64,000 nucleotides of DNA from Candidatus Nitrosocosmicus franklandus (GTDB taxonomy: Archaea; Thermoproteota; Nitrososphaeria; Nitrososphaerales; Nitrososphaeraceae). The stretch lies in the NCBI RefSeq assembly GCF_900696045.1, contig NZ_LR216287.1:1593854-1657853 (forward strand), written 5' to 3'. Position 1 is the stretch's first letter. Each line of letters begins with the position of its first letter. This document shows positions 1 to 64,000 of the stretch, in pieces. Below the pieces are notes generated by a model, which ran no database searches, was not told where the DNA came from, and was given only the letters and a program-made list of their open reading frames with translations. The position numbers and the translations under genes are program-made.

Positions 1-1
1 G

Positions 2-190
2 ATATTTCAGAGAGATATTCCAATGACTATTCAAATTTTTAGAATAAATACAATTATTATAGATATTAAGGACGAGAAAGTAGATAATGTTTTTTACAAT
101 AATGATTTGCTAGGAATTACAGACTCCTTTAGGAATTTTAAGAATGAAGAACTACTAATATTTAATGAAGAAAATGATGATGATATTTGA
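2..190 (+). CDS. 3' end of an uncharacterised gene (partial)
   Basis: An open frame enters from the left edge and runs without a stop to TGA at 188-190, giving about 62 residues and ending in an acidic run of Glu, Asn and Asp. An internal ATG at 23 could instead make it a 55-residue protein. I recognise no domain. It lies 78 bases before radA on the same strand, so it may be co-transcribed with it. The left boundary is cut by the window. Confidence 0.4.
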   Translation: MFQRDIPMTIQIFRINTIIIDIKDEKVDNVFYNNDLLGITDSFRNFKNEELLIFNEENDDDI

Positions 191-268
191 ATTATGGTTA
201 CTATGTAAAATATTACAATAATAGTCCAATTATTTAATATACTTGAAAGTTGTTATTGTAGATAGAAT

Positions 269-1396
269 ATGGGAGAAAAAAAGAATAGCGAAAGGATAAA
301 AGATGAGGACGTTATGAATGCTCTTTCTAATGAAAGCCATGAAATTGAAGCAGCAACTGCAACCGCAGCTGCAACAGACGATCTCGAATCAAAGCCTATC
401 CCTTCAATGATTGATGATTTAGATATTCAAGATATTCCTGGTATTGGACCTACTACTGCAAAAAAATTGAGAGATGCGGGTATTTTGACGGTAATGGATT
501 TGGCTGTTGCGTCTTCTGAAGAATTGTCTGTTGAGATTAATTCTTCAAAGGAAAGTTCGGCCGCATTTATTATAGCCGCCCAACAATTACTGCGTGACTC
601 TAATCTTTTGGATAAAGAATTTGTTACAGCAGATGTGGCCCTTGAAAAAAGAAAATCTATGTTGAGATGTACAACAGGTTCAAGAGCTTTGGATAAACTT
701 TTACTTGGAGGAATAGAGACACAAGCTGTTACAGAATTTTATGGTGAATTTGGATCTGGAAAATCTCAAATCTGCCATACACTCTGTGTGACAGCAAGTC
801 AGCCTGTCGAGAATGGTGGGTTTGGAGGTGGTTCAATTTATATCGACACTGAGGGAACGTTTCGACCTGAAAGAATCGATCAGATAGCAATATCAAGAGG
901 ACTTGATCCAGTAAGCGTTTTAAAGAGTATTGCGGTCTGTAAGGTATACAATAGCTCTCACCTTGAATTAATCATCAAGGATCTTGGAAAATACATTAAT
1001 GATTTCAAAGCAAGGCTGGTTATAATAGATAGTATTATTTCATTGCATAGAGCAGAATTTGCAGGAAGAGGCACCCTTGCTGATAGACAACAGCGACTTA
1101 ACTCAATGCTACACAAAATAATTCGATTGGCTGAAATATATAACATATCTGTTGTAATAACCAATCAGGTTCAATCTTCGCCAGACACATTTTTTGGAGA
1201 TCCTACAAAAGCAGCTGGAGGAAATGTTCTAGGTCATGCTTCGACTTATAGAATATACCTTAGAAAATCTGGTGAAAATAGAACTGCCAAGATGATTGAT
1301 TCTCCATACCATCCCTACTCAGACACAAAGTTTACAGTAACAGAAAGAGGTGTGGATGACTTGGAAGAAGAGACGAGTTCAAAGAGAGGAAAATAA
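269..1396 (+). CDS. radA: DNA repair and recombination protein RadA
   Basis: Archaeal RecA/Rad51 recombinase that forms filaments on single-stranded DNA and performs strand exchange in homologous recombination. Residues about 52-110 form the helix-hairpin-helix domain (DIPGIGPTTAKKL). The ATPase core follows, with Walker A GEFGSGKSQ at 159-167, the GSIYIDTEGTFRPERI segment and Walker B VIIDSI around 251-256. Length (375 aa) is slightly above the usual ~330-350 because of a ~40-residue Ala/Thr/Glu-rich N-terminal extension. The ATG start has a short AT-rich upstream. The identification is firm; the extension is probably disordered. Confidence 0.97.
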   Translation: MGEKKNSERIKDEDVMNALSNESHEIEAATATAAATDDLESKPIPSMIDDLDIQDIPGIGPTTAKKLRDAGILTVMDLAVASSEELSVEINSSKESSAAFIIAAQQLLRDSNLLDKEFVTADVALEKRKSMLRCTTGSRALDKLLLGGIETQAVTEFYGEFGSGKSQICHTLCVTASQPVENGGFGGGSIYIDTEGTFRPERIDQIAISRGLDPVSVLKSIAVCKVYNSSHLELIIKDLGKYINDFKARLVIIDSIISLHRAEFAGRGTLADRQQRLNSMLHKIIRLAEIYNISVVITNQVQSSPDTFFGDPTKAAGGNVLGHASTYRIYLRKSGENRTAKMIDSPYHPYSDTKFTVTERGVDDLEEETSSKRGK

Positions 1397-1694
1397 TTTT
1401 TCATCCTTTTTGTTTATATTTAACTAAAAGTATATACACGTAATAGTTTTTATCCAAACAGACATCATTTTATGTCCCTTCGGAAGTTTGGAATAACAGC
1501 AACAAGTATTTGCCTTGATTCAAGCATTTTTCAATTTTATACTGCGAATCAGACCCTAGGAATTTGCTAAACCAAAGTATAACAAGCCCAAAAATAACAT
1601 GAAGAAACAAACAGGAATGAATAGATAAATATCCTATAGATATACAAGGTTCTTAATCCTACTAAATAATGACTTATTGATAAATTAATGAAAT

Positions 1695-3002
1695 TCATAA
1701 ATTGAGATAATTGTGACAGATTGTTCCTAATGCCTGAGCTTGATAAAACAGCATAGAAGATTCTTTCTCTAACTTGTAAAGTCTATCCTCTTGTTTTTTT
1801 ACCATTGCCTTTAACCCGCCATATTTTTTTAGTTCGTCTACTAAAATTCTCCATCTTTTTTCTTTAACAATGTGGTTGTTGTTATTATTGTTAGGATCAA
1901 GAGTATTCCCTTTACCTTTTGATTCATCGACGAATAGATCCCACAACGATTGATTATTGTTGAATATTCGACTAACTTCTATAATGTCTTGCTCATCGAT
2001 ACCTTTTTGGAATAGGGACAAAAGATTTGAACCTATAAATGGTTGGAGTTGAAGAATTTGTCTATTATAATTAATTTGTGCATTTATCATTGAAAGTTCG
2101 GTTCTCTTTGCGTTAACTTTATCTTCAAACTTTAGTTTGTTATAATAATTATCCTCTACATCTTTCATAAAAAACGTGACAGGATTTTCAATATTGTTAT
2201 GATCCCGTAATGGATTACAATGATCTCTTACTATTTCTGATACCGTTAGCCACAATTGCTCAAGCTCCTTTATCCCAAATTTCATTACTTCTAATCGTTG
2301 ATATATGTCTAGATTTTTTCTGTGAATGCTTAACATTGCCTCACATGATTTGCTCTCTTGATTCAATTTCGATAATTCATTTGTACGTGCTTGTAACTGA
2401 GTTTGCTTCTCTATTATATGGCTTTTTAAATTTCCGACTTTATTGTATTCTTCTAGTATGCTTGTGATGTCATAATTATTATTTTGAAAATCATTCATTA
2501 ATTTGGCAAAAGGCAGAGGATTTTTTGCCAAGTTGATATTATATCCGTATTGCAACGTTTCATTAAGTTTATTGAATGCATTTTGAAAATTTAAAATCGA
2601 CTGATTTTTTAATTCTAGATCTTTAATATTTTGTATTAATTCATTCTTTTGTGTTTCGTATTCTGCAATTTTTCTTTCTAGCTCCGCTACATATTTGTTA
2701 ATCTTTTCTGCCTCTTTCTTCCTATCCTCTATATATTCGGAGATCTCCGAAATAAATGGCAAGAGTCTATTCATTGTAACTTTGTTTGCATTATTCTGTG
2801 ATAGTTTTGTGCTCGAATTACTAGTATCCACATATTTTTTGGGATCAAAATTCAACAAGTTTATGATCCAGCTAGTAAGAAGTTTGGGTGTTATACCATA
2901 GCTTTTACATCTGTAGTAGACTTCATTAACAAAGAAAGTAAGACTGTTTAGATCCGAATCAATATCTTCACCTTCCTCTACTATTTGTAATTGTTTAAGC
3001 AA
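1695..3002 (-). CDS. Coiled-coil protein; 3' part of a gene split from the upstream HTH frame
   Basis: 435 residues, opened by a TTG codon (3000-3002). Most of it is charged heptad-like helix, especially residues ~85-215 and ~285-345, with an Asn-rich linker near 370-380. No enzyme motif is visible. The preceding HTH frame (2995-3237) ends eight bases inside this one, shifted by one base. My recollection is that nitrososphaerial archaea carry single proteins of ~500 aa with just this HTH plus coiled-coil order, so the two frames probably represent one gene with a frameshift; translational coupling from the TTG is the alternative. Role unknown: a DNA- or chromatin-associated structural protein is a guess. 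Confidence 0.6.
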   Translation of the reverse strand: MLKQLQIVEEGEDIDSDLNSLTFFVNEVYYRCKSYGITPKLLTSWIINLLNFDPKKYVDTSNSSTKLSQNNANKVTMNRLLPFISEISEYIEDRKKEAEKINKYVAELERKIAEYETQKNELIQNIKDLELKNQSILNFQNAFNKLNETLQYGYNINLAKNPLPFAKLMNDFQNNNYDITSILEEYNKVGNLKSHIIEKQTQLQARTNELSKLNQESKSCEAMLSIHRKNLDIYQRLEVMKFGIKELEQLWLTVSEIVRDHCNPLRDHNNIENPVTFFMKDVEDNYYNKLKFEDKVNAKRTELSMINAQINYNRQILQLQPFIGSNLLSLFQKGIDEQDIIEVSRIFNNNQSLWDLFVDESKGKGNTLDPNNNNNNHIVKEKRWRILVDELKKYGGLKAMVKKQEDRLYKLEKESSMLFYQAQALGTICHNYLNL

Positions 3003-3237
3003 AGTTCAGTGTTCTAAAACTAGAAGCCAATTGTTTAATGGTCATCCCTGATTTTCGAATAATTATTACAAATTGCCTGAGATCTTCAATATCTGGTGCT
3101 CCAATTCTTCTTTTCCATTCATTTATTTTAGTAGTCACGGTGCCTGTAGCTGTGAGAGTTTGTTCTGCAATTTCGTCTCTGGAATATCCTTGCAAATATT
3201 TTCGAATGATTAATTCTTCTGTGTCTTTGCTAATCAT
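2995..3237 (-). CDS. Helix-turn-helix N-terminal part of a split HTH/coiled-coil protein
   Basis: 80 residues with ATG start. Residues ~7-45 (LQGYSRDEIAEQTLTATGTV and following) look like a resolvase/sigma-type helix-turn-helix, followed by a segment (DIEDLRQFVIIIRKSGMTIK) that reads as the start of a longer helical protein, then an abrupt stop. A +1 shift at about 2998-3004 joins it directly to the coiled-coil frame. It could bind DNA by itself if translation really ends here. Function not known. Confidence 0.55.
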   Translation of the reverse strand: MISKDTEELIIRKYLQGYSRDEIAEQTLTATGTVTTKINEWKRRIGAPDIEDLRQFVIIIRKSGMTIKQLASSFRTLNFA

Positions 3238-3664
3238 GTTATAATGCTATTCGTTTATTTGCAGGTTCCTATTTTATCTTCGTCATTTCCGTCAAAAATT
3301 AGACTATATTCAATTATATTCTTTATTGATAAATGTTCTATAATATAACGTACTTATCTGCGTATGCTTTATTTTATATTGGCAATATTTCTGTCTTTAT
3401 ATAGTAGATGAGATATTGTTAAATTAAATTTATTTCATCATGTTTTTGTATCTATTTGGATATTTTAAAAGTATTCTATTGTTTATATGAATTATCAAGT
3501 AGCCATTCTCACGTTAGTCATAATTTGTTTCGATTTAATTTAGCATATTCCATGTTTTTATGGTTATCTTTTTTAAATAGCATTCAGGATCTTTTCATTA
3601 CTTATTTTAGAACTCCTACAGAAATACTAGGATATTCAACTATTGTTTAAACTTCAAAACCTTT

Positions 3665-3690
3665 TTAAACATGTTTAAGTAATATATAAA
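3665..3690 (+). promoter_or_regulatory. Palindrome plus TATA-like element (candidate promoter/operator)
   Basis: TTAAACATGTTTAA at 3665-3678 is a perfect 14-bp palindrome. It is followed at once by AATATATAAA at 3681-3690, which fits an archaeal TATA box for rightward transcription starting near 3710-3715. No gene start follows in range, but a stable hairpin does (3733-3772). This is inferred from sequence only. Confidence 0.35.
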
Positions 3691-3732
3691 CGCACAGTAT
3701 TCCATAGTCAAATATGTGTGCATATATTGTAT

Positions 3733-3772
3733 ATATAAGGTCTTAGGACAAGACAAAATCAAGACCTTATAT
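3733..3772 (+). ncRNA. Candidate structured RNA / hairpin
   Basis: ATATAAGGTCTT (3733-3744) and AAGACCTTATAT (3761-3772) form a perfect 12-bp inverted repeat around a 16-base A-rich loop. It sits 40-80 bases downstream of the TATA-like element at 3681-3690 and is followed by T-rich sequence near 3840-3870, so a short RNA of ~130-150 nt is conceivable. It could equally be a protein-binding inverted repeat. Confidence 0.3.
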
Positions 3773-4045
3773 GATACGATATTATGTGATTAACGAAGGT
3801 TGTTTTAAATGTGTGCCGATCCTACATAATAATAGTAATATTTTGTTCTCCATAGCTTTTGGTTTTTGGTAAAAGTTCAGAATAAGAATGATCAAATCAT
3901 TTCCTTTCATTTCAGGAAATTCAAATTAATCGATTAAAGTTTTCTATCAAATTATTTTATAAATGGTTGTTGGCTTATCTGTGATATTTTTGTATTTAAT
4001 GCTATAAATTGAGATAATTAGTGATAAACAGATCATTAGGATCTA

Positions 4046-5077
4046 TTAAAGATCCATATCTATTCCACTTTTTCTAAGAGTATCTTCAATTTCATCCATT
4101 ATATCACGAGAGCTGTCATTATCATCATTTTCTTCATCATCCTTTTCTTCATCTTTGTTGCTGTTGCTCTCCTCCTCCTCAATCTCTTCGTTGCTCTCCT
4201 CCTCAATCTCCTCCTCCTCAATCTCCTCTTTATCCTCATTAGTGGCCACCTCAGTCGTATCATCAGCTAGTGTTGCTGCTGTGGTCGGGCTAGTAGTTCC
4301 TGTTGCTTGACCAGGGATGGCAGCACAACATACTGGTCCATTTCCTGTATCTTGGTTGAATTGTTGAATTTGAGCTACAGGCTGTATTGCACCTGAGGAT
4401 GCTAATGTGCTATTTCCTCCGTTAGTTGAATTAGCAGCTGATTCTAACATTAACTCATAGTTTGCCAATTGAGCTTGTGTAAAGTTACTGCCAGTTACAT
4501 TTACAGAGTAGTAAGCTTGTGATGCTGATTGAGATCCATTTGTACCACCATTGTCAATACCAGCTGCACAGAATATCTTTGATGTTATCTTGTTACTTCC
4601 TTCTTTGATAGTTGTATAATTACTTGTAAGTGTATACTGCCAAGTTGAATAATCTTCATTGCCCTGAATTCCTGTTGGTTGTACGTTTTGATATGGCTTT
4701 ACATTATTGACAATAATTGTCACATCACAATCAGTCGTAGCATTATCCTTTGAAACACCATAGATTATTAATGATTTGTTTGAATTGGTGGGAACCAGGT
4801 CATCTTTACCAGGCGAAATTATCTTTATACCTCCTGCAAGTTTATCGGGAGTAGATGTTGATATAGGAGAAGTAGCAGTGGTATCTGGTGTAGTAGGGGA
4901 AATAGCTGTCTGGGCACTGTTATTTACAGTCAAAGTATTATTCTGGCCTAATACTTGAAAACCTGTATTATAGTGAATATTTGATAATAATAAGAGTATT
5001 AATAGTCCTGAAAAAATTAACCCAACATTTTTTATCATGATTGAAATTCTATTTATAAATATATTAAAGTTTGACAA
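4046..5077 (-). CDS. Secreted/surface protein with acidic low-complexity tail
   Basis: 343 residues. A hydrophobic segment at ~14-38 (start possibly at the internal Met of MIKNVGLIFSG) acts as signal peptide or anchor. A Thr/Ser/Pro linker (~52-78) follows, then a beta-rich domain of ~110 residues with Cys pairs that looks like an Ig-type extracellular fold, another linker, and a C-terminal block of ~60 almost purely Glu/Asp/Ser/Asn residues. The design (anchor, small domain, polyacidic tail) suggests a cell-surface protein that may bind cations. No specific function can be given. The acidic block is encoded by repetitive GAG/GAA-type codons and is liable to length variation. Confidence 0.75.
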   Translation of the reverse strand: MSNFNIFINRISIMIKNVGLIFSGLLILLLLSNIHYNTGFQVLGQNNTLTVNNSAQTAISPTTPDTTATSPISTSTPDKLAGGIKIISPGKDDLVPTNSNKSLIIYGVSKDNATTDCDVTIIVNNVKPYQNVQPTGIQGNEDYSTWQYTLTSNYTTIKEGSNKITSKIFCAAGIDNGGTNGSQSASQAYYSVNVTGSNFTQAQLANYELMLESAANSTNGGNSTLASSGAIQPVAQIQQFNQDTGNGPVCCAAIPGQATGTTSPTTAATLADDTTEVATNEDKEEIEEEEIEEESNEEIEEEESNSNKDEEKDDEENDDNDSSRDIMDEIEDTLRKSGIDMDL

Positions 5078-5198
5078 GATTTTTCTATATCATAAATAGA
5101 GAAGTATGACTGAGGAACAATATTGGCAATTGATAATGAACGTACAACTATAAACCATTAACCATAAACTTTAACAATTCCTACATACCATTATCATC

Positions 5199-5381
5199 GT
5201 GGTAGAAAATACCGAAGATAATCAAAAAACTTTGCTAACTTTCTCTAATATCAAGTACTTGGTTGAGGGTTTGGATGCCTTACTTCATACAAATCTTGAT
5301 GGTGACAAAAGAGCAAAGGTGATAAAGTTAAGAGACGACCTAACTGAATATATAAACAACTTCTTTAATGATTATTCTTAA
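5199..5381 (+). CDS. Small conserved-looking helical protein
   Basis: 60 residues from GTG at 5199, predicted largely alpha-helical (KTLLTFSNIKYLVEGLDALL, then KVIKLRDDLTEYINNFF) with charged surfaces and no Cys. It sits in front of the Fap7-type kinase gene on the same strand, 92 bases away, and balanced amino-acid use supports a real gene. I do not recognise the family. Confidence 0.5.
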   Translation: MVENTEDNQKTLLTFSNIKYLVEGLDALLHTNLDGDKRAKVIKLRDDLTEYINNFFNDYS

Positions 5382-5473
5382 ACTGTTTTAGCTTGGGTAA
5401 GTTTGATAGTTGCCTTTTGTTGATTATTGCAATAAGAACAACAATTGAATGAATAAAATGAGGTGGTGGGATC

Positions 5474-6046
5474 TTGAAAGTGGTAATTACTGGTACGCCA
5501 GGTGTAGGCAAACATACCGTTGCCAAATCGCTGTCCACTATCATGGGAAACATACCCATATTGGATATAAATGAAATTATTTTATCTAAATGTCTATTTA
5601 CCAATTCAGAAGACTACAAAGAGGTGGATATTCAAAAGTCGTGTGAAATTTTAACACTTTTGCTATCAAAGGACGAGTTTCAAAATTCAATAATAATTGG
5701 ACATCTAGCACCGTATGTTATTAATTCTCAACTGGTTGATTTTGTAGTCGTACTAAGGAGATCGCCATATGAACTACAAAAAATTTATCAGGAGAGGTGT
5801 TATTCAGATTCTAAAACTAGGGATAATATTAATGCCGAGATTTTAGGTATTTTATCATATGATGCCTCTGCAAATTTTGACTTTTCAAAACTTTCCGAAT
5901 TCGAGAATTCGTCCAATTTATTGCCTTCATCAGTTGCCCAAAGCATATATGATATGTGGTTGGATACAAAATCGAGATCATTTGGATTTATCGACTGGAT
6001 ATCATTAATTCAAAGTGATCCGGAAATGCTAAAATATATAAAATGA
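5474..6046 (+). CDS. Archaeal adenylate kinase-like ATPase (Fap7/hCINAP type)
   Basis: 190-residue P-loop protein with an N-terminal GTPGVGKHT Walker A (residues 7-15), LDINEI after strand 2 and a FVVVLRRSPYEL segment matching the kinase LID region. This is the arrangement of archaeal 'putative adenylate kinases' that in eukaryotes (Fap7) assist late small-subunit ribosome assembly. The start is TTG at 5474, supported by a strong purine-rich Shine-Dalgarno (GAGGTGG) about 8-14 bases upstream. Lsm and TGT genes follow on the same strand, consistent with an RNA/ribosome-processing cluster. True adenylate kinase activity cannot be decided from sequence. Confidence 0.78.
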   Translation: MKVVITGTPGVGKHTVAKSLSTIMGNIPILDINEIILSKCLFTNSEDYKEVDIQKSCEILTLLLSKDEFQNSIIIGHLAPYVINSQLVDFVVVLRRSPYELQKIYQERCYSDSKTRDNINAEILGILSYDASANFDFSKLSEFENSSNLLPSSVAQSIYDMWLDTKSRSFGFIDWISLIQSDPEMLKYIK

Positions 6047-6102
6047 ACTTGTTTTGACTGATTTCATATATATATACCATAAGATACTTATCCTCTTGGA
6101 TT

Positions 6103-6516
6103 ATGGCTGCTTTAATTTCAAGAAGGTTTGCTGAAGAAAGTGTACAATTTCTAGGAAAAAAGGTTTCAATTGAAACATCTGACAATAAAACTTATTCAGG
6201 TATTTTGACTGGTTTTAATGAAAGATTTGATTTAATATTAGATAATGTTGATTCTCAGCAGATTCAAAAACTAATGGTCAATGGCCACTTTGTAAAAGAG
6301 GTTAAACTTTTAGAAAGACCTTTCGATTTAAAAGCTCTTTCTGAAAGGTTGTCAAGGGTTTTTCCTGGGCTGGTTAAGATTCGTGAGGATGTAGGTGCTA
6401 TAATTGTAATGGATAAGATTAAAGTCACGGAGTCTGGAATAGAAGAAGGTTCTGGTTTGGCTGCAACACGTGTGAAAGCCATTTATGACGAATTCCTTAG
6501 GGAGTCAAAGAACTAG
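6103..6516 (+). CDS. Lsm/Sm-like archaeal RNA-binding protein with C-terminal domain
   Basis: 137 residues. The first ~70 form an Sm fold: Sm1 (VQFLGKKVSIETSDNKTYSG, then LTGFNERFDLILDN) and an Sm2-like strand (HFVKEVKLLER). The C-terminal ~65 residues form a second alpha/beta segment, as in SmAP3-type proteins. Archaeal Sm proteins form heptameric rings that bind U-rich RNA. The stop overlaps the upstream region of tgtA by only a 2-base gap, so the two are almost surely co-transcribed. Confidence 0.85.
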   Translation: MAALISRRFAEESVQFLGKKVSIETSDNKTYSGILTGFNERFDLILDNVDSQQIQKLMVNGHFVKEVKLLERPFDLKALSERLSRVFPGLVKIREDVGAIIVMDKIKVTESGIEEGSGLAATRVKAIYDEFLRESKN

Positions 6517-6518
6517 TC

Positions 6519-8108
6519 TTGGTATTTGAGGTGAAATGTACTGATCTAGCAGCTCGAATTGGTAAACTGTTTACTCCTCATGGTTATTTTGAAACACCCG
6601 CATTTATACCAGTAGTTCACCCAGTCAAACAACAGATAAGTCCTAGTTTTTTAAAATCACTCGGTTTTGAATGTATAATTACCAATGCATATATAACTTT
6701 CAAATATTATGGTAATGATGCCCAAAAACAGGGAATCCATAAAATCGTTAATTATGACGGCCCAATAATGACCGACTCTGGGGGCTATCAAGTTTTAGAA
6801 TATGGTAAGGTAAGTGTTACTCCATCCACAATGGCTCAGTTTGAGATTGATATTGGAAGCGACATACCGGTTCCATTGGATAAACCTACAGGTTATGGTT
6901 TGCCTTATAATACGGCCAAGTCTTTTGTACATGAAACAATATCAAATATTGATGAAACTATAGAAGTAATAAAAAAGAACAGATCTGGAGCGTTTGCTGA
7001 TGACAAGAATGTTCAATCTGATATTAATAATGAATTATCTTCAAAAGGAGAATTATGGGCAGGAACAATTCAAGGTGCTGAACATTTTGATCTGGTAAGG
7101 TATTCAGCCTCTATTTTGGAGAAAAAGGGATTTTCATTTTTTGCTATAGGTAGCCCGGTTGAGCTGATGGAAGCTTACGAATTTTCAATATTGGCTAAAC
7201 TTATAGAAGCAACCAAGTTATCTATTCCAAACAAACCTATTCACTTATTCGGTGCTGGTCATCCCTTAACAATTCCACTTGCGGTTGCATTGGGTTGTGA
7301 TACATTCGATTCTGCCTCATATATTTTGTATGCGAAAGCCGATAGATACATGAGTTCTTCGGGAACATTAAGACTAGATGATCTTTCATATTTGCCATGT
7401 TGTTGTCCGGTTTGTTCTCATTTTACAATTAAAGAGTTAAAGAATGAAGAACCCGATAACCGAACTATTAATCTTGCTAAACACAACTTGTTTATTTTAA
7501 AACAGGAAATGGGGTCAGTAAAACAGGCAATTTATGATGGGCGCCTATGGGAATACGTGCTACAAAAAGCCAGATCTCATCCAAAATTGATGGATGCAAT
7601 TCATGCTATGAAAAACTTTGAATATATACAACAAAATACTCCGATATTCAAACATAAGGCAATTTACTTGTTTGAACCGTTAGATCAGTTCAGACCAGAG
7701 TTAACAAACTATCGGAAAATGTTGCTAAACAATTATAGATCAGCATCGAATAGTGATTCATTAATACTTTATCCTGATCAAGGAATAAGACCGTTTTATT
7801 CTTCATCGTTGTTAAAAAAACTTTCTATCTCCTTTCCTGATTCCTCGATTTGTCTATATAATCCATTTTTTGGCCTGATCCCTGTTGAAATTTCAGATAT
7901 TTACCCTGCTTCTCATAATATTATTGTAAAAAGCTTTGATGAATATGACTCCAAAGATTATATCGAATTCTTAAAGTTATTTCATTCATTCTTGAAAAAT
8001 AATGAATTTAGATCGATTCATATCCTTGCCAACAAGTTCATGAAAAGGTTAATACCTCACTTAAAAATCGCAGATGAAGTTGAGGTGAAAATTGAGGATT
8101 TTAGTTAA
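6519..8108 (+). CDS. tgtA: Archaeosine tRNA-guanine transglycosylase
   Basis: 529 residues. The enzyme exchanges guanine 15 in the tRNA D-loop for preQ0, the first step to archaeosine. Visible hallmarks: catalytic region IMTDSGGYQVLEYGKV, the second Asp region IPVPLDKPTGYG, FGAGHPLTIPLAVALGCDTFDSASY, and a zinc site CCCPVCSHF (C-x-C-x2-C). The start is TTG at 6519, two bases after the lsm stop. The protein ends after the C1/C2-like region (HPLT core to residue ~529) without an evident C-terminal PUA domain, shorter than the ~580 aa euryarchaeal form; PUA may be encoded elsewhere. Confidence 0.93.
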   Translation: MVFEVKCTDLAARIGKLFTPHGYFETPAFIPVVHPVKQQISPSFLKSLGFECIITNAYITFKYYGNDAQKQGIHKIVNYDGPIMTDSGGYQVLEYGKVSVTPSTMAQFEIDIGSDIPVPLDKPTGYGLPYNTAKSFVHETISNIDETIEVIKKNRSGAFADDKNVQSDINNELSSKGELWAGTIQGAEHFDLVRYSASILEKKGFSFFAIGSPVELMEAYEFSILAKLIEATKLSIPNKPIHLFGAGHPLTIPLAVALGCDTFDSASYILYAKADRYMSSSGTLRLDDLSYLPCCCPVCSHFTIKELKNEEPDNRTINLAKHNLFILKQEMGSVKQAIYDGRLWEYVLQKARSHPKLMDAIHAMKNFEYIQQNTPIFKHKAIYLFEPLDQFRPELTNYRKMLLNNYRSASNSDSLILYPDQGIRPFYSSSLLKKLSISFPDSSICLYNPFFGLIPVEISDIYPASHNIIVKSFDEYDSKDYIEFLKLFHSFLKNNEFRSIHILANKFMKRLIPHLKIADEVEVKIEDFS

Positions 8109-8130
8109 AATAATGAAAAATTAAAATCTA

Positions 8131-8793
8131 TTAGAATTTGGCACCGACGCTATCTTTAACCTCTTTTGATAATTCCCTGTATCCGTCCTTGTCTATTATC
8201 ACAACATTTATGCCATCACCTGTTCCAGCATTTCTTCTAATAGCCGCAGCAATTGCTTGGATCGCTACTTTATAGGCCTCATTTACGCTCATTCCTTCTT
8301 TGTATTCTGACTCTAGATATCCGTAGGCTACAGGGGAACCACTTCCTGTAGAAATAAACTTCTCAGTTGTCATCGAGCCAAATAAATCTATGTTATAGAT
8401 CTGTCCTTTTTGTTGGCGAAAATCGAATCCTCCCATGATAATTTGAACATAAAACGGAAAATATCTCTGATTAAATAAAATATTAGAACAAAGTCTTGCA
8501 GCAGAGCTAACTGGGATTGGCTCCCTCTTGGATAACCTGTAAATATTAGAGTTATATCTCATTGTATCGACCAGATTCTGAGCATCTGCAACACCACCTG
8601 CTATGGTCATCCCTAAGTGATCATCAACCTTTTGTATTTTCATTACATGCCTGTCTGCAATAAATAACCCTGCACTAGCTCTGGTATCAGCAGCTAATAC
8701 TATGCCATCACTACATGTTAGAGCACAAGTGGTAGTTCCTTTCTTAATTTGATCTAAAATTTGCTGAGGATATCGGTCATCATTAATGTGCAT
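8131..8793 (-). CDS. psmB: Proteasome beta subunit
   Basis: 220-residue peptidase subunit of the 20S proteasome. The propeptide ends in KKG and is cleaved before Thr20, which becomes the catalytic N-terminal Thr (TTTCALTCSDGIVLAADTRAS). Counting from that Thr, Asp17 (AADTRAS) and Lys33 (RHVMK) of the catalytic set are present, as is the GSGSPVAYGYLE segment with the Ser129 region. It should therefore be an active subunit. It is transcribed convergently with tgtA, and divergently from leuC across a ~95-base promoter region. Confidence 0.95.
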   Translation of the reverse strand: MHINDDRYPQQILDQIKKGTTTCALTCSDGIVLAADTRASAGLFIADRHVMKIQKVDDHLGMTIAGGVADAQNLVDTMRYNSNIYRLSKREPIPVSSAARLCSNILFNQRYFPFYVQIIMGGFDFRQQKGQIYNIDLFGSMTTEKFISTGSGSPVAYGYLESEYKEGMSVNEAYKVAIQAIAAAIRRNAGTGDGINVVIIDKDGYRELSKEVKDSVGAKF

Positions 8794-8888
8794 TTATGTA
8801 AACTTCTAAAAGACTACATTTAAGCATTGTTAATTCCAAATTAGTTACAAAATAATTATTATATCTCTTTTGTTATTATAAATTATAT

Positions 8889-10304
8889 TTGGCACAAACT
8901 CTGTATGATAAGATCTGGGATAATCATGTAGTATATTCTGATGAAAAAAGTGAATTGTCTCTATTATACATTGATAGACATTACATACATGAAGTAACTT
9001 CGCCTCAAGCTTTTGATGGCCTTAGGATAAACAAGAGAAAAGTTAGGAGACCTGATCTTACTTTTGCTACAGTAGATCATAACGTTCCTACCACTGATCG
9101 ATCTTTGCCAATTGTAGATCAAGTCTCGTCATTACAAATAAAAACATTGGAAAATAATTGCAAAGAATTTGGTATATCTCTTTTTGATATGAATGACAAA
9201 TATCAAGGAATAGTGCATGTGATTGGTCCGGAATTAGGATTGACACTTCCAGGCAGTACAATTGTTTGTGGGGATAGTCATACTTCCACTCATGGAGCCT
9301 TTGGATCACTGGCTTTTGGTATAGGTACTAGTGAAGTGGAACACGTATTGGCTACTCAGTGTTTGTGGATGAAAAAATCCAAGAATTTTGAGATAGTCTT
9401 GAACGGTGGTTTAAAAAATAAGCATTGTATTTCTTCAAAGGATGTAATATTAAACATTATTAGACAAATAGGAACGTCTGGTGGTTCTGGGTCAGTAATT
9501 GAATACAAGGGAGATTACATTTCCTCACTTTCTATGGAAAAACGCATGACTATTTGTAATATGTCTATAGAGGGAGGGGCTAGGGCAGGTCTGATTGCAC
9601 CTGATGATACTACTTTTGACTATCTACGTGGGAGAATCTTTTCACCAACGAATGAATCATTTGAACAATTGGTACAAGATTGGAAGGACTTGAGATCTGA
9701 TAATGGAGCAAAATATGATCGAACTTTTTCTATAAACATAGACGATCTTGCTCCACAAGTTACATGGGGTACTAATCCTTCCATGACCGTTGATGTTGAT
9801 TCAGTGGTTCCTTCTCCAGATGAATATTCTAAGGGAAATGATGAGGAAAAGAAATCTGCAATCAAAGCTCTTCAATATATGGATTTAGAACCGGGTGTAC
9901 AAATTACTGACATTCATGTAGATAGGGTATTCATAGGTTCGTGTACTAATGCAAGACTAGAGGATTTGATAGAGGCATCAGAGATTGTGAAGGGAAGAAA
10001 GGTGTCATCTGCTGTTAAGGCTATGGTCGTTCCAGGATCACAGCAGGTAAAACTTGCGGCAGAAAAGTTGGGGTTGGATAAAATATTTATAAATGCCGGT
10101 TTTGAATGGAGAGAACCTGGATGTAGTATGTGTTTAGGAATGAATCCTGATATTCTTCAGGTAGGAGAAAGATGTGCGAGCACATCTAATAGGAATTTTG
10201 AGGGACGTCAAGGAGCGGGTGGCCGTACTCATCTGGTCAGTCCAATGATGGCAGCTGCAGCTGCTATTGCTGGTAAATTTGTTGATGTGAGGGAATGGAT
10301 TTAG
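8889..10304 (+). CDS. leuC: 3-isopropylmalate dehydratase large subunit
   Basis: 471-residue aconitase-family enzyme that isomerises 2- to 3-isopropylmalate in leucine biosynthesis. Fe-S cysteines are visible in [28 protein letters not shown] and [11 protein letters not shown]. Length and the opening [13 protein letters not shown] resemble the bacterial LeuC type rather than the shorter (~420 aa) archaeal homoaconitase-like type. Start is TTG at 8889. leuD follows after 57 bases, forming a two-gene operon. Confidence 0.95.
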
Positions 10305-10361
10305 CTTATTTAATTCTGTTTGTAAAACATATACTACAAAGTAGGGTAGAGGTGTATTTTG

Positions 10362-10964
10362 ATGGAACCCTTTAGAAATCTTAAGAGTAAGATTGTACCG
10401 CTTGATATTGCTAATGTCGATACCGATCAAATAATCCCTAAACAATTTTTGAAACTACTAGGTAAAACAGGATATGGTGAGTATTTGTTTTTTAATTGGC
10501 GTTATGATGAACATGGGATTCCAACGAAGAATTTTGTATTAAATTTACCAGAGTATAAGGGAAGACAAATTCTGTTAACACGTGAAAACTTTGGAATAGG
10601 CAGCTCAAGAGAACATGCTGTTTGGGCCCTTAAGGATTATGGATTTAAAATTATAATCGGATCTTCTTTTGCAGATATTTTCTATAACAATTGTTTCAAA
10701 AATGGTGTCTTGGTTATTAAATTGGACAAAAATATAATTGAGGATTTCTTTTCATCAAAGACAAACGATGACTTTTACATCGACTTGAGACAACAACAAA
10801 TAAGGATCAATTCAAGTATTTATTCCTTTGAAATAGACTCAACAATAAAAGAATCATTGGAAAGTGGAGCTGATGAAATATCAAAAACCCTGCAATTCGA
10901 GAGCTATATTAAAAAATATGAGGAAGAAAAGGCAATTAAACTTCAGCCTAACTCGATATTATAA
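10362..10964 (+). CDS. leuD: 3-isopropylmalate dehydratase small subunit
   Basis: About 200 residues, forming the swivelling domain that pairs with LeuC. It shows DIANVDTDQIIPKQFLK, the conserved RENFGIGSSREHAVWAL and a SSFADIFYNNCFKNGVL segment. I prefer ATG 10362 over the adjacent TTG 10359 because AGAGGTG at 10348-10354 gives ideal spacing. It is of bacterial type like its partner leuC. Confidence 0.93.
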   Translation: MEPFRNLKSKIVPLDIANVDTDQIIPKQFLKLLGKTGYGEYLFFNWRYDEHGIPTKNFVLNLPEYKGRQILLTRENFGIGSSREHAVWALKDYGFKIIIGSSFADIFYNNCFKNGVLVIKLDKNIIEDFFSSKTNDDFYIDLRQQQIRINSSIYSFEIDSTIKESLESGADEISKTLQFESYIKKYEEEKAIKLQPNSIL

Positions 10965-11099
10965 ACATTTAGATGAATTGTTATTATAGTTAATTTAATA
11001 ATATTCCACCAAGCAAAAATAAAGGCTAAAATCTAATTAAATTTGATATTATATTAATTGAAGAGTTTCTTATAAGATATAAAATACTGCTTTTAAGAT

Positions 11100-11420
11100 A
11101 TGAAAATAGTTACATTAAATTTGTACGTATTTCTTGTAATATTAGCTTTGATTACCGTAGGTCTTAGTATGCCACAAATAACTACACCGTCATTTGCAAA
11201 TGTTTTTGATTCCAAAAACGTGTACTCAATTTCTACCGTGGATGAAAATCATCCAGTAAATACGTTTGTTTGGTCATCATTGCCTTCTTCAATCTCTTCG
11301 TCAGCTTCTTCTTCTCTGTCTTCTTCCAACATGGCTGAGATGTCCGACATCTTGACAGCAAGCTTTACTAATATTATAGATACCCAAATTTATACCGGGT
11401 TGGATCAAATAAGCAACTAA
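11100..11420 (+). CDS. Small secreted protein, Ser-rich
   Basis: 106 residues with a clear N-terminal signal-like hydrophobic stretch (YVFLVILALITVGLSM, ~9-24), then a soluble region with a run of serines (~60-76: SSLPSSISSSASSSLSSS). There are no Cys and no known domain. Start is ATG at 11100, with a plausible AT-rich promoter just upstream. It is a plausible but unverified lineage-specific exported protein, transcribed convergently with the PsbP-like gene. Confidence 0.5.
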   Translation: MKIVTLNLYVFLVILALITVGLSMPQITTPSFANVFDSKNVYSISTVDENHPVNTFVWSSLPSSISSSASSSLSSSNMAEMSDILTASFTNIIDTQIYTGLDQISN

Positions 11421-11451
11421 GTAGCAGACGACTACATACATATTATTTTTT

Positions 11452-12120
11452 CTAGTTTGTCAGTCTAATATTCCTTAGTACTTTATCAAATATAGTAACG
11501 TAATTGTCAAATTGATCTTGTTCAGCCAGAAGCGAAAATATGTAAATATCGTTCTCAGTAGTCAGAAATACTTGTTTAGTTTTAAAAGATAGACCTGAGT
11601 CTTTGAAGCTATATATTATGCTCTCAGCGGAGATCTTGAGGTCATCCATAATTATGGAAGATTGGTTTTCAAAACTAAATTCATTGTATTGCGCATCTAA
11701 CTTCTCTACAATGTCCCGTGTATCAGTACTATCTGTTAGTGAGATATTGCCTGTACGATTTTGAATACTAAAGACTATGTTTTCTTGAAATAAATCGTTA
11801 GGACCTTCTTTGGGAGATAGAAATACAACATTATCAACAGTCTGATTTGCTTGCCTTAATCTATCTTCTGTAATTTGCCAACTAGAAGGGATTTTAGTAG
11901 TAAAATTACTTTTATTATTGCTACTGCTATTGCTAGTGTAATCGATCCAATCTGTATCTTGTGCTAATACATTATTATTAAAGGAAAGAAAGAGAAAAGA
12001 ATCCATCACATCGGGTCTTTCGGAATTTGTATTTTCAATTACGCTTACCAATATAAAAATAAGTAAAAGACAGGGTAACAAAATGATTAATGTTGAATTG
12101 GCCTCCTTTAACAATTGCAT
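11452..12120 (-). CDS. PsbP/DcrB-like exported lipoprotein-type domain protein
   Basis: 222 residues. The N-terminal membrane segment (TLIILLPCLLLIFILVSVI, ~10-28) is followed by a domain whose pattern (PSSWQITEDRL, DNVVFLSPKEGPNDLFQENIVFSIQNRTG, SAESIIYSFKDSGLSFKTKQVF, NDIYIFSLLAEQDQFDNY) matches the PsbP-like fold seen repeatedly in thaumarchaeal exported proteins. In those archaea the role is unknown; photosystem function does not apply. Start is ATG at 12120. The family assignment is moderate. Confidence 0.65.
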   Translation of the reverse strand: MQLLKEANSTLIILLPCLLLIFILVSVIENTNSERPDVMDSFLFLSFNNNVLAQDTDWIDYTSNSSSNNKSNFTTKIPSSWQITEDRLRQANQTVDNVVFLSPKEGPNDLFQENIVFSIQNRTGNISLTDSTDTRDIVEKLDAQYNEFSFENQSSIIMDDLKISAESIIYSFKDSGLSFKTKQVFLTTENDIYIFSLLAEQDQFDNYVTIFDKVLRNIRLTN

Positions 12121-12842
12121 AATACAACTGTTGTTCTGTTATAATTAGTAGTTTATTACGTTTCTCATAGCTCTTTTTTGTCCATCTTTAGCAGATTTCT
12201 TGCGTAGTAGTCTCAACAAGATTTTATTATAGTAACATCGATTACAAAGGTTAAACTTGATATTTTGAGTTGAGTAATATCCTAAAATATCCAACAAATA
12301 AAACCGGATATTATAACTCATGTAGTACCTTACCGAATGTCACTAGTATTTATTAGTAATTTAGTCTATTAGACGCTATTTATCATTTCATGAATAATTA
12401 GTATCGGATGCCTAACCGCAGGACGAAAGTAGTTTTGAAGCTGGTAAAATAATAAGACCTTTTTGAAAGAATTTGTTAAATACAATGCCCTAATCTTTGT
12501 TCTAAATTATACGCAGTAACGAGGTAATGTGTTTCATGCTCCATTCAAATAATTCATTCACTTTATTCATATATAATGAAGCCATCTACGCGGTTATCTG
12601 ATTCCAAAATAAACAAGGCAATGTCTGTTCATCTGAAATGCCAGAGGTGACCGCGGATAAAGAAACAAAAGGGTGATATGGCTATATTGTCTGTGCCAAG
12701 ACCTGGCTTGATTTGGGAACTACAGGTTATTGAAATATTGTATTTACAACGGGTTATAGTGAAAAGATAAACTAATACCTTGTGTTTATTCATAGATCTA
12801 ATCAATAGGTTCATATGATAATCTACACTAGTTCTATGTTAT
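12121..12842. other. Intergenic region, no supported gene
   Basis: About 720 bases between PsbP-like and eif6. Base composition rises slightly to higher GC around 12580-12720, where a frame on the plus strand (from ATG 12578) runs 24 codons, hits TGA, then continues in-frame for ~40 codons. It might be a decayed small gene, but I cannot name it. No tRNA cloverleaf was found. The last ~50 bases hold the aIF6 promoter. Confidence 0.4.
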
Positions 12843-13508
12843 TTGGGTATTTTCCGATACGACTTATATAAAAGTCCTAATGTAGGTATATTTGCTAAAT
12901 CAAATGATAAATTAGTACTACTTCCTCATGGATATGCGGAGACCAAGATCAAAAAAATTACCGAAATTCTAGATGTTGAACCACTTTTTGTTTCTATAGC
13001 TGGAAATAGGATAATTGGTCCTATGGTGGTATTAAATAACAATGGGATGATACTTCCCTCTACTGCATCTGATGACGAACTCGTTTATCTTAAACGCCTC
13101 ACAGGATTAAACGTCACCAAGCTTGATTCGAAATACACTGCAGTAGGTAATCTGATCTCAAGTAATGATAAAGGCGCTATAGTGTCTCCTTTATTCAAGA
13201 ATGAGCTCGATAAACAGATCAGTGATGTTTTAGGGGTTGAAGTTCATACAATGTCAATAGCTGATCTTAACCAAACAGGCTCGATAGTTGTATCTACAAA
13301 TAATGGTGCTGCCGTACATCCTCGGGCCACGGAAGAAGAAGTAGAAATTATCTCCTCCGTCTTAAAAGTAGAAGTTGAGCCTTTAACCATAAATGGCGGA
13401 ATTCCATATTTATCATCAGGAATGATTTGGAATTCAAAATCTTTAATTGTAGGAAGTTTAACAACGGGACCCGAATTGATCATGCTCAGTAGAGCTTTTA
13501 AAATGTAG
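12843..13508 (+). CDS. eif6: Translation initiation factor aIF6
   Basis: 221 residues with the fivefold pseudo-symmetric aIF6 pattern: repeated SPNVGIFAKSNDKL, VSIAGNRIIGPMVVLNNNGM, TAVGNLISSNDKGAIVSP, IVVSTNNGAAVHP and IIVGSLTTGPELIMLS-like units. aIF6 binds the 50S subunit and prevents premature joining with 30S. Start is TTG at 12843. The ribosomal proteins often found beside it (L31e, L39e) are not here. Confidence 0.93.
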   Translation: MGIFRYDLYKSPNVGIFAKSNDKLVLLPHGYAETKIKKITEILDVEPLFVSIAGNRIIGPMVVLNNNGMILPSTASDDELVYLKRLTGLNVTKLDSKYTAVGNLISSNDKGAIVSPLFKNELDKQISDVLGVEVHTMSIADLNQTGSIVVSTNNGAAVHPRATEEEVEIISSVLKVEVEPLTINGGIPYLSSGMIWNSKSLIVGSLTTGPELIMLSRAFKM

Positions 13509-13773
13509 TAGAGACTTTACATCAAATATTATTTAATATAATATATAGAGGCAAAATTAATTATTTAATTAGGCTTTAAACTCATAATAAACTCTTCTAT
13601 TTATTTGACGAGAAAGAAAAAAGACCAATATTACATGCGCATCTACATTCTTTCACATTATTAATAAACAATACTTGTTTATATCACATATTATAATATT
13701 TGGTAATATCTTAAGATTATAGTTACTCTGTTGGAAAAATATTTTACAATATTCTTTTCATTATTTTACCTAA

Positions 13774-14148
13774 CTAATTGTTGATTTTTTTTAAAGTTTT
13801 CAGAATATTTTTTGATGCCTTTTTAATTCCTTTTAATTCTTTTAAGACTTGTTTCTCATAGTAGGATAACTGATCCTTGTCTCTATTTTCTTTTTTGTCT
13901 TTATTTAGATTATCTAACTTTAGGGGTAGCATTTCAATACTTTTGTTCTTTGTAGAATCAGCGGTTTTATCTATTGTCGAAGTTGTTTGACTTACAGTTG
14001 ACTTTGATGCCGGGGAACCGACTGATGAAGTCTTTCTAGAATTCTTTGTAGAATCAGCGGTATCACTCTTGTTATCTTTTTTGCTCTTGGACTCTGTCGA
14101 TCTTTTGGTAATATTACTATTGTTTATCATGACAATTGTATCATACAT
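13774..14148 (-). CDS. Lys/Ser-rich, largely disordered hypothetical protein
   Basis: 124 residues (start possibly at internal Met7, 14130). The first ~75 are Ser/Thr/Lys-rich and disordered, with the peptide TADSTKN occurring twice. The last ~45 (SYYEKQVLKELKGIKKASKN and following) form a basic amphipathic helix. The repeated peptide comes from a perfect 20-bp direct repeat (13946-13965 and 14042-14061). A nucleic-acid-binding or cell-surface linker role is only a guess. Confidence 0.5.
   Translation of the reverse strand: MYDTIVMINNSNITKRSTESKSKKDNKSDTADSTKNSRKTSSVGSPASKSTVSQTTSTIDKTADSTKNKSIEMLPLKLDNLNKDKKENRDKDQLSYYEKQVLKELKGIKKASKNILKTLKKINN
13946..14061. repeat. 20-bp perfect direct repeat inside the Lys/Ser-rich gene
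   Basis: TTCTTTGTAGAATCAGCGGT occurs at 13946-13965 and 14042-14061, 96 bases apart, so it keeps the reading frame. It encodes the duplicated TADSTKN peptide and suggests an internal duplication with divergence in between. Confidence 0.75.
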
Positions 14149-15556
14149 TCATAATAAATATTTTGATTATCCTCGAGCAACGGCTAGTTTCGTAATCTAA
14201 AATATTGGATATGACTCACAGAATTATGGTATAATGAAGCTGATATTTGCTTTCTACATGCAAAATGACTATAAATTATACACAATATACAATCACGACT
14301 CACCACGAATACTTAATTACAACATTGATAAACTAGGTGAGTTAAGAAATAGTTATAAAAAGATTTATCTAAATTATGAAACTTACAAAATGAGCTGTAT
14401 GAATAAAAGCATGTCGCAATCAATAATACTAATACGTTGATAGTATTAGTAGCTTGGAGAAATTATTTGAAAAGTTGAGTCTTGGTAACGTTAATAATCT
14501 TGTCACAATTGAATGTACGTTTCCTTAAAATCCTTACTCATATTATACCTTATGTTACAGTATCCTCTGTCATATTTTTCTACCGTCAATTCTTTTTGAA
14601 TAAGTTACCATATCCGTTAACATAAATGTTAAGTACACCAGAGCAGGATTGTTTAACCTTTATCTACAGGTGCTTCATAATTGGTCATCTAATTCAAACT
14701 TTTAACGAGAGGTATAACTAAATACCACCTGATCTACGGAAATTTCAATTTCCTTTACTAAAACCGACGAAGGTGCTAAATCAATAATATGTTTTCTATT
14801 ACAACTGTTAAATATTCAATCTTACCTGTCTTTTCGAACTTAGTCTCATGTCCATGTTTATCTATAAAGGTCCTTTCTTGGTTATACCATAAAATAGAAC
14901 TTATATTGGTAATACTGTTGGATTTTTACTATTATTATCTTATCATACTATAAAGCCTAATGATATCCTGATAAACTATCTGTTCTCTTTAGTTAGCGTG
15001 AGTACTTTTATAATATCTTTTCATAATTGCTATTACTTGTAGTTTCGGGGGCTGCATGATACTCTTTTTTGGATTATTTTGTTATTTGTTTGAAAAGATG
15101 ACAAACTCAAAGTTTTAAATATCTTCGATCTTATGTTCGTAAATTGTCATATTGATCTAGTAGGCACTTTAGTTAGCTCAAAAGCTAAATTTCTAAACTC
15201 GAAAATAATTTGTGAAGATGTACTCATGTCGATTTTCCTGTAGATCAATACCCCGGCAGTAAAAGGGTGTCCATGCATCTACGTCAACAGTAGTGATTTG
15301 TATATATTCTGGTGTTGTTACCATATTAGTTTGAAGAATAACTGATTTTTAATAATATTGTTCTTGAAATAGTATTTACATACGAAATAATTCTAAAAAA
15401 TGATATATAGAATGGTAAATTTTAATGAAATTCTATCATGACTAGGGTGACCTTTGACTAAGACGAAACAAAATCTTACTCAGTCAATCATTTATTTGTT
15501 TCAGTGGATAAGAAAATAGTCTGACAAATAAGGTAAATATTACCTCCAAAACATAA
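14149..15556. other. 1.4-kb region without a supported gene
   Basis: AT-rich and dense in stops in all frames. A 68-codon plus frame at 14234-14440 (Tyr/Asn-rich) has no ribosome site and no recognisable domain, so I do not call it. A small TTAGCT/AGCTAA hairpin lies near 15172-15190. No tRNA or transposase remnant was recognised. It may be eroded accessory DNA. Confidence 0.45.
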
Positions 15557-16957
15557 TTACTCTAACACATTGACTGCTTCCGTATTGCTTGATATTTTGT
15601 AAAGTGCGCCTTCACCTGCATTTGCCCTGCTGTAAGTTAGTATGTAAAGATCACCATCCGGACCTGTTTCTAAATCCGTTATTCCTTTAAATCCACTGCC
15701 AAATGTTATGGAAGAAATTTCATCTTCAGTTGATACAACCAAATCGTTTGCTATGTCTGGATTATTATCAAATTCCAGGCCATTTCTATTCTCATTTACT
15801 ACAAAGAAGAATATGTTTCCTCGAGTAATGTCCCCTACAAATATATTGTTTTCATATTTCTGACCTAAACCATTTGATTTAAAAAATTCTATATCTGTGA
15901 CGCCTCTTGATTGTTCCCAACTTAAAAGTGGATCGGCATATTTTGATCCTTGAAATGCAACCAAATCATTTTCTGTAATACCTGTTGAGCTTGCTATTGG
16001 TCCCATAACTAATTTCCATCCGCTATTGAATCCCGGTTCCACAAGGTTTATTTCATCATAGAGATTCTCACCGTTTTCTGTATTCCATAATTTACCTGTT
16101 ATAGGATCAAAATCTATACCAAAACTGTTTCTTATTCCATAAGCATAGTATTTTGCCAAAGAGTTGCCATTGGTGTCGTCATTGTCTCCTATTCCTATAA
16201 ACGGATTATTCGCTGATGGTGAGCCATCTACAGGATTTACTCTAAAAATAACGCCACTATCGTCTGGTGCTGGTCCATCATTAATGTTTTGTAATTGCCC
16301 TTCTCTTTGGAGTTCACCTACTATAACATATAGTTGGTTATCAGGACCGATCTTGACTTTTCCTCCTTGGTGATTTGTTCCTGGACCTGCTGGCAAATCC
16401 AAAATAATCTTTGGATTTGAAAGAGATTCTCCATCCCACTTGAATTTATACACTCTATTTCTTAATTCATCACTACTTGATACACTATCGGTTTCCGGTA
16501 TTTCTTGATCTAATTGAGTACCTGTTTCAGTAACAAAAAGAAATACATCGGATTCCCCTGTTTGATTAGTTCTAGAGCTAGTACCATCTAAAATATTATT
16601 GTTAGTTGCTATGCCCAAAAGACCTCTTTCATTTTTGCTGTTAACATTTTTTAATTGCAAAATTGGTTGCAACATAGTTGGATTACTAAGGTCTAATTTT
16701 GAGATACTGCCCTCCTTATGAGTTAACAAAATCGAAGTATCTGACAGAAATGCCATGCTAGTTGGAGATTGCAATCCATCCATTACAAGATCTAATTTTA
16801 ACGATGGATCATTAATCGACGGCAGTTCTTGTGAAAAAGCAGCAGTTATGTGATTGCCAAAATAGCTAATCGCTATAACTGCTAATGAAATAAGGAGATA
16901 ATTTAAAGTCAGGTATTTATTGACTGAATTTTTAGAGTAATGTGCAATCCAGGCCAT
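15557..16957 (-). CDS. Exported PQQ-type sugar/aldose dehydrogenase (glucose/sorbosone dehydrogenase family)
   Basis: 466 residues with a Sec-type signal (TLNYLLISLAVIAISYF, cleavage plausible after ITAAFS). The six-bladed beta-propeller pattern of soluble quinoprotein dehydrogenases follows: LQSPTSMAFLSDTSILLTHKEG, NERGLLGIA, PGTNHQGGKVKIGPDNQLYV with the catalytic-type His, YYAYGIRNSFGIDFDPITGKLW, TENGENLYDEINLVEPGFNSGW, and a final GPDGDLYILTYS. It probably oxidises sugars or aldehydes at the cell surface using PQQ or a similar cofactor; whether this organism supplies PQQ is unknown. Upstream (16958-17430) is non-coding. Confidence 0.85.
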   Translation of the reverse strand: MAWIAHYSKNSVNKYLTLNYLLISLAVIAISYFGNHITAAFSQELPSINDPSLKLDLVMDGLQSPTSMAFLSDTSILLTHKEGSISKLDLSNPTMLQPILQLKNVNSKNERGLLGIATNNNILDGTSSRTNQTGESDVFLFVTETGTQLDQEIPETDSVSSSDELRNRVYKFKWDGESLSNPKIILDLPAGPGTNHQGGKVKIGPDNQLYVIVGELQREGQLQNINDGPAPDDSGVIFRVNPVDGSPSANNPFIGIGDNDDTNGNSLAKYYAYGIRNSFGIDFDPITGKLWNTENGENLYDEINLVEPGFNSGWKLVMGPIASSTGITENDLVAFQGSKYADPLLSWEQSRGVTDIEFFKSNGLGQKYENNIFVGDITRGNIFFFVVNENRNGLEFDNNPDIANDLVVSTEDEISSITFGSGFKGITDLETGPDGDLYILTYSRANAGEGALYKISSNTEAVNVLE

Positions 16958-17359
16958 TTAATTAATTCTAATTAACTATGATATTATTAATATGTTGTAG
17001 CAGTGTAAACGCAAAGATGGATGAGTTAGATCATCATTGTTATTCACCTAAAGATATCTGAATAATTCATGGGAACAGGAAAATAAATGTAATTAAAAGC
17101 AATATAACTTGCTATAACTTTGGTTAGGTTCGGGATAAAAGAATTTTATTATTTTATGATTTAATCCGAAATTCATGATAAGAATTAGTTGATTTACGTT
17201 ATACACCTACCTGCTGCCTATTACCATGAAGAAATTAAATCTTGCATGATATCTATCGACTTGAGTAGGAGAAGATAAGCAAAAGAACTTTATAATCCAT
17301 GTATATTCTACATCCGCATCGCATGATAATCAAGTATCAATGTACTCACTTTGTGTAAC
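16958..17359. other. Intergenic region, divergent promoters
   Basis: About 400 bases between the dehydrogenase and the HxlR regulator. No coding frame. AT-rich, with short repeats such as the GCAATATAACTTGC area near 17098-17112. It must contain the promoter of the leftward dehydrogenase gene; the rightward promoter with its operator lies at 17360-17387. Confidence 0.5.
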
Positions 17360-17387
17360 TAACTATACTTAGGTAACTATATAAACT
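17360..17387 (+). promoter_or_regulatory. HxlR-gene promoter with 17-bp operator candidate
   Basis: TAACTATACTTAGGTAA (17360-17376) directly precedes the TATA-like CTATATAAAC (17378-17387), so it overlaps the BRE position. The same 17 bases occur in reverse complement in front of the MFS gene (18260-18276). The core TACTTAGGTA is an imperfect palindrome. Expected start of transcription is ~17410, giving a short leader to TTG 17431. A dimeric HxlR protein binding here would occlude TFB/TBP. Confidence 0.65.
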
Positions 17388-17430
17388 ACTATTACCAATT
17401 AGTAATTAGATATAGGATAGTAAAGTTAAG

Positions 17431-17886
17431 TTGATAGCGTACTATAACTCTGAAGTCGACAAGGAAAAAGGAGGAGATTATAATTATCCAAAATTAGTTG
17501 AAAATATGGAAGTCAAATGTTGTCCTGTTTTTAATACCTTTAATATAATCGGTAAAAAATTTTCAATGTTGATTTTGCGTAATATGATTTATAATAAACA
17601 GACACGATTTAACGAGTTTCTTAACTCCATAGAGGAGATCAATCCAAAGACACTCTCAATCCGGCTAAAAGAAATGGAGAGGAATGGCCTCATAAAGCGT
17701 CAAGTATATCATGAAACCCCAATCAGAGTAGAATATCATCTTACACAAAAAGGTAAAGAACTACAACCCATCCTGGAGCAAATGGCATTATTCTCAGTCA
17801 AGTATTGTAGTGATCAGATATTTGATAACCCTGACCCTCTTAAAATTGAAAAAATAACTTCCAAATCACTTAGAAAGTATATGTAG
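17431..17886 (+). CDS. HxlR-family winged-helix transcriptional regulator
   Basis: 151 residues. The HxlR core spans ~28-125: CCPVFNTFNIIGKKFSMLILRNM, TRFNEFLNSIEEINPKTLSIRLKEMERNGLIKRQ and VEYHLTQKGKELQPILEQM. It carries vicinal Cys (KCCPV) in the position where HxlR/YodB-type proteins often sense thiol or quinone stress, plus a C-terminal Cys. Start is TTG 17431; ATG at the MEVKCC position is a shorter alternative. It is the probable regulator of itself and of the MFS transporter downstream, because both promoters carry the identical 17-bp site. Confidence 0.85.
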   Translation: MIAYYNSEVDKEKGGDYNYPKLVENMEVKCCPVFNTFNIIGKKFSMLILRNMIYNKQTRFNEFLNSIEEINPKTLSIRLKEMERNGLIKRQVYHETPIRVEYHLTQKGKELQPILEQMALFSVKYCSDQIFDNPDPLKIEKITSKSLRKYM

Positions 17887-18250
17887 CGACAGTATAGGCA
17901 GAAATACATACATACTTTAACTTTTAATTTCTATTACCTCACGGAGTTTTGATCATTGTTTAATTGATAATTTATACTAGAAATCGGTCTGAAGAATAAT
18001 TCTAGATCACTCCTAATATGTTATTTTATTTAAATCCTTGCTATTGAAAAGAGAAAGGATTTTTACTTGCGATCGATAATTCCTGTTCTTGACCCTTGAT
18101 CCTCTGTATCAATATTCTTAAATACGAATATATGTACATTGATATGGCTATCTATTCCATTTAGAGTGTGTAAAATAGCATGATGTGTATCTCTTTTGGG
18201 TATCATTGTTGACATTTATTTCACTAACTTACCAAAAGTTTACTTACTAA
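17887..18250. other. Intergenic region between regulator and exporter
   Basis: About 360 bases, no supported gene. Its last part (18221-18250) carries loosely repeated ACTTAC-type elements (AACTTACC, TTTACTTACTAA) that resemble half-sites of the 17-bp operator, suggesting several binding positions ahead of the MFS promoter. Confidence 0.45.
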
Positions 18251-18276
18251 TTTATATACTTACCTAAGTATAGTTA
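18251..18276 (+). promoter_or_regulatory. MFS-gene promoter with 17-bp operator candidate
   Basis: TATA-like TTTATATACT (18251-18260) is followed immediately by TTACCTAAGTATAGTTA (18260-18276), the exact reverse complement of the site at 17360-17376. Here the site lies between TATA and the expected start (~18283), a classic repressor position. ATG of the transporter is at 18298. Confidence 0.65.
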
Positions 18277-18297
18277 ATAACATAAGGAAAGTTTCAT

Positions 18298-19794
18298 ATG
18301 GTAAAAAATAGACCTAAAAAAAATGAATTGATCAATGAACCGACTACTGTTAGTCGCCATGCATGGTTTACATTAGCAATATTAAGTAGCACACTTTTGA
18401 CAGTCTTCTTTTCAGAGACTATGCTCTTGCCTGCATTACCTGATATAATAAACGAATTTAATATTTCCTATGGAACTGCTGCTTGGATCTTTAGTGCCTA
18501 TCTTATCGTTGCGGCAGTAATGACTCCTGTTGCAGGCAGATTGTCTGATCTATATGGCAAGAAGAAGATACTATTAATCATGTTAGGAACTTATATAGTT
18601 GGTCTAGCAATGGGAGGGTTTGCAGATAATATTGTATTGTTACTGGTAAGTAGAGTAATCCAAGGGGTAGGATTAGCCGCTATTCCAGCAGCTTTTAGTC
18701 TCCTTAGGGATACTTTCCCACCAGCAAAGCTATCTATCGCGGTAGGTTTATTTGGATCTGCATACTCTGCGGGTTCTGTAGTGGGATTGTTTGTAGGTGC
18801 TAGTATAATTCAATCATTTGGATGGCACGCAACCTTCTTGGCTATAGTGCCTTTCACTGCACTAGTAACACTATTAATAATTAGATTTGTCACGGAAAGC
18901 GCTATTTTAGAAGATGGATCAGCTTTGAAAGATATCAAACATTCGGAATCAAACACAAATAGAAAATCTCTTACTATCGATTTGAAAGGAGTATTATCTC
19001 TGTCCGCTACTATTTCATTCTTCCTGCTTGCACTTACAATAATTCAAATTGGTGTAAGTATTAATAATTTGCAGGTGATTGTCGGAGCATTTGCATTATC
19101 TGCTATTTCGTTATCCTTTTTTATTACAATCGAAAGGAGAATGAAGAATCCCTTTGTAAATCTCAAGTTATTAAAGAATAGGATATTGTTACCATCATAT
19201 ATCATATTAATAGCGACTGGAATTACAATGTTTATGATGTATCCCACAATTGTTCAATTAGTAAGATCTCCAAATCCTTTAGGATTTGGAGGAAGCTCAG
19301 TTGATGCTGCAAATGTACAACTTCCCTTTATGATTAGTTTCTTAGTGTTTGCTAGCATTACACCATTCATCATAAATAAAATAGGTGGCTTGAAACCGAT
19401 CATCATAGGCGGTATAGTGAGCATAACAGGTGCATTAGGCTTATTGGCATTTCATGCAACAGAATTTTCTGTGTCAATAAATCTTGCTATATTGGCAAGT
19501 GGGCTTTCTCTTATTATGACTTCGTCTTGGAACTTGGTAGTATCATTATCTCCTAAAGAATACGCTGGTATCTCGGTAGGTGTGGGTGCATTACTACTTT
19601 TTATTGGTATGGCAATAGGACCTGCATTAGCAGGAGTATATATGGCGAATCATGAAACAATAGACGGAATCCAAGGATCATATCCATCAAGTAATTCATA
19701 CAACCTTGTATTTCTCACTGCGGGAGCTCTTTCTACAGTGACCATTGTATTTTCGTTACTCCTAAAAAGAGCATTGTCTTTAAGGAACGCATAA
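18298..19794 (+). CDS. MFS multidrug exporter, DHA2 (14-TM) type
   Basis: 498 residues with about 14 hydrophobic segments. It shows the motif A equivalent AGRLSDLYGKKKIL after TM2, a motif-B-like LLVSRVIQGVGLAAIPAA and a motif-C-like GSAYSAGSVVGLFVGASII, all typical of EmrB/QacA drug:proton antiporters. Start is ATG at 18298. Substrate cannot be predicted. Expression is probably controlled by the adjacent HxlR protein through the shared 17-bp operator. A terminator-like hairpin lies ~50 bases after the stop. Confidence 0.9.
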   Translation: MVKNRPKKNELINEPTTVSRHAWFTLAILSSTLLTVFFSETMLLPALPDIINEFNISYGTAAWIFSAYLIVAAVMTPVAGRLSDLYGKKKILLIMLGTYIVGLAMGGFADNIVLLLVSRVIQGVGLAAIPAAFSLLRDTFPPAKLSIAVGLFGSAYSAGSVVGLFVGASIIQSFGWHATFLAIVPFTALVTLLIIRFVTESAILEDGSALKDIKHSESNTNRKSLTIDLKGVLSLSATISFFLLALTIIQIGVSINNLQVIVGAFALSAISLSFFITIERRMKNPFVNLKLLKNRILLPSYIILIATGITMFMMYPTIVQLVRSPNPLGFGGSSVDAANVQLPFMISFLVFASITPFIINKIGGLKPIIIGGIVSITGALGLLAFHATEFSVSINLAILASGLSLIMTSSWNLVVSLSPKEYAGISVGVGALLLFIGMAIGPALAGVYMANHETIDGIQGSYPSSNSYNLVFLTAGALSTVTIVFSLLLKRALSLRNA

Positions 19795-19841
19795 TGCAAG
19801 TGAAAATTTATGATCTAGGTGGTCAAGACTTTCCACATCTT

Positions 19842-19897
19842 TTCGTAAATTCCCATGTCAATAGCGTGGAAATTCGAATTGATACTATCTTTTTTTT
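19842..19897 (+). terminator. Hairpin with T-tract after the MFS gene
   Basis: AATTCCCATG (19848-19857) pairs with CGTGGAAATT (19865-19874) with one mismatch and one G-T pair. Outer TTCG/CGAA bases extend the stem past a small bulge. An 8-T tract follows at 19890-19897. Archaeal termination needs mainly the T-tract; the hairpin may add stability. Confidence 0.45.
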
Positions 19898-19975
19898 GTT
19901 CAAATTCAAATTATGAGTTTATAAATGCAAGTACTTTTTAATTTGTTTTCTCTAATTTTATCGTGCATGTAAGTG

Positions 19976-20473
19976 ATGATAGAAAAAATCAAGATATTGC
20001 TATTACTTAGACATGCAAAATCTAGTTGGAAAAATAAGGAACTAGATGATCACGATAGACCGTTAAACAAAAGAGGCAAAATGGAGGCAATCAAAATGGG
20101 AGAGTATTTAAAAAAAACAAATTTAATACCTGATGTAATTGTAACCTCCTCTGCACTTAGAGCCTTAGATACAACTACACTTGTTTGTAGACATTCTGAT
20201 TATAAAAAACTAGTCGAGGTCAATTTTACACTTCATAAAGGTGGTATCGATTCTTATATTAAAGCCATAGCTGAAACTCCTCAGGATAAAGATGTCCTAA
20301 TGTTAGTTGGGCACAATCCGGTCTTAGAAGAATTGGTAACTATGCTAACAAATAGTTCTATCAACATTTCTACATGTACAATGGTCCAAATAAACTTGTA
20401 CGTGACAAATTGGAAAAATATTGTATCTCAATACATATTTAGGTCTGAAATAGTGAAAATTTGGAAACCTTGA
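19976..20473 (+). CDS. sixA: SixA-type histidine phosphatase
   Basis: 165-166 residues (GTG 19973 or ATG 19976). The histidine phosphatase signature is complete: LLLRHAKSSW with catalytic RHA near residue 14, RPLNKRGKMEA, TSSALRALDTT and LVGHNPVLEEL with the second catalytic His. Bacterial SixA removes phosphate from phosphohistidine. Archaeal homologues commonly accompany CHAD-domain proteins, and a decayed CHAD gene follows here, so a role in polyphosphate or phosphorylated-protein turnover is possible. Confidence 0.85.
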   Translation: MIEKIKILLLLRHAKSSWKNKELDDHDRPLNKRGKMEAIKMGEYLKKTNLIPDVIVTSSALRALDTTTLVCRHSDYKKLVEVNFTLHKGGIDSYIKAIAETPQDKDVLMLVGHNPVLEELVTMLTNSSINISTCTMVQINLYVTNWKNIVSQYIFRSEIVKIWKP

Positions 20474-20709
20474 TTTTGAATGTCGTTATTCATTTAGCAA
20501 TTTTTTTAAATACAACATTTCCGAATATTCAAAAAAAGTCCAATGATCATATACATGATAGTTGGTTCTATCTTTGATGTCCTCTCTTTCAACCTCGACA
20601 TGTGTCCTTGAGTAAACAATTTCTTATTGTTGTTGTTAAAGACCTTTAATCTTTGCATGATTCAAATAACATCATACCGGAGTTTCTATAATATTGAAGT
20701 ATCTTTACG

Positions 20710-21426
20710 TCCAGTACGATCACGATACTTTTATAGATAATGCATTAAAAGCTTTGACAGAGTTTATAATAGGCTAGCCAAGTATCTGCATAATCCAACG
20801 AAAGAAAATATCCACCAAATGAGAACATCTTTTCGCAGACTTGAAGCCATATATAGGTCAAGTCCTAAGGAAATTCGGAAAAAAAGGATATTAAAGCTTT
20901 TGTCAAAATGGGTAAAAAACTATTTAGAATTAATAGTTGGTTTAGAGATGTTGATATAATTCTAGAGTAATTGAAAGTTGAAGAATTAATTTCTCAACAT
21001 AAAAGAGAATTGATTGAAAAGCCCCTTAGACAAGAACAGCAAAATAAAATTAAAGAAGCCAAAGGCGCAGCATTAGATTTGGAAAATAACATTGTTTCCA
21101 GTATTTATGATCAAAATATGCTAAAAAGGAAATTAAAGAACAAATCAAGAAAAATAGAGAGATAACAAATGGAGATGTGAATCTCAATGCTAAGACTACT
21201 GCACTTTAATTATCTAATATTGAAATATCTTGAGAAAATTCAGGAAATGTTGGACAATATACACGATTATGACATCAGGATTGATCATTTAAAGAGTAAC
21301 CAGATATTAAGCGGGCTCGCATTAACAAGTGTTTTAACAGAAATGGAGGAAAAAAGAAACCTGAAATTTGATCAATTTGTTAATTACATTAGATCAATGC
21401 GTATAGACACAAACGATACATCTTAG
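20710..21426 (+). pseudogene. CHAD-domain protein, decayed
   Basis: Pieces of one CHAD protein are spread over two frames. In order: DTFIDNALKALTEFIIG; then after a 1-base loss near 20772, LAKYLHNPTKENIHQMRTSF followed by RRLEAIYRSSPKEIRKKRIL; then after another 1-base loss in an A-run near 20915, KLFRINSWFRDVDIILE; then TAA at 20968, the frame continuing as KVEELISQHKRELIEKPLRQ; TAA at 21163 and TGA at 21178; finally IQEMLDNIHDYDIRIDHL to the stop at 21426. The HQMR...FRRL and RDVDII segments are the conserved His/Arg-rich helices of CHAD, which binds polyphosphate. At least two frameshifts and three stops make it non-functional. Confidence 0.75.
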
Positions 21427-22076
21427 AGTGGAAATATTATATAATGAGTATGTTCATTGTATGGACTAATGTAATGATCTTGGTAAATGTAAGTGGGTGT
21501 GTTTTCCCTCCGACTGAATGATGTTTCTAAAATTCTACCCAATTAAATAAGGAATAAGAAAATTCTTCAAAATAAGTGACTGATCATTTTATGAGGGGAA
21601 TAGCCGCTAAATTTAACTTGATGACTTAAACCATTCTACAAATTGAATACACTTGAATTATGAGGATCTCATGGTGACAATTGCTACACTTTCCTAGATA
21701 AAATAGTTATTATATTTTTGATTAAACCAATCCATTTACGATTTTCTCTCATTGACATCCAATATCATTATTATTCCTTTATTTATGACTAATTGTTCAC
21801 AGTATTCAGGATTTATCTACTGGTCTAAAAAGTTGTTATGTTCATTTGTTGGATATTTTAGAATCTGACTTGTTTATGAATTTTTCTAGGTAGGTTTAGC
21901 GATGTCATATTTTATAATAATACATTCATTGTGTAATTACATGTATGAACATAGGATGGAACCGCCTATCTCTATCTGACAATAATTCTTACTCATGATT
22001 GTAACAACATAATGGTAAATTAACGCAGTGTGATCAGAATATTCCATCTAATCATGCAATGCTATTACAAAATTAT
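21427..22076. other. 650-base intergenic region, nothing supported
   Basis: Between the CHAD relic and the 3' end of the kinase-like gene. All frames are short and AT-rich. No tRNA, repeat array or transposon end was recognised. Confidence 0.5.
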
Positions 22077-22877
22077 TTAACTGACCATACTGTCTGTACT
22101 CTGATTCAGAAACTCGTTTATTTTTGTTTGAATCTCTTCATAAATGTCATTAATCCCTTTATCTCCATCAATGTTAATTAAACCATATTTTTTTTGCATA
22201 ATACTAAATTCCTTTTTTAATAAGTATTGATACTTTATAAATGAATCAAAGATATCAGATGATATGCCAAGATCCGCTCCCGACTCATAATAGTCCAGAG
22301 CCTTGTTTTTCTTAAATACTCTGTGAATTAAATTATAGGGATCAACATTCAGATAAAAAATGAGGTCAGGCTTTATTGCAAAACTATGCAACTGATGCAG
22401 CCAATTTTTGTCAATTCCTCTAACTGAGCTTCTTGCAATTAGAGTGTAGATATATCTGTCCGAAATTACGACAAAACCTGCTTTTAAGGCTGGGATGATT
22501 TTGTTTTCTAACTGATCAGCAAAATCGGCTGCATAATACAGTGCCATTGTTCTCCTGCCTACATAGTTTCTTTTCGCTTCTATAATTCCCTTTGAAATCA
22601 GATCTGATCTTTTTAAACCTGTATTAACTACGGCATGACCATCGGCTTCTAATTTTTCTGTTATTTTTTGAATCTGAGTGCTCCTGCCAGAGGCATCGGG
22701 TCCCTCTATTACAATAAAAGATCCGCTAATTTCGATATCTTTTAAGTATTTTATACCTGTACTTCCTATAAACCTGATTTTCTTATTAACCTTCTTGTGA
22801 TTACTCTGCAAAATGCTACTATTATTAATTGTTGTTTTTGAGGACATTTTATTTTTACCTTGTTCGCAATTCAGCAA
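22077..22877 (-). CDS. Thymidylate kinase-like protein with altered P-loop (Lys to Arg)
   Basis: 266 residues; TTG start at 22877 or ATG at 22847. After a ~50-residue extension, the TMK fold begins with FIVIEGPDASGRSTQ, where the invariant Walker A Lys is Arg65. The rest of the fold is well kept: SDRYIYTLIARSSVRG (DR motif), PDLIFYLNVDP and the LID-like ALDYYESGADLGIS. It lies two bases behind a paralogue with a normal P-loop. Either Arg supports a different chemistry or the protein is a catalytically weak partner, perhaps in a heterodimer. The substrate may not be dTMP. Confidence 0.75.
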   Translation of the reverse strand: MLNCEQGKNKMSSKTTINNSSILQSNHKKVNKKIRFIGSTGIKYLKDIEISGSFIVIEGPDASGRSTQIQKITEKLEADGHAVVNTGLKRSDLISKGIIEAKRNYVGRRTMALYYAADFADQLENKIIPALKAGFVVISDRYIYTLIARSSVRGIDKNWLHQLHSFAIKPDLIFYLNVDPYNLIHRVFKKNKALDYYESGADLGISSDIFDSFIKYQYLLKKEFSIMQKKYGLINIDGDKGINDIYEEIQTKINEFLNQSTDSMVS

Positions 22878-22879
22878 TT

Positions 22880-23578
22880 TTACAAAATGCCTCTCTGCAA
22901 TTTGTTTTTCGTTTTAATAACTTGTAACACATTCCTTCGTACTATATTTTGTTGTTTTTCTATTTCAAGCGTTCCGTCAATAACCACAAAGTTTTCGTCA
23001 TTTATCATGGATTCATATTCGTCTACAATTCTACTCTGAAATATATGATAACTTTCGTATTCATCTTTACTTAATCCTAGGTCCATTCCTGCCTCGTAGT
23101 GTTTTAATTTGGGTCGACCTGAAATGATCCTGTTTACTGCGATTTCAATAGGTACTCTAAAATAGAACGTTAAATCTGGTTTCCGGGCATATTTATACAT
23201 ATTTTTTACCCACGATTTGTCGCATCCTCTAACCGTATCTCGAGCTAATGCAGTATAAATATACCTATCTGCAAGAACAATGTATCCTGCCCTTAACAAA
23301 GGATAAATATTCTTTTCATACCTATCTGCAAAATCTGTTGAATGCAGGAGTGAAAATGTCATGGGAGTTAATCTTGCTTTCTTCTTGCCCTTAGATGTTA
23401 TTTCTCTTACTGTTTCTGATGAATTCCATTCTGTAAAAAAGACATCGTATCCCTTTGATTGGAGCCATCTATCAACCAAATGAATCTGTGTTGACTTTCC
23501 AGATCCATCTATACCTTCAACGACGATTAGAATGCCGGTTTCATTTTTTTTTCCATTACTTTTTTTCGATATCTGCAA
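22880..23578 (-). CDS. tmk: Thymidylate kinase-like protein (intact P-loop)
   Basis: 232 residues. ILIVVEGIDGSGKSTQ (Walker A, Lys28), LADRYIYTALARDTVRG (DR motif), PDLTFYFRVP and KLKHYEAGMDLGLSKDEYESY give the complete TMK pattern, so it may phosphorylate dTMP or a related nucleotide. It is the first gene of a two-gene operon with the Arg-P-loop paralogue. The shared YxxG-DLG segment (HYEAGMDLG/YYESGADLG) suggests both belong to one archaeal subfamily rather than being a housekeeping copy plus an unrelated kinase. Confidence 0.8.
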   Translation of the reverse strand: MQISKKSNGKKNETGILIVVEGIDGSGKSTQIHLVDRWLQSKGYDVFFTEWNSSETVREITSKGKKKARLTPMTFSLLHSTDFADRYEKNIYPLLRAGYIVLADRYIYTALARDTVRGCDKSWVKNMYKYARKPDLTFYFRVPIEIAVNRIISGRPKLKHYEAGMDLGLSKDEYESYHIFQSRIVDEYESMINDENFVVIDGTLEIEKQQNIVRRNVLQVIKTKNKLQRGIL

Positions 23579-24072
23579 TATAAATCACCATTTATTTTCG
23601 ACAAATAAATCGTAAACAACAAAATAATTATAGGTTTCATTCGATTCTCCAATAATTTGAATTTCAGTGTTTTTGATAAATAAGATTTTATGACATATAG
23701 GATATTTTTTAAACGAATTTTTTCGCGACCTATAGTTTAATTATATTATTATTAGTATTGATTGTTGTAATTTTTTCTAACCCGAGGTTGGGTTTTTTGA
23801 TGGTATTGTAAGAAATTTTTATCCCGCTATCGATAAGTTCTGAAAGAGTAGTTGCAAGATAAAAACAAAGAATTTAAGTTTTAGAAAACAATGATAGTAT
23901 CCATTATAATTGATTACACGTTTGGTCTCCTTATAACCATTCAAGAATGCTAATGAATGGTCATTGTATAACCTAGATGGAAAAAGAGTAAACGTATAGT
24001 CAATGATCCGACTTTAAATCTATCTTGGTACTCTATATAGTGATATTATGGGGCAAGTCAGACCATAACCTT
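23579..24072. other. Intergenic region upstream of kinase operon
   Basis: About 490 bases: leftward promoter of the kinase operon close to 23579-23700, a terminator-like hairpin at 23779-23798 on the plus strand, then unremarkable AT-rich DNA up to the IS relic. No coding frame. Confidence 0.5.
23779..23798 (+). terminator. Short hairpin followed by T-tract
   Basis: AACCC (23779-23783), loop GAGGTT, GGGTT (23790-23794), followed by continuing Ts to 23798. It looks like an intrinsic-terminator structure for rightward transcription, yet no rightward gene ends here, so it may close an unannotated RNA or be fortuitous. Confidence 0.3.
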
Positions 24073-24725
24073 GGTTTTTCACGCCGATAAACTCGTACCT
24101 CTCAGACATCCCATTTCTCTATGAACACTGGAAGTAGACTTTTATAGAATATGTTTATTAGAGTTTGTATTTGTATTTTTCAGGTTTCAATGATGTGGGT
24201 TTCATAAATGATTTAATATTTTATGAATAGAAACCATTTTTGTTTCTGAAACTGGGTTCGAATATTCTATGACTTTAAGGAATATTCTCAAAGAAAAGGA
24301 AGATTGTAGATTTATTGTTGAAGAGACATTAATTGAGATGGACTCGATACATTTGCATATAGGCTACCATAGAACCAAAAAAATAGCAACTTCTCATCAT
24401 AACAATTTCAAAATAAAGAAACATGTTTGTAGATGAATGATATTTTTCAAGGATTGATCAGGAAGATTAAAAAACATCAGTATATACTGACAGGGGAACC
24501 TGACATCAATGACTTTCGGTTTTGAAGTCTAAACATCATATCCATTCTCCGTATCAGAAAAGAATGATCGGAAGAACCATTCAATATATTAGAGACATGA
24601 CTGAATACTTTTACATTGCTTTCCTTGCAAGAATAGGAACCGTAAACTATAGTTGTATGAAACTGGTCGAATCTGTTTGTGGATTGTCGTGACGGTGAAT
24701 TAAAGTTGTTTCAACGAACAGAGAC
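24073..24725 (+). pseudogene. Degenerate IS6-type insertion sequence and transposase relic
   Basis: Colinear with the younger copy at 24765-25438. Shared landmarks: CCATTTCTCTATG before the old start (24121); GTATTTTTCAGGTTT; AAAGAAACATGTTTGTAG; peptide KHHIHSPYQKRMIGRTIQYI continuing as RDMTEYFY, which matches DHHIHSSLEKSLIERKMQYI and KDRTES of the newer transposase; and a 3' FVD-like end followed by GAACAGAGAC. Many stops and shifts; the catalytic Glu of IER has become Gly. Ends are estimated from alignment by eye. Confidence 0.65.
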
Positions 24726-24756
24726 ATACTTCTATCTGTATTTAAGTCTCTGATCA

Positions 24757-24764
24757 GTTGAACA
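24757..24764. repeat. Left 8-bp target-site duplication
   Basis: GTTGAACA immediately left of the IS end, identical to 25439-25446 on the right. Confidence 0.85.
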
Positions 24765-25438
24765 GGCTCTGTTCAGTTAACGATAAGCCTATAGCTTGAA
24801 AGCATTCCATTTCTTTTATGCTTACTAGAAACAGAACGCCTTCAAAGTATGTATGTTATGGGTTGCATTTGTACTTTTCAGGTTTATCTTTAAGAAAAGC
24901 CTCGGAAAGATTATCTCAGATATACAAGAGAAATCACGTTTCCATTTGGAATTGGATTCAAAAGTACAAGCCTCAAAAGCTGAAGTCAACTAGAAGAAGA
25001 GTTCTAGAGTATATAATAGATGAGACCATGTTGAAGGTGGGATCAGAGTTTGTCTGGCTCTGGGTTGCAACTGAACCAGACAGAAAACAGGCAAATTCTC
25101 GCACTGTCTATCTCTAAAGAAAGAAACATGTTTGTAGCTGAAAGATTCATTTCAGATTTAGTCAAGATTCATGGAATTCATCCAGTTTCGACTGATGATG
25201 GAGGTACTTGGTATCCAATGGCCTGTAGATTCTTAAATCTCGATCATCACATTCATTCCTCTCTGGAGAAAAGTCTGATTGAAAGAAAGATGCAATACAT
25301 AAAGGATAGAACCGAAAGTTTCGATGACTACTTTCCTTGTAGAATAAAGAATTGCAAGTTAAAGCATGTACGGAATTGGCTGCGGCTCTTTGTAGACTAT
25401 CATAACAATGAAATAAAACATATTAAGTGAACAGAGCC
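24765..25438 (+). mobile_element. IS6-type insertion sequence, 674 bp
   Basis: Left terminal repeat GGCTCTGTTCAGTTAA (24765-24780) and right TTAAGTGAACAGAGCC (25423-25438) are inverted with 15 of 16 matches; GGCTCTGTT-type ends are characteristic of IS6. The element is flanked by a perfect 8-bp direct repeat GTTGAACA (24757-24764 and 25439-25446), the expected IS6 target duplication. It encodes a single DDE transposase, which is frameshifted. Intact ends and duplication imply a fairly recent insertion. Confidence 0.88.
24818..25430 (+). pseudogene. IS6-type DDE transposase with +1 frameshift
   Basis: Frame one (24818-25117) carries the N-terminal HTH (YFSGLSLRKASERLSQIYKR, HVSIWNWIQKY) and the first catalytic Asp (YIIDETMLKVG, WLWVATEP). 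The second frame (used from ~25080 to 25430) has STDDGGTWYP with the second Asp, LIERKMQYIKDRTESFDDYF with the Glu, and the usual HVRNWLRLFVDYHNNE end. The shift is +1 near 25075-25090 with no typical -1 slippery heptamer, so an inactivating indel is more likely than programmed frameshifting. All three DDE residues are present. Confidence 0.82.
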
Positions 25439-25446
25439 GTTGAACA
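25439..25446. repeat. Right 8-bp target-site duplication
   Basis: GTTGAACA immediately right of the IS end, identical to 24757-24764. Confidence 0.85.
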
Positions 25447-25534
25447 TCTATTATAACTTTTATCTGTTACTATCTTAATACATAGGAAAATTCGCATTTT
25501 TTGATTATGTTAAAATTGGATTTAGCTTTTCTTA

Positions 25535-25578
25535 AGTATACTATATATGATAGATTAACTTGTTCTATATAGTTTATG
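25535..25578 (+). promoter_or_regulatory. pstS promoter region with repeated AT-rich element
   Basis: AGTATACTATATATGATAG (25535-25553) and TTCTATATAGTTTATG (25563-25578) precede pstS; the latter 16-mer recurs exactly at 26732-26747 before pstC. CTATATAG could be the TATA box itself, placing the start near 25595 and ATG at 25627. A 10-mer ATACTATATA (25538-25547) is also found before pstB (28744-28753). Candidate phosphate-response promoter elements. Confidence 0.45.
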
Positions 25579-25626
25579 CATAATATATGGAGAATTAATT
25601 AATAATTTTGTAATTATATTAATTTG

Positions 25627-26721
25627 ATGTTTTATCTAAAAAACTATGGGATACTAGGTGTATCGCTTTTAACCGTGTCGCTATTGGTTCCAGTCCCTGT
25701 AAATCTTGTGAATGCTCAGCAAGTAACTCTTAATGGAGCAGGAGCGACCTTTCCGTTTCCACTGATTGATACTTGGAGAGTAGAGTACCAAAAAGTCAAT
25801 CCCGATGTGAGTCTCAATTATGCTTCAATTGGTAGTGGGGGTGGGATTAAACAGTTTATAGAAAAAACTGTTGATTTTGGTGCGACGGATACTCCACTGT
25901 CTCTTGCTGAATTTGAACGAGCTAACAACCCGGTTCATATTCCAGAAACTATTGGTTCAGTTGTTATATCTTATAATCTCCCAGAAGTAACTACTCCTCT
26001 CAAACTGACGGGTCCAGTGATTGCTGACATATTTTTGGGAAAGATAACTAGGTGGGATGATCCAAAAATAAAAGAACTTAATCCTGATACAATTTTACCA
26101 AGTGAAGATATTATATCAGCTCACCGTTCTGATGGTTCAGGTACCACATTCGTATTTACCGACTATTTGTCTAAAGTTAGCCCAGAATGGAATTCCACAA
26201 TTGGAGCTGGTAAATCAGTCCAATGGCCGTCTGGGATAGGTGCACCTGGAAATGAAGGTGTATCAGCATCTATTCAAGGATCTCCTTATTCTATCGGTTA
26301 TGTAGAACTGGCATATGCTTTAACTACCGGCATGAAATATGCATCAATTCAAAATCAAAAAGGAAACTTTATTGAGCCATCAATTAACTCGACCATGGCT
26401 GCAGTAAGTGCTTCAGCACCTGCACTCCCTGAAGGTTCTCAACCATGGAATACTGTAAGTATAACAAATGCACCAGGAGCAAACTCTTATCCAATTTCAA
26501 GTTTTAGTTATCTATTGTTATATAAGGAATTGAGCATAAATCCCAACATAGATGAACAAAAGGCAAAGGCATTGGTAGAATTTGTTGAATGGGCTGTAAC
26601 TGATGGGCAACAATTTGCCGAACCACTAGGCTATGTTCCACTACCTCAAAATATTATCGATATTAATGAACAAACCTTAAGATCTATAACCTTTAACGGA
26701 AGCCCAATCCTTACCAACTAA
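25627..26721 (+). CDS. pstS: Phosphate ABC transporter substrate-binding protein
   Basis: About 364 residues with a signal peptide (LGVSLLTVSLLVPVPVNLVNA). The mature start QQVTLNGAGATFPFPLIDTW, then YASIGSGGGIKQF, VDFGATDTPLS, the GKITRWDDPKI segment, SAHRSDGSGTTFVFTDYL and GSPYSIGYVELAYA are the phosphate-binding loops of PstS. ATG 25627 follows directly after a TTG that could also start. The first gene of the pstSCAB-phoU cluster; a strong AT-rich promoter precedes it and a second one follows it. Confidence 0.95.
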   Translation: MFYLKNYGILGVSLLTVSLLVPVPVNLVNAQQVTLNGAGATFPFPLIDTWRVEYQKVNPDVSLNYASIGSGGGIKQFIEKTVDFGATDTPLSLAEFERANNPVHIPETIGSVVISYNLPEVTTPLKLTGPVIADIFLGKITRWDDPKIKELNPDTILPSEDIISAHRSDGSGTTFVFTDYLSKVSPEWNSTIGAGKSVQWPSGIGAPGNEGVSASIQGSPYSIGYVELAYALTTGMKYASIQNQKGNFIEPSINSTMAAVSASAPALPEGSQPWNTVSITNAPGANSYPISSFSYLLLYKELSINPNIDEQKAKALVEFVEWAVTDGQQFAEPLGYVPLPQNIIDINEQTLRSITFNGSPILTN

Positions 26722-26731
26722 TTTTTATTTT

Positions 26732-26747
26732 TTCTATATAGTTTATG
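26732..26747 (+). promoter_or_regulatory. Second copy of the pst 16-bp element
   Basis: TTCTATATAGTTTATG is identical to 25563-25578. It lies just after the pstS stop and 62 bases before the pstC start, so pstCAB-phoU probably has its own promoter with the same control as pstS. Confidence 0.5.
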
Positions 26748-26808
26748 TATTCTATATTAATTATATATGTAAGGTATATTATAAAATTAATTTCATTTAT
26801 AAGTATAC

Positions 26809-27813
26809 TTGCCTCTGGAAGATTCCGGTAATGCACACACCGAACTTGTAAAGAAACTTGATCTACGAAATAAAAAATCACTCTTTGGAGACAAGTTTTT
26901 TAAAGCATTGGTTATTGGTGCTTCTCTTTATACTCTATTGATGGTTGCGTTGGTATTGTTTTCTTTAGCAGAGGGTTCAATACCTATTTTCGAAAAGGAA
27001 GGATTTAATTTTATTACAGGTACAAATTGGAATGCGGTAGAAGGAAGAGAATCATTTGGCGCGCTGCCTTATATTATAGGAACACTTGTAAGCTCTGCAA
27101 TTGCCATGGCAATAGCCGTTCCCATTAGCGTTGGAATAGCGGTATTCATTACAGAAATGGTTTCAAAAAAGATAGGAACAGTGCTATCATTTGTTATTGA
27201 ATTATTGGCAGCCGTTCCTAGTATTATATACGGTCTGTGGGCATTATTTATATTTAGATTTTGGATAAGAGATTATATCGAAGAACCTCTTCATAATTCA
27301 TTTGGAGATTACATATCTATATTTGCAAAGGCTCCATTTGGTTTGGATATATTTACTGCAGGAATTGTACTTGCTATTATGATTATACCTATTATTACTG
27401 CAGTTTCAAGAGAAGTCATAAAGGCTATTCCCCATTCACAGAAAGAAGCGGCATATGCCCTTGGCGCAACCAGATGGGAGATGGTAAAAACTGCTATCTT
27501 GCCATCAGCAAAAACAGGATTGATGGGGGCCTCGTTCTTGGGACTAGGAAGAGCTATTGGAGAGACAATGCTGGTAACATTAATAATAGGAAATGCAATT
27601 GGTTTGGCTGCCATTCCGACATCGCTGTTTTCTCAAAGTCAAACACTCTCAAGCATCATTGCAAATGAATTTAACGAGGCTGCAAATGATCTTCATCTTT
27701 CTGCACTAATTGGTTTGGGATTAGTTCTTTTCATAATTACAGTTTTTATAAACGTCGCAGCTATTTTCATTATTTCCAAAGTTTCAAAATCTTATTCAAA
27801 TACGAGAGAATAA
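26809..27813 (+). CDS. pstC: Phosphate ABC transporter permease PstC
   Basis: 334 residues, six main membrane segments. The typical PstC opening (KALVIGASLYTLLMVALVLFSL), the GTLVSSAIAMAIAVPISVG segment, PSIIYGLWALF, and the coupling loop EAAYALGATRWEMVKTAILP identify it. Start is TTG 26809. Ends one base before the pstA ATG region (27815), so translation is coupled. Confidence 0.94.
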   Translation: MPLEDSGNAHTELVKKLDLRNKKSLFGDKFFKALVIGASLYTLLMVALVLFSLAEGSIPIFEKEGFNFITGTNWNAVEGRESFGALPYIIGTLVSSAIAMAIAVPISVGIAVFITEMVSKKIGTVLSFVIELLAAVPSIIYGLWALFIFRFWIRDYIEEPLHNSFGDYISIFAKAPFGLDIFTAGIVLAIMIIPIITAVSREVIKAIPHSQKEAAYALGATRWEMVKTAILPSAKTGLMGASFLGLGRAIGETMLVTLIIGNAIGLAAIPTSLFSQSQTLSSIIANEFNEAANDLHLSALIGLGLVLFIITVFINVAAIFIISKVSKSYSNTRE

Positions 27814-27814
27814 C

Positions 27815-28726
27815 ATGAGCAATAATAAAGATAAAAACTTTAAGTCAATAATTCGAGAGACTATTGCGAAAAATTCTTCAAAGAAAAAGATAACAAATAA
27901 CCTGATTACTATTTTGTTATTTTGTTTCGTAATCATAGCAATCATTCCATTGGCTTCAATTTTAATGGAAGTTGTTAAGAACGGTGTGGGTGTCCTAAGT
28001 TTTGAGTTTTTATTTCATTCTCCTGGATCAATTGTTTCTGGAGGTGGAGGTATTGGACCTGCTATTCAGGGAACATTATTGGTAGTTGGGCTTGCTGCCC
28101 TTATAGGTGCACCCGTTGGAATATTAGTAGGAGTATTTCTATCTGAATACTCTAGTTCAAACAGAGTGTTTGCCTATTTTCTAAGACTTTTTAATGATGT
28201 ATTAACTGGCATTCCTTCAATTGTTATAGGCATTACAGCCTATATTACAATAGTGTTGACGATGGGTTCATTTTCCGTAATGGCTGGGGCTTTTGCTTTG
28301 TCAATAATAATGATCCCCATTGTTGCAAGAGTATGTGAAGAGACATTAAAACTGGTGCCAAATACTCTGAGAGAGGCTGCTTATGGTTTGGGTCTTCCAA
28401 AGTGGAAAGTAGTATGGCATATTGTCATAAAAGGCTCTAAAAGCGGAATTTTGACAAGCATAGTACTTGCCATCTCGAGAATCACAGGTGAAACAGCACC
28501 ACTAATAATGACTATATTGGGTACAAGTTTATTCTTTAGTGGTTTTAATTCCCCAGTGGACGCATTGCCTTTAAGAATTTGGAGACTTGCTTCTCAGCCA
28601 TATCCATCAGCTCATGAACAGGGATGGGGTGCCGCACTATTGTTAATATTACTTGTATTATCGTTAAGCATTGCTTTGAGGATGTTTGCTCAAAAGAGAA
28701 GACTTGCTTTCAAATCGACTACTTGA
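27815..28726 (+). CDS. pstA: Phosphate ABC transporter permease PstA
   Basis: 303 residues with an N-terminal basic tail, six membrane segments, LTGIPSIVIGITAYI and the coupling loop EAAYGLGLPKWKVVWHIVIKG that contacts PstB. Start is ATG two bases after the pstC TAA. Forms the heterodimeric channel with PstC. Confidence 0.94.
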   Translation: MSNNKDKNFKSIIRETIAKNSSKKKITNNLITILLFCFVIIAIIPLASILMEVVKNGVGVLSFEFLFHSPGSIVSGGGGIGPAIQGTLLVVGLAALIGAPVGILVGVFLSEYSSSNRVFAYFLRLFNDVLTGIPSIVIGITAYITIVLTMGSFSVMAGAFALSIIMIPIVARVCEETLKLVPNTLREAAYGLGLPKWKVVWHIVIKGSKSGILTSIVLAISRITGETAPLIMTILGTSLFFSGFNSPVDALPLRIWRLASQPYPSAHEQGWGAALLLILLVLSLSIALRMFAQKRRLAFKSTT

Positions 28727-28785
28727 TCTACTTTTTCTATATGATACTATATACTTCCTATAGATAATCATTATTATGAAAATAT

Positions 28786-29709
28786 GTGTTTGAATGTTAT
28801 CTCGTGGATAATTTGAACAATTCATTGAACCATCCCATAAATGAAGAAATTAATCGATTATCCTCTATTGATTCTCCACCTAAAAATGAACCAGTTAATA
28901 CTTTTAGAAATTCCAGCCACGAAGGAGAATTCACTTCGAAATTTAGAATTGAGAATCCAAAACTATCTGTCCAATCATTAAGAGCTTGGTTTAATGGAAA
29001 ACTAGCTTTAAAAGATATTAATCTTGAAGTAAAAGAAAAACGAGTAACAGCGTTAATTGGTCCATCCGGATGCGGTAAGACCACACTACTAAGATGCATT
29101 AACAGGATGCATGATTTAACTCCAAATGCCACTGCAGAGGGCAAGATCTTATTGGATGATTTTGACATTTATGATAAACAGTCAGATCCGGTTCTCATAC
29201 GAAGGCGGATGGGTATGGTATTTCAGAAGCCCAACCCATTTCCTACTATGAGCATTTTCGATAATGTAGCCGCCGGTTTAAAGCTTAACGGTGTTAAAGA
29301 CAAGACTCTGATTAAGGAAATTGTTTACGATAGTCTACAAGGTGCTGCTTTATGGAATGAGGTCAAAAATGATCTGGATAAACCAGGAATAAGCTTGTCT
29401 GGTGGTCAACAACAAAGATTGTGTATAGCAAGAGCACTTGCAATGCAACCTGAAATACTATTAATGGATGAACCTACTTCTGCATTGGACCCAATTGCAT
29501 CTTCAAAGATAGAAGAGTTAATGACCGAATTGAAGAAACACCTTACTGTGATAATTGTAACTCACAATATGCAACAAGCAGCCAGGGTCTCCGATTATAC
29601 TGCATTCATGTACCTGGGTGAATTAATCGAATTTGGTCCTACTGATCAGTTATTCAAGTATCCAAAGAAAGAACTAACCGAAAGATACATTTCCGGAAAA
29701 TTCGGATAG
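28786..29709 (+). CDS. pstB: Phosphate ABC transporter ATPase PstB with N-terminal extension
   Basis: 307 residues. ABC ATPase motifs: Walker [11 protein letters not shown]-loop FQKPNPFP, signature [16 protein letters not shown], Walker [14 protein letters not shown], His switch THNM. The final ERYISGKFG is typical of PstB. PstB is usually ~250 aa; here ~60 extra, weakly conserved-looking residues precede [22 protein letters not shown] 28786 is the longest start, GTG 28801 an alternative. AT-rich promoter-like elements (28735-28753) sit in the 59-base gap after pstA. Confidence 0.93.
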
Positions 29710-29745
29710 GCTTATTTATTTAGTTTTTAGTTTCTTGTAATTAAA

Positions 29746-30396
29746 GTGGCAAGATTACTTGACATGGGGCTATCTAAGGTTAGCAGTATCATACTTGATA
29801 TGGCTAATTTAGCTGAAAGTACTGTTACCAAAGCTATCACATCATATAACAATGATGACCATTCAGCAAAAAAACCGATATTCGAGTCGTCTGCAAAACT
29901 TCGGTTCCTACAAGATGAAGTATCTGAGTTATCTATCGAGCTTATAGCTAGGTTTCAGCCTGTTGCAACGGATCTAAGATTTATCAAATCATGCATGGAG
30001 CTTGCATATGGTTTTTCAAGGTTTGGCAGATACGCTTATGATATTATATCGGTTCTTGAAATTCTAGGACCATTACAACTTTGTGATAAAACCCCTGTCA
30101 TGCGAATGTCAAAAATCGTTTTGGAAATGATGGGTCTGGGAGTCACTGCACTTCGGCTACGAGATAATTCTAATTTAAGCAAAGTATATGAAATGGAAGA
30201 AATGGTCGATGTCTTGTATCGAAAAAGCCTACGTGAATTGTCTCAAATAATTCAAACAAATGACTATTCTGATAACAGATGTAATATTTCTACTGCTCTA
30301 ATTTTGAAATATTTGGAACGCATATCGGATCATGCTTGTTACATTGCAGATTCAGTTAATTATATTGAGACTGGGATGACAAGTCCTAGAAGATGA
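29746..30396 (+). CDS. phoU: PhoU-family phosphate regulatory protein
   Basis: 216 residues, all helical with two PhoU three-helix repeats. The conserved ELSIELIARFQPVATDLRFI region binds metal clusters, and LILKYLERISDHACYIADSV closes the second repeat. PhoU restrains Pst uptake when phosphate is sufficient. Start is GTG at 29746, 36 bases after pstB; last gene of the operon. Confidence 0.9.
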   Translation: MARLLDMGLSKVSSIILDMANLAESTVTKAITSYNNDDHSAKKPIFESSAKLRFLQDEVSELSIELIARFQPVATDLRFIKSCMELAYGFSRFGRYAYDIISVLEILGPLQLCDKTPVMRMSKIVLEMMGLGVTALRLRDNSNLSKVYEMEEMVDVLYRKSLRELSQIIQTNDYSDNRCNISTALILKYLERISDHACYIADSVNYIETGMTSPRR

Positions 30397-30493
30397 TAAT
30401 GGATCGCTTTACTTCGTCGACTGATCCTTTCTGTCTTGATTTCCTGATAAAATTTATCTATGTGAAAGAAAGCATTTACAATTGAAGAATCAT

Positions 30494-30616
30494 ATGAATG
30501 ATGACACCCCCACTAAGAAATGCATAATTTGTGGCTGCACAGGACATGCTTTATTCGGATGTTTTGCACATTGGACAGGTCATAAGAAAACCAATGGGAA
30601 ATGTATAAAACAGTAA
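30494..30616 (+). CDS. 40-residue Cys/His-rich miniprotein
   Basis: ATG 30494 to TAA 30616. After a short tail (MNDDTPTKK) it reads CIICGCTGHALFGCFAHW then TGHKKTNGKCIKQ: C-x2-C-x-C-x2-H spacing, then Cys and His residues enough for one or two zinc sites. The high Cys/His/Gly content, against the AT-rich Ile/Lys/Asn bias of random frames, argues strongly for a real gene despite its size. It lies ~100 bases after phoU on the same strand. Role unknown; small zinc proteins often modulate nucleic acid or protein complexes. Confidence 0.65.
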   Translation: MNDDTPTKKCIICGCTGHALFGCFAHWTGHKKTNGKCIKQ

Positions 30617-30632
30617 CTATTATTCTTGTATT

Positions 30633-31262
30633 TTATTTTAATTCATAAAGCGCTATAACTAACTTTAATAAAATTTTCTCATTAGTGGTTTCTGCTAAGG
30701 GTATAAAGTATTTTTGTGTTTCCTCTTTTATCCTGGTTATCTTGTCCTTTCTTCTGGAATATTTCAAGGACCTGAGTTCATCTAAACGTTCTGCTAAAAT
30801 GATGTTTTTTACCGAACTGTCTGATTGCTTTATTCTGCTAAATTGTCTTTCAATTTTTTGTTCTTCGTTTTTGGTATTACTATGTTCTTGGTTAGAATAC
30901 TTATTAAAAAAAGAAACAATGTTGAGTGTCTTTTCACCGAGTTCATTTTTTATATATTCTTTTGTCTCTTTGGAAATTTCTTGTTTAATGGATATGTCAT
31001 GAAGTAATGCCGAACAAACAAGATCAGCGTCATCAACGTTCATTTCTTCATTTACAATTAAAGCCACTCTCAATGAATGATTTATTTGTGGTTCAACCTT
31101 GTCGTATTGATATTTTCTTGTCATATTGCTGTGAATTCTTAGCGCCAAACCAAAAGCTTTTGAAATTTTTTCCACTTCATGCATGGATTTTTCAAATGGT
31201 TTTAATAATTTTGGAAATCCTGTTTTAATAAAATTATTTTTATTATCATTATCCTTATACAT
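30633..31262 (-). CDS. RelA/SpoT-type HD-domain protein without synthetase
   Basis: 209 residues. The pattern follows the hydrolase half of RSH enzymes: H62 in INHSLRVALIVNEE, the His-Asp pair (88-89) in LVCSALLHDIS, LAERLDELRSL (157-167) at the LADRLHNMR position, and YFIPLAE (185-191) at the 'YAPLA' position. The protein ends before any synthetase domain. The RSH 'HDVVEDT' is replaced by HDISIKQ and the Asp of LADR by Glu, so (p)ppGpp hydrolysis is uncertain. A diverged metal-dependent nucleotide phosphohydrolase is the safest call. Confidence 0.7.
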   Translation of the reverse strand: MYKDNDNKNNFIKTGFPKLLKPFEKSMHEVEKISKAFGLALRIHSNMTRKYQYDKVEPQINHSLRVALIVNEEMNVDDADLVCSALLHDISIKQEISKETKEYIKNELGEKTLNIVSFFNKYSNQEHSNTKNEEQKIERQFSRIKQSDSSVKNIILAERLDELRSLKYSRRKDKITRIKEETQKYFIPLAETTNEKILLKLVIALYELK

Positions 31263-31414
31263 TCTTCGTGATTTAACCTATGATTTTTTGGCAATTCATC
31301 CTTTAATTTACCTTTCATCTACCATGATATGCCATTTCTATTTGCAAAATTTCTAAAGTATGGATATACATTCATAAGTTTATTATATTTTATCACTTTA
31401 TTGACTATATTTAT

Positions 31415-31966
31415 ATGATTTCCGATGATACAAACAAGAATGACAGTTTGAGTGTCTCTATTCAGTTAAATGAAATTAAGGTGCAATTTAGCGGTGAACC
31501 GGAAAATGTTTTATTATCAACTATTAATTTTTTAACAAAGCATATCCCTGAACTTCAGTTGGCCCAGAAAATATCATTAAATTATTCAGTTTCTGAACTA
31601 ATAGATATGTATTCTTCCATTATCAAGATTACTCCAGAGGGACCAAAAATTTTACCTAATTTAGACGAAATTCATAAGAAAAAGTTTTCAGATAAAGAAA
31701 TAGTTATGTTATATTTACTTGGTTCTAAGATCGCATTTGAGCTTGGAAAAACTTCTGAAAAATCCTCTCCTATGTATGACATTCAAGCAGCAACAAATTT
31801 GAACCCAAAGTCCATTAGCTCAAGACTATCCGAATTGGTTAAGGTTGGATACGTAACAAAAAGTGTAAATAAAGACAACCTGACAGAAACAGTAGTTTAC
31901 AGGATTACTACCATAGGGATTAAGTGGTTAAACGATGTTATGAACAAAAAGTTTGCTGTAAGATAG
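31415..31966 (+). CDS. Winged-helix protein with N-terminal sensor-like module
   Basis: 183 residues. Residues ~12-40 (VSIQLNEIKVQFSGEPENVL) form a small alpha/beta module resembling that of the convergent neighbour at 31971; residues ~100-180 form a winged helix (YDIQAATNLNPKSISSRLSE, LVKVGYVTKSV, YRITTIGIKWL). Probably a DNA-binding regulator. Only four bases separate its stop from the end of the convergent gene. Confidence 0.6.
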   Translation: MISDDTNKNDSLSVSIQLNEIKVQFSGEPENVLLSTINFLTKHIPELQLAQKISLNYSVSELIDMYSSIIKITPEGPKILPNLDEIHKKKFSDKEIVMLYLLGSKIAFELGKTSEKSSPMYDIQAATNLNPKSISSRLSELVKVGYVTKSVNKDNLTETVVYRITTIGIKWLNDVMNKKFAVR

Positions 31967-31970
31967 GTGA

Positions 31971-32504
31971 TCACTTTTCAAATAGCGGTTTCTTTTGAAT
32001 GTACCTATAATTTCTTAAAGTTCCTACACGAGTTAATATTCCTTCCCTCACCATATCACTTAAAGAGTGAGATACTGCAGTTTTATCATAATTGTATCCC
32101 ATTCTTGCTAGTTCTTGGTGGACTTCGATAAGTAGTCTCTCATTTTCAAAAAACTTTTCATAAAACATCTTTTCCATCAAACTTCTACAGGTATTGCCAT
32201 TTTTTGTTAGTTCCTTTAATGATATTCCATTTTTTTTCTGATTAATGATTTGAGGTGGATTCTCTTTTTCCAGTTTAGCCTTTATGTTGTCGATTTCAGC
32301 TCTCAATCTTTCAATTTCATTATTGGTATTCGTACCTGAAAGTGAAGCAATGTCTATACCACTAAGTACGTTTTCCACTACGTTTTTTACTTTATCTTCT
32401 GCACAAGTAATTTCGACCTCCCACTCCTTATATTTCAATTTAATTTTTGTTTCCAATGACAATTTAGACACTGCTTCACTCATGCCTAGCTTTATATTCA
32501 TCAT
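31971..32504 (-). CDS. Winged-helix protein, paralogue-like neighbour
   Basis: About 178 residues from ATG 32504 (or 32501). The longer frame to 32591 would overlap the nurA start and adds a low-complexity Val/Asn/Gln segment encoded by the GTTGTT repeats, so I reject it. N-terminal module KIKLKYKEWEVEITCAEDKV resembles the convergent protein; a coiled segment (EIERLRAEIDNIKAKLEKE) follows; the C-terminus is a winged helix (VHQELARMGYNYDKTAVSHS, MVREGILTRVG). Probably a DNA-binding regulator that may bind the repeats at its own promoter. Confidence 0.6.
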   Translation of the reverse strand: MMNIKLGMSEAVSKLSLETKIKLKYKEWEVEITCAEDKVKNVVENVLSGIDIASLSGTNTNNEIERLRAEIDNIKAKLEKENPPQIINQKKNGISLKELTKNGNTCRSLMEKMFYEKFFENERLLIEVHQELARMGYNYDKTAVSHSLSDMVREGILTRVGTLRNYRYIQKKPLFEK

Positions 32505-32521
32505 GACTAACTGATAAACCT

Positions 32522-32583
32522 GTTGTTGCACAACATGAACAACTTGAACAACATTTATTAGGATGTTATTGTTGTTGAACAAC
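32522..32583. promoter_or_regulatory. GTTGTT/AACAAC inverted repeats between HTH gene and nurA
   Basis: GTTGTTGAACAAC (32571-32583) is a perfect palindrome around a central G, ending just before ATG 32584. A related GTTGTTGCACAAC lies at 32522-32534, with further AACAACTTGAACAACA between (32539-32552). The cluster fills the divergent promoter gap, so it is a candidate operator controlling both directions. Confidence 0.5.
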
Positions 32584-33621
32584 ATGCACAATCAACTAAA
32601 TTTGCAAGATCTAGAATCAAATTTAGAATCAATGAAAAAATCACTCATCAATAACTTTAGCAATTCATACTTCTGTAAAGACTACAAAAATTTGATTGAC
32701 AATAAGAAACTTGTATTTGTTGATAATGAAGAGGGTATACCAATACAAAGTTGGGGGATCCAATCTGAAAAATACTCTAACCTTAAAATGAATAGAATTT
32801 ATCCAAAGGAGGATGAAAAATTGGTTTTTGGAATTGACTCAAGCTGCATTAAGATAGCTGAGGTCGAAGACGGTGGTTTATATGCAGTAAAAGGATCGGT
32901 AGGTATATCCTTTAAGGGTAAACCTATGGCTCATTTAAAAATAGGACCTTTAATATTTTATCTCAATGAAGAAGTTTTTCAAAGCCTTAAATTTGATCGT
33001 AATGTATTTAAATTAGTATTATTTAACGACGAATACGCAAAGAAATTTCTTCGGATTAATATAGAAAGATATATTCAGTTTTGGATTTCGAAACTAATTT
33101 CTGGATGCATTCTATTGATTGATGGTTCATTAAAATCTTCGATATTTGAAAACCACCTATGTGATATTCAAAAAATCATTGAAAATTCTGTTATTAATCG
33201 GAATTCCATAATAGGGATTAGTAAAAGCTCCAGAATTAAGATATTAAAGTATTTGTCATATCCATTGATAAGATCAACAGTTCCATCATATGTTGATATT
33301 AATCTAATTATACGAAGTCTGATTTCTAAAACATATGGTGATCATTTGTTAGTAAAATTATCCAGTACTGAATACTCTAATATTTTAAGAGCTGATGTTG
33401 TAACTTATAACAACGACCTGAATTCTACACTAGGTATTTTACTGTACAATGAGTTGATAAATTTTGGATATCCCAGTACGCTTTCGCTTTCACATCATGT
33501 TTCTGTTTTCTCCAATACCGAATTGGCTAGCATAAAGAGTTTTGTCAAATCTAACTATTCTATAAGAGAGGTTACACATGAAAATGCTAGGTCATCCGTA
33601 CTAGGAACTTCATGGAGATGA
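32584..33621 (+). CDS. nurA: NurA 5'-3' nuclease
   Basis: About 345 residues. NurA signatures: FGIDSSCIK and GCILLIDGSLK supply the metal-binding Asp residues, LRADVVTYN and the closing SIREVTHENARSSVLGTSWR match the C-terminal conserved part. NurA partners HerA in DNA end resection. ATG 32584 is chosen; an in-frame ATG at 32563 would add MLLLLNN from repeat DNA. The end overlaps herA by 10 bases, indicating translational coupling. Mre11 and Rad50 are not next door. Confidence 0.82.
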   Translation: MHNQLNLQDLESNLESMKKSLINNFSNSYFCKDYKNLIDNKKLVFVDNEEGIPIQSWGIQSEKYSNLKMNRIYPKEDEKLVFGIDSSCIKIAEVEDGGLYAVKGSVGISFKGKPMAHLKIGPLIFYLNEEVFQSLKFDRNVFKLVLFNDEYAKKFLRINIERYIQFWISKLISGCILLIDGSLKSSIFENHLCDIQKIIENSVINRNSIIGISKSSRIKILKYLSYPLIRSTVPSYVDINLIIRSLISKTYGDHLLVKLSSTEYSNILRADVVTYNNDLNSTLGILLYNELINFGYPSTLSLSHHVSVFSNTELASIKSFVKSNYSIREVTHENARSSVLGTSWR

Positions 33622-35075
33622 AAATTCTTTCTAAATCAGGAGACGAAATCCTATTACTAGCTGTTACTAATGATTTTGCAAATAAAGGAGATTATTTTGT
33701 GATCGAGGATTTCAATATCGGCAAGAAACTGCTAGTTCAATTTTACGAAGAGGAGTATTTCTCATCATCATCTCTCGTAGATGAAATTATTAAGGATGAG
33801 ATAGTATCGCAATTTAGTAATGAAAATATTTTCGATCCTCTGGAAATAAATAATCTTTCTCAGATTATCCGGGATGTTAGAATCTTTAAAACAAAAATAA
33901 GGGCCTCTATAGATAGTGAAAATCACTTATCGACAGAAGTTGACTGGGTTCCTTCTAGGGTTAATTCTAAGATAATCAAAATAGGAATGAAGGAGTTAAA
34001 TTCTATGTTAAATAAAAATATGCATTATCCGATATCTTTGGGTAAGTGTGGATCTGATAATCAATCATTTGAAATATATGCTGAAGATCTAGATGGCAAG
34101 TTAAATATTATCACAGGAAAGAAGGAAACAGGCAAATCCCATTTATCAAAAATCTTAATGAAATCTCTCATTCAATATGGAGCTTACGTCATTGTTTTTG
34201 ATTTGAATAACGAGTACAGTGGACTTTCGTATAACCTTGATGGCAGACCATCTTCTATTTCTGAAAAATTACTTTTGCTTAACCCTGGTATCGAGCTAAA
34301 ATTCAACTTAACATACTTTGGTAAGCCTTCAATTTCTAATATGTTAAGAAATGCTTTGGAATTACCATCTGCTTCTCTGCGTGAGTTTTTCAGGGTTTGG
34401 GATGCATTAGAAAATAAAAAGGTTTTGAGTATTCCTGAGTTAGGAAAAGCTTTTAGTACATGGACCATAAATGAATTAGTGAGAGACGCATTATTATCAC
34501 GCTTTCATATAATTAATTCATCACGTCTCTTCGTATCAAATGATGCCAGAGAAAAGGGATTTAAGTTTGAAGATGTGATCAAAACAAAACCAAAGGGTGC
34601 TGCAATGATAGTAAATATGAGCAGAATTTCTCCAGTAGTTAGGAGAATGATAGTTGAATTAGTAATGAATAAGCTAATTGAATTATTAGAAAAATCATTA
34701 ATTCCTCCAGTCTTTATATTTGCAGAAGAAGCTCAACTCTATATTCGTGACACGTATTGGGAAGATTTGATAACAAGAATGCGTCATTTCGGGATCTATT
34801 CAACATTTATTACTAACCAACCAGATGCTATAAACGATACCATATATAGACAAGTAGATAATATCTTTTTGTTTAATTTCACAAATGATGCAGACTTGGA
34901 AAAAATCTCTAAAGTTTCCTTACTTGATGGTGCGACTATAAAATCTCTCGTCAAAACTTTATCTCACAGAAATTGTTTAGCAATCGGCAAGGCAGTTTCA
35001 AATTTACCTATGGTGATCAAAGTTAATCCAGTTGATGTGTTAACTTTAGGGGAAACAAAAAAATTCTTCAAATAA
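33612..35075 (+). CDS. herA: HerA hexameric DNA translocase
   Basis: 487 residues. N-terminal beta-barrel (HAS-type) region 1-~140, then the FtsK/HerA ATPase: Walker A GKKETGKSH in NIITGKKETGKSHLSK, YVIVFDLNNEYSGL, Walker B region FIFAEEAQLYI, followed by RHFGIYSTFITNQPD and the arginine-finger-like LVKTLSHRNCLAIG. Pumps DNA and works with NurA to produce 3' overhangs. Its stop overlaps the convergent rtcA stop by 8 bases. Confidence 0.88.
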   Translation: MEMKILSKSGDEILLLAVTNDFANKGDYFVIEDFNIGKKLLVQFYEEEYFSSSSLVDEIIKDEIVSQFSNENIFDPLEINNLSQIIRDVRIFKTKIRASIDSENHLSTEVDWVPSRVNSKIIKIGMKELNSMLNKNMHYPISLGKCGSDNQSFEIYAEDLDGKLNIITGKKETGKSHLSKILMKSLIQYGAYVIVFDLNNEYSGLSYNLDGRPSSISEKLLLLNPGIELKFNLTYFGKPSISNMLRNALELPSASLREFFRVWDALENKKVLSIPELGKAFSTWTINELVRDALLSRFHIINSSRLFVSNDAREKGFKFEDVIKTKPKGAAMIVNMSRISPVVRRMIVELVMNKLIELLEKSLIPPVFIFAEEAQLYIRDTYWEDLITRMRHFGIYSTFITNQPDAINDTIYRQVDNIFLFNFTNDADLEKISKVSLLDGATIKSLVKTLSHRNCLAIGKAVSNLPMVIKVNPVDVLTLGETKKFFK

Positions 35076-36123
35076 TGGGATGTCCTATAATTGATACTAT
35101 AAACTCATCATCAGTTACCTTGTCTATACTGTACTTGAGACCATTTATATTTTTTATTAACTCTAGGTTTGTTATTAAATGACTTGTAATTTTTGATATC
35201 TTGAATCTGGACTCCCCATTGACAAAACTCAGGGGCAAAACTAACATATCTGCCAAAAATTGATCAATGCACGCATGAGATTCATATTCTGATATGAATT
35301 TCGTTGCTGCTTTGTATCCTATTGTCTCTGCTTTTATGCCCTTTTCGCCAATAGAATCTGCACCTAGGTAAATACCCGATTCCGAAGTACTATAAACAAG
35401 AATCGACGATCCTGGGCTTTCTGCATTTTCTATCACAGATTTGTGACTTATTGATCTTATCCCTCTTTTTTCTAGTGTTGTAATGGCATATCCTATCTGT
35501 CTATCTGGTACATGTCTTGGCAATTTACTTGCAATGCTTATAATGTTAGGTTGGATGTCTTTAAAATTACAAAATTCAATTGCATGAAGTTCTGATACTT
35601 TTCTTATTTCAACGTCGACAATCCCTTGTCCATTTGGATAAAAACCTCGTTTTATGACATTTATACAAAATGTTATCCCAATTTTAGAGAATGCGTCTCT
35701 CAATACGTACTTGATATAGTCTATCGTTGGACTAAATTTTACATCCGTTCCTCCCTGAATTCTTAGAGTCAAATTCCTTTTAAAAATGGCAATAATTGGA
35801 ATTATTGTTTGCAGTAACAGTGGTATACTTCCCGCGGTTCCAATGTCTGTTACTAGTTTGTTATTTTCTGGATCAATTTCCATATTTTTATGTGCTTTAA
35901 ATTTAATCCATTTCGCACCAACTATTGCATTTTCGATACTTATATTAAAAAGCCTTGAAAGTAATCGAATTGTTGAAACATGTTGCTGCTTTAATCCAGG
36001 GTCTTTTCTATTTGATCGTATGTTGATTACTTCAACTGGTTCACCAAGCAAGGTAGAGATAGTCAATGCACTTCTAAGTATCTGTCCACCACCCTCACCC
36101 ATCGATCCGTCGACTAATATCAT
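35068..36123 (-). CDS. rtcA: RNA 3'-terminal phosphate cyclase
   Basis: 351 residues. DGSMGEGGGQILRSAL opens the protein, GLKQQHVSTIRL, the GGTDVKFSPTIDYIKYV and RGFYPNGQGIV segments follow, and SHLITN carries the catalytic His (~315) that becomes adenylated. The enzyme forms 2',3'-cyclic phosphate RNA ends. Overlaps nadM by four bases, so the pair is co-translated. Confidence 0.93.
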   Translation of the reverse strand: MILVDGSMGEGGGQILRSALTISTLLGEPVEVINIRSNRKDPGLKQQHVSTIRLLSRLFNISIENAIVGAKWIKFKAHKNMEIDPENNKLVTDIGTAGSIPLLLQTIIPIIAIFKRNLTLRIQGGTDVKFSPTIDYIKYVLRDAFSKIGITFCINVIKRGFYPNGQGIVDVEIRKVSELHAIEFCNFKDIQPNIISIASKLPRHVPDRQIGYAITTLEKRGIRSISHKSVIENAESPGSSILVYSTSESGIYLGADSIGEKGIKAETIGYKAATKFISEYESHACIDQFLADMLVLPLSFVNGESRFKISKITSHLITNLELIKNINGLKYSIDKVTDDEFIVSIIGHPII

Positions 36124-36650
36124 TGCCTAATTTTTGTTAAATTATATAGTTTCTTTATTCTATCTACACCTTTCAACTCGTTAATTAATTCGATGGTGGA
36201 TGAAGTCATAAGCTCATGCCAGTCTTGGTCGGATGCAATTCTATTTCTAACCTCTGTGGCAGATATTCTATCTCTATTAATCATGGTAGGTCTAACGACC
36301 TCTATTTTTCTCTCTTCAAATAACATACTTGTAAATGGATCATTTGTAAATACTGTGTTGTATCGAGGTACCAACAAATCCAAGTTATAACTCCATAATA
36401 TATGAGTTCCTACATCTGGCACAGGAACTAAGACTGTCTTCTCTATGTTTTCCTTCGACTCATTTTTCAGAAAATCCCTGATCATTTCAATTCTTTCTCC
36501 CGCAGTAAAAGGATTTCTGAATTCAAAACTCTTGTCTGAGCTTCCAACAGCCACTATTAGCTCATCTACTTTCTCCATACACCACAAAAGCGAGTGTATG
36601 TGTCCCTTATGTAAAGGCTGGAATCTTCCAATATACAATCCTTTTTTCAA
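36120..36650 (-). CDS. nadM: Nicotinamide-nucleotide adenylyltransferase
   Basis: 176 residues. The nucleotidyltransferase site GRFQPLHKGH (8-17) and ISATEVRNRI near residue 130 are complete. Makes NAD+ from NMN and ATP. First gene of a nadM-rtcA operon; start is ATG 36650, preceded by AT-rich divergent promoter DNA. Confidence 0.94.
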   Translation of the reverse strand: MKKGLYIGRFQPLHKGHIHSLLWCMEKVDELIVAVGSSDKSFEFRNPFTAGERIEMIRDFLKNESKENIEKTVLVPVPDVGTHILWSYNLDLLVPRYNTVFTNDPFTSMLFEERKIEVVRPTMINRDRISATEVRNRIASDQDWHELMTSSTIELINELKGVDRIKKLYNLTKIRQ

Positions 36651-36737
36651 TAGTTGTCTAATAATCTTTTTGATTAAAAATATATCCTATGTGAAAAAGA
36701 AAGTTATTATATATTATTTCTTAAAAAAATTCCATAG

Positions 36738-37115
36738 TTGTCTTGTAGTAAATTTGGACGAGAAGCTGAATATTTGGCAGGCTTATATTTGTCAAATAAT
36801 AATTGGCTTGTTTTTTTTTCAAAAGGTAGCAAAGGTCCTGCTGATATTGTTGCAAAACAAGACAAGACAATTCTACTTGTGCAAGTAAAGTCAAGTACAA
36901 AAATACCTCGAATTCGAGGACATGAAATACAAGATCTTGTTCAAATGGCTAAAAAGATTAGTAACAGTTATCCTTTGCTGTCATTGGTGCATCCTCACTT
37001 AAATTGTAATACAAACAATAATACTATTTCTTTTGGCAATTATTTGCTCAATTTCTTTCTATTGCCCGAATGGATTAGTGTCAATCCAGTGACACATTTA
37101 ACTTTAGATTCTTGA
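36738..37115 (+). CDS. PD-(D/E)XK nuclease-like protein (Hjc-like)
   Basis: 125 residues from TTG 36738. FGREAEYLAGLYL, GPADIVA and ILLVQVKSS follow the endonuclease core order E...D...(E)xK, but the second acidic position is Gln (QVK). Such substitutions occur in some active family members and in inactive ones. Archaeal Holliday junction resolvase Hjc is the nearest family, but the C-terminal half is unlike it. Divergent to nadM with an 87-base gap. Confidence 0.6.
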   Translation: MSCSKFGREAEYLAGLYLSNNNWLVFFSKGSKGPADIVAKQDKTILLVQVKSSTKIPRIRGHEIQDLVQMAKKISNSYPLLSLVHPHLNCNTNNNTISFGNYLLNFFLLPEWISVNPVTHLTLDS

Positions 37116-37170
37116 TATGAGGGATACTTGGATAATTTTGTAATCGCAATAATGATGTAATGTAAGCGTC

Positions 37171-37737
37171 TTACTTGTCTACATAGTTCTTCCAAAATTC
37201 TTTTATTAATTTTTCATTCATTCGTATTGATGTTATTGCCATTTCCTTCCAAAATTCTATCATGGTTAATATATAATTCTGCCACGCATTTTCAAACTGA
37301 TTAGACGTTTTCTGCATCTTACTCAAATTTTCTATGGTCTGGGAATTGTTTTTAGATTCTTCTTTATAAAATGTGTGAGATTCTGCTTCATCCTTAACTT
37401 TATAACCTGTAATATGCTCGGAGACTATTTTTTTTATTTCGTCAATACTTAGATCATTATCACTCCCACAGACTACCGTTCCCGATTCGTTTGGTAAATT
37501 AACTAATTTAATCTTATCATATTCAAACGTAACCGACTCCAAATTTCCTAAATCTGTGAATCTTTTTCCTGCATCCAATAAATGAGGAGTCTGGATCATA
37601 CTTAGTTTTACATCATTTTCGTCAATTTTGTTATCTTGACCAAAACTAATCTCTTGACCATCACTTTTTAAAATTCCAACAAATTTAATTCTAGGTTCAC
37701 GACTTAAGATTTCCTTTGATATCTGAGTTACGCTCAT
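37171..37737 (-). CDS. Thaumarchaeal roadblock/profilin-like small protein with helical tail
   Basis: 188 residues. The N-terminal ~110 residues share the opening ISKEILSREPRIKFVGILKSDG with the protein at 63232 (LVGLDPRIRFVGVTDKHG) and look like a small alpha/beta sensor fold. The tail (QFENAWQNYILTMIEFWKEM) is a charged helix rich in Trp, perhaps for binding a partner. Function unknown; likely a lineage-specific signalling or scaffold protein. Confidence 0.55.
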   Translation of the reverse strand: MSVTQISKEILSREPRIKFVGILKSDGQEISFGQDNKIDENDVKLSMIQTPHLLDAGKRFTDLGNLESVTFEYDKIKLVNLPNESGTVVCGSDNDLSIDEIKKIVSEHITGYKVKDEAESHTFYKEESKNNSQTIENLSKMQKTSNQFENAWQNYILTMIEFWKEMAITSIRMNEKLIKEFWKNYVDK

Positions 37738-37824
37738 TACTCTATGTTTTTTAGGGATAGGAGTATATATTTACATTCTTTTTTATTAAATTTACTTGAA
37801 TTATCGACCGAGAATTTCACCGAT

Positions 37825-38094
37825 TTACACTAATTCATCAATTTTTCTTGCCAAAGCAACATCATTCATACTAATTCCATCAATATCATGGGTTGTCAAT
37901 TCGATATCGACATTGTTATAGATTATTTTAATATCTGGATGGTGATTCATTTTCTCTGCTATCAGTGCAATTCTAGTAACAAAACCAAATGCCTCCACAA
38001 AGTCTTTAAACTTAAATTTTTTTTCCAACTTTTTGTTTATTTTTTTCCATTCTTTCAAATCCTTTATCTCTTTTTCCAAATCTTCCATAATCAT
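37825..38094 (-). CDS. Pterin-4a-carbinolamine dehydratase-like protein (PCD/DCoH)
   Basis: 89 residues. The diagnostic segment EKMNHHPDIKI (His-His pair), VDIELTTHDIDGIS and D-x-ALARKID are all present, giving the complete PCD fold. Dehydrates 4a-hydroxytetrahydropterin; in archaea the natural pterin is unclear. ATG 38094, or 38088 two codons later. Confidence 0.88.
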   Translation of the reverse strand: MIMEDLEKEIKDLKEWKKINKKLEKKFKFKDFVEAFGFVTRIALIAEKMNHHPDIKIIYNNVDIELTTHDIDGISMNDVALARKIDELV

Positions 38095-38421
38095 TTATCC
38101 GTACGAAATTAATTAAACATTCTTAATTGCTAATACTCGGTAGTCGTTGTCTATTGTGCACATGGCTATTCTTACTAGTGTTTTTCAATTGGTCTTTACA
38201 ATCCTCTTCTGATTACAAATATATCAAATAAACCAAATTTTGTAAGGATTATAACTATCAAATCTTTAGTTGATAAGGATTTTTAGAAACATACATGATA
38301 TGATTTGGAAGTTTAAATTTACTTTTGCCTGCAGATTTTTCTAAATGAATTTTCTCGCTGGTATATTCTATGATATGGCAATTAGATTTAATATTGTCCT
38401 ATTTATTAAATTTGTATATTC
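38095..38421. other. Divergent intergenic region
   Basis: About 330 bases containing the leftward PCD promoter and the rightward nitrilase promoter. Very AT-rich; no coding frame or notable repeat seen. Confidence 0.5.
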
Positions 38422-39270
38422 ATGGTAAAGGTTTCGATAGTTCAGATGAAGTCTTCTCTGGATAAAGAAGAAAATTTGCTCTATTCTTTAGAGCAGATTG
38501 AGGAGTCGGCCAAAAATTCTGCCAAGATGATTTGTTTTCCAGAATTTCAAATGTTATTTTCTCCTTCATCCCAAAGTAGTGAAGAGTTATATTTCCTTTC
38601 TGAACCCATCGATGGAAATTTTGTTTCAACATTAAAAAAAAGTGCTAGAGAAAATAACATCTTTGTTGTTGGTTCTATTTATGAACGTGCAAATTCAAAA
38701 CCAAGCAATAGAAAACAAAGTCAAGGTAATTTTCACCGAAATTCTTACCGAGTCTATGATACGGTAGTTTTGATAAATAATAAAGGACAATTGGTTTCAC
38801 AATATAGAAAGTTGCATCTTTATGATGCTTTAGGCTTTAAAGAATCTAATAAATTGTTAGCAGGATGTAAGTTATTTGCACCAGTTTCATCTCCAATAGG
38901 TAAAATAGGAACTTTGGTCTGTTATGATTTGCGATTCCCTGAGTTATCAAGAATACTTGCTCTCAAAGGTTCTGGCTCCCTTGTAGCACCATCTGGATGG
39001 GTTCAGGGAACCATGAAAGAAGACCATTGGATGATAATGTGTAAAGCGAGGGCGATAGAAAATGGGGTTTATTTAATAGCTCCAAATCAAATTGGTAATA
39101 TTTTCTGCGGTAGAAGTTTGGTTGTTGATCCATTTGGCATAGTAGTTAAAGATATGGGTAATAAAGAGGGGTTTGAGATTGTTGACTTGGACCTTGACAG
39201 GATTGACGCCACAAGAAAAATGCTTCCTCTACTTAAGGATAGGCGTAAAGATGTATACACGGTTGTCTGA
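38422..39270 (+). CDS. Carbon-nitrogen hydrolase (nitrilase/omega-amidase family)
   Basis: 282 residues with the Glu-Lys-Cys triad: ICFPEFQML (Glu), YRKLHLYDAL (Lys) and LVCYDLRFPELS (Cys). The LRFPEL context matches the Nit1/Nit2-like branch (deaminated-glutathione or omega-amidase, repair of damaged metabolites) rather than true nitrilases. Start is ATG 38422. Confidence 0.88.
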   Translation: MVKVSIVQMKSSLDKEENLLYSLEQIEESAKNSAKMICFPEFQMLFSPSSQSSEELYFLSEPIDGNFVSTLKKSARENNIFVVGSIYERANSKPSNRKQSQGNFHRNSYRVYDTVVLINNKGQLVSQYRKLHLYDALGFKESNKLLAGCKLFAPVSSPIGKIGTLVCYDLRFPELSRILALKGSGSLVAPSGWVQGTMKEDHWMIMCKARAIENGVYLIAPNQIGNIFCGRSLVVDPFGIVVKDMGNKEGFEIVDLDLDRIDATRKMLPLLKDRRKDVYTVV

Positions 39271-39423
39271 TTCAACTGTATTTACAAATAACAAAATACA
39301 TCATAATCTGACTAGATAAATAAGAATCGTTACCTGCTATGGAATTTGATATTGAATTTGACAAAAGACTTATTTTAAAAACGCACACATTTTTATTATG
39401 CTAAGGTCTTTTCTATATAATAT

Positions 39424-40584
39424 ATGGGTGAAAAAGTCTATGTACTTGGTGCTGGAAGTACAAAATATGGCAAATTAAGTGAAAGCATTATTGAAATTGC
39501 ATTAAATGCCTCAAAAGATGCCATTGATTCAGCAGGTATTACTCCAAAAGATGTGAAAGCTGGATATATTTCGAATGTTTTTGGTGTAGCTGATAAGCAG
39601 GTACATATGGCCCCAGTCATTATGAGTAACCTAGGAATTCCAGAAGTACCGGGCCTGACTATCGAATCTGCATGCGGCTCTGGATCTGTAATGTTTAGAG
39701 AGGCATTTGCGAATGTTTCTGCTGGGTTTTATGATTGTGTATTAGCATTAGGTGTAGAAAAAGTAACTCATACAAGTACGGTTGAAAGTACAACCCTCTT
39801 TTCATATTGTTCTGATTTTTTTTATGAAGGTGGTAATGGTGCCTCCTTTCCAGGCTTGTTTGGCTCTATGGCTAGAGCTTATCTTGCAACTTACAAGGCT
39901 ACAGAGGAAGATCTAGCACGCGTCGCAGTTAAAAATCATGAAAATGGCCTTTTAAATCCAAAAGCACATGTTAGAAAAAAAATTACTGTAGATGACGTGT
40001 TAAAATCCCCTGTAGTGGCGTCACCTTTAAAGTTATATGATTGTTGTCCATTCTCAGATGGTGCTTCTGCCGTAATACTATGTAATGAAGAATTCGCAAA
40101 AAAGAGTGGAAAACCCTATATTGAGATTGTGGGCTCAGGGAGAGGTGCGTCACCTGCTTCAGTACAATCTAGAAAAGATATAACTACAATTCCAAGTACA
40201 GTTGAGGCAGCAAGACAGGCATATAAGATGGCTAATTTATCCCCCAAAGATATTGATTTTGTTGAGGTCCACGATTGTTTCACTATTGCTGAATTAATTG
40301 ATATAGAAGATTTAGGCTTTTTCCCTAAAGGAACTGCTGCTCAAGCAGTTAGGGAAGGACGTACCAAATTAAACAGCGATATTACGGTTAATCCCTCTGG
40401 AGGATTGAAATCAAAAGGTCATCCGATAGGAGCTACAGGCGTTGGTCAGGTGGTAGAAGTTTATGAACAATTTACAAATAAAGCTGGAGATCGAACGGTT
40501 AAGGATGCGGAGATTGCGATGACTCATAATTTTGGTGCAACGGGAGCTAGCGCGGCAGTCCATATTTTTAAAAAAATTAAGTAA
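39424..40584 (+). CDS. Thiolase (acetoacetyl-CoA thiolase type)
   Basis: 386 residues. The acylated Cys lies in TIESACGSGSVMF and the His in KGHPIGATGVGQV; the final motif is THNFGATGASAAVH, with Asn instead of the usual second Cys, as in SCP2-type archaeal thiolases. In thaumarchaea a thiolase of this kind may cleave acetoacetyl-CoA in the 3HP/4HB cycle or feed the mevalonate pathway. The DUF35 partner follows one base later; HMG-CoA synthase, which joins the pair in some archaea, is absent here. A TATA-like TTTTTATTA precedes at ~39390. Confidence 0.88.
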   Translation: MGEKVYVLGAGSTKYGKLSESIIEIALNASKDAIDSAGITPKDVKAGYISNVFGVADKQVHMAPVIMSNLGIPEVPGLTIESACGSGSVMFREAFANVSAGFYDCVLALGVEKVTHTSTVESTTLFSYCSDFFYEGGNGASFPGLFGSMARAYLATYKATEEDLARVAVKNHENGLLNPKAHVRKKITVDDVLKSPVVASPLKLYDCCPFSDGASAVILCNEEFAKKSGKPYIEIVGSGRGASPASVQSRKDITTIPSTVEAARQAYKMANLSPKDIDFVEVHDCFTIAELIDIEDLGFFPKGTAAQAVREGRTKLNSDITVNPSGGLKSKGHPIGATGVGQVVEVYEQFTNKAGDRTVKDAEIAMTHNFGATGASAAVHIFKKIK

Positions 40585-40585
40585 T

Positions 40586-40993
40586 ATGCGGGTGTCCGAA
40601 TTGTCTGAGTCAAAATCCAAGAAACAAAGTACTAGAGAACGCTTTATCGAATTTGCAAAGAAAGGTGAGATTCTCCTTAATCAATGCACAAAGTGTAAAA
40701 ATATTATGTTAGAAACTGTATACTATTGTGACAAATGCTTCTCGAATTCCTTTAAACATATATCATACAGCGGAAAAGGGCGAGTTATAACTTATACGAT
40801 TCAATCCGTTGCTCCTGAAGGGTTTGAAGATGTTAACTCATATGCTTGGGTTATATTTAAATTAGATAATTGTGACGTGAATGTTTCAGGTTTTCTGCCT
40901 GGAGTATCAAACCCATCCGACTTGCCGTTAGGTTCCAAAGTCAAAGTTATTGATTATGACGTAAAACATGGGTTGGTATTACAAAAAGTTTGA
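40586..40993 (+). CDS. DUF35 OB-fold/Zn-ribbon acyl-CoA-associated protein
   Basis: About 135 residues from ATG 40586 (an earlier in-frame codon at 40532 lies inside the thiolase). Rubredoxin-like zinc ribbon QCTKCKNIM...YYCDKCFSN, then an OB-fold (GKGRVITYTIQSVAPEGFED, YAWVIFKL, LGSKVKVIDYD). DUF35 proteins bridge thiolase and HMG-CoA synthase and channel CoA esters. One-base gap from the thiolase stop. Confidence 0.85.
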   Translation: MRVSELSESKSKKQSTRERFIEFAKKGEILLNQCTKCKNIMLETVYYCDKCFSNSFKHISYSGKGRVITYTIQSVAPEGFEDVNSYAWVIFKLDNCDVNVSGFLPGVSNPSDLPLGSKVKVIDYDVKHGLVLQKV

Positions 40994-41091
40994 GGATGTT
41001 TGATCTTATTCATTAAGCTAAAATTAATCTTCCTTTTTGTTTAGAGAGTTTAACACTTGTTTTTAACAAATCTTTTGATATTGAATTTTAG

Positions 41092-41706
41092 ATGGAAAAA
41101 AGTGGCCAGTTCTATTCCGATGTTAATAGTGCTATCTCAGTGATAAATACGCAAATCTCTCAATTGAAGGCAATTGACAAAAAGTTTTCTAACATCGATG
41201 CCAATTTTAGCTCTAAAATTACACAAAATATTAAATCTGGAAATAATGCACGTGCCAATATCATAGCAAATGAACTATCTGCTATGAGACGTCTCAGAAA
41301 GAATGCACAAAATGCGAGTTTGGCTCTAGAGGTAATTGCGATTCGTTTTACTAGCATTAATGAATTCTCTGCAATAATGGATACTATCAATCCAACTGTT
41401 GAAATGCTGCAAGATATACAGAAAGATCTCTCAAAGGCTGTCCCTTCTGCAACTAATGTTCTAACTGAAATTCATACTTTAGCTGATGACGTGTTAACCA
41501 ATTCTAACGTTAATACCGATACCGGTAAAATAGGTTCCGTGGTAGATAAAGACGCCCTATCTATACTAAACGATGTTCAGAATAGTTTGGAAGATGAAGC
41601 CAAAGAGAAACTTCCAGAGGTTCCAGAATCTGTAATTTCTAAAAGACCTGCTATTAATTTAAAGGACGATATAATAAACAGTGGACAGGTTTTGTTAGAG
41701 AGTTAG
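41092..41706 (+). CDS. ESCRT-III/Snf7-like protein (CdvB paralogue)
   Basis: 204 residues. The helical core (ARANIIANELSAMRRLRKNA, NASLALEVIAIRF, SAIMDTINPTVEMLQDIQKD) is the Snf7/CdvB pattern, and the C-terminal EKLPEVPESVISKRP resembles the proline-rich MIM2 ligand of the CdvC ATPase MIT domain. It should polymerise on membranes during cell division or vesicle scission. cdvA and cdvC are not adjacent, so this may be one of several thaumarchaeal CdvB paralogues. Confidence 0.82.
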   Translation: MEKSGQFYSDVNSAISVINTQISQLKAIDKKFSNIDANFSSKITQNIKSGNNARANIIANELSAMRRLRKNAQNASLALEVIAIRFTSINEFSAIMDTINPTVEMLQDIQKDLSKAVPSATNVLTEIHTLADDVLTNSNVNTDTGKIGSVVDKDALSILNDVQNSLEDEAKEKLPEVPESVISKRPAINLKDDIINSGQVLLES

Positions 41707-41794
41707 CTGGTTATTCTATTTCAATCAAAAATTATTCATTTCTTTATTTGTGATAGTTTTATTTATATACTAATAATCAGACTGCTTTTTGTAG

Positions 41795-43864
41795 TTGAGA
41801 ATTTCATATCTGCCCTCCTCTGAATCTAAACGTGGAATTTTAGAATCTACCTCCAAGAGAGTTAGAATGATTTTTTCAGTTATGGCTAGTCCCAACAGAA
41901 TAGACATTCTACGAATTCTTAATAATAAAGGGCCTTTAACATATTCTGAGCTAAAGTCATTAGCTGGATTCAAGTCAAAGAAGGAATCGGGAAAATTTGC
42001 TTATCACTTAAGAAAATTATTAAAACAATCTCTTCTTGGGTTGAATAAATCAGAAAGGCGATATACTATTACGAATCTGGGTAAATTGGTATTAAACTTA
42101 GCTAGGCAAATTGAAGAAAAATCTATTGTTGAGAGTGGAAAGATGTATGTGAGAACCAGTCATCAAACGATTGAAGAATTCAACTCTCATAAGATAATAC
42201 AAAGCCTAGTTAGAGAAGCAAATTTGTCATTAGAACAGGCCACAAAAATTACTGAGGAGGTAGAAAATAAGGTGTATAAACTGTCGACTTCTTACTTAAC
42301 ATCTCGATTATTAAGAGATTGTGTAAATAACATTTTGTTAGAGCATGGCCTTGAAGATCAAATGAACAAATTGATTCGAGTCGGAATTCCAATATTTGAT
42401 CTAGATAAAATGCTTAACAATAGTAGTAACTCCTTGAGGAATGGGATAAATGATCTAATTATCGAAATATCAAGGGATGTTCTTTCTGAGTATTTTGTAG
42501 CTAGTTTTCAAAAAGATATATTGGATATGCATTATAATGGTGAAATTCATTTGGATACCTTGGGCCATTGGGGAATTGGACCTGATACTGTTTTTATTGA
42601 TGTTGAACAAGTAAAAAATAATCTCGATCTCAAAGGTAATTTTCTATTTTTGCCACGTACATCGGACCAAAGTAAACTCAATTTGTTTTTACCTATTATA
42701 ATATCATTGATTCAAAGAGAAGTGTCCAAGGAAATAGTAATAGAAAATATTGACAAAATTCTTCGCGACTATCAAATGGATAAAATACCTGAGTATCTCT
42801 CTTTATCGCTAATTTCATCTTCCATTTCTATGCAACATATGAATTCTCCTTTCGTGACACTTGTTATATCAGCAAAAGAGGGTGAAGGTTTATTAATTCA
42901 AATGTTAAAAGGATATGCTTTATATGTTGAGCAAGTGGCGTTACCTAATTTTGGCTTATTCATCACCCATTCAAAATCCCTGACTAAAAATCTTGTGTCA
43001 GAAGTTGCAAAAGTAATAAAACTTGGAGGTAAAATTGTCTTATCACAAGAGTCGATCCTTAGTAGCAGAGGCATTCGTAAGTTAAATGATGTTTCAATGC
43101 TACCAAATATAGTACTGAATTCTCTGACTATAAATCTGCCTCGATTGGCATATCAGTCAAATAAGGACGAAACCTACTTTAGAACCAAACTCGCACTGTT
43201 AATGAAACCATCAATAAGTGCATTGCTATTGAAAAAAGAAATGTTGTCGGAAAATATTCGTCATGGTATTCTACCTGCGTTATCCAATGTTGTTAGCTTT
43301 CCGGAAGTAGGTTCTACTACTACAATTGTTAATATAGCAGGATTAAACGAATCTATATACGATATTTTAGGATATTCTAAAAAAGACGGGTTTGATACAG
43401 TTAAGAAAGTGATACAGACAGCTAATGATATATTACTTGGTTTCAGTAAAAACAATACCGAAAAATTTGGAGTTTCTATGATTAATGACGGCAGTTCGTC
43501 AAGATTTGTTGTTTTAGATTCGGACAAATTTGGTAAACTGACTCATGATTTTCAATCATATTCACAAGGAGTGATAATCACAAGAGAAATACTAGAAAAT
43601 GACAATCCAATTTCCGAAAATCTGAGACAATTAGATAATCTTATGACAGGCGGGTTGTATATAAGACTTGACATAACTGGTGCTTCTGAGCAGGAACTGA
43701 TTGATATCATAAATATGGCTATTCCTACAATTCCTTACTTTGATATATTTGAAAAACAATTTATATGTTCAATATGTGGAAAACGGAATATCAAGTCTGG
43801 TGTTTGTTTGTCCTGTGGATCTAGTAATCTCATCGAGATTAATCAATTACCGAGCAAAATGTAG
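41795..43864 (+). CDS. Winged helix / ATP-cone / inactive class III RNR-like fusion, putative dNTP-sensing regulator
   Basis: 689 residues from TTG 41795. Order: ArsR-type winged helix (~22-104: FSVMASPNRIDILRILN, FAYHLRKLLKQSLLG), ATP-cone (~118-190: RTSHQTIEEFNSHKIIQSLV to LLRDCVNNILLEHGL), then a ~460-residue NrdD-like body (YNGEIHLDTLGHWGIGPD, LNSLTINLPRLAY, VNIAGLNESIYDILGYSKKD) and a C-terminal zinc ribbon CSIC...CLSC (658-674). The only Cys outside the ribbon is Cys176 in the ATP-cone, so the thiyl-radical cysteines are missing, and no RVxGY glycyl-radical motif follows the ribbon. It cannot act as a class III reductase. Directly upstream of nrdJ. Inference: an NrdR-analogous regulator sensing ATP/dATP. 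Confidence 0.85.
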   Translation: MRISYLPSSESKRGILESTSKRVRMIFSVMASPNRIDILRILNNKGPLTYSELKSLAGFKSKKESGKFAYHLRKLLKQSLLGLNKSERRYTITNLGKLVLNLARQIEEKSIVESGKMYVRTSHQTIEEFNSHKIIQSLVREANLSLEQATKITEEVENKVYKLSTSYLTSRLLRDCVNNILLEHGLEDQMNKLIRVGIPIFDLDKMLNNSSNSLRNGINDLIIEISRDVLSEYFVASFQKDILDMHYNGEIHLDTLGHWGIGPDTVFIDVEQVKNNLDLKGNFLFLPRTSDQSKLNLFLPIIISLIQREVSKEIVIENIDKILRDYQMDKIPEYLSLSLISSSISMQHMNSPFVTLVISAKEGEGLLIQMLKGYALYVEQVALPNFGLFITHSKSLTKNLVSEVAKVIKLGGKIVLSQESILSSRGIRKLNDVSMLPNIVLNSLTINLPRLAYQSNKDETYFRTKLALLMKPSISALLLKKEMLSENIRHGILPALSNVVSFPEVGSTTTIVNIAGLNESIYDILGYSKKDGFDTVKKVIQTANDILLGFSKNNTEKFGVSMINDGSSSRFVVLDSDKFGKLTHDFQSYSQGVIITREILENDNPISENLRQLDNLMTGGLYIRLDITGASEQELIDIINMAIPTIPYFDIFEKQFICSICGKRNIKSGVCLSCGSSNLIEINQLPSKM

Positions 43865-44192
43865 GCATATTACCGGGTTTTGACTCTTGCGCTTTGTTGC
43901 TAAATGTGTCAATTTCCATTAAGTAATGCGAAGCGGTTAGTGTTTACAATAAAATTGCGAATATGTAATGTTAAACTAGACAGTATAATCGTATGATCTT
44001 TCGTTTGCTATTTAATTTTAACTGTGTACACATAATCGTTATTTTTTGACAAATGAGGTGTATACACGCAATAGAGTTTTAACTACAAAACGGTCCTTAG
44101 CGATAGAGCTTTTTGAAGATATCTTAACTCTTAATTTTCTAAATAAGCTATCGAAATTAATATAAACGATTTATAAAATATATAAATGTTAT
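43865..44192. other. nrdJ upstream region
   Basis: About 330 non-coding bases holding two palindromes (44023-44032, 44058-44067), a CGATAG/CTATCG inverted pair (~44101 and ~44150), and the promoter. TATA-like TTAATATAAAC at ~44157-44167 would give a nearly leaderless nrdJ transcript. Confidence 0.5.
44023..44067. promoter_or_regulatory. Two GTGTAYAC palindromes upstream of nrdJ
   Basis: TGTGTACACA (44023-44032) and GTGTATACAC (44058-44067) are each perfect palindromes, centres 35 bp apart, sharing a GTGTAYAC core. They lie ~90-140 bases before the nrdJ TATA box. Candidate operators for the ATP-cone winged-helix protein encoded immediately upstream; they resemble the general symmetry of bacterial NrdR boxes but not their full consensus. 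Confidence 0.5.
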
Positions 44193-46952
44193 ATGGCTGA
44201 AACTGATCTTCGTGAATCAAAAAGCAAAACCATTCTACACATTAAAAAAAGAAATGGTACAATAGTGGACTTTGAGCAATCAAAAATTTCAAATGCGATT
44301 TATAAAGCATTAGTTGCAACTGGTAAAGGGGATCACGATTTAGCTGAATTACTTGCATCAAAATTGGTAAACAAGATCATTAAGAGCGATTACTTAGAGT
44401 CTATTCATAAGGACCATGTACTTAGTGTTGAGGATGTTCAAGACATGGTAGAGTCTATATTGATTGAAGAGGGTTTAGCTGAAACCGCTAAAGCATATAT
44501 TCTATACCGTCATGAGAGACGAAAATTAAGAGAAGTGAAGATGAAGATCTTAAACAAGAAAGATCTAGACGAGGTTGATAAATCATTAGATGTTAATTCG
44601 CTACGAGTGTTATCTTCAAGATATTTGCTGAGGGATAATAATGGTGAAATAATAGAAGGTCCAAAACAATTATTTGAACGAGTGGCAATTTTGGTTGCAA
44701 TCTCGGATGTTATACATGATCCACGTATATTTGACTTTAAAGGTCATTATTCGCAGAATCTTTCCGAAGCAGAAGTTTATTATAAGAAATTGGATGATTT
44801 CGATAACAAATTAAAAATTGGAGGTTACTATTTAAATAAATATCATTTTGAATCTCTCATTAGGTCATACATAGACGAAGCAAGATCTGGTAAAATGAAG
44901 GTAAGTTTTAAGGATCTGTTAAGACTGATTGCAGAAGGTCAAATGAATAGTCACGTTAATAAAATTTTAGAATATTACAATCTAATGGTTTCAAATGAAT
45001 TTCTTCCCAACACTCCAACCCTTATGAATGCTGGAGCTAGATTGGGACAGTTGTCTGCTTGTTTTGTCCTTGATATGCCTGACGATATGTATTCTATTAT
45101 GAAATCATCCACTGACGCAGCTATGATATTTAAATCCGGAGGCGGGGTTGGAATAAATTATTCAGATCTTAGACCTGAGGGAGATATTGTTGCATCAACC
45201 AGTGGAGTTGCATCCGGACCCACGTCTTTTATGCAAATAATTGATTCGATTACTGATGTAGTCAAGCAAGGAGGGAAACGTCGTGGAGCAAATATGGGCA
45301 TATTAGAATCTTGGCATCCCGACATAGAAAAGTTCATTACAATGAAAACTAAACCTGGAATGTATGAAAATTTTAATGTGAGCGTAGGAATTTGGTCAGA
45401 TTTCTGGCAATCTCTTGTAAATAAAGAGGACCATAAATATTCTCTTAAAAATCCCAGAACCAAAGCTACCATGAAAAACATCGACTCGCACCAATTGATG
45501 GAGCTGATAGCACTAAGTGCATGGAAGAGTGCTGAACCTGGCGTAATATTTTTTGATAATATCAACAAATACAATCCTTGTATCAATGCCAAAGGTGGTC
45601 CACTGAGAGCGACAAATCCCTGTGGTGAACAATCTCTCTATCCATACGAATCTTGCAATTTAGGATCTATCAACTTGTCTAAATTTGTAAAAAGAAAAGC
45701 TGATGGCATGTACGAATTTGATTGGCCAAAATATGAACAGTCTATAAGGAAAGCTACCAGATTTCTTGATAATATCATAGATGTAAATAAATATCCGGTA
45801 GAGGAAATTGATGTTAATACAAAATTAACTAGGCGTATTGGCTTAGGAATTATGGGTATAGCTGATTTGTTATTTATGCTGCGTATTCCATACGATTCCA
45901 AAGAAGGGTATGAATTTATGAGTAAACTGGCTGAAACCCTGTCTTATTTTAGTATGGATGAAAGCGTAGTTATAGCGAAATCTCGCGGAGCATTTCCATT
46001 GTTTGAAAAAACTGAATATAAAAATGGTAGTGTTCCATTATCTGGTTATTACGAAATACCCAAGGATTTACATTGTTATGATTGGGATTCTTTAATTGGA
46101 AAAATTAAAACTTATGGAATCAGAAATTCATGGACTACTACTATTGCACCTACAGGGACATTGTCAATGATTTCGGATGTATCCAATGGGGTAGAACCAG
46201 TATTTGCTTTGGTATTTGAAAAACGTGTTACAGTTGGCCGATTCTTTTATACAAATAAAGTGTTTGAAAATGCATTGAAAGAAAATGGTCTCTATACGGA
46301 TGAAATTTTATTAAAAATCGCAAATAATTATGGTTCCGTACGAGGAATTGCCGAAATACCTGAGTGGATGCAAAGAGTATTTGTTACCGCCATTGATATT
46401 CATTGGGCTGACCATATTATGGCTCAAGCCGTATGGCAAAAGTGGATTAGTAATGCAATAGCAAAGACAATTAATATGCCTGGGGATGTAACTGTCGAAG
46501 ATGTAAAATGTGCATATTTGCTTGCACATGAATTTGGATTAAAGGGAGTTACTATATACAGAGATGGATCAAGAAATGAACAAGTTCTACACATAACTGG
46601 AGATGATCGTGAAAAAAGATTCCATGTTGCCCCTAGTAAATATTTACGTGATTTTGTAAAGGCAAATGTGAACGAACCTTACGTGATCGAACAAATTTCA
46701 CCAATTTTCAGAGATTATGGTGCCACCGAACAAAAATCTAAAGCAAATGAGGGAATTGATATTCTACTCAAGTCTGATATCACAGAAACAAGTCCCTCTC
46801 TAGGTAAAACAAAATCTGAACTATTTACCAATTCCATTTCTACGACAGAAAACGATAAAGAAGCTTGTCCGGTGTGCAAAAATTTTCTGATTATTACAGA
46901 AGGATGTAATATGTGTATAGAGTGTGGATTTAGCAGTTGTGGTGCTGGGTAA
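44193..46952 (+). CDS. nrdJ: Adenosylcobalamin-dependent ribonucleotide reductase (class II)
   Basis: 919 residues. N-terminal ATP-cone (ILHIKKRNGTIVDFEQSKIS to AYILYRHERRKL), then the catalytic barrel: LPNTPTLMNAG, GQLSACFVLDMPD (first redox Cys), GGGVGINYSDLRP, NPCGEQSLYPYESCNLGSIN (Cys, Glu and second Cys), and APTGTLSMISDVSNGVEPVF. A C-terminal Cys-rich tail CPVC...CNMCIECGFSSCG renews active-site thiols or binds zinc. Makes deoxynucleotides using B12, which thaumarchaea produce themselves. Start is ATG 44193. Confidence 0.96.
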   Translation: MAETDLRESKSKTILHIKKRNGTIVDFEQSKISNAIYKALVATGKGDHDLAELLASKLVNKIIKSDYLESIHKDHVLSVEDVQDMVESILIEEGLAETAKAYILYRHERRKLREVKMKILNKKDLDEVDKSLDVNSLRVLSSRYLLRDNNGEIIEGPKQLFERVAILVAISDVIHDPRIFDFKGHYSQNLSEAEVYYKKLDDFDNKLKIGGYYLNKYHFESLIRSYIDEARSGKMKVSFKDLLRLIAEGQMNSHVNKILEYYNLMVSNEFLPNTPTLMNAGARLGQLSACFVLDMPDDMYSIMKSSTDAAMIFKSGGGVGINYSDLRPEGDIVASTSGVASGPTSFMQIIDSITDVVKQGGKRRGANMGILESWHPDIEKFITMKTKPGMYENFNVSVGIWSDFWQSLVNKEDHKYSLKNPRTKATMKNIDSHQLMELIALSAWKSAEPGVIFFDNINKYNPCINAKGGPLRATNPCGEQSLYPYESCNLGSINLSKFVKRKADGMYEFDWPKYEQSIRKATRFLDNIIDVNKYPVEEIDVNTKLTRRIGLGIMGIADLLFMLRIPYDSKEGYEFMSKLAETLSYFSMDESVVIAKSRGAFPLFEKTEYKNGSVPLSGYYEIPKDLHCYDWDSLIGKIKTYGIRNSWTTTIAPTGTLSMISDVSNGVEPVFALVFEKRVTVGRFFYTNKVFENALKENGLYTDEILLKIANNYGSVRGIAEIPEWMQRVFVTAIDIHWADHIMAQAVWQKWISNAIAKTINMPGDVTVEDVKCAYLLAHEFGLKGVTIYRDGSRNEQVLHITGDDREKRFHVAPSKYLRDFVKANVNEPYVIEQISPIFRDYGATEQKSKANEGIDILLKSDITETSPSLGKTKSELFTNSISTTENDKEACPVCKNFLIITEGCNMCIECGFSSCGAG

Positions 46953-47022
46953 ACGATCACCCCTTTTTCAATCTAAAGTATATGTATATGTATATGTTTA
47001 CAAATTTATTATCTAGTTGTTT

Positions 47023-47961
47023 ATGGCGAAAAATAGGTTCTTTAACCGTAATGTAGTTTCTATACGCGATTTCGATCGGGATGATTTCTCATATCTTTTT
47101 GATGTTACTGATAAAATACAAACATTAAAATCCAAAGAACGTGGAGAAATTGCAAAAGGACTAATTCTTGGTTATATTTTCTATGAATACAGTACTAGAA
47201 CAAGACTTAGCTTCGAGTCTGCCATGTCCTCTATTGGCGGCCGATCTTTGGGGATTTCTGATGTTGATTCCTCTTCGATCATGAAAGGTGAAAGCTATGC
47301 GGATACAATAAAAACGATTTCCTTATACTCAGATGTAGTTCTTATACGTCATCCATCTGATGGTTCTAGTAGATATGCTTGCGAAATATCTCAAAAACCT
47401 GTTATTAATGGAGGAAGTGGAAGTGAAGAACATCCAACTCAAGCTATGTTGGATATTTACACGATATTTAAAGAAAAGAAAAAGATTGATGGTTTATCCA
47501 TCGGCATAGTCGGTGATTTAAAATATGGTCGGACAGTTTACTCTTTAATTTATGCTCTATCTAACTACAACGTAGATATTCACTTAGTTTCTCCGGCCGT
47601 ATTAAGAATTCGAAGTGAATCAATTTATGATATTTCACATAAGGTCAATATGCAACAACACCTTGAACTATCTGATGATCTTTTGCAAAAGCTAGATATA
47701 ATTTATGTAACCCGTATTCAAAGAGAACGGTTTCCTGATTTGCAGGAATACAAGAAGATTCAGGGATTATATACCATTGATGAAAATATTCTAAAAAAGT
47801 CAAAACCGAATGTTTCTATTCTTCATCCACTACCACGAGTAGATGAAATATCTCCATCGATTGATAATACTGTGAATGCTCTGTATTTCAAACAAGCTGC
47901 CTATGGAAAAGAACTACGAGCAGCTTTGTTGTCTATATTACTACATGAGAATCCTTTTTAA
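47023..47961 (+). CDS. pyrB: Aspartate carbamoyltransferase catalytic subunit
   Basis: About 312 residues. Carbamoyl-phosphate site YEYSTRTRLSFESA, SIMKGESYADTIKT, VLIRHPSDGSSRYA, GGSGSEEHPTQAMLDIYTI and LHPLPRVDEI complete the PyrB pattern. Second step of pyrimidine synthesis. ATG 47023 is preferred over TTG 47017. The regulatory subunit gene pyrI, commonly adjacent in archaea, is not in this window. Lies 70 bases after nrdJ on the same strand, linking two nucleotide-synthesis genes. Confidence 0.95.
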   Translation: MAKNRFFNRNVVSIRDFDRDDFSYLFDVTDKIQTLKSKERGEIAKGLILGYIFYEYSTRTRLSFESAMSSIGGRSLGISDVDSSSIMKGESYADTIKTISLYSDVVLIRHPSDGSSRYACEISQKPVINGGSGSEEHPTQAMLDIYTIFKEKKKIDGLSIGIVGDLKYGRTVYSLIYALSNYNVDIHLVSPAVLRIRSESIYDISHKVNMQQHLELSDDLLQKLDIIYVTRIQRERFPDLQEYKKIQGLYTIDENILKKSKPNVSILHPLPRVDEISPSIDNTVNALYFKQAAYGKELRAALLSILLHENPF

Positions 47962-48282
47962 TAAGGGTATTTACGTTCATTTTCTCTATTTTAGAATGAG
48001 GTACTGAGGGTTTAATCTTCATCAATCTTTTTCTTTTCTTTACCTCTAGTGGTATTGATCTATCAAATTACTATCTATTTTAAAATATTCTCAGATCTAG
48101 TTTGGGTTTTTAATTAAATTGATTTCGGTTGCTTCTTTAAGCTTTTGAGAGTATTCTAGGTAATGTATTCCTCCATAATAAAAGACCAAATTTTTAAACT
48201 TTACTTTATTTGGTTTTATCTTGAATTAATTTTGTAATTGTTCTTTACTAAATAATATATTGATGTTAGGATTCATTGTATA
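47962..48282. other. 320-base intergenic region
   Basis: Between pyrB and cutA. A leftward 30-codon frame (48097-48189) begins with TTG and is Tyr/Lys-rich; too short and unsupported to call. T-rich stretches just after pyrB may serve termination. Nothing else seen. Confidence 0.45.
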
Positions 48283-48285
48283 GTG

Positions 48286-48627
48286 ATGAAGCACTCTAAA
48301 ATTCAGTCTGATGGTGCAATTCTGTTATCTACCTTTCCAGATGAAAAATCGTTAATTAGGCTTTGTAAAGTGCTGGTAGCAGATAAACGATTATGTGCGT
48401 GTGTAAACTATACCAAAATAAATTCTTTATATACATGGGAAAATGAACTAAAACAAGAAGAAGAGTTTTTAGCAATTTTTAAGACAACTTCGAAATTAAT
48501 TGATGCCTTAAAAACCGAAATAACTGTAAATCATCCATACCAAATACCTGAAATTATAGTTCTCTCTATGAAGGATGTTTCTTCTGATTATATGTTATGG
48601 CTTGTCAACAATACTCGCACAACTTGA
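48286..48627 (+). CDS. cutA: CutA1-type divalent cation tolerance/PII-like protein
   Basis: About 113 residues. ILLSTFPDEKSLIRLCKVLV, RLCACVNYTKINSLYTWEN, EEEFLAIFKTT and HPYQIPEIIVLSM are the CutA1 trimer signature. Historically tied to copper tolerance, but its fold is PII-like and its true role is uncertain. GTG 48283 or ATG 48286. Confidence 0.9.
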   Translation: MKHSKIQSDGAILLSTFPDEKSLIRLCKVLVADKRLCACVNYTKINSLYTWENELKQEEEFLAIFKTTSKLIDALKTEITVNHPYQIPEIIVLSMKDVSSDYMLWLVNNTRTT

Positions 48628-48694
48628 AACAAATGATATTTTTTCGGCATTTTTTGTTTTCAGTTTGGTTAAAAGAAAATTGATATAAACGTGT

Positions 48695-49765
48695 TTAATA
48701 AATAGGATACCTCAATAATGCAATCACCCCCCCTAAAGATGTTACTCTTAATCCTATATCTGTGGTAGAATCGGTGGCAAAAACCTTTGTGTTATTAGAT
48801 TCTATTTCATTCAAAAGTTTAATGAAATCTTCTTCCTCGATATCATTAAAAACCTTGTCCGAATAAATCAATGCTTCGATAGCATTTAGTGACTGTGCGT
48901 ATTTAATTTCCTTGATTCCTATGGCATATCTCTTTTCCCCTTTACTTATCTGTTGCATTATTTTATCCATGATACTCGTAACCATAGCAATTTTGCTATC
49001 GGACATTAAATCCTTCATGGCCTGTGATCTCAAGAATACAAATATTCCATCTTCACCAGAAGCTTCGATTCCTTCAACTATACTAAAATCTGTTTTTTGA
49101 TAATATTCATTTCGTTCCCTTAAAAAATTATAGAGTCTCCTTTTTGTTTCTCCTGGACCGAAAACTATTATCTTGATTCCTTGTTCATTAAGATAGATCT
49201 CTAATGCCGTTCTAATGCTCTCAAAATAGCTGTTATTAGATTCATTTTTCTTATCCGCAGAATATCTTTTTCCACTCTTTCCGGAATATATATTAGGAGT
49301 CATTTTTAAATAAGTGCCCGTTAAACTTCCAATCGCTGCCTCTTGTGAATCAACAGATACAAGTAGATACTTGAATTTCATGACAGATTTGGATAGTATT
49401 TTTAAATAGTTTTCGTTCCATCTTGATTTTTCTAAAACCACTGTGTCACCAACCTTTAAAGTTATGGAATGATGTAATCCTCTAGGTACATTTTCATTAT
49501 TTGACGTAATTATGATTCCTGAAATTTTCAATCTGTCAACCGAATTATCAAAACTGATTTTTTCTACTCTTAGGATTATACGGATCTTGATTCGTTCACC
49601 CTTGTCTGGTCTAGAAAATTCGTTATCTTGTTTAATTACTCTTGTTGTATCTGCAGTAATACTATCGCCAACCTCTATTACTCTTCTTAAGCTAAATAGA
49701 TCGTCGGGTTCTTCTAATGTAACGACAATTTTGTTATCTGAATCTTTAGTCTTAGTTACTTTCAT
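48695..49765 (-). CDS. pelA: mRNA surveillance/ribosome rescue protein pelota
   Basis: 356 residues. Sm-like N-terminal domain (~1-130: LEEPDDLFSLRRVIEVGDSI, PRGLHHSITLKVGDTV), central domain with VDSQEAAIGSLTGTYLKM, and C-terminal eRF1-like domain (YAIGIKEIKYAQSLNAIEAL, VFATDSTTDIGLRVTSLGGV then IALLRYPIY). Works with aABCE1 to split stalled ribosomes. A small basic protein gene ends 20 bases upstream in the same direction. Confidence 0.93.
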   Translation of the reverse strand: MKVTKTKDSDNKIVVTLEEPDDLFSLRRVIEVGDSITADTTRVIKQDNEFSRPDKGERIKIRIILRVEKISFDNSVDRLKISGIIITSNNENVPRGLHHSITLKVGDTVVLEKSRWNENYLKILSKSVMKFKYLLVSVDSQEAAIGSLTGTYLKMTPNIYSGKSGKRYSADKKNESNNSYFESIRTALEIYLNEQGIKIIVFGPGETKRRLYNFLRERNEYYQKTDFSIVEGIEASGEDGIFVFLRSQAMKDLMSDSKIAMVTSIMDKIMQQISKGEKRYAIGIKEIKYAQSLNAIEALIYSDKVFNDIEEEDFIKLLNEIESNNTKVFATDSTTDIGLRVTSLGGVIALLRYPIY

Positions 49766-49785
49766 TTTTCTACTTTTTTCCTAAT

Positions 49786-50019
49786 CTACTTTTTTCTAGA
49801 ATATTTAGTGGGAAACAATATTGCTTTATCATCTTTTCTGTCATCTCCTGATTTCATTAATTTAATTAATGATTTATTGGATATCCATCTTATGAACTTG
49901 CCATTGTTTGTTCTTGTTTGTCTAGACTTTGAGATTGTGTCTCCTGTTTTGAAGACGTAGATTACTTTTAATCTTCTTAAATTTGTATATGTAATTTCCT
50001 TAAATATCTTTATCATCAT
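49786..50019 (-). CDS. Small basic hypothetical protein upstream of pelota
   Basis: 77 residues (second Met equally possible) with pI clearly basic (KTGDTISKSRQTRTNNGKFI, SNKSLIKLMKSG). It resembles a compact beta-type RNA-binding or ribosome-associated protein, but I do not recognise a family. The 20-base gap to pelA suggests one operon, so a translation-related role is a fair guess. Confidence 0.5.
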   Translation of the reverse strand: MMIKIFKEITYTNLRRLKVIYVFKTGDTISKSRQTRTNNGKFIRWISNKSLIKLMKSGDDRKDDKAILFPTKYSRKK

Positions 50020-50318
50020 TGTTTCATTAGCATCGCTATAAATACCGAGTACTAAAATCTGTCGTTAATCTAATGTATCATTTGAACTCCTTTTAAAATG
50101 ATATCAAATCACAATCGATTCAAAACCACAAAATCCTCGTTAGTGAGGATTCTTTATTATCTGTATATTTTTTTATATATTTACTTGAAAAAGTATCAAA
50201 TCAAATTGGGATGGACAAACTCTTCACTCAAGATCTTCTTCATTTATTCAGTAGGGCTTTTCATGTCATTGTTTGTCCTTTTACATCTTACAATCTTCTA
50301 TTATAAAAATCTAGATTG

Positions 50319-51098
50319 TTATTTTTTTTGTCTTGCATCTTTCCATAGATATTGAAAATAATCTTTAGCAAAACTTGCTAACCCTGTATGCTCAGCCCAA
50401 ATAGCTATAATGTCATAACTTGTGTTATTTACAACATCATTTTTTCCTTCTCCCAATAGAATCAATACGTGTTTAGAATCTCCAATGACTCCGCCTCCAA
50501 ACATATCATTCTTTAACCTTACGTCTGCTACCCTAGACATCGCTTTAACTGTGTCCGCGTTGGTTTCATCCGATGCTAGTATTGTTATTTTAACTCCTCT
50601 ATCAAATAGTTCACGTAGGACGGGTTGTATAGATCTCACAACATTTTCGGGGATCTTTGGAATTGCTATAAGTAGTTCTTCTTTGGTTGACTGAATTATT
50701 TCAGTTACTTTGGTCGCAATATTATACAATCCACTTACTACCCAAATATCGGGTTTCTCCTTCAATCCTGTTTTCTCATAGATCGGCATTAATTCATTAA
50801 TTATGATATTCTTGTTGCTACGAAGATTGTTTTCCATTTCGATCATCATAGCTTCTACTGCATTTGATGGTGATTTTGGAAAAAAATTCTGCGGTCTTTG
50901 GTTGTCCGAATAAACCCATCCTCTTACATACAGACTGTTTAAGACATCATAAATCTTTGAATATGGAACACCAGATTTCTTGCTGATTTCTGACGCTGTG
51001 TTTGAACCGGTAAATAATAATGAGGTATAAACTCTGATCTCGTAATTTGTTAACCCAAGGCTTTCCATAGATTCTTTGGCCTTGTCACTTATTTCCAT
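50319..51098 (-). CDS. TrmB-family transcriptional regulator
   Basis: 259 residues. N-terminal TrmB winged helix (ESLGLTNYEIRVYTSLLFTG, ASEISKKSGVPYSKIYDVLN, LYVRGWVYS), short coiled linker, then a C-terminal PLD-like/TrmBL effector region (ELLIAIPKIPENVVRSIQPV, RGVKITILAS, KHVLILLGEG). Divergent from the tetraether synthase gene across ~130 bases, so lipid synthesis may be one of its targets. Ligand unknown. Confidence 0.82.
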   Translation of the reverse strand: MEISDKAKESMESLGLTNYEIRVYTSLLFTGSNTASEISKKSGVPYSKIYDVLNSLYVRGWVYSDNQRPQNFFPKSPSNAVEAMMIEMENNLRSNKNIIINELMPIYEKTGLKEKPDIWVVSGLYNIATKVTEIIQSTKEELLIAIPKIPENVVRSIQPVLRELFDRGVKITILASDETNADTVKAMSRVADVRLKNDMFGGGVIGDSKHVLILLGEGKNDVVNNTSYDIIAIWAEHTGLASFAKDYFQYLWKDARQKK

Positions 51099-51229
51099 AA
51101 CTTTAACTGTGTAATCTAATATTAGATATTAAATCTTTCATCTAAATTCCAGATTACTAACTTAACACCGTAGGATTTGTGAGATCATGTTTATAAAGTT
51201 AATTAAATTTAGTATTAAAGGTCAACATT

Positions 51230-52933
51230 ATGGATCTAATACAAATTTCCAATTTAACTAGTAAAACTATTGGTTCGAAGCGAACTATTAGATATACTCA
51301 AAGTATTTGCCCTGATTGCAATATGATTCTTGATGCCGAGGTATTTGAAAGAGAGGGACAAGTTTTCATGACAAAAACATGTCCAAGTCACGGTGAATGT
51401 GAGGAATTATACTTCGGTTCTTACGAAATGTACAAGAAATTTAGTACATATTGGATGGATGGAAAGGGTGCCAAAGCACCAAATGTAATGGTGGATAAAT
51501 GCGCTTGCCCAACAAATTGTGGTTTATGTACAAATCATCTTTCTCACTCTGGATTAGCAAACATGATAGTAACAAATAGATGTGATCTAACATGTTGGTA
51601 CTGCTTCTTTTATGTCAAAAAAGGACTAGAAGGTGCTTATTTATATGAACCATCTCATGAACAAGTTCGCGCGATGATGAAAACCTTAAAGGCCGAGAGA
51701 CCTATCCCTGGAAACTCTATTCAAATTACTGGTGGGGAACCAATGCTGAGAGATGATATTACTGAATTAATTAAAATCATGAAGGAAGAGGGAGTAGATC
51801 ATGTGCAATTAAATACTAACGGCATAAAATTGGCTCTATCACCAGAAACAATGAGGCAAGTAAGAATGGCTGGGGTCAGCAATCTCTACTTATCATTTGA
51901 TGGGGTAACAGCCAGAACAAATCCCAAAAATCATTGGGAAGTGCCATATACATTGGAATCTGCTAGAAAATGTGGTATGACAGTCGTTTTCGTTCCCACC
52001 GTGATAAAATCTATAAATGATCATGAATTGGGTGGTATAATCAGATTTGCTCAGAAAAATATGGATGTTGTGCATGCCGTAAATTTCCAACCTGTCTCTT
52101 TAACAGGCAGAATGAGTAAAAAAGAACGAGAAAAATATAGAATAACCATTCCAGACTGCATTGAACGGATTGAGGAACAAACAAATGGTGAAATATCCAA
52201 AGACTCCTGGTTTCCGGTTCCTTCATGTATGCCTTTAACTAATGTGATAGAAGCATTCAGTAAGAAACCAAAATATGAATTATCCATTCATTTTGCATGC
52301 GGTGCAGGAACTTATGTTTTCGAGGATGTCCAAACTAAAAAATTGACTCCTCTGACCTCTTTTGTAGATATAAAAGGCCTGCTTGAATATTTTGAGGAGA
52401 AAACAGAGGAAATTAAATCCGGATCAAACAGATATTGGGCGATGCTAGAAGTGATACGAAAACTTAATCAATTTGTTGACAGAAGTAAACAGCCCTATGG
52501 ACTTAATTTAGGCCGTATGTTCTCTAGTATTCTTCTTAAGCAGAGTTTCGATTCTGTGGGATCATGGCATGTCAGATCTCTTTTCTTAGGAATGATGCAT
52601 TTTCAAGATAAATATAATGAAGATTTAGAAAGACTACAAAGATGTGATATCCACTATTTAACTCCGGACTTGCGTATAGTTCCCTTCTGTGCTTTTAATG
52701 TCATCCCTGAATGGTATCGTGATAGAATTCAAAAGAAGTACAGTATACCGGTTGAAGAATGGGAGAAGGAACATGGACAAACGTTAGAGGCAGGATTATA
52801 TAGAGGTATAATGAGAAAAGGTAAACCAGAGGCTCAAATGGGTTGTGCTATGTCGGAGATGCATAGAGCTGCAGCAGAGTCTGACGAAAATCACAAAGGT
52901 ATTGAATTACGAAACGGTATGGCAGGTGCATAA
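51230..52933 (+). CDS. tes: Radical SAM protein, probable tetraether lipid synthase (Tes)
   Basis: 567 residues. Radical SAM CxxxCxxC in NRCDLTCWYCFFY, SAM-contacting ITGGEPMLRDD, and QLNTNGIKLAL. Flanked by extra Cys sets (CPDC, CPSHGEC, CACPTNCGLC before the core; several after) that suit additional Fe-S clusters as in Tes/MJ0619-type enzymes, which join two archaeol chains into tetraether lipids. Thaumarchaea make GDGT/crenarchaeol, so a Tes is expected. Assignment rests on family memory; another member of the same radical SAM group is possible. The C-terminus is acidic and Ala-rich. Confidence 0.75.
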   Translation: MDLIQISNLTSKTIGSKRTIRYTQSICPDCNMILDAEVFEREGQVFMTKTCPSHGECEELYFGSYEMYKKFSTYWMDGKGAKAPNVMVDKCACPTNCGLCTNHLSHSGLANMIVTNRCDLTCWYCFFYVKKGLEGAYLYEPSHEQVRAMMKTLKAERPIPGNSIQITGGEPMLRDDITELIKIMKEEGVDHVQLNTNGIKLALSPETMRQVRMAGVSNLYLSFDGVTARTNPKNHWEVPYTLESARKCGMTVVFVPTVIKSINDHELGGIIRFAQKNMDVVHAVNFQPVSLTGRMSKKEREKYRITIPDCIERIEEQTNGEISKDSWFPVPSCMPLTNVIEAFSKKPKYELSIHFACGAGTYVFEDVQTKKLTPLTSFVDIKGLLEYFEEKTEEIKSGSNRYWAMLEVIRKLNQFVDRSKQPYGLNLGRMFSSILLKQSFDSVGSWHVRSLFLGMMHFQDKYNEDLERLQRCDIHYLTPDLRIVPFCAFNVIPEWYRDRIQKKYSIPVEEWEKEHGQTLEAGLYRGIMRKGKPEAQMGCAMSEMHRAAAESDENHKGIELRNGMAGA

Positions 52934-53063
52934 GTACCTGGCATATCAGAGCCAAATAACACTTTACCAAAATTAACAATTTTTTAAAAACTTCCAAACT
53001 GATTTTTACATGTGTTTTTGTAGAAAATTTTAAATAGCTTGAAACTGTATATTATTGTATAAA

Positions 53064-53486
53064 ATGCCGTCATCATCAATAAATGCCATAACACGAATGA
53101 GCGCAACACTAAAGGATCTTTTCATTTACATCTACGATTTATCACCGTTGGATATGGATCTTTTACTAACTCTAATCGCACATAATAATAAACAAATGAC
53201 TTTAGAGGATTTATCTAAAGCAGTGAACCGAGATAAGAGTACTGTATTCCGATCATTACAAAAATTAACAGGATTGGGAATATGTGTAAAAGAAAGTCGA
53301 ACTTTGAAAGAAGGAGGACATTTCCATGTGTATTCAGCTATATCTAGAGAAATCTTCAAACTTGAGACAGAGAAGCGTGTAAAAGAATTGGAACAAAGCT
53401 TGAGGAGAATACTAAAGAAATTTGAAGATGATCTCGAAATAATGCTGGATGATGTATTTGATACCAAGAAGAAAGTAGTAAAGTAA
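53064..53486 (+). CDS. Winged-helix regulator (TrmB/MarR-like), small
   Basis: About 140 residues from ATG 53064 (53055 is three codons earlier). Winged helix QMTLEDLSKAVNRDKSTVFR, LQKLTGLGICVKESRT, HFHVYSAISR, then a charged dimerisation helix (RVKELEQSLRRILKKFEDDL). Downstream of tes and ~20 bases before the hybrid kinase, so it may be the DNA-binding output of that signalling pair, whose own receiver proteins lack DNA-binding domains. Confidence 0.7.
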   Translation: MPSSSINAITRMSATLKDLFIYIYDLSPLDMDLLLTLIAHNNKQMTLEDLSKAVNRDKSTVFRSLQKLTGLGICVKESRTLKEGGHFHVYSAISREIFKLETEKRVKELEQSLRRILKKFEDDLEIMLDDVFDTKKKVVK

Positions 53487-53505
53487 TCAAAATAGCTAAA
53501 AGTGC

Positions 53506-55026
53506 ATGGATTTAGATTTAGCTAGAGTATTTGAGAATCTAAACAACGAAAGAATCGATATCGTCTTAAATTCTTATTATTCTTTTGTTTTTCTTAAGAA
53601 AAATTCATTTTATGATATCCTCAAATCTTTGAACTCTTCCTCCATACGGATACTAGTTTCATGTAAGAACAATGATCAATACGAATCGATATGTGATTTT
53701 CTAAGACCATTTAAAAACGTATCAGTAAAGAATACATCATCAATAATTGAATTCAATAAACATATAATTACAATTATTGTTAACCAAGTTAGAGTATATT
53801 TCTTCAATATACATTATGATTCAAACGAACGGGTATTTAGCTGTAGAATATCTGAATCATTTGAAGGAGACATAACATCTTTTTTTGATACTCTTTTTAC
53901 CAACACATGGGATGCACTAGAAAAAACTAGTATTCTGGAAAAAAGGAATATCTTTCAACAAGATTTTGTAGATGTAGCTTCCCATCAACTTAGGAATCCA
54001 ATCCTACCTATAATAGGCTTTTCAAAAACTTTGAAATCAAAAATTAATGATCCAGATATGTTAGATTATCTTAATATAATCATCAAGAATGCTGAAAAAC
54101 TAAAAAATATTGCTAATGATATCTTGGATATCTCCAAAATAGAAGCAAATCCACTGAAGTTGGATTTTGAAATCTTTGATCTTCGTGATCTTTTGGAAGG
54201 TATCACAAGCGATTATAATCAATTTTCTCGTAGAGATTCGTCAGGAATAACCTTTGTTTTTCATTGCACCTCTAATATACTAATAGAAGCAGACAGAGAG
54301 TATATTAAACAAGCCTTTGAAAATATACTTAATAATTCATATTTCTTTACTAAAAAAAATGAGGGAAATCGAATAATGATTAGTGCATTTAATACTGATG
54401 AAGATAACCATACTTCCATTTTGATAGAGGATGAGGGCCCGGGAATAACCGATGAAGATCCTGATAGAGTTTTTACAAAATTTTATCCAAATTCTGGTGG
54501 AGCTGGACTTGGATTATTTATTTCAAAAAAAATAATTGAGATCCACGGAGGTAGTATCACGGTAGAAAATCGAGTAGATGACATTGGCGCTAAATTTCTA
54601 ATCAAAATTCCTACAAAGGGAATTGATTTACCGTTTCAATCCGCTAAAAACGAATCAGTCGACAAGAATCTAAAACTCTTGATTATAGATGATTTCTCTG
54701 ATGACTTGATGTTAATCAGAGAGTCAATCGCCAATATGGGGTATCAGGTTGATTATTTTGAAGACCCATATGACGCAATTGAAAGTTTTGCTCCTGGAAA
54801 GTATTCTTTGGTTTTTTTGGGCATCAATGTAAAGGGATTAGACGGATTTGACCTATATGATGATATAAAGAAAAGAGACAAAAAGATAAAAGGCTATTTT
54901 ATGTCTTCTAGCAAAATAAATAAGGAGGCAATGGAGTTACTCAACAAAAACTTGTTGTATGATCATTTCATCTTCAAACCCCTTTCTGTGGATTCATTTG
55001 TAAGAATTCTTCAAAATGAACAATGA
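53506..55026 (+). CDS. Hybrid histidine kinase with degenerate receiver
   Basis: 506 residues, soluble. N-terminal sensor-like domain (~1-145, no membrane segment), HisKA with phospho-acceptor His160 (VASHQLRNPI), HATPase (FENILNNSYFFTKKN as N-box, IEDEGPGITDED, GGAGLGLFIS) and a C-terminal receiver (LLIIDDFSDDLMLIR from ~391, Lys491 in FIFKPLS). The receiver's phospho-acceptor Asp is replaced by Gly439 (YSLVFLGINVKGLDGF), so it cannot be phosphorylated normally and may act as an inhibitor or adaptor. A perfect hairpin separates it from the response-regulator gene. Confidence 0.85.
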   Translation: MDLDLARVFENLNNERIDIVLNSYYSFVFLKKNSFYDILKSLNSSSIRILVSCKNNDQYESICDFLRPFKNVSVKNTSSIIEFNKHIITIIVNQVRVYFFNIHYDSNERVFSCRISESFEGDITSFFDTLFTNTWDALEKTSILEKRNIFQQDFVDVASHQLRNPILPIIGFSKTLKSKINDPDMLDYLNIIIKNAEKLKNIANDILDISKIEANPLKLDFEIFDLRDLLEGITSDYNQFSRRDSSGITFVFHCTSNILIEADREYIKQAFENILNNSYFFTKKNEGNRIMISAFNTDEDNHTSILIEDEGPGITDEDPDRVFTKFYPNSGGAGLGLFISKKIIEIHGGSITVENRVDDIGAKFLIKIPTKGIDLPFQSAKNESVDKNLKLLIIDDFSDDLMLIRESIANMGYQVDYFEDPYDAIESFAPGKYSLVFLGINVKGLDGFDLYDDIKKRDKKIKGYFMSSSKINKEAMELLNKNLLYDHFIFKPLSVDSFVRILQNEQ

Positions 55027-55061
55027 ATAAAATTTTACTGCTACTATAGTAAAATTTTATT
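55026..55061 (+). terminator. Perfect 14-bp hairpin between kinase and response regulator
   Basis: AATAAAATTTTACT (55026-55039) and AGTAAAATTTTATT (55048-55061) are exact inverted repeats with an 8-base loop, beginning at the kinase stop codon. All-AT stem; may attenuate, process or stabilise the message, or bind a dimeric protein. Confidence 0.5.
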
Positions 55062-55086
55062 ATTTGCATGAGTTAATTGGAATAAT

Positions 55087-55665
55087 ATGAATATTCTAAT
55101 CATTGAAGACGATGACGATATATGTCAATTGTATTCGATGTGGTTAGAAGAAAATAAACATGATTATATTATTGCCAAAAACTACGAGGATGGAATTTCT
55201 GAATATGAAAAATCCTTGCAGAAGGACGATGATGATTATAAAACCTACAATGACTCCTTCGATTTGGTGGTACTAGATTATGATCTCCCGTCAAAGAACA
55301 TTTCTATAAATCAAAATGGTTTGCTTATAGCTAAAGAAATCTTGGAATTGAAGAGCGATCAACGAATAATGTTTGCATCTGCTTGGCCTAAAAAAGCATT
55401 TATTGAATATGTTTCAACATTAAAAAGTGTACCTGAAGTTCTTCCCAAACCATTTGAAAAGGAAGAATTCATAAATCTAGCCGAAAGAATCAATCTATAT
55501 GATATTGCCAAGAAATTTACCAAACAACTTAGAGAAATGAAAAATCCAAATAATCCAAATGTAGATGTCAAATCATTGGAATCATTATTTAAACTCATGA
55601 ATAACGCTAGGAGAGAATTTCTAAAAGGGAAAGAAAAAAACGATGAAACATATCCGACTGAATGA
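55087..55665 (+). CDS. Response regulator, receiver-only
   Basis: 192 residues. Receiver with EDDDD acidic pocket (7-11), phospho-Asp64 in FDLVVLDYDLP, Ser/Thr-like position near MFASAW and Lys121 in LPKPFEK. An acidic ~20-residue insert (SLQKDDDDYKTYNDS) precedes the Asp strand. The C-terminal ~60 residues are helical and carry no DNA-binding motif. The intact Asp contrasts with the kinase's Gly439, so this is the likely phosphate sink of the pair. Confidence 0.85.
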   Translation: MNILIIEDDDDICQLYSMWLEENKHDYIIAKNYEDGISEYEKSLQKDDDDYKTYNDSFDLVVLDYDLPSKNISINQNGLLIAKEILELKSDQRIMFASAWPKKAFIEYVSTLKSVPEVLPKPFEKEEFINLAERINLYDIAKKFTKQLREMKNPNNPNVDVKSLESLFKLMNNARREFLKGKEKNDETYPTE

Positions 55666-55707
55666 AATTTAATAAAGTTTAATTTAAAGAACTATAAAAC
55701 ACCTTTT

Positions 55708-56568
55708 GTGTCTTCCATGAAATATGTTCAAATAGATCTATCTAATGATATCGCAATTTTGAGGATAAATAGACCAGAGGCCTTGAATGCGATGAATTTA
55801 GATGTAATATCCGAATTGACTAGGGCAATTGATATAATTTCTGCAGATGACGGAATTAAGGTATTAATTATCACAGGAGCAGGTGAACGCTCATTTTGTG
55901 CAGGTGCTGACATTTCGTTTATGGTAAACATTGATGCAGTAACTGCTGAAAAGTATGCATCATCTGCCCAAAACATGCTAAATAAACTCGAAAAAATGGA
56001 AAAACCTGTAATTGCAGCTATCAATGGATTTGCTTTAGGAGGCGGATGCGAACTATCTCTTGTTTGCGATATAAGATTCGCATCTGAAAATGCAAAAATA
56101 GGGCAACCAGAAGTAACTATAGGTATCCCTCCAGGATGGGGTGGAACTCAACGTCTTTTGAGAATAGTTGGACCTGCAAAAGCTAAAGAAATGATCTTTA
56201 CTGGGAAAATGATTTCTGCTAAAGAAGCTGCCGATATTGGATTAGTGAATCAGGTTATTTCTCTCTCGGATTCTGAAAAATCCAATCTAGATCCTTCAAT
56301 TGATCAGAGTAACGAAAAGGAGAAAAATATTGCACTTTCAAAAATGCTTAATAAGAAACTCATAGAACACTCTATTTCGTTTGCCAAAGAAATTACGAAG
56401 AACAGTTTTAATGCCGTTAAAATCAGTAAAACGTTAATTAATAAAGGTATGGATGCCGATATCGACACAGGGTTGAGGTTAGAAATTTATGGTTGGGCAT
56501 TATGTTTCGCTCATGAGGATAGGCATAAAATGATGACATCATTTCTCAATAAAAGTAATAAGAAGTAA
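55708..56568 (+). CDS. Enoyl-CoA hydratase/isomerase, candidate 3-hydroxypropionyl-/crotonyl-CoA dehydratase
   Basis: 286 residues. Crotonase fold with FCAGADISFM (oxyanion hole), ALGGGCELSLVCDIR (first Glu) and QPEVTIGIPPGWGGTQRL (second Glu), so both catalytic Glu are present and hydration is expected. In thaumarchaea this family includes the dual crotonyl-CoA/3-hydroxypropionyl-CoA dehydratase of CO2 fixation. An unusual ~28-residue insert of polar residues (SLSDSEKSNLDPSIDQSNEK) interrupts the C-terminal helices. GTG 55708, or ATG 55717. Confidence 0.85.
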   Translation: MSSMKYVQIDLSNDIAILRINRPEALNAMNLDVISELTRAIDIISADDGIKVLIITGAGERSFCAGADISFMVNIDAVTAEKYASSAQNMLNKLEKMEKPVIAAINGFALGGGCELSLVCDIRFASENAKIGQPEVTIGIPPGWGGTQRLLRIVGPAKAKEMIFTGKMISAKEAADIGLVNQVISLSDSEKSNLDPSIDQSNEKEKNIALSKMLNKKLIEHSISFAKEITKNSFNAVKISKTLINKGMDADIDTGLRLEIYGWALCFAHEDRHKMMTSFLNKSNKK

Positions 56569-56599
56569 TTAATTCTACTTTTATTACTTAGATATTATA

Positions 56600-57604
56600 T
56601 TATTTTTTTGAAATTATAGTTGCGCCGTTACTTGGCTTAGCCAAATATGTTTCACATCTGATGTCTATTTTTTCGTATTCTTCTTTCATGACTTCTGCTA
56701 TATGTAAACCCTTTTTTCTTGAATTCAAAAAGGCGATACTTGAGGGTCCGGCCCCGCTAATCGTGAATGCCATTGCTCCCTCCTCCAACGACCTTTTTTT
56801 TATCTTATCATAACCTGGAATCATCTTTTTTCTTACTGGTTCTATTATACAATCATTGATCCCATTACAAATCATATTTACATCTTGGTTGTAAAATCCT
56901 GCAACAATTGAACAAGCGTTTGCAATATTGTGGACAGTTTTTTCTAGAGGTACCTTTTTAGGGATTAGCTTTCTAGAAATCTCTGTCTTCATTTTTGGAA
57001 CCTTGATTAGAGGTACACAAACAACTACAACTAAGTCAGTTGGTGACTTTATTTTGATAAATTCCAATTTTGGATATGTTTTGATTATTACAAAATTTCC
57101 AAATAGTGAGCCGGCGATGTTATCATAATGTTTTACTCCTGCACTAGCTAATTCTCCCTCTGCAGAATAATCCAACAATTTGCTTTCATCAAGATCTAGT
57201 CCAAACAAAGAGTTAAATGAAATTGCTGTGGCTACTGCTGATGCAGCACTGCTTCCCATTCCATAACCTGCAGGTATATTTTTTTCAATTTCTATCAAGC
57301 AATTATAGTTGTATAAATTATATTCAGAAATGATTTTTCTAGCTACTATGCCTGCCGAATTATAATTGGGATTATTCGGAATATCTTTTTTCCCGTTACC
57401 TTTAATAATTATCTTCAAATTGTTCTTGATCGAATTCGATTTCTTTTTTATCCTGACAGTAACAATATCCTCCAACGCATCCAGGCCTAGTCCAAAGACA
57501 TCATATCCTGGACCTAAATTCGCTGTAGATGCTGGAGCGCGGGTGGTACATTCAGAAAACTCGCTATGTACATTAACTTTCATCCTTGTGTTCTTCTTCT
57601 CCAT
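56600..57604 (-). CDS. thrB: Homoserine kinase (GHMP family)
   Basis: 334 residues, possibly from Met8 (57583), which would reduce the overlap with the GPN gene. RAPASTANLGPGYDVFGLGL, the ATP loop IPAGYGMGSSAASAVATA and TISGAGPSSIAF are complete. Phosphorylates homoserine for threonine synthesis. Overlaps the upstream GPN GTPase gene by 10-32 bases, so the two are co-translated. Confidence 0.92.
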   Translation of the reverse strand: MEKKNTRMKVNVHSEFSECTTRAPASTANLGPGYDVFGLGLDALEDIVTVRIKKKSNSIKNNLKIIIKGNGKKDIPNNPNYNSAGIVARKIISEYNLYNYNCLIEIEKNIPAGYGMGSSAASAVATAISFNSLFGLDLDESKLLDYSAEGELASAGVKHYDNIAGSLFGNFVIIKTYPKLEFIKIKSPTDLVVVVCVPLIKVPKMKTEISRKLIPKKVPLEKTVHNIANACSIVAGFYNQDVNMICNGINDCIIEPVRKKMIPGYDKIKKRSLEEGAMAFTISGAGPSSIAFLNSRKKGLHIAEVMKEEYEKIDIRCETYLAKPSNGATIISKK

Positions 57605-58340
57605 GCGTTAATATTCTTGATAAAGCTGCAGATAAATTTACCATTCCACTCATAGTAATATTTGACATTGCAATAGGACTCAGCACGTTTCCACTCTTAT
57701 AAAGTGTTTTTATGATGTCTTTGCTAAGTAGAGATTGTTCTGTATCCTTTTCAAGATTTAAGGAATTTAGGAGGGGGATCATCGAATTAGACCATTTCAA
57801 AATTTCCGGTAATTTTTCGATTATTTTATCCCTTTTTGTGAGTACGTTAATTTGAGGAATACCTAAACGTAACTTGATTGATTGGGATAGGAATAATAAT
57901 GAAACGAAACTGATAGGCGATATCGCTAGTGTTCCATCCATGGTAAATAGTGTTACCTTGGTATCCGAATAAAAATTTGAAATAAAATAAGGGCCACTAG
58001 ATCTGAATACAAACAGTTCTATTTGTCCAGGGGTATCTATTATTACATAATCAGGATTAAGCTCCTGGACTTGATTTTGAATTTCCTCAATTTTTGTAGA
58101 AATTAGGTCATTGGCTAATATGAGCGAACCATTTGGTCCCAAATTATATTCATCCATTATCGAATAAAAATCAATGAATTCTCTCACATCGATATCCGGG
58201 TCATATTGTAATTTGGATACTCCAGGATCCAGATTAATTGAAATTGGTGTAACTTCATTACTGCTATACCACTCCAATAACCTTGCTGTTAACAATGATT
58301 TTCCTGATCCCGCTGTCCCTGTAACGAAAATAGTATGCAT
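57573..58340 (-). CDS. GPN-loop GTPase
   Basis: 255 residues. P-loop FVTGTAGSGKSLLT, the defining GPN loop NLGPNGSL, IIDTPGQIELF (Walker B/G3), VLTKRDKI (G4, Lys for the usual NKxD pattern). Archaeal homodimeric relatives of eukaryotic Gpn1/2/3, which assist RNA polymerase II assembly; precise archaeal function unknown. Start is ATG 58340. Confidence 0.92.
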   Translation of the reverse strand: MHTIFVTGTAGSGKSLLTARLLEWYSSNEVTPISINLDPGVSKLQYDPDIDVREFIDFYSIMDEYNLGPNGSLILANDLISTKIEEIQNQVQELNPDYVIIDTPGQIELFVFRSSGPYFISNFYSDTKVTLFTMDGTLAISPISFVSLLFLSQSIKLRLGIPQINVLTKRDKIIEKLPEILKWSNSMIPLLNSLNLEKDTEQSLLSKDIIKTLYKSGNVLSPIAMSNITMSGMVNLSAALSRILTHGEEEHKDES

Positions 58341-58416
58341 TTAAATGATTTTTAGATGTTATTCTAATTTTATTGTTAAATTTGTATGATTATTATATTC
58401 CTTCTCTTGTTTTAGT

Positions 58417-59463
58417 TTGTATACATTGAATTGGCGAGTAATTTTCATAGTGGTAAGCATTATACCTATGCTGCTTATTTTTTTATTTACACCGGTTTCA
58501 CTTAATGATGTGCTATCTGTAGGTGTAATTCCTTTTTTATTATCCTTTATGGCAACTATGGCCAGAATTCTTCTACAAGCAATTCGATTCTATTATTTTG
58601 TTAGAAAGTTCATTGGAAAAAAAGTCAGCACCTTTTGGAAAATTATATATGCCAGACTAGCAGGTGAATTTGTTACCCAAACTACTCCTTCTTATATTGG
58701 AGGTGAAATTGTTAGGATAGCCTTTTTGACCAAAAGTGGAGTTCCCGCAGGACGAGCAGCTTGGGTAACTACAATGGAAATTATTGCTGATGTATTTGTG
58801 GGAACGATTTTGGCTTTCATAGCGGGATTTATTGCAATATCAAATGGATCGTTGTTGATCGGTTTGCTCGTTATAGCAATAGCTACTCCGACTTTTGGGT
58901 TTTGGTTCTTTATTCTAATATATTCCGCAAAAAAAAATATACAATTACCTGCTTTCTCTTTGAAATTAGCCAAAAAATTTGTTTCAGACCAAAAAGCACA
59001 AAGGGGTATTAATTCAATCAATAAAGCATTAGATGATTTATGTGTAATGAGCAGAGAAAATTTTGGATCTTTTAAATCTGTAAAAATATTTTCTGTTGGA
59101 ATTGCCATTACTTTAATTGCATTTGTTTTCCATGGGGTCTCCTTTTTAGTCTTGACTCATTCGGTTGACACTTATATAGGTCTATTTCTGTCGTTTATGG
59201 CAACCTCATCTTCTACAATTTTGGGTACGTTACCAATTACAATAGGTGGTTCTGGATTAGCAGAATGGGGATTGTGGGGCTACATAAACCATTTAAATGA
59301 TTTTTCTCAAATTGGCAGTATAGTTCATGATAGCAATCAGCTAAAAGTGATTATTGCATGGAGGATTGCTTCATATTATATACCACTTATTATAATGTGG
59401 ATTGCATTAATGAGGTTGACATTGAGAACAACTTATTCATCTTCAACATCATTTCAATCATAA
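58417..59463 (+). CDS. Flippase-like membrane protein (LPG synthase TM-region family)
   Basis: 348 residues with about 8 membrane segments. RLAGEFVTQTTPSYIGGEIVRIAFL and GTLPITIGGSGLAEWGLWGY are the conserved motifs of the UPF0104/AglD-MprF transmembrane family. It likely moves or modifies lipid-linked molecules in the membrane. TTG 58417; divergent from the GPN gene. Confidence 0.82.
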   Translation: MYTLNWRVIFIVVSIIPMLLIFLFTPVSLNDVLSVGVIPFLLSFMATMARILLQAIRFYYFVRKFIGKKVSTFWKIIYARLAGEFVTQTTPSYIGGEIVRIAFLTKSGVPAGRAAWVTTMEIIADVFVGTILAFIAGFIAISNGSLLIGLLVIAIATPTFGFWFFILIYSAKKNIQLPAFSLKLAKKFVSDQKAQRGINSINKALDDLCVMSRENFGSFKSVKIFSVGIAITLIAFVFHGVSFLVLTHSVDTYIGLFLSFMATSSSTILGTLPITIGGSGLAEWGLWGYINHLNDFSQIGSIVHDSNQLKVIIAWRIASYYIPLIIMWIALMRLTLRTTYSSSTSFQS

Positions 59464-59530
59464 GAGTGATTTGAATTTAACTTGACCGTGTAATATCATA
59501 TTTTAAATAATTTAACTTTCTTTTCATTAC

Positions 59531-60322
59531 GTGGGCATATTGCAGGAGCTACTGAAAAACAAGATTGTTTTGATTACTGGAGCATCAAGTGGGATCGGTA
59601 GATGTATAGCAAATGACTTTTCGCGATTTCAACTAAAATCCATGATTCTAATTGCAAGAAATCAGTCTCGATTAAGTGAAACCGCCTCAAGCATTAAGCA
59701 GAGCTTTGAGATACTTCCTTTCTCTTGCGATGTATCAAAAAAAGAAGAAGTTAACCATCTAGGTAAATTCATTCTTGATCGATACGGATATATTGATATA
59801 CTAGTAAACAATGCCGGTATTGGTTTATTTGGTCGGGTAGAAAAAATATCTATCGAGGAAATAGAACAAGTTAGTTTTACTAATTATTTTGGCATGATTT
59901 ATTTTACAAAAATCTTTCTCGATTCTATGATCAAAAGAAAGGCTGGTCATATTATTAATATTGCATCCCTAGCTGCTAGTTTTGGGATTCCTGGAATGGC
60001 TGCTTACTGTGGTTCTAAATTTGCTATGCTGGGCTTTTCGGAATCATTGCGTCGAGAACTGAAGGAAACTGGTGTAAAGGTCTCTGTGATTAGCCCAATT
60101 GGTGTAAAGACCAATTTCTTTAATAATGAGCATTTTGATTTTAAGTTTCCCATGAAATATATGCTCAAACCTGAAAAGGTTTCTCAGGCCGTTTTAAGTT
60201 CTATTACGTCCAACTCATTTCAGACTTTTGTTCCTACTATCGCTGGCTTATCGGTCCCTTTTAAATCCTGCTTTCCATCATTAGTGGATTTAATAATTGA
60301 ACATCAGTTTAGAAAAATGTAG
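59531..60322 (+). CDS. Short-chain dehydrogenase/reductase (SDR)
   Basis: 263 residues. TGASSGIGRCIA (NAD(P) binding), ILVNNAGIGLFG, catalytic Ser in NIASLAASFG and YCGSKFAM (Tyr-x3-Lys) are present. The C-terminal helix resembles membrane-associated DHRS7-like SDRs, suggesting a lipid or hydrophobic substrate; the adjacent flippase-like gene fits that. GTG 59531. Confidence 0.88.
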   Translation: MGILQELLKNKIVLITGASSGIGRCIANDFSRFQLKSMILIARNQSRLSETASSIKQSFEILPFSCDVSKKEEVNHLGKFILDRYGYIDILVNNAGIGLFGRVEKISIEEIEQVSFTNYFGMIYFTKIFLDSMIKRKAGHIINIASLAASFGIPGMAAYCGSKFAMLGFSESLRRELKETGVKVSVISPIGVKTNFFNNEHFDFKFPMKYMLKPEKVSQAVLSSITSNSFQTFVPTIAGLSVPFKSCFPSLVDLIIEHQFRKM

Positions 60323-60339
60323 ATTGGAATACATTATTT

Positions 60340-60774
60340 CTAAACTTCATCTTCTTCTTCATCTATATTATTTGGATTGTAATCTGATTCTACATCCATC
60401 ATTACTGCACTCTCTAGATCAAATTTAAATATCTCTTCCATATCTATTTGGTAACGTGTTTTCAACAATTCACTTAATTGACTACTCAGTCTAGCTTTTG
60501 ATATTTTTATTTTATATTCATATACAAATCCCTTCATAAGTTCTTGAGCCCTCACATTATCTGTTAATTCTATCTCTTCTACTATTGTTCTGCCATCGGG
60601 CAAAGATTCATAGAGTTGAATATCTGCTTTCTTATTTTGTTCATTAATGTCTAAAAAATAGCCAGTTCTGTTAATCGTGTCTAGTGGTTGAAAAACTGCA
60701 TTTTTTAATTCGTTGTCAGCCCATTCGGGTAGTCCACTTTCATCAGATTTTGCCTTTGCCGTTCTTCTTGTCAT
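60340..60774 (-). CDS. Conserved-looking small hypothetical protein with acidic tail
   Basis: 144 residues, ATG start, with basic N-terminus (MTRRTAKAKSDESGLPEWAD), alpha/beta middle (KADIQLYESLPDGRTIVEEI, FVYEYKIKISKARLSSQ) and an acidic tail (YNPNNIDEEEDEV). No known domain. Codon and residue use are those of a real gene. Convergent with the SDR gene (17-base gap). Confidence 0.6.
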   Translation of the reverse strand: MTRRTAKAKSDESGLPEWADNELKNAVFQPLDTINRTGYFLDINEQNKKADIQLYESLPDGRTIVEEIELTDNVRAQELMKGFVYEYKIKISKARLSSQLSELLKTRYQIDMEEIFKFDLESAVMMDVESDYNPNNIDEEEDEV

Positions 60775-61141
60775 TTCTCGCTTCTTTATGTACTCTAGTA
60801 CTTTTTATTAAAAACTTTCTCAATCAATACTTTCAAGTATTGTTTATTAAATCGAAAGGGTCTTGAGGACCGTTCTAGACAATTGTTCGTAATCCAATAT
60901 AATAAATAATTCACAATCTCGATTAATACTTTTGATATCCGACTACACAATGAGCATCCAAGGCCATCTGTGTAGACTGGTAAATATTGATCCATGCAGG
61001 TTCATCGGTTGGATACAAAATACAGTGGATTTCATATTAAATACCAGATGAAATATTTTGGCTATCTTGGTAAAATTATGAAAAATAGAACCAATCAAAA
61101 AAATTTTCGTATTTAGCGCAGAATGAGGCTTAAGCTAGTCG
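60775..61141. other. 367-base intergenic region
   Basis: Promoter of the leftward 144-aa gene near 60790-60820. A leftward 66-codon frame (60795-60995) is Cys/Ile-rich and without support; not called. No tRNA cloverleaf found. Confidence 0.45.
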
Positions 61142-61774
61142 CTATATCTTATTTATCGGAAGGTTGTTCAGTTTTTCAAATTCTCTGTCAAGTTCAGTTG
61201 AATTTTGATTATTATATGTGATCAAAATTCTATCGTCATCATTTATCACGTAGTTCATGATATCTTTGGTTTCATTGCCGTTTACATAAGATGTTAATTT
61301 ATATTCTCCATTTTCACAGAATCGTTGATTACTATCAGTAATAAAACACCCATTGGAAATATCCATTCTGATACTCTTTAAGAACTCTCCCAGTGGTACA
61401 TTAGATGCGTGTTTATGAAGAGTTGTTCCATCTAGTGTGCCGTTATAACTCTCAACGTGTATGTAATTTGACCTTACCATATACTTCTGTTGTGCCAGAT
61501 CAACATCTGTACCGTTTAGAATGATCAGCAAAGCTGCATGTTCATGCGCAGAACCCAGCTCTCCATACCTAGCTGAGACATTGTCGCCTGGAAACAATGT
61601 GGCCAAAACAGTAGCTAGAGCAACTACTCCTATAACAACCGGAACTATAATCTTCAAATATTGTTTTCTTTTCTTTCTTCCTCTTGCAAAATAGCTCCCA
61701 TCACTATTGGAGTCTTTATTAGCAGTATTATTTTTATTAGCATCCGCAGCCGTATTTTTCTTTTTCTTGCTCAT
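61142..61774 (-). CDS. Membrane-anchored extracellular protein of thaumarchaeal type
   Basis: 210 residues. Lys/Asn-rich cytoplasmic tail (1-38), one membrane segment (IIVPVVIGVVALATVLATLF, ~42-61), then an external domain with His-rich motifs GSAHEHAALLIILNGTDVDL, SNYIHVESYNG, TLHKHASNVPLGEF and one Cys pair (NGCFITDSNQRFC). The three histidine motifs could bind a metal such as copper. I recall similar proteins in other ammonia-oxidising archaea; none has an assigned role. Confidence 0.65.
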   Translation of the reverse strand: MSKKKKNTAADANKNNTANKDSNSDGSYFARGRKKRKQYLKIIVPVVIGVVALATVLATLFPGDNVSARYGELGSAHEHAALLIILNGTDVDLAQQKYMVRSNYIHVESYNGTLDGTTLHKHASNVPLGEFLKSIRMDISNGCFITDSNQRFCENGEYKLTSYVNGNETKDIMNYVINDDDRILITYNNQNSTELDREFEKLNNLPINKI

Positions 61775-61825
61775 TCTCTTGTATAAAGAAATATCATCTC
61801 TAATTTAAAATTAATATTTGATAAC

Positions 61826-62665
61826 TCACGTAGTATTTGTCATTTCATTGATGATATTTTTTAGTCTTAAGGAGAATGGGTGATTGGGATTATTTATGAC
61901 AGTCAAAAATTCCCTAGGACTAAATTGTATATCGCAGTAGCAAGGCAAAGGAGAGAGTGAGTTTGCGCCTGTTGCAGCATGTAATTCTTCCAAAACTTTT
62001 TTGTGATCTTGGTTTTCCACAATATTTGATTGAATTGTATTACAAGGGATACAATATCCAGAAACTCTATTAAGCAATATATAAGAAATTGCACCAAAGC
62101 GAACAAACGTGGTATAAATTTCAAATAACAGCTTTTTAGTGCCTTCTATATCCAAATCATCCATTTTCATTGTCAGAATCAACTTGTCAGCAATTGATAG
62201 TGCATTAATCGACCAATGTCTTATTCCCGGACTCGTATCTATTATAATATAATCTGCATCAAGCTTGGTAATTATTTGCTCTCTAAGGAAAACCAATTTT
62301 CTGAACTGCTTTTTCCAATAATCTGTTCCGTTGCCCATTTCAAACTTGAATATTGCATCTCGACTCGGATTTGAAAAACCAGTATAAAGTCTCCCCTTTG
62401 AATTGGTTTGTTCTTGTCCTTGTGGAAAAAGCAAGGGAGTTGTATCAATTATGGATTCGTGTATGTCGGCATTATTATCTAAAAAATCGTTTATCCATTT
62501 CTTTGGATTTGTCTTAAAATAATTGTGCAAACTAGGTGCATATACATCAAGATCGAGTATGGCAACCTTCTTCCCCATTTGAACGAGCAGTGCTGCAGCA
62601 TTTGCAGCAATTGTTGTCTTACCAGTGCCCCCTTTATAGGAATGTATCGCTATACAATGAGTCAT
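61826..62665 (-). CDS. MinD/ParA-type ATPase
   Basis: 279 residues. Deviant Walker A KGGTGKTTIAAN (11-22), LDLDVYAPSL, Walker B region YIIIDTSPGIRHWSINALS, and an NRVSGYCIPC segment with Cys. Likely positions a partner on membrane or nucleoid, or matures a metallocentre as other MRP/MinD relatives do. Start is ATG 62665; 51 bases upstream of the membrane protein gene in the same direction. Confidence 0.85.
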   Translation of the reverse strand: MTHCIAIHSYKGGTGKTTIAANAAALLVQMGKKVAILDLDVYAPSLHNYFKTNPKKWINDFLDNNADIHESIIDTTPLLFPQGQEQTNSKGRLYTGFSNPSRDAIFKFEMGNGTDYWKKQFRKLVFLREQIITKLDADYIIIDTSPGIRHWSINALSIADKLILTMKMDDLDIEGTKKLLFEIYTTFVRFGAISYILLNRVSGYCIPCNTIQSNIVENQDHKKVLEELHAATGANSLSPLPCYCDIQFSPREFLTVINNPNHPFSLRLKNIINEMTNTT

Positions 62666-62983
62666 ACTAAGTTTGCCTATTATTGTACTTCAAAGTTTGA
62701 TATTAAATCTTTTGAATTTATATGCTTGGCATATCGTCATTTAGCCAGAACTAATAGGAAACCTTTCCTGTTTTTGTAAATTTTGTATTTAATCATGTCT
62801 ATATACTTTTGAATGTTCATTTCGTCATTATGAAGTATCACAATTGGATAATTAATTTGTACGATATTAAATCAAAAAAGTGACGGCAAAAGCAATAATA
62901 ATAAATAGCCATCAAAAATTCAGAATACATAAAAGCAAACATTTACCTATAGGTTAAACCCACTTTTGACGGGATTTCTGTTT
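62666..62983. other. Divergent intergenic region
   Basis: About 320 bases between the MinD-like and DUF504-like genes. AT-rich with promoter-like ACCTATAGGTTAAACC at 62945-62960. No gene supported. Confidence 0.45.
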
Positions 62984-63196
62984 ATGGTTAAAAAGGGCAT
63001 ATTGCAGGAAATTTTCAGCAAAGCACTTTATGCAGATAATCCATCGACTTATGTGGTGACTTACAGAGATCACGATATTTATCGACGAATTGCTTTAGAT
63101 GAATTCGTATTCATTTCCGAATATTTTCAGAAGATTCCTGCATCGAGAATAATCCGGGTCGAATTACGAGGACGAATACTTTATGAAAAAAATTAA
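62984..63196 (+). CDS. DUF504/MJ1316-like small protein
   Basis: 70 residues from ATG 62984 (the open frame extends to TTG 62966). YVVTYRDHDIYRRIALDEFV and KIPASRIIRVELRGRILYEK match the DUF504 pattern (ends 'IPyHRI..I...g..vw'). Such proteins are found fused or next to RNA-end-healing and ligase enzymes; its function here is unknown. Confidence 0.65.
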   Translation: MVKKGILQEIFSKALYADNPSTYVVTYRDHDIYRRIALDEFVFISEYFQKIPASRIIRVELRGRILYEKN

Positions 63197-63231
63197 AATA
63201 ATACCACGCTGAAACACCAATAACAATAATC

Positions 63232-63651
63232 ATGGAAAAAAATGTTACTGATTTTAGTAGCCTGTGTAATAAGCTAGTGGGATTAGATCCGAGAATTCGT
63301 TTCGTGGGGGTTACTGATAAACATGGCATGATACTTACAACCGCGGAGAGAACAGGTATAGTTCCTCTTTTAAATGATGAAGAAACTGAACAATATGCTA
63401 TTACTGCATCAACTAGACAATATACTAGATTGAGATGGCAAGATCTACTTGGAAAACTAAATTATACATGTTCCTTGTATGAAAAAATTTTGAGAATTAC
63501 AATCCCAATAACAAATCAAAAAAATAGGTTGGAATATTTGTTAATCTTCACTTTAGATCCGAATACCGATGATTTTGATTATCTTATTATGGAAAAAGTA
63601 ATTCCTGTGGTTACTAACTTCTTTTCAAGGATTTTGACAAAATCATATTGA
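63232..63651 (+). CDS. Roadblock/profilin-like small protein
   Basis: 139 residues. LVGLDPRIRFVGVTDKHGMI, YAITASTRQYTRLRWQDLLG, LRITIPITNQKNRLEYLLIF look like an alpha/beta sensor fold; its opening matches the protein at 37171-37737. Lies 35 bases after the DUF504-like gene. Possibly a regulatory subunit for a small GTPase or ATPase such as the nearby MinD-like protein; this is inference. Confidence 0.6.
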   Translation: MEKNVTDFSSLCNKLVGLDPRIRFVGVTDKHGMILTTAERTGIVPLLNDEETEQYAITASTRQYTRLRWQDLLGKLNYTCSLYEKILRITIPITNQKNRLEYLLIFTLDPNTDDFDYLIMEKVIPVVTNFFSRILTKSY

Positions 63652-63838
63652 TTTGTAATGTTGGCTAGAATGTTGTCCAAATCGTTTCAAAACAGCTATA
63701 TTTTAAAAATTGAGGATACTACTTATTTTTATTATTATATATTGATAATTTCGGATAACTGATTTAATTTATGATCTAGAATCGCCCGAGTCCATACCAT
63801 GTAAATAAATATTTTTAAAACAATTAATGTTATTTTGA

Positions 63839-64000
63839 ATGTTGACGACTATAGGTAATACTTCCATTCATCCTGATGAGCCTGTGAAGATCATGGGAAT
63901 TATTAACGTCAGTCCCGAATCATTTTATCAAAATTCAATCAAAAGAACCGAAAATGAAATACAAGATACACTGTCTGAAATGGAGGCTTCCGGGGTAGAC
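63839..64000 (+). CDS. folP: Dihydropteroate synthase-like enzyme (5' part, truncated by window)
   Basis: ATG 63839 then 54 codons to the window end. VKIMGIINVSPESFYQ is the N-terminal signature of dihydropteroate synthase (MGILNVTPDSF), followed by the expected linker and start of the next helix (EIQDTLSEMEASGVD). It would be the pterin-pABA (or analogous) joining step; archaeal homologues may act on other pterins. The rest lies outside. Confidence 0.75.
   Translation, partial: MLTTIGNTSIHPDEPVKIMGIINVSPESFYQNSIKRTENEIQDTLSEMEASGVD

Follow-up and report, generated by a model that had tools for sequence, protein, structure and literature searches.

Catalysis by class III ribonucleotide reductases (NrdD) depends on a glycyl radical, on a cysteine that forms the thiyl radical and on partner cysteines. 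NrdR, the bacterial repressor of ribonucleotide reductase (RNR) genes, is a protein of 140-220 residues in which the DNA-binding domain, an N-terminal zinc ribbon (PMC9110341), precedes an ATP-cone. NrdR is rare in archaea (PMC9110341, PMC12176259), and how RNR expression is adjusted in archaea lacking it appears to be an open question. In the window studied here (the whole stretch of 64,000 nucleotides, from the 2.84-Mb, single-contig genome of Candidatus Nitrosocosmicus franklandus), the gene preceding nrdJ encodes what is probably a DNA-binding protein that regulates RNR in response to nucleotides, built on a retired class III reductase. Its family offers a concrete and testable candidate for the missing control in ammonia-oxidising archaea, which rank among the most abundant soil and marine microbes. 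Within the open-access literature searched, no earlier description of this architecture was found.

Architecture and distribution of the candidate regulator

The candidate regulator gene (41795-43864 of the window; this and all features below are on the forward strand) starts with TTG and is an open reading frame for 689 amino acids. An ArsR-type winged helix occupies residues 17-113 (41843-42133), with a Pfam HTH_20/DUF7347 match at residues 26-100. It is followed by an ATP-cone at residues 117-196 (42143-42382), for which PF03477 scored 40.1 bits over residues 117-192, passing the gathering cut-off of 25.8. Residues 197-655 (42383-43759) form a catalytically dead NrdD body that keeps the NLPR motif at 447-450 and is without the thiyl and finger-loop cysteines. 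Next comes a CxxC...CxxC zinc ribbon (C658, C661, C671 and C674; 43766-43816), after which the glycyl-radical loop expected of NrdD is missing. The Pfam model NRDD (PF13597), representing the C-terminal part of NrdD, matched residues 439-680 (E 3.8e-18), and TIGR02487 gave 53.9 bits, below its equivalog cut-off of 326 bits. In a relative from another class, PF13597 extended over positions 10-562 at 252 bits.

An AlphaFold2 model of the full-length protein, with an alignment of 42 relatives as input, reached a pLDDT of 86.6 and a pTM of 0.77. Its 36 best PDB matches were class III RNRs (best E 9.4e-19, alignments of about 690 columns), although the alignment behind the model and the profile search includes three intact NrdDs, which may help such matches; the single-sequence family matches (PF13597, TIGR02487) are independent of them. 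A model of the N-terminal 200 residues resembled the ATP-cone of NrdR (9a6n, 9fxk, 7p37) and also matched the ArsR-type winged helices of CadC, HlyU and NolR. The modelling thus confirmed, as a predicted structure, a full-length class III NrdD fold joined to an ArsR-type winged helix, an ATP-cone and a C-terminal zinc ribbon. A first-pass annotation, made from the letters of the window, had proposed these same four parts, and both Pfam and the predicted structure bear it out, with the NrdD fold recovered when the model was compared with known structures.

A search for the candidate regulator gave a match in 57 of the 61 genomes from its family, in 181 of 200 from the class and in 204 of 299 from a phylum-wide sample, although the weaker hits of this last sample include short ones that could represent ordinary NrdD or ATP-cone proteins. 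The family thus occurs in almost every ammonia-oxidising archaeon and also in many genomes from the phylum's other classes. So wide a presence in the class (181 of 200 genomes) shows that the architecture is not a product of chance. The window genome groups with Candidatus Nitrosocosmicus, its nearest named relatives being 69-83% identical in this protein, and we suspect that the genomes of other classes carrying the gene belong to Bathyarchaeia and relatives. PF13597 gave a single match per genome, namely the candidate regulator gene, in 12 of 12 tested genomes of the window's family, and the second matches inspected in a neighbouring family fell within the same gene. With PF13597 confined to this gene, these archaea carry a NrdD descendant without a working NrdD; within the class, full-length NrdD was seen only in a few deep members.

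Other proteins with related domains were also seen. Short relatives of about 540-617 amino acids, without the zinc ribbon (L149:7780-9633, L150:6959-8611 and L151:6683-8302), adjoin, divergently, a carbamoyltransferase gene, which is of the ornithine type in L149, the one tested. The third ATP-cone of the window genome is a 150-residue protein consisting of little else (L003:1438-1890, in the G000:C1:1895545 region; 40.9 bits), in which a zinc ribbon was not found and beside which a transposase-like reading frame lies.

Neighbouring reductase genes and the promoter regions

In the window, the candidate regulator gene is followed by nrdJ (44193-46952), encoding an adenosylcobalamin-dependent class II RNR of 919 amino acids with its own ATP-cone (TIGR02504, 745 bits), and by pyrB (47017-47961), encoding aspartate carbamoyltransferase. 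In several other families, too, an RNR slot lies between the candidate regulator gene and pyrB. Among the 67 ammonia-oxidiser loci whose downstream sequence extends for 1.5 kb or more, nrdJ lies 60-643 bp downstream in 64 (median gap about 258 bp). Part of this linkage is general synteny, because thiolase and OB-fold genes are likewise linked to the candidate regulator in ammonia oxidisers. The stronger evidence comes from outside this group. The adjoining RNR belongs to other NrdJ subtypes in five other families (32-46% identical to the window NrdJ), the slot is filled by a gene for glutaredoxin together with an intact nrdD in four loci of other classes, and nrdJ is adjacent yet convergent in four loci of one family (f13). 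Since the neighbour varies in these ways, the RNR link exceeds inherited synteny. No RNR link was seen within the sequence examined in two deep families (f11 and f14), and RNR is absent beside the candidate regulator in 15 of 20 loci of other classes, many of which have pyrB instead. Adjacency to an RNR gene, reported for nrdJ at first pass, recurs across lineages and RNR types, and the possibility, raised at the same time, that homologues are never linked to RNR genes can be set aside.

Further features of these loci deserve mention. A 204-residue Snf7/ESCRT-III-like protein is encoded directly upstream of the candidate regulator (41092-41706); by similarity, this neighbour is present in Nitrososphaeraceae loci and not in Nitrosopumilales loci. 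At one locus of another class (L147:5608-9509), the thiolase gene, OB-fold gene and candidate regulator are ordered as in ammonia oxidisers, and this neighbourhood is probably very old. The nrdJ beside the candidate regulator at L157:3265-6711 holds an intein with a LAGLIDADG endonuclease.

If the protein regulates RNR as we propose, its ATP-cone, and perhaps also the old reductase effector pocket, would bind ATP/dATP or other dNTPs. Binding would alter dimerisation or geometry, the winged helix would then bind, or be released from, DNA close to the adjoining RNR gene, and RNR expression would be matched to the dNTP pool. The bacterial job of NrdR would thus be done by a different DNA-binding domain together with a whole reductase body. 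By analogy with NrdR, we lean towards repression rather than activation. NrdR (TIGR00244, cut-off 124.65 bits) has no match in the window's own genome and is absent from the class, leaving an NrdR-like role vacant. Across the phylum it exceeded the cut-off in 14 of 200 genomes, all of one family (f18), and some genomes of that family carry the candidate regulator gene and NrdR together.

A near-invariant winged helix should read a near-invariant site, and the main weakness of the regulator reading is that no shared operator was found. Whereas NrdR binds paired NrdR boxes at RNR promoters in an ATP/dATP-dependent way, a universal box was looked for here and not found. The nrdJ core promoter block, TATCGAAATTAATATAAACGAT...ATG (44125-44200), is conserved among Nitrosocosmicus relatives and is a candidate control region; a second copy lies at C1:2709746, with no recognisable dNTP gene beside it. 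The core promoter of the candidate regulator gene, TAGTTTTATTTATATA (41745-41794), just upstream of the TTG start, is conserved as well. The nrdJ promoters are conserved within clades only. Two palindromes in the nrdJ promoter of the window, TGTGTACACA and GTGTATACAC, 35 bp apart (44022-44067), were considered as paired operator boxes and rejected, being present in none of the relatives' nrdJ promoters, even where the regulator is 83% identical. They are the conspicuous palindromes of the DNA at 43.9-44.2 kb, which the first-pass annotation had put forward for a test of binding.

Nitrosotalea and Nitrosopumilus relatives share another conserved element, GGTGTCAACAAAATTGA, ahead of nrdJ, and some of them have a second dyad, CCAAAG-n5-CTTTGG; GGTGTCAACAAAATTGA was not found upstream of nrdJ in the window's genus. 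As whole-genome counts of this pattern did not exceed those of a control pattern, it is a local site at most. In the same relatives (L088, L096, L117 and similar), a stretch of about 75 bp upstream of the nrdJ TATA box is strongly conserved and contains the dyads TCAACAAAATTGA and, in some, CCAAAGTCGATCTTTGG. EM motif searches of nrdJ promoters recovered either the region of the start site or weak motifs and no universal element, and those of the candidate regulator's promoters recovered a clade-limited core promoter not common to nrdJ. Rfam gave no match, and hence no known cobalamin riboswitch.

Because no common operator was found despite a near-invariant winged helix, two rival explanations are kept alive. 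The protein might be a nucleotide-responsive transcription regulator of a wider or different gene set, such as pyrimidine, arginine-pathway or replication genes, with nrdJ not its main target. An invariant winged helix lacking a common nrdJ operator is what such a regulator would show, and many relatives from other classes have pyrB or an ornithine carbamoyltransferase gene next to them. This explanation is nevertheless unlikely, since an RNR gene has repeatedly stayed beside the candidate regulator through changes of RNR type and even of orientation.

Conserved parts and loss of reductase chemistry

Mean pairwise identity over 79 orthologs is 96% in the winged helix, 81% in the ATP-cone and 45-51% in the reductase body; relative to the window's copies, NrdJ is about 68% identical on average and the winged helix 91%. 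As the winged helix and ATP-cone are the most conserved parts, selection has acted mainly on these predicted DNA-binding and nucleotide-binding domains. Within the ATP-cone, V119, R120, E127, E141, R174 and L181 are invariant across the family and K/R133 is kept; we take E127 and K/R133 to be equivalent to ATP-contacting residues of E. coli NrdA. In E. coli NrdR, Lys53 touches both nucleotides (PMC12176259). Its equivalent in our alignment is T121 in the window protein, and threonine in 35 of 39 members. Judged by these residues, the nucleotide pocket is only partly kept; nucleotide binding is predicted, with the Lys53 equivalent lost.

The second rival places the action on the RNR protein. 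Pseudoenzymes often bind their active relatives, and the protein might be a pseudo-subunit that binds NrdJ or NrdD, exerting allosteric control through its ATP-cone and using the winged helix for protein contact or dimerisation. It adjoins many RNR types, several of which have no ATP-cone of their own (L132, L154, L155 and L157), and the lack of a recovered operator at the nrdJ promoters would also be expected. However, the most conserved part is the winged helix, at 96%, and the RNRs beside it share only 27-64% identity from one family to another, so that repeated co-adaptation would be demanded. Moreover, we know of no mode by which a class III body docks on a class II RNR. We therefore consider action on the RNR protein quite improbable, slightly more so than a wider regulon.

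C176 is the sole cysteine before the ribbon in the window protein, which stops 15 residues past its last cysteine without an RVxGY motif. The first-pass annotation had been right on both points, and C176 proved not to be conserved, being kept in 11 of 79 ammonia-oxidiser orthologs; over these, C658, C661, C671 and C674 are invariant and are the only conserved cysteines. None of the 39 members in an alignment that includes three intact NrdDs possessing them has an FCxDW-type cysteine or a SCYQCCAYC finger loop, and a few have a single stray cysteine near the finger-loop position. A hidden set of radical glycine and cysteines, which might have overturned the first interpretation, was thus found in none of these members. 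In a tree, seven intact NrdDs fall outside a single clade that holds the dead proteins (SH-aLRT 100). By its residues, the family is catalytically dead in every member examined. That the protein is a functional but unusual reductase is therefore extremely unlikely: the NLPR motif and zinc ribbon persist, but the thiyl and finger-loop positions are devoid of cysteine, the glycyl loop is missing and outside the ribbon no cysteine is conserved.

A decayed radical loop is still recognisable in several relatives of other classes, reading SRVSAKHLPAP or SRSSATYIPL as compared with SRVTGYYQAVSGW of intact NrdD; in the case of SRVSAKHLPAP, an intact NrdD with SRVTGYYQAVSGW is encoded two genes away. 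At L137:3525-8455, and in L142, L143 and L144, three genes stand in one row: a dead NrdD-type candidate regulator, one for glutaredoxin and an intact nrdD. Because some lineages still have an intact copy next to a decayed one, the conversion of an enzyme into a probable regulator can be traced. The enzyme chemistry was lost in a deep ancestor, and within one class almost all descendants have retained the protein.

Comparison with NrdR, NrdD and ArsR-type regulators

A broader and more tentative proposal, which we regard as possible though doubtful, is that the family constitutes a phylum-wide regulator class: a whole reductase would have become a transcription factor, its ATP-cone and old substrate/specificity pocket would sense dNTP level and balance, and it would control whichever RNR adjoins. 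If true, archaea would have solved independently the problem for which bacteria use NrdR. For the window protein, the suggestion made at first pass of an archaeal NrdR analogue built from an inactivated reductase stands as regards the dead NrdD with its winged helix and ATP-cone, the RNR linkage and the absence of NrdR; it falls short as regards a shared operator.

Like NrdR (TIGR00244), the candidate regulator combines an ATP-cone with a domain for DNA binding and shows linkage to RNR genes, and the NrdR ATP-cone is among the nearest PDB matches for its N-terminal module. In contrast to NrdR, its DNA-binding domain is an ArsR-type winged helix, and its zinc ribbon is C-terminal and inherited from NrdD. 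At 689 amino acids it is several times larger, adding a dead NrdD body of 460 residues, and the Lys53 equivalent is replaced; the architecture is thus not that of NrdR.

With NrdD (PF13597, TIGR02487) it has in common the fold, the order of ATP-cone, barrel and zinc ribbon, and the NLPR motif, but it is without the catalytic cysteines and the glycyl radical, has gained an N-terminal winged helix, and occurs in genomes without any other NrdD. With ArsR/SmtB-type winged-helix regulators (HTH_20, DUF7347) it shares the fold of the DNA-binding domain, whereas no metal-site role was seen and the domain is fused to nucleotide-binding and reductase domains. By defining features, the candidate regulator is neither NrdR nor NrdD; most likely, it works like NrdR and descends from NrdD.
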